A DNA stretch of 7,687 bases. It comes from Deltaproteobacteria bacterium (GTDB lineage Bacteria; Desulfobacterota; DSM-4660; Desulfatiglandales; Desulfatiglandaceae). The translations under genes were made by a program, and so were the position numbers. Under the pieces are notes generated by a model, which saw only the letters and a list, made by a program, of their open reading frames with translations, did not search any database and was not told the DNA's origin. The stretch covers positions 1-7,687 of the forward strand of contig JABGPV010000202.1 in NCBI GenBank assembly GCA_018644785.1. Direction: 5' to 3'. Position 1 is the first letter of the stretch, and every line of letters starts with the position of its first letter. Of the stretch, positions 1 through 7,687 are shown piece after piece.

Positions 1-374
1 TATCCTTTATTCTCTTCTGCCTGATTATTCTCTTGTCAGGGTGTTCTGCCGGAAATCCCATTCAATTATACCAGATCGACAGTGGCAGAGCCATAAAGAT
101 GAAACCTGGAGACACATTGGAAATTGTGCTGAACGCCAACCCAACCACAGGTTACCAGTGGAAAGCCCTGCCGTGGGATACGAAGATTATTGAACAGATT
201 GATAAACCGGTTTATAAATCCAGGTCAGAAGCGATAGGTTCCGGTGGTGAATTAACGTTCTATTTCAAGGCCCTTTCTACGGGCCAGACACCACTCGAAT
301 TCATTTATTTCAGAGCCTTTGAAAAAGACGTCCCACCCATAAAATCATTCAAAGTGACCATTGTGGTCTCATAA
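1..374 (+). CDS. Chagasin/I42-family protease inhibitor, lipoprotein (5' partial)
   Basis: The gene begins before the window; the frame is open from base 3. The first visible residues are a hydrophobic stretch ending in the lipobox L-S-G-C, with the Cys codon at 42-44. The protein should therefore be cleaved by signal peptidase II and anchored to a membrane facing the periplasm. Counting that Cys as residue 1, the mature chain is 110 residues, the usual size of an I42 domain. Two of the three chagasin loop motifs are clear: NPTTGYQW at 33-40 and GSGG at 66-69. The third loop, normally R-P-W, reads RAFE at 91-94. Family members inhibit papain-like cysteine proteases by inserting these loops into the active site. 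A TTG at 33 is an in-frame leucine inside the signal peptide, not the start. The stop lies 16 bp from the end of the convergent hydrolase gene. The fold assignment is strong; the target protease is unknown. Confidence 0.85.
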   Translation, partial: SFILFCLIILLSGCSAGNPIQLYQIDSGRAIKMKPGDTLEIVLNANPTTGYQWKALPWDTKIIEQIDKPVYKSRSEAIGSGGELTFYFKALSTGQTPLEFIYFRAFEKDVPPIKSFKVTIVVS

Positions 375-390
375 AAAGTCTCCAGGGCCG

Positions 391-1275
391 TCACTCCCGG
401 GACATAAGCCCCTTTTCCTGCAAAAACGTAAAGATGGCTTCGACAGTGTCGTCAGGCCGTTCCATGGGCACAAAATGGCTGGTCCCGTCAAAGCGCCTGA
501 CAACCGCATGGGGTGCCTTTACCTGAAACCGTTTCACTGCGGGGGCCAAAAACGTATCCGAGGATGCACCATAAAGAACCAGGACGGGCTGGCGGATCTG
601 CGGGATATACCGCCAGATATCGTGGGAACAGACTGCAAAGCAACGTGACTCCCATTCCGGCGTACAGCACAGCCGGATACCCCCGTTGTCTGAAGGCGCG
701 GTTCCATCCTTGATGTAGCCTTCAAGGAACCCCCTCTCCCATGATCTGAACGGGTGCTTTTCCTTGTAGGTATTCAGGAGGGTCTCCGTGTCAGGCCAGA
801 ATGGATTCCTTCTGGCTGCCCGGGCCGCAATAGGGACACGTCTGGCAAAACCCGTTTTTTTGGCTAAATACCACCACCACATCCATGAGAAGGGGAGGAT
901 GGTCGGATCGATGAGAATAAGGGCGCGGATCATGTCAGGTCGTTTGACGGCCAGAAGCAGGCTGGCTGCGGCCCCGCGGGAATGACCTATGGCAATCACC
1001 GGTTCTCTGAGATGTTTGAAAAATTGCGCCAGGTCTTCAGCAAAGACATCCCAGTTTTCCAGGTTTCGAGGATCCGCCTCCGCAGTTGTCCTCCCGTGCC
1101 CCCTGTCGTCCATGCCAAGCACCCTGAGTCTGTGGCACAATTTCTCTGCAATCGGGGTATAGGTTCCTGCACAAAATCCGGTGGCATGGGAGAAGTGTGC
1201 CAGGGGTCCCGAACCTCCCCAGTCAATATAATTAAAATCGCCGTCCGGGCCTTTTAAGGTATGGTAGGTTTGCAT
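391..1275 (-). CDS. Alpha/beta hydrolase
   Basis: A 294-residue protein with the complete signature of a soluble alpha/beta-fold hydrolase. An oxyanion-region motif HFSHATGF lies at 27-34, then DDRGHG at 56-61. The nucleophile elbow G-H-S-R-G at 97-101 gives Ser99. Asp240 in LVLYGASSD and His267 in DGTSHFVP complete the catalytic triad. A Trp-rich segment at about 129-220 should form the lid over the active site. There is no signal peptide, so it is probably cytoplasmic. The start was placed at the ATG at 1275 because the conserved fold begins right after it (TLKGPDGDFNYIDWGG). An in-frame ATG at 1338 and another at 1446 are possible, but the latter would overlap the divergent cyclase start. 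The ribosome site at 1275 is weak (GGGA), so the 1338 start cannot be excluded. The substrate cannot be read from sequence: esterase, lactonase or haloperoxidase-like activities all use this scaffold. Confidence 0.85.
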   Translation of the reverse strand: MQTYHTLKGPDGDFNYIDWGGSGPLAHFSHATGFCAGTYTPIAEKLCHRLRVLGMDDRGHGRTTAEADPRNLENWDVFAEDLAQFFKHLREPVIAIGHSRGAAASLLLAVKRPDMIRALILIDPTILPFSWMWWWYLAKKTGFARRVPIAARAARRNPFWPDTETLLNTYKEKHPFRSWERGFLEGYIKDGTAPSDNGGIRLCCTPEWESRCFAVCSHDIWRYIPQIRQPVLVLYGASSDTFLAPAVKRFQVKAPHAVVRRFDGTSHFVPMERPDDTVEAIFTFLQEKGLMSRE

Positions 1276-1354
1276 TATGTTTCCCGTGATCCGTCCTGTT
1301 TGATTCTTTTTCCTGAGGGCTTTTAGAGTATTCCGCATAATGCCCCCATGCTTC

Positions 1355-1384
1355 TTGACAAGCAAGTCTTTTTCGTAACATAGT
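1355..1384 (+). promoter_or_regulatory. Candidate sigma-70 promoter for the cyclase gene
   Basis: A perfect -35 hexamer TTGACA (1355-1360) is followed after 18 bp by CATAGT (1379-1384), which matches four of six -10 positions. Transcription would start near 1391, giving a leader of about 55 nt before the ATG at 1446. It sits in the 170-bp spacer shared with the divergent hydrolase gene. This is consensus matching only. Confidence 0.4.
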
Positions 1385-1386
1385 GA

Positions 1387-1403
1387 CACCCATAAATGGG
1401 GTG
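1387..1403 (+). repeat. Small inverted repeat at the predicted cyclase transcription start
   Basis: CACCC (1387-1391) pairs with GGGTG (1399-1403) around a 7-base loop. It lies directly downstream of the candidate -10 box, so it could be an operator or a leader hairpin. It is short enough to be chance. Confidence 0.3.
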
Positions 1404-1435
1404 CATTCAGCGGCTGATCGAAAATCCAATATCCG

Positions 1436-1443
1436 AGGAGGTG
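1436..1443 (+). promoter_or_regulatory. Strong Shine-Dalgarno site that fixes the cyclase start
   Basis: AGGAGGTG is an almost perfect anti-16S match ending two bases before the ATG at 1446. It decides that start over the longer in-frame ATG at 1383, which has no such site and would lie within the predicted promoter/leader region. Confidence 0.85.
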
Positions 1444-1445
1444 CA

Positions 1446-4400
1446 ATGTTAAAGAAAGCCATTATCGTCCTGCTGATCGGCTTGTCGATCTTTGCCGTAA
1501 TGCATTTTATCTCTTCACAAACGCGACTTTTCCTGGGGATCGAACGAAATCTGCTAAACGGCCTTTTTTTCCTGCGGGAGCCCGATGTTCATGAACCCAA
1601 CCCACTGGTATCTCAGGAGGTCGTCCTCCTGGGATTTGATGAAGATGCCATTGCATACATTGGGAAATGGCCCTGGAAACGCGACGTCCACGCGCAAATG
1701 CTGAACAACCTGGAGAAGTATTCGCCAAGAACCATCATGTTTGATGTGGTCTTTATCAAGAATGAAACCATTCCCCCGTTTTTATCAAAAAAATTGACAC
1801 CTGAGCCGAACCTTCTGCTCAAAGTGGAAAAAGCCTTCAATGAAATGGACCGGGCGTTCTCTGAAGCGCTTGAAAAATACGATAATGTGTTTCTGGACGT
1901 CCAGCTGGTGGAACACCCCAGGCCTGATCTTCCCAAAGCCTACCTGAGCCGCATCCTTTTTAACGAGCAAATCTTAAAGGACTATTCGCTTCCTCTCAAA
2001 AACAACCGAAGCCTCCTGATGTTTCATTCTCTCGAACCTGTTTTGAGCGAATTCATCTCCAGTGCCCACCCGGCCATTGTCAACGTGCTTCCGGACGATG
2101 ACGATGTAACCCGCATGTTCCCACTTTACTACACCTACAAAATGAGTGACCGAACAATCCGGAACGTGTTTACAGCGACCCTTGTCCTGGTCCAGCGATA
2201 TTATCGTGTAAACAATGAAAATGTTTCCATCACACACGATAAAGTTGTTCTTTCCGCGGCTAAGATACCGACCCTGGACCCAATAACGCACCAGCTGGAG
2301 GTGTTCGAAAAAGAGTTTAAATGGTTAAAACACAAGATTTTGAACCCGGTTCCGCCCAAAGGCTATCCATACAACCGGAATCTGTTCCGATTGCTGCTGA
2401 ATCGGCTGAAAATGGAAACCGAACCTGATGTGAAAACACCCCCTTTTCCCATCCATTTGCTCAAGAAAACCGGGGGGTTTGAGATTCTGGACGGTTGGGA
2501 AATTCTTGATGCAGCACAAAAGGGTGCAGCAGTAAAAATTCAGATGGTTATTTACGAAGAAGGGACCATTGAAATCAAAACCCCGGTGCCGGGGTTCAGC
2601 TATATCAATTATGCGGCCACGGAAAAGCGTTATTCCATGGACAATGAAACCGGGGTGCCCAAAATGTTCAACACGGTGCCCACAAAGAGCTACGGCGAAG
2701 TCTACTCAATGGATCCCCTGCCTGAAATCCCGTTGATGGATGCCTCGGGTCGGATCAAAGAGGGGTATGACACGCGTGCTCTTGAAAAATGGTTTATCGC
2801 CTTTTGTGAAAAACAGTCCTATCAAGCCTACAATCAGGCCGCTCAAGACCTGGGAGATGAGGCCCAGGACGAGGTTCGCTTGCAGGAATATTTGAATCGC
2901 CATTCTGAAAAAGGAAAATATTTTTTCTATTCATATTATTTCATGAACGCCGATGCACCGCCCGGTATGCTGCGGCCCCTGATTGACCAGTACCCTGATT
3001 TCGGCACGGAGGCAGGTCAAGACCGGGAAGATTTTCTAAGTGACAAGCTGATGATCCAGGACCTCATGAAGGTAACCATGGTGCAGTTTCAGCAATATTA
3101 CAATAAATTTGTTTTTGCCGGGGCAACAGCACGGATCTTGGGGGATATTCAGCAGACACCCTACGGCGCCATGAATGGCATTAACACGCTTATCAGCTCA
3201 TTTAATACGGTCATTACCCGAAACGAGCTGATCCTATCTGCCTATGTTCCCAATTTTGATTTACTCCTGCTGCTGGGGGTCTGCCTTTTTTGCTGTTTTG
3301 TTTACGGCTTCACCAGTATTCGCATCAGCAGTGTTATCTTCATCATACTTCTTCTGGGAACCCTGATTTCCAGTTTTGCTCTTTTCAGCATAAGAAACCT
3401 GGTCTTGACCACCACGCCTTTAGTGTTTTCCAACGTCTTGATTTTCGGTGGCATTATCGTGCTTAAGGTTTTGACGGAACAAAAAGACAAGAAATTTTTA
3501 AAAACGACTTTTTCCAGCTACCTAGCGCCTGAGATTATCGATGAAATGTACCGGAATAAGACCATGCCGACCCTGGGCGGAGAGGCCAGACCCATTACCG
3601 CCTACTTCACCGATATTCAAAGCTTTTCCACCTTTTCCGAAAAATTGACGGCCGATCAGCTGGTGGAGTTGATCAACGAGTACCTCTCAGCCATGACGGA
3701 TATTCTCATCAACGAAATGGGGACCCTTGACAAATACGAAGGGGATGCCATTATTGCCTTTTTCGGGGCGCCCATGGAAGTTCCCGACCACGCTCTCAGG
3801 GCGTGCCGTGTGGCTGTTTCCATGCAGGGGGCACTCACGGGCCTCTGCAAAAAATGGAAAAATGAAAAACAGAATCCCAATGATCCGGACCGCAATACCA
3901 AAAGCCTTGATGCCACGGAGTGGGAACCGAGCGATAAATGGCCGTTAATCGTTCATTCCATGAAGATGCGCGTGGGGGTCAATACGGGTGAAATCGTGGT
4001 TGGCAATATGGGAAGCGCCATGCGGATGAACTACACCATGATGGGAGATCCTGTAAACCTGGCAGCCAGGCTCGAGGAGGCTGGAAAGCAGTACGGCGTT
4101 TACATCCTGGTCAGCGAAGATACCCTGAACTGTGAAATCACCGATAACAGTGGTAACACAAAACAGGTGTTTGACATGGTGGAAGTTCGTTTTATTGACA
4201 CCATCGCCGTGGTGGGAAAATCGGAACCGGTTCGGGTCTATGAGCTATGTGCCATGAAAGGCGGCCTGACCCCGGGGGAAAAGGACTTAATAACGCGGTT
4301 CGACCGGGGGATGAACCATTATCTCAACATGGAGTGGGACCAGGCCATTGAAGAATTTGAAAAAGCAGTAAAAATTGAACGGATTCCCGATGGAAAAACC

Positions 4401-4505
4401 ACGCCAAGCCAGGTTTATATCGACCGTTGCCGGGGCTGCAAGGAAAGTCCTCCCGTGGCACCCGGAGAGACATGGGACGGTGTTTGCCGTTTGACAAAAA
4501 AATAG
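1446..4505 (+). CDS. CHASE2-domain membrane adenylate cyclase (class III)
   Basis: A 1019-residue receptor cyclase predicted to make cAMP from ATP in response to a periplasmic signal. Residues 5-22 form the first membrane segment. A CHASE2 sensor follows, with its typical opening VVLLGFDEDAIA (59-70), GKWPWKRD (73-80) and IMFDVVF (97-103), and its typical close FAGATARILGDI (557-568). Three more membrane segments lie at about 604-622, 626-648 and 652-674, placing the C-terminus in the cytoplasm. The catalytic domain spans about 715-935. Metal-binding Asp723 is in YFTDIQSFS and Asp767 in DKYEGDAI. Lys763 and Thr864 occupy the substrate-selecting positions. Asn871 and Arg875, in NLAARLE, match the transition-state pair. 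Lys plus Thr, rather than Lys plus Asp, is the class IIIb pattern. All catalytic residues are present, so it should be active. A single TPR-like helix pair (about 948-977) and a Cys-containing tail end the protein. The periplasmic region of about 575 residues is longer than a usual CHASE2 domain, with extra sequence at about 285-545; the catalytic domain also has a polar insert at about 803-835. No partner gene is adjacent. Confidence 0.93.
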   Translation: MLKKAIIVLLIGLSIFAVMHFISSQTRLFLGIERNLLNGLFFLREPDVHEPNPLVSQEVVLLGFDEDAIAYIGKWPWKRDVHAQMLNNLEKYSPRTIMFDVVFIKNETIPPFLSKKLTPEPNLLLKVEKAFNEMDRAFSEALEKYDNVFLDVQLVEHPRPDLPKAYLSRILFNEQILKDYSLPLKNNRSLLMFHSLEPVLSEFISSAHPAIVNVLPDDDDVTRMFPLYYTYKMSDRTIRNVFTATLVLVQRYYRVNNENVSITHDKVVLSAAKIPTLDPITHQLEVFEKEFKWLKHKILNPVPPKGYPYNRNLFRLLLNRLKMETEPDVKTPPFPIHLLKKTGGFEILDGWEILDAAQKGAAVKIQMVIYEEGTIEIKTPVPGFSYINYAATEKRYSMDNETGVPKMFNTVPTKSYGEVYSMDPLPEIPLMDASGRIKEGYDTRALEKWFIAFCEKQSYQAYNQAAQDLGDEAQDEVRLQEYLNRHSEKGKYFFYSYYFMNADAPPGMLRPLIDQYPDFGTEAGQDREDFLSDKLMIQDLMKVTMVQFQQYYNKFVFAGATARILGDIQQTPYGAMNGINTLISSFNTVITRNELILSAYVPNFDLLLLLGVCLFCCFVYGFTSIRISSVIFIILLLGTLISSFALFSIRNLVLTTTPLVFSNVLIFGGIIVLKVLTEQKDKKFLKTTFSSYLAPEIIDEMYRNKTMPTLGGEARPITAYFTDIQSFSTFSEKLTADQLVELINEYLSAMTDILINEMGTLDKYEGDAIIAFFGAPMEVPDHALRACRVAVSMQGALTGLCKKWKNEKQNPNDPDRNTKSLDATEWEPSDKWPLIVHSMKMRVGVNTGEIVVGNMGSAMRMNYTMMGDPVNLAARLEEAGKQYGVYILVSEDTLNCEITDNSGNTKQVFDMVEVRFIDTIAVVGKSEPVRVYELCAMKGGLTPGEKDLITRFDRGMNHYLNMEWDQAIEEFEKAVKIERIPDGKTTPSQVYIDRCRGCKESPPVAPGETWDGVCRLTKK

Positions 4506-4637
4506 ACCCCACCCATCAATTTTTCCGTGATTTATCGGCGCTGATGTTTTAGGTTGTACTCCGCCATTGCCATATTGCCTATAACCCTGGGGCAAAAAAC
4601 AAGAATATGAGGGTTGATCTTTAAAAATGAGCGTGAA

Positions 4638-4646
4638 AGAGGGGAG
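4638..4646 (+). promoter_or_regulatory. Ribosome binding site that fixes the selenoprotein start
   Basis: The purine tract AGAGGGGAG ends four bases before the ATG at 4651. It favours that start over the in-frame ATG at 4627, which has no comparable site and would put charged residues in front of the signal peptide. The 145-bp gap after the cyclase (4506-4650) shows no clear terminator hairpin and no convincing promoter. Confidence 0.7.
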
Positions 4647-4650
4647 CGAA

Positions 4651-5502
4651 ATGAAACTAAACCATTTGAAATTGTTGTTTTTATTCACCACAATCCTGTT
4701 TTTTGCCACGGCAACCACACCTTTTGCCGGGGTGGATATGGACCTTCAGCACAAGCTGACCATGGACAATCCGCCTCTGGATGTGGTGGCAACGCCGGAC
4801 GGAAAATATATATTTGTGTTGACGAACAAGGGAAACATTTCCGTGTTTGATCAAAACGGTGTTCTGCAAAATAAATTCCATGTGGGGGATCAAGTGGATC
4901 AAATCAAAATGGATCCACAAGGGAATCGGCTTTTCATCACCAGCCGCTCGGAAAAAACAATCCGGATTCTTGCCCTGGACTTTTTTGTGGAGATCAACAC
5001 GGCGGATGCGCCATTCAAAGGTCCCCGGAATGCACCGGTGGTTTTCGCTGTTTTCAGCGATTTCCAGTGACCTTATTGTGCCAGGCTGGTCCCTGAACTT
5101 GAGCAGTTGCTCAAGCAATACCCGAAATCGGTAAAGGTTGTTTTCAAGAATTTCCCCCTGAGCAATCACAAGTTCGCCCGAAAGGCGGCGGCAGCAGCCC
5201 TTGCTGCGGAGCGCCAGGGCAAATTCTGGGAATTCCATGACGAATTATTTAAACACTACAGAAACCTTAACGACAAAAAAATTGCTGACATCGCTCAGAA
5301 AGTGGGGCTGGATGAAGCTCAGTTCAACAAAGACCGTCAGGATCCGGCAATACTGGGTAAAATCAACCTGGACTATGAAGAAGGGCAGAAGATCGAGGTA
5401 AGAGGCATACCGGCGGTTTTCATGAACGGCAGGCGTATTAAGAACCGGGATATGAAAAATCTCAAGGACATGGTCGAAAAGCAATTGGAAAAGGCCCGAT
5501 AG
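4651..5502 (+). CDS. Predicted selenoprotein: exported DsbA-like thioredoxin-fold protein, U-P-Y-C site (TGA at 5068-5070 read as Sec)
   Basis: Read through one in-frame TGA, this is a continuous 283-residue protein. Residues 1-27 are a Sec signal peptide with a long hydrophobic core and a plausible cut after PFAG. Residues 43-68 and 82-108 look like two beta-propeller (YncE/NHL-like) repeats: VATPDGKYIFVLT and KMDPQGNRLFITS. Residues about 118-283 are a DsbA-like thioredoxin domain. The strand VVFAVFSDFQ (130-139) is followed by codon 140 TGA and then PYCARLVPEL. The redox site is thus U140-P-Y-C143 where relatives carry C-x-x-C. The cis-proline loop is GIPAVFMNG (Pro254). Frame is kept on both sides and no domain residues are missing, so decay or frameshift explains it poorly. 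A periplasmic thiol-disulfide oxidoreductase role is inferred; whether it oxidises, reduces or isomerises is not visible. Without selenocysteine insertion it would yield a useless 139-residue product, and gene callers may restart at TTG 5107. The stop lies 7 bp from the convergent glycosylase gene. Confidence 0.87.
5068..5070 (+). other. In-frame TGA, predicted selenocysteine codon
   Basis: This TGA is codon 140 of the DsbA-like gene. It falls exactly at the first position of the C-P-Y-C redox motif, and the reading frame continues unchanged for 143 more residues to a TAG at 5500-5502. Replacement of the attacking redox Cys by Sec is the commonest pattern among thioredoxin-fold selenoproteins. 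Confidence 0.85.
5082..5095 (+). promoter_or_regulatory. Candidate bacterial SECIS hairpin, proximal
   Basis: CAGG (5082-5085) pairs with CCTG (5092-5095) around the loop CTGGTC. The GGUC in the loop lies 18-21 nt after the TGA, close in sequence and distance to the GGUC loop of the E. coli fdhF SECIS. The stem is only 4 bp, so it is weaker than the distal hairpin; the two can form together. Confidence 0.45.
5098..5115 (+). promoter_or_regulatory. Candidate bacterial SECIS hairpin, distal
   Basis: CTTGAGC (5098-5104) and GCTCAAG (5109-5115) form a perfect 7-bp stem with loop AGTT. The loop has G at its second position and begins 35 nt after the TGA, within the usual range for bacterial SECIS elements. 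It lies inside the coding sequence, as bacterial elements do. This is the most stable small hairpin I see near the TGA. Confidence 0.5.
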
Positions 5503-5509
5503 ATTCCAC

Positions 5510-6232
5510 TCATGTGCCGACACCCTCAATACCCATTTGGGTAAATTCCTTCAAAATGCAATCTTCCCAGCCCTTGTTGGCTTTCGGGTTGGCCGGGCTG
5601 GGGTGCGTAATTCGGCCCACGGTTACATCAAGCCCTCCCAGAGCCACCTTCGCTCGATCTGCAGCGAATGCGCCGATCCCCACCACATGGCGGGGCTGAA
5701 AATACAGCACCGTTTCACGCAATGCCTGATCGCAGGGGGCAAGAAGGGACTTTCGTTCGGCCACGGGAATCTGGTTTGGCGTTCGGTTCCGGCCGCCTTC
5801 CTCAAGGAACATAAGGGGACAGTAATTGGCCACAAAAAAGCGGCTGAAAAAGTTTTCAGGCGTACCGAACCTGCTTTCAGCCCAGCCCCAGAGCCGCGTT
5901 CCACTGACTTCACGCCTTTTGCACAAAAAACCTTCCACAGGCCGTTTGGGATGAAACCTCCTGGGCACGCCATGGTGTGGTTGTATTCCCATCCAATCCC
6001 TTACGGCAGAGATTTCGCCAAACGGGATGCCGGTCTGGACCATGCCCCAAGGGCCCGGATTCATCCCCAACAGGAGCACCTCCTTCGGTTTTCCCCCATA
6101 TCTTTTGAGATATTCATCATAGGCTGATCTCGCGTATGTGAGGGGATTGTAAATGTGCGTCACCGGATGGCTGAATTCAAGCGGCGCCAGTGCTTCTAAA
6201 AGATCGTCGGTTGTCTTAAACAGATTCTGCAT
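5510..6232 (-). CDS. smug1: SMUG1-type uracil-DNA glycosylase
   Basis: A 240-residue protein that should excise uracil, and probably oxidised pyrimidines such as hydroxymethyluracil, from DNA to start base-excision repair. The family's active-site motif 1 is GMNPGPWGM at 56-64, with Asn58 as the expected catalytic residue. Motif 2 is HPSPANPKANKGW at 210-222, with His210. Other SMUG1 hallmarks are IYNPL (27-31), TGIPFGE (67-73), HPKRPVEG (94-101), EVSGTRLWGW (108-117) and NYCPLMFLEEGGRN (136-149). Length is close to that of known SMUG1 proteins. The start at 6232 is fixed by AAGGAG six bases upstream; longer in-frame ATGs at 6286 and 6301 would add a tail with no family match. SMUG1 is typical of animals but known in some bacteria, including Geobacter metallireducens. 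The gene stands alone, divergent from the ferredoxin operon. Confidence 0.95.
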   Translation of the reverse strand: MQNLFKTTDDLLEALAPLEFSHPVTHIYNPLTYARSAYDEYLKRYGGKPKEVLLLGMNPGPWGMVQTGIPFGEISAVRDWMGIQPHHGVPRRFHPKRPVEGFLCKRREVSGTRLWGWAESRFGTPENFFSRFFVANYCPLMFLEEGGRNRTPNQIPVAERKSLLAPCDQALRETVLYFQPRHVVGIGAFAADRAKVALGGLDVTVGRITHPSPANPKANKGWEDCILKEFTQMGIEGVGT

Positions 6233-6238
6233 ATGATA

Positions 6239-6244
6239 CTCCTT
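6239..6244 (-). promoter_or_regulatory. Shine-Dalgarno site that fixes the SMUG1 start
   Basis: AAGGAG on the minus strand, six bases before the ATG at 6232. It sets the start over upstream in-frame ATGs at 6286 and 6301. Confidence 0.8.
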
Positions 6245-6294
6245 AGACCCATCAAAAAGGCTCTCCTTCAAATACTGATTTTTCATCACAATCA

Positions 6295-6323
6295 TTGACA
6301 TCAGTGTTCTAAACCGGTATTTG
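6295..6323 (+). promoter_or_regulatory. Candidate sigma-70 promoter for the ferredoxin operon
   Basis: TTGACA (6295-6300), a perfect -35 hexamer, is followed by a 17-bp spacer and TATTTG (6318-6323), a weak -10 match. The start would fall near 6330, leaving a leader of about 77 nt. It lies in the 174-bp spacer between the divergent SMUG1 and ferredoxin genes. Confidence 0.35.
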
Positions 6324-6406
6324 TGGTAACCAGTTTTAAGCTATGTTCGACCCTCCTGGTTAACATTATCGTCTATTGTCATTTTATTCAAGAAAAGGAG
6401 AAAACC

Positions 6407-6598
6407 ATGAAAGCCGTCATATCAAGTCAATGCATGGGAGATCGGAATTGCAATGATCTTTGCCCGCAGGTGTTTCAATACGATGAAAACGAATTGAAAT
6501 CAATCGTGAAAGTTGACGAAATCCCGGAGCAGTATGAAGCGATTGTCCGGCGTGCGGCCGAGGAATGCGGCGCTGATGCCATTGAGATCATCGAGTAA
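6407..6598 (+). CDS. Single-cluster [4Fe-4S] ferredoxin with Asp ligand position
   Basis: A 63-residue acidic electron carrier, the normal size for a one-cluster bacterial ferredoxin and probably cytoplasmic. Cluster ligands are Cys9, Asp12, Cys15 and Cys19, in the order C-x2-D-x2-C-x3-C-P. Pyrococcus furiosus ferredoxin has this same spacing, with Asp replacing the second Cys; that swap lets the cluster convert between [4Fe-4S] and [3Fe-4S]. The Cys15 pair of the second-cluster half remains only as Cys54. In relatives the equivalent Cys is followed by Pro (A-C-P); here it is E-C-G. The start at 6407 has AAGGAG (6395-6400); an ORF extension to 6323 adds an unrelated hydrophobic leader and was dropped. 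The gene is followed after 11 bp by the YtxH gene, so the two are probably co-transcribed. The redox partner is not visible. Confidence 0.92.
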   Translation: MKAVISSQCMGDRNCNDLCPQVFQYDENELKSIVKVDEIPEQYEAIVRRAAEECGADAIEIIE

Positions 6599-6609
6599 AG
6601 GAGAACGTC

Positions 6610-6999
6610 ATGCCATACGATGGTGGAGGAGATTCAGGCTTTTTTAAGGGTTTCCTGTTCGGCGGCCTTATCGGTGCAATAGCCGCGCTGCTTCTTGCCC
6701 CCAAAACAGGCAGGGAGATGCGCGAAGACATTTCCAGGCGCAGCCGGGAATTGAAAGATGATGTTGAACTGAAACTGGAACAGGCGGTAAAAAGGGCCGA
6801 GGACATTCTCGCTGAAAACCGGCAAAGACTTGAAAATTTCAAAAACGAGGCAAAAGAAAGCTTAGAGGACCTGGAAGAAAAAGCCGCATCGAAATATACG
6901 GAAAGCAAAGATGCCATCAAAAAAGAAAAAGGCCGTATCAAAGAGGCCGTAAACGCCGGTGTGGCCGCCTACAAGGATGAGAAAGAATCGAAATCCTGA
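6610..6999 (+). CDS. YtxH-domain membrane-anchored coiled-coil protein
   Basis: A 129-residue protein of the YtxH family. A glycine-rich membrane segment spans about 11-30 (FLFGGLIGAIAALLLAP) and runs into the family motif LAPKTG at 29-34. Residues 35-118 are highly charged, rich in Lys, Glu and Ala, and should form a long amphipathic or coiled-coil helix. The ribosome site AAAGGAG (6597-6603) overlaps the ferredoxin stop codon, which suggests translational coupling. In Bacillus subtilis, ytxH sits with ytxG (DUF948) in a general-stress operon; the same pairing occurs here with the next gene. The biochemical function of the family is not established. Confidence 0.88.
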   Translation: MPYDGGGDSGFFKGFLFGGLIGAIAALLLAPKTGREMREDISRRSRELKDDVELKLEQAVKRAEDILAENRQRLENFKNEAKESLEDLEEKAASKYTESKDAIKKEKGRIKEAVNAGVAAYKDEKESKS

Positions 7000-7025
7000 A
7001 CCGAGTTTGAACAGGTGTCAATGAT

Positions 7026-7409
7026 ATGGATATTTCCACCAGCGTTATGTTGATTGCCGGGTTACTGTTGGTGAATACCATTTTCCTGGCGGTTTTTCTG
7101 GTTAAGGCTTTCAAAGCGTTTTCAGAAGCTCAGAAACTGTTTGAGGCAGCCAGGCTGCAACTTGTGCCCATCACCCATGATGTAACCCGGATTACCACTG
7201 AGGTAAGAGGGATACTCACATCCGTTCAAAAGGATCTGGACAAGGTTGGCGACAGCCTGGATCATGTCAGGGACACCACACGAAACCTGAAGGAATTTGA
7301 GTACATGATTCAGGAACGGATACAGGAACCGCTCCTGGAAATAACAACCCTTTTGTCGGCTCTGATAAAGGGAGGACGGGTTTTCTGGCAGACGCTGTTC
7401 CGAAAATGA
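7026..7409 (+). CDS. DUF948-domain (YtxG-like) membrane protein
   Basis: A 127-residue protein with one N-terminal membrane segment at about 6-28, followed by a long helical region with methyl-accepting-protein-like heptads (VTRITTEVRGILTSVQKDL, 53-71). This layout and the neighbouring YtxH gene identify DUF948. It is 26 bp downstream of the YtxH stop, on the same strand, so it belongs to the same probable operon. The ribosome site is weak (AGGTG, about 9 bases before the ATG). It likely associates with the YtxH protein at the membrane; that is inferred from recurring pairing. The stop lies 7 bp from the convergent cysK end. Confidence 0.85.
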   Translation: MDISTSVMLIAGLLLVNTIFLAVFLVKAFKAFSEAQKLFEAARLQLVPITHDVTRITTEVRGILTSVQKDLDKVGDSLDHVRDTTRNLKEFEYMIQERIQEPLLEITTLLSALIKGGRVFWQTLFRK

Positions 7410-7416
7410 TTTTCTC

Positions 7417-7687
7417 TCACAAAAACAGTGGTGTACTCAGATAGCGCTCTCCCGTGCTGGGCAGGATGGCGACAATGGTTTTGCCTTCATTCTCAGGTTT
7501 TCCGGCTGCTGTAAGGGCCGCCCATACGGCTGCGCCTGACGAAATACCGCATAGTATCCCTTCCATAGACGCCATATTCCGGGCCGTCTCAAAGGCCTGG
7601 TCATTGGTCACGGTGATAATTTCATCAATGATATTCGTATTGAGCACTTGAGGCACAAATCCCGCCCCGATCCCCTGAATTTTGTGG
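7417..7687 (-). CDS. cysK: Cysteine synthase (O-acetylserine sulfhydrylase), C-terminal part
   Basis: The gene enters from beyond the right edge; the visible 89 residues are the C-terminus. They begin with [15 protein letters not shown], the conserved segment in the PLP-enzyme fold of CysK/Cys[13 protein letters not shown] follows, then the ending [17 protein letters not shown], which is characteristic of cysteine synthase. The enzyme makes cysteine from O-acetylserine and sulfide using PLP in the cytoplasm. A GTG at 7654-7656 is an internal valine and not the start. The close relative CysM is possible, but GERYLST favours CysK. Confidence 0.9.

Follow-up and report, generated by a model that had tools for sequence, protein, structure and literature searches.

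A probable DsbA-like selenoprotein gene with an in-frame TGA and a predicted propeller-like N-terminal domain

The window (the whole stretch of 7,687 nucleotides analysed here) carries on its forward strand a gene, 4651..5502, whose in-frame TGA at 5068..5070 is almost certainly read as selenocysteine (Sec), and which would encode a DsbA-like selenoprotein. The evidence comes from sequence comparison and consists of the reading frame, the redox motif, a hairpin with covarying pairs downstream of the TGA, purifying selection on both sides of the TGA, and Sec machinery in the genomes of close relatives. An earlier note on this DNA had predicted a real Sec codon, and the prediction is supported by the alternation of TGA and Cys at one codon among relatives, by the covarying hairpin and by the intact downstream frames.

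Gene, reading frame and redox motif

All features described below lie on the forward (+) strand. Read through the TGA, the frame 4651-5502 (283 codons) would give a protein of 283 residues, followed by a TAG stop, and the TGA is the sole interruption. An in-frame ATG at 4627, upstream of 4651, is a possible alternative start, and a Shine-Dalgarno-like stretch was noticed by eye at about 4638-4646. The frame is open for 150 codons upstream of the TGA and for 142-143 codons downstream; in random DNA of equal base composition, 142 stop-free codons after the TGA would be expected with p ∼ 4e-4.

The predicted selenocysteine, residue 140, would be the first residue of a U-P-Y-C motif that follows FSDFQ directly, which is the placement that the earlier note had pointed out. 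Its partner Cys143 (codon TGT, 5077..5079) and the proline of the cis-Pro loop, Pro254 in RGIP (5410..5412), are both invariant in a 36-row protein alignment, for which 35 homologs were picked from 120 listed matches. The read-through product scored 83.1 bits against Pfam DSBA (PF01323, cut-off 25.6) and 81.4 bits against Thioredoxin_4 (cut-off 23.2), with the DsbA/thioredoxin-fold catalytic domain at residues 112-282 (4984..5496). An intact thioredoxin-type domain with its cis-Pro loop had been claimed for the downstream part, and RGIP and the two scores agree with this.

In a mechanical ORF list, the gene appears as two pieces, a 147-aa ORF (4627-5070) and a 131-aa ORF (5107-5502, with a TTG start), which is the annotation as two fragments that had been foreseen. 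The description of two ORFs in the same frame, separated by the TGA, holds for the frame and the TGA and fails for an "ORF 5071-5502", the listed downstream start being 5107. Because TTG 5107 is the first listed start after the TGA, the downstream piece alone would be without U-P-Y-C. Database homologs are single continuous chains, mostly of 280-310 residues among the 120 matches listed. Any gene caller unaware of selenocysteine would break up this protein, and also its TGA-bearing relatives, just as the mechanical list does.

A putative SECIS hairpin downstream of the TGA

A putative bacterial SECIS hairpin of 18 nt is located at 5098..5115, with a stem of 7 bp and a 4-nt loop (5105-5108); 34 nt (5071-5104) lie between the TGA and the apical loop. 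The earlier note had named neither this hairpin nor the N-terminal beta-propeller-like domain discussed further below. The bacterial SECIS model, as outlined in an excerpt of PMC13188914, has a loop of 3-9 nt, an upper stem of 4-16 bp, a G at loop position 1 or 2, a spacing of 16-37 nt between UGA and loop, and a folding energy of -7.5 kcal/mol or lower. Loop length, stem length and spacing of our hairpin are within these ranges. Its loop reads AGUU in the window and AGGU in the consensus of alignment A3, with the G at position 2 in both, and its energy is -8.9 kcal/mol for 5098-5115 and -14.3 kcal/mol for the first 48 nt downstream of the TGA. Folding of 5065-5120 gave a z-score of -2.20 (3 of 200 shuffles were as good), and a segment ending at 5110, which cuts the hairpin, showed no significant structure (z +1.28). 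At gathering scores, no Rfam family matched in the window.

Pairing in the hairpin follows the TGA. In the first 38 TGA rows, all seven pairs are present in 33, six in four, and two in the remaining one (L052). Among 33 Cys rows, seven pairs are present in delta proteobacterium NaphS2 (L004) alone, and all others have at most five. Seven TGA genes added later, which lay outside the definition of the hairpin, have 7, 7, 7, 7, 7, 7 and 6 pairs, and four later Cys genes have 5, 3, 5 and 5. Among these later TGA genes, L088 and L091-L094 have new compensatory changes. Repeats were counted once (L078, L079, L081 and L083-L086 are earlier loci, and L082 is L004), and the TGA set of 45 rows is without L097, a partial match with two TGA in which the codon is not aligned.

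In these 45 rows, 96.8% of cells are paired, or 98.4% without L052. The latter has no hairpin, and its inclusion raises the apparent number of two-sided changes by one in alignments A1 and A3; counted without it, two-sided changes occur at 4 of the 7 pairs, a value equalled in 10 of 500 shuffles. Also without L052, the covariation score was reached by none of 500 shuffles, and slid registers paired in 20-48% of cells. As the hairpin lies within coding sequence, synonymous codons were redrawn at its six codons according to the combined codon use of 37 of these genes. Based on the redraw, one would expect all seven pairs in 0.41 and at least six pairs in 4.11 of the 45 TGA rows. In fact, 39 and 44 such rows were seen. 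This excess of pairing over the synonymous redraw indicates that the constraint acts on the RNA.

Another hairpin, closer to the TGA at 5082-5095 (loop CUGGUC, five pairs), was considered as SECIS and rejected, since it is paired in 49.5% of cells, versus 96.6% for 5098-5115, in the 38-row alignment A1.

The exceptional L052 (4033-4095), from bacterium TMED198, is a thioredoxin-like relative with TGA-P-H-C and no hairpin at the position used by the family. Its genome has a tRNA-Sec match, no SelA match, and no SelB or SelD above cut-off; another SECIS may be in use there, or something else. In the Cys forms L089, L090, L095 and L096, the loop still reads ACGT/AGGT and the stem is broken. These letters could be old SECIS relics or merely reflect a conserved peptide.

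Sec and Cys forms in relatives, and their Sec machinery

A genome scan identified 70 loci that encode relatives. Of these, 37 carry TGA at the aligned codon and 33 carry TGC or TGT, with nothing else observed. TGA is found in L001 and L002, which are the nearest loci (87 and 88% identity, respectively), and in L003 (75% identical), and TGC in L004 of NaphS2 (71% identical). The homologs had been expected to show Cys at the position of the TGA, and the 70 loci do have either Cys or TGA there, in a motif that is mostly x-P-[YFH]-C, with exceptions in the next residues in L010, L014, L016, L033 and L065. After the TGA, the frame extends over at least 140 codons in 36 of 38 TGA rows, and is shortened in L026 (115 codons) and L033 (75 codons). 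The earlier note had named a resequenced TGC or TGT at 5068, or unrelated stops and frameshifts in related strains, as observations that would speak against Sec; neither is borne out by the relatives, which share the same TGA, the intact downstream frame in these 36 rows, and the covarying hairpin. L026 and L009 are two TGA-containing paralogs on one chromosome (CP070746.1).

In the group of G003, the genome of one of the nearest relatives, 24 of 46 genomes searched had a match: 14 near-full-length with one TGA, 5 without a stop, and 5 partial or distant. Matches were also present in 678 plasmid records, all below 60% identity (best 5 of 678 listed).

For the part after the TGA, dN/dS between the window and L001, L002, L003, L004 and L080 was 0.161, 0.166, 0.151, 0.173 and 0.149, respectively; for the part before it (residues 25-139), the values were 0.263, 0.121, 0.286, 0.118 and 0.196. 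Low dN/dS on both sides of the TGA is indicative of a protein under selection, not of a decaying gene.

In a maximum-likelihood tree of 52 rows, built with position 140 masked, at least six changes between Sec and Cys are needed, five of which are forced by starred (well supported) branches. The window, L001 and L002 form a starred clade, which belongs to a starred group of five together with L003 and NaphS2. Tree counts alone are without direction, and NaphS2 is best read as a change from Sec to Cys with the hairpin kept as a relic; SECIS remnants are reported for FdhA and HesB-like proteins in an excerpt of PMC1794560. The family thus offers a natural set of Sec/Cys pairs, including NaphS2 with its hairpin still present, so that costs and benefits of selenium in disulfide chemistry would be testable among close relatives.

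Sec factors were scored in the 44 genomes behind these loci, 36 of them TGA-bearing and 8 with Cys. Overall, tRNA-Sec was above cut-off in 37, SelB in 31, SelA in 40 and SelD in 37. The corresponding numbers are 30, 26, 32 and 31 for the TGA-bearing genomes (all four factors in 21, at least one missing at the cut-off in 15), and 7, 5, 8 and 6 for the Cys genomes. As the machinery is common in both groups, its presence alone cannot tell Sec from Cys genes. The tRNA-Sec search, in which up to 74 candidates were scored per genome, has a loose cut-off, being passed by 5 of 14 control genomes (SelA by 2 of 14), though the 37 of the 44 genomes that pass it have scores between 60 and 79 bits.

In G001, G002 and G003, the nearest relatives, ARAGORN confirmed a tRNA-Sec with anticodon tca. 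In G002 and G003, this tRNA is accompanied by full SelA and SelB. Their SelD genes also contain one in-frame TGA each (translated as GSGU), which is an internal sign that TGA stands for selenocysteine in these genomes. In G001, the closest relative (a MAG of 2.2 Mb), tRNA-Sec and SelB are present, SelA is represented by a 51-residue fragment at the end of a contig, and no SelD was found above cut-off. For the source organism of the window, incorporation of selenium is predicted. In NaphS2, SelA, SelB and a SelD that contains one TGA were found, and no tRNA-Sec above cut-off (best candidate 46.9 of 47 bits, only 77 nt long). Three genomes speak against the Sec reading: in the chromosome-level G011, SelA, SelB and SelD were found, and no tRNA-Sec above cut-off, and in G026 (a chromosome-level MAG of 2.2 Mb) and G044, tRNA-Sec was the one factor above cut-off. 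For G026, incomplete assembly or divergent factors are suggested. L027 (6388-6450), from G026, has a TGA and a 7-pair hairpin despite the lack of SelA, and of SelB and SelD above cut-off, in that genome.

If the gene were a pseudogene, or if the TGA were a sequencing error, the TGA would represent a nonsense change of an ancestral Cys codon. TGA is one base away from TGC and TGT, a Cys codon is present in 33 of the 70 relatives, and L026 and L033 have shortened frames after the TGA, all as one would then expect. Such an origin is nevertheless very improbable in view of the recurrence of TGA at this codon in 37 of the 70 loci, the intact downstream frame with dN/dS of 0.15-0.17, and the RNA-level constraint on the hairpin. 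We attach equally little weight to two separate proteins, a propeller-fragment protein ending at 5070 and a reinitiated thioredoxin-like protein. Sec insertion is often in competition with termination, so that some short product is likely, and the mechanical list does show two ORFs; however, the earliest in-frame start listed downstream of the TGA is TTG 5107, reinitiation there would drop U-P-Y-C, and the database homologs form one chain, mostly of 280-310 residues among the 120 listed.

Decoding of UGA as a residue other than selenocysteine, by a Trp code or general read-through, appears least credible of all. It would account for two database homologs, P0013 and P0014, which have W at the Sec position (FQWAYCARL); our guess is that this W probably comes from a gene caller using code 4. 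Since U may be shown as C or W in protein databases, the position-140 letters of database proteins were left out of the Sec/Cys counts. Against a Trp reading, two other genes in the window stop at TGA (6997-6999 and 7407-7409), the aligned codon is always TGA, TGC or TGT in the 70 DNA-checked loci, and a SECIS-type hairpin and Sec machinery would serve no purpose in Trp read-through.

Predicted mechanism, N-terminal domain and known systems

With the TGA read as selenocysteine, SelB would bind the hairpin, 34 nt after the UGA at 5068, and deliver Sec-tRNA(UCA) to that codon; ribosomes passing it would produce a protein of 283 residues whose DsbA fold holds a U-P-Y-C active site. The attacking selenolate would be Sec140 and the resolving thiol Cys143, with Pro254 as the cis-Pro. 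The protein is probably exported to the periplasm: its N-terminus is hydrophobic as judged by eye, suggesting a probable signal peptide at about residues 1-26 (4651..4728), and a helix at residues 4-17 is present, with low confidence, in the structure model.

We consider the chances about even that the protein is a periplasmic thiol/disulfide reductase or isomerase with DsbD-type electron supply, rather than a DsbB-coupled oxidase, a catalytic direction that is read from partners in mostly draft genomes. Among 13 relatives tested, a DsbD-type transporter was found in 11, DsbB in 1 and VKOR in 5. DsbB and VKOR were not found in G001-G004 or G080, which are mostly drafts, and G001 and G026 had no matches for DsbD, DsbB or VKOR.

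The N-terminal domain, residues 42-108 (4774..4974), has seven predicted strands that resemble two beta-propeller blades. Because the DsbA domain fills the VIA list of the whole model, the N-terminal domain was predicted and searched alone. Foldseek/VIA matches to its model were propellers and the 80-residue designs 8pr9 and 6tjb, with TM-scores by target of 0.74 and 0.71 over approximately the whole design length and modest E-values. Pfam propeller matches were weak and below the cut-offs; a profile search of the PDB also gave matches. The domain is predicted to be a two-bladed beta-propeller fragment and, going by the model, might serve as an oligomerisation platform.

A more far-reaching scenario, which we regard as speculative and rather unlikely, is that the two-blade fragment is unable to close on itself, and that chains assemble a complete propeller ring bearing several Sec DsbA domains. 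Since read-through of the UGA and termination compete, the availability of selenium would then determine how many bare ring subunits (139 aa) are made relative to catalytic ones. If true, nature would have its own version of the designed propeller fragments that self-assemble, and the ring would be a new route to a multivalent disulfide isomerase. The designs Cake2 (6tjb) and v13Bagel2 (8pr9) resemble the N-terminal domain in fold only, and are designed, unlike the natural domain; Cake2 and Bagel2 are two-bladed and self-assemble. The designed comparison structures also include 6r5z, a "9-bladed beta-propeller formed by three 3-bladed fragments". In the open-licence papers searched, we found no selenoprotein with a propeller domain. 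The fusion with a propeller fragment would allow an inexpensive test of the ways in which DsbA-type enzymes might gain oligomeric scaffolds.

DsbA-like selenoproteins of Deltaproteobacteria are already known. Judging from excerpts of the respective papers, there were 4 sequences in 2006, with Anaeromyxobacter dehalogenans, Desulfovibrio desulfuricans and Desulfotomaculum reducens as hosts (PMC1794560), 9 sequences from the Sargasso Sea (PMC1088965), and 45 selenoproteins in 41 organisms (PMC5029168, Table 3); "Dde_1263 plus upstream" is named in PMC1914089, and a "DsbA-like protein form 1" with PF01323 and UxxC in PMC13188914. DsbA is not mentioned in PMC8318568 and PMC12013277, and nothing was found on a UPYC motif in the open-licence papers searched. 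Compared by description, the published proteins are alike in their PF01323 fold, U-x-x-C, Cys homologs, downstream SECIS-type hairpin and Deltaproteobacteria hosts. The window protein combines the features that place a protein in this class, a DSBA/thioredoxin-fold domain and a TGA at motif position 1 with Cys homologs. What may be new is the extra propeller-fragment-like domain, an arrangement worth a look.

The best NCBIfam match (residues 120-263) is NF041057, the Rcas_1661 family thioredoxin-like (seleno)lipoprotein, to which an excerpt of PMC13188914 assigns a "DsbG-like protein". With 68.5 bits versus a cut-off of 190, the window protein is not a member, and its N-terminus, unlike that of these lipoproteins, is without a Cys for a lipobox. 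The DsbA-like oxidoreductases ScsC, alpha-DsbA2, BdbD and 3gyk differ in that their N-terminal extensions are not beta-propeller blades. These proteins have Cys in place of Sec, and the extension of ScsC is a helical oligomerisation stalk.

Operon partners were searched in 44 loci and the window, and no redox partner gene was present among the identified recurring neighbours. In the window, L003 and L004 alike, the gene is preceded by a CHASE2-cyclase gene and followed by UDG-like and YtxH genes; in L004, an additional 517-aa ORF is interposed. In the window, the upstream gene (1446-4505) encodes a 1019-aa protein with CHASE2 and adenylate/guanylate cyclase domains. ORFs of PhoH and YbeY-PdxJ type follow the gene in many Desulfobulbales loci, with one ORF of each type identified by Pfam. 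An ORF in L022 (1907-3223) comprises both YbeY (residues 74-190) and PdxJ (residues 203-434), and ORFs of the same YbeY-PdxJ cluster, about 380-440 aa long, are near the DsbA-like gene in 18 loci, the one in L022 being Pfam-identified. The YbeY-PdxJ fusion may be common in Desulfobulbales.
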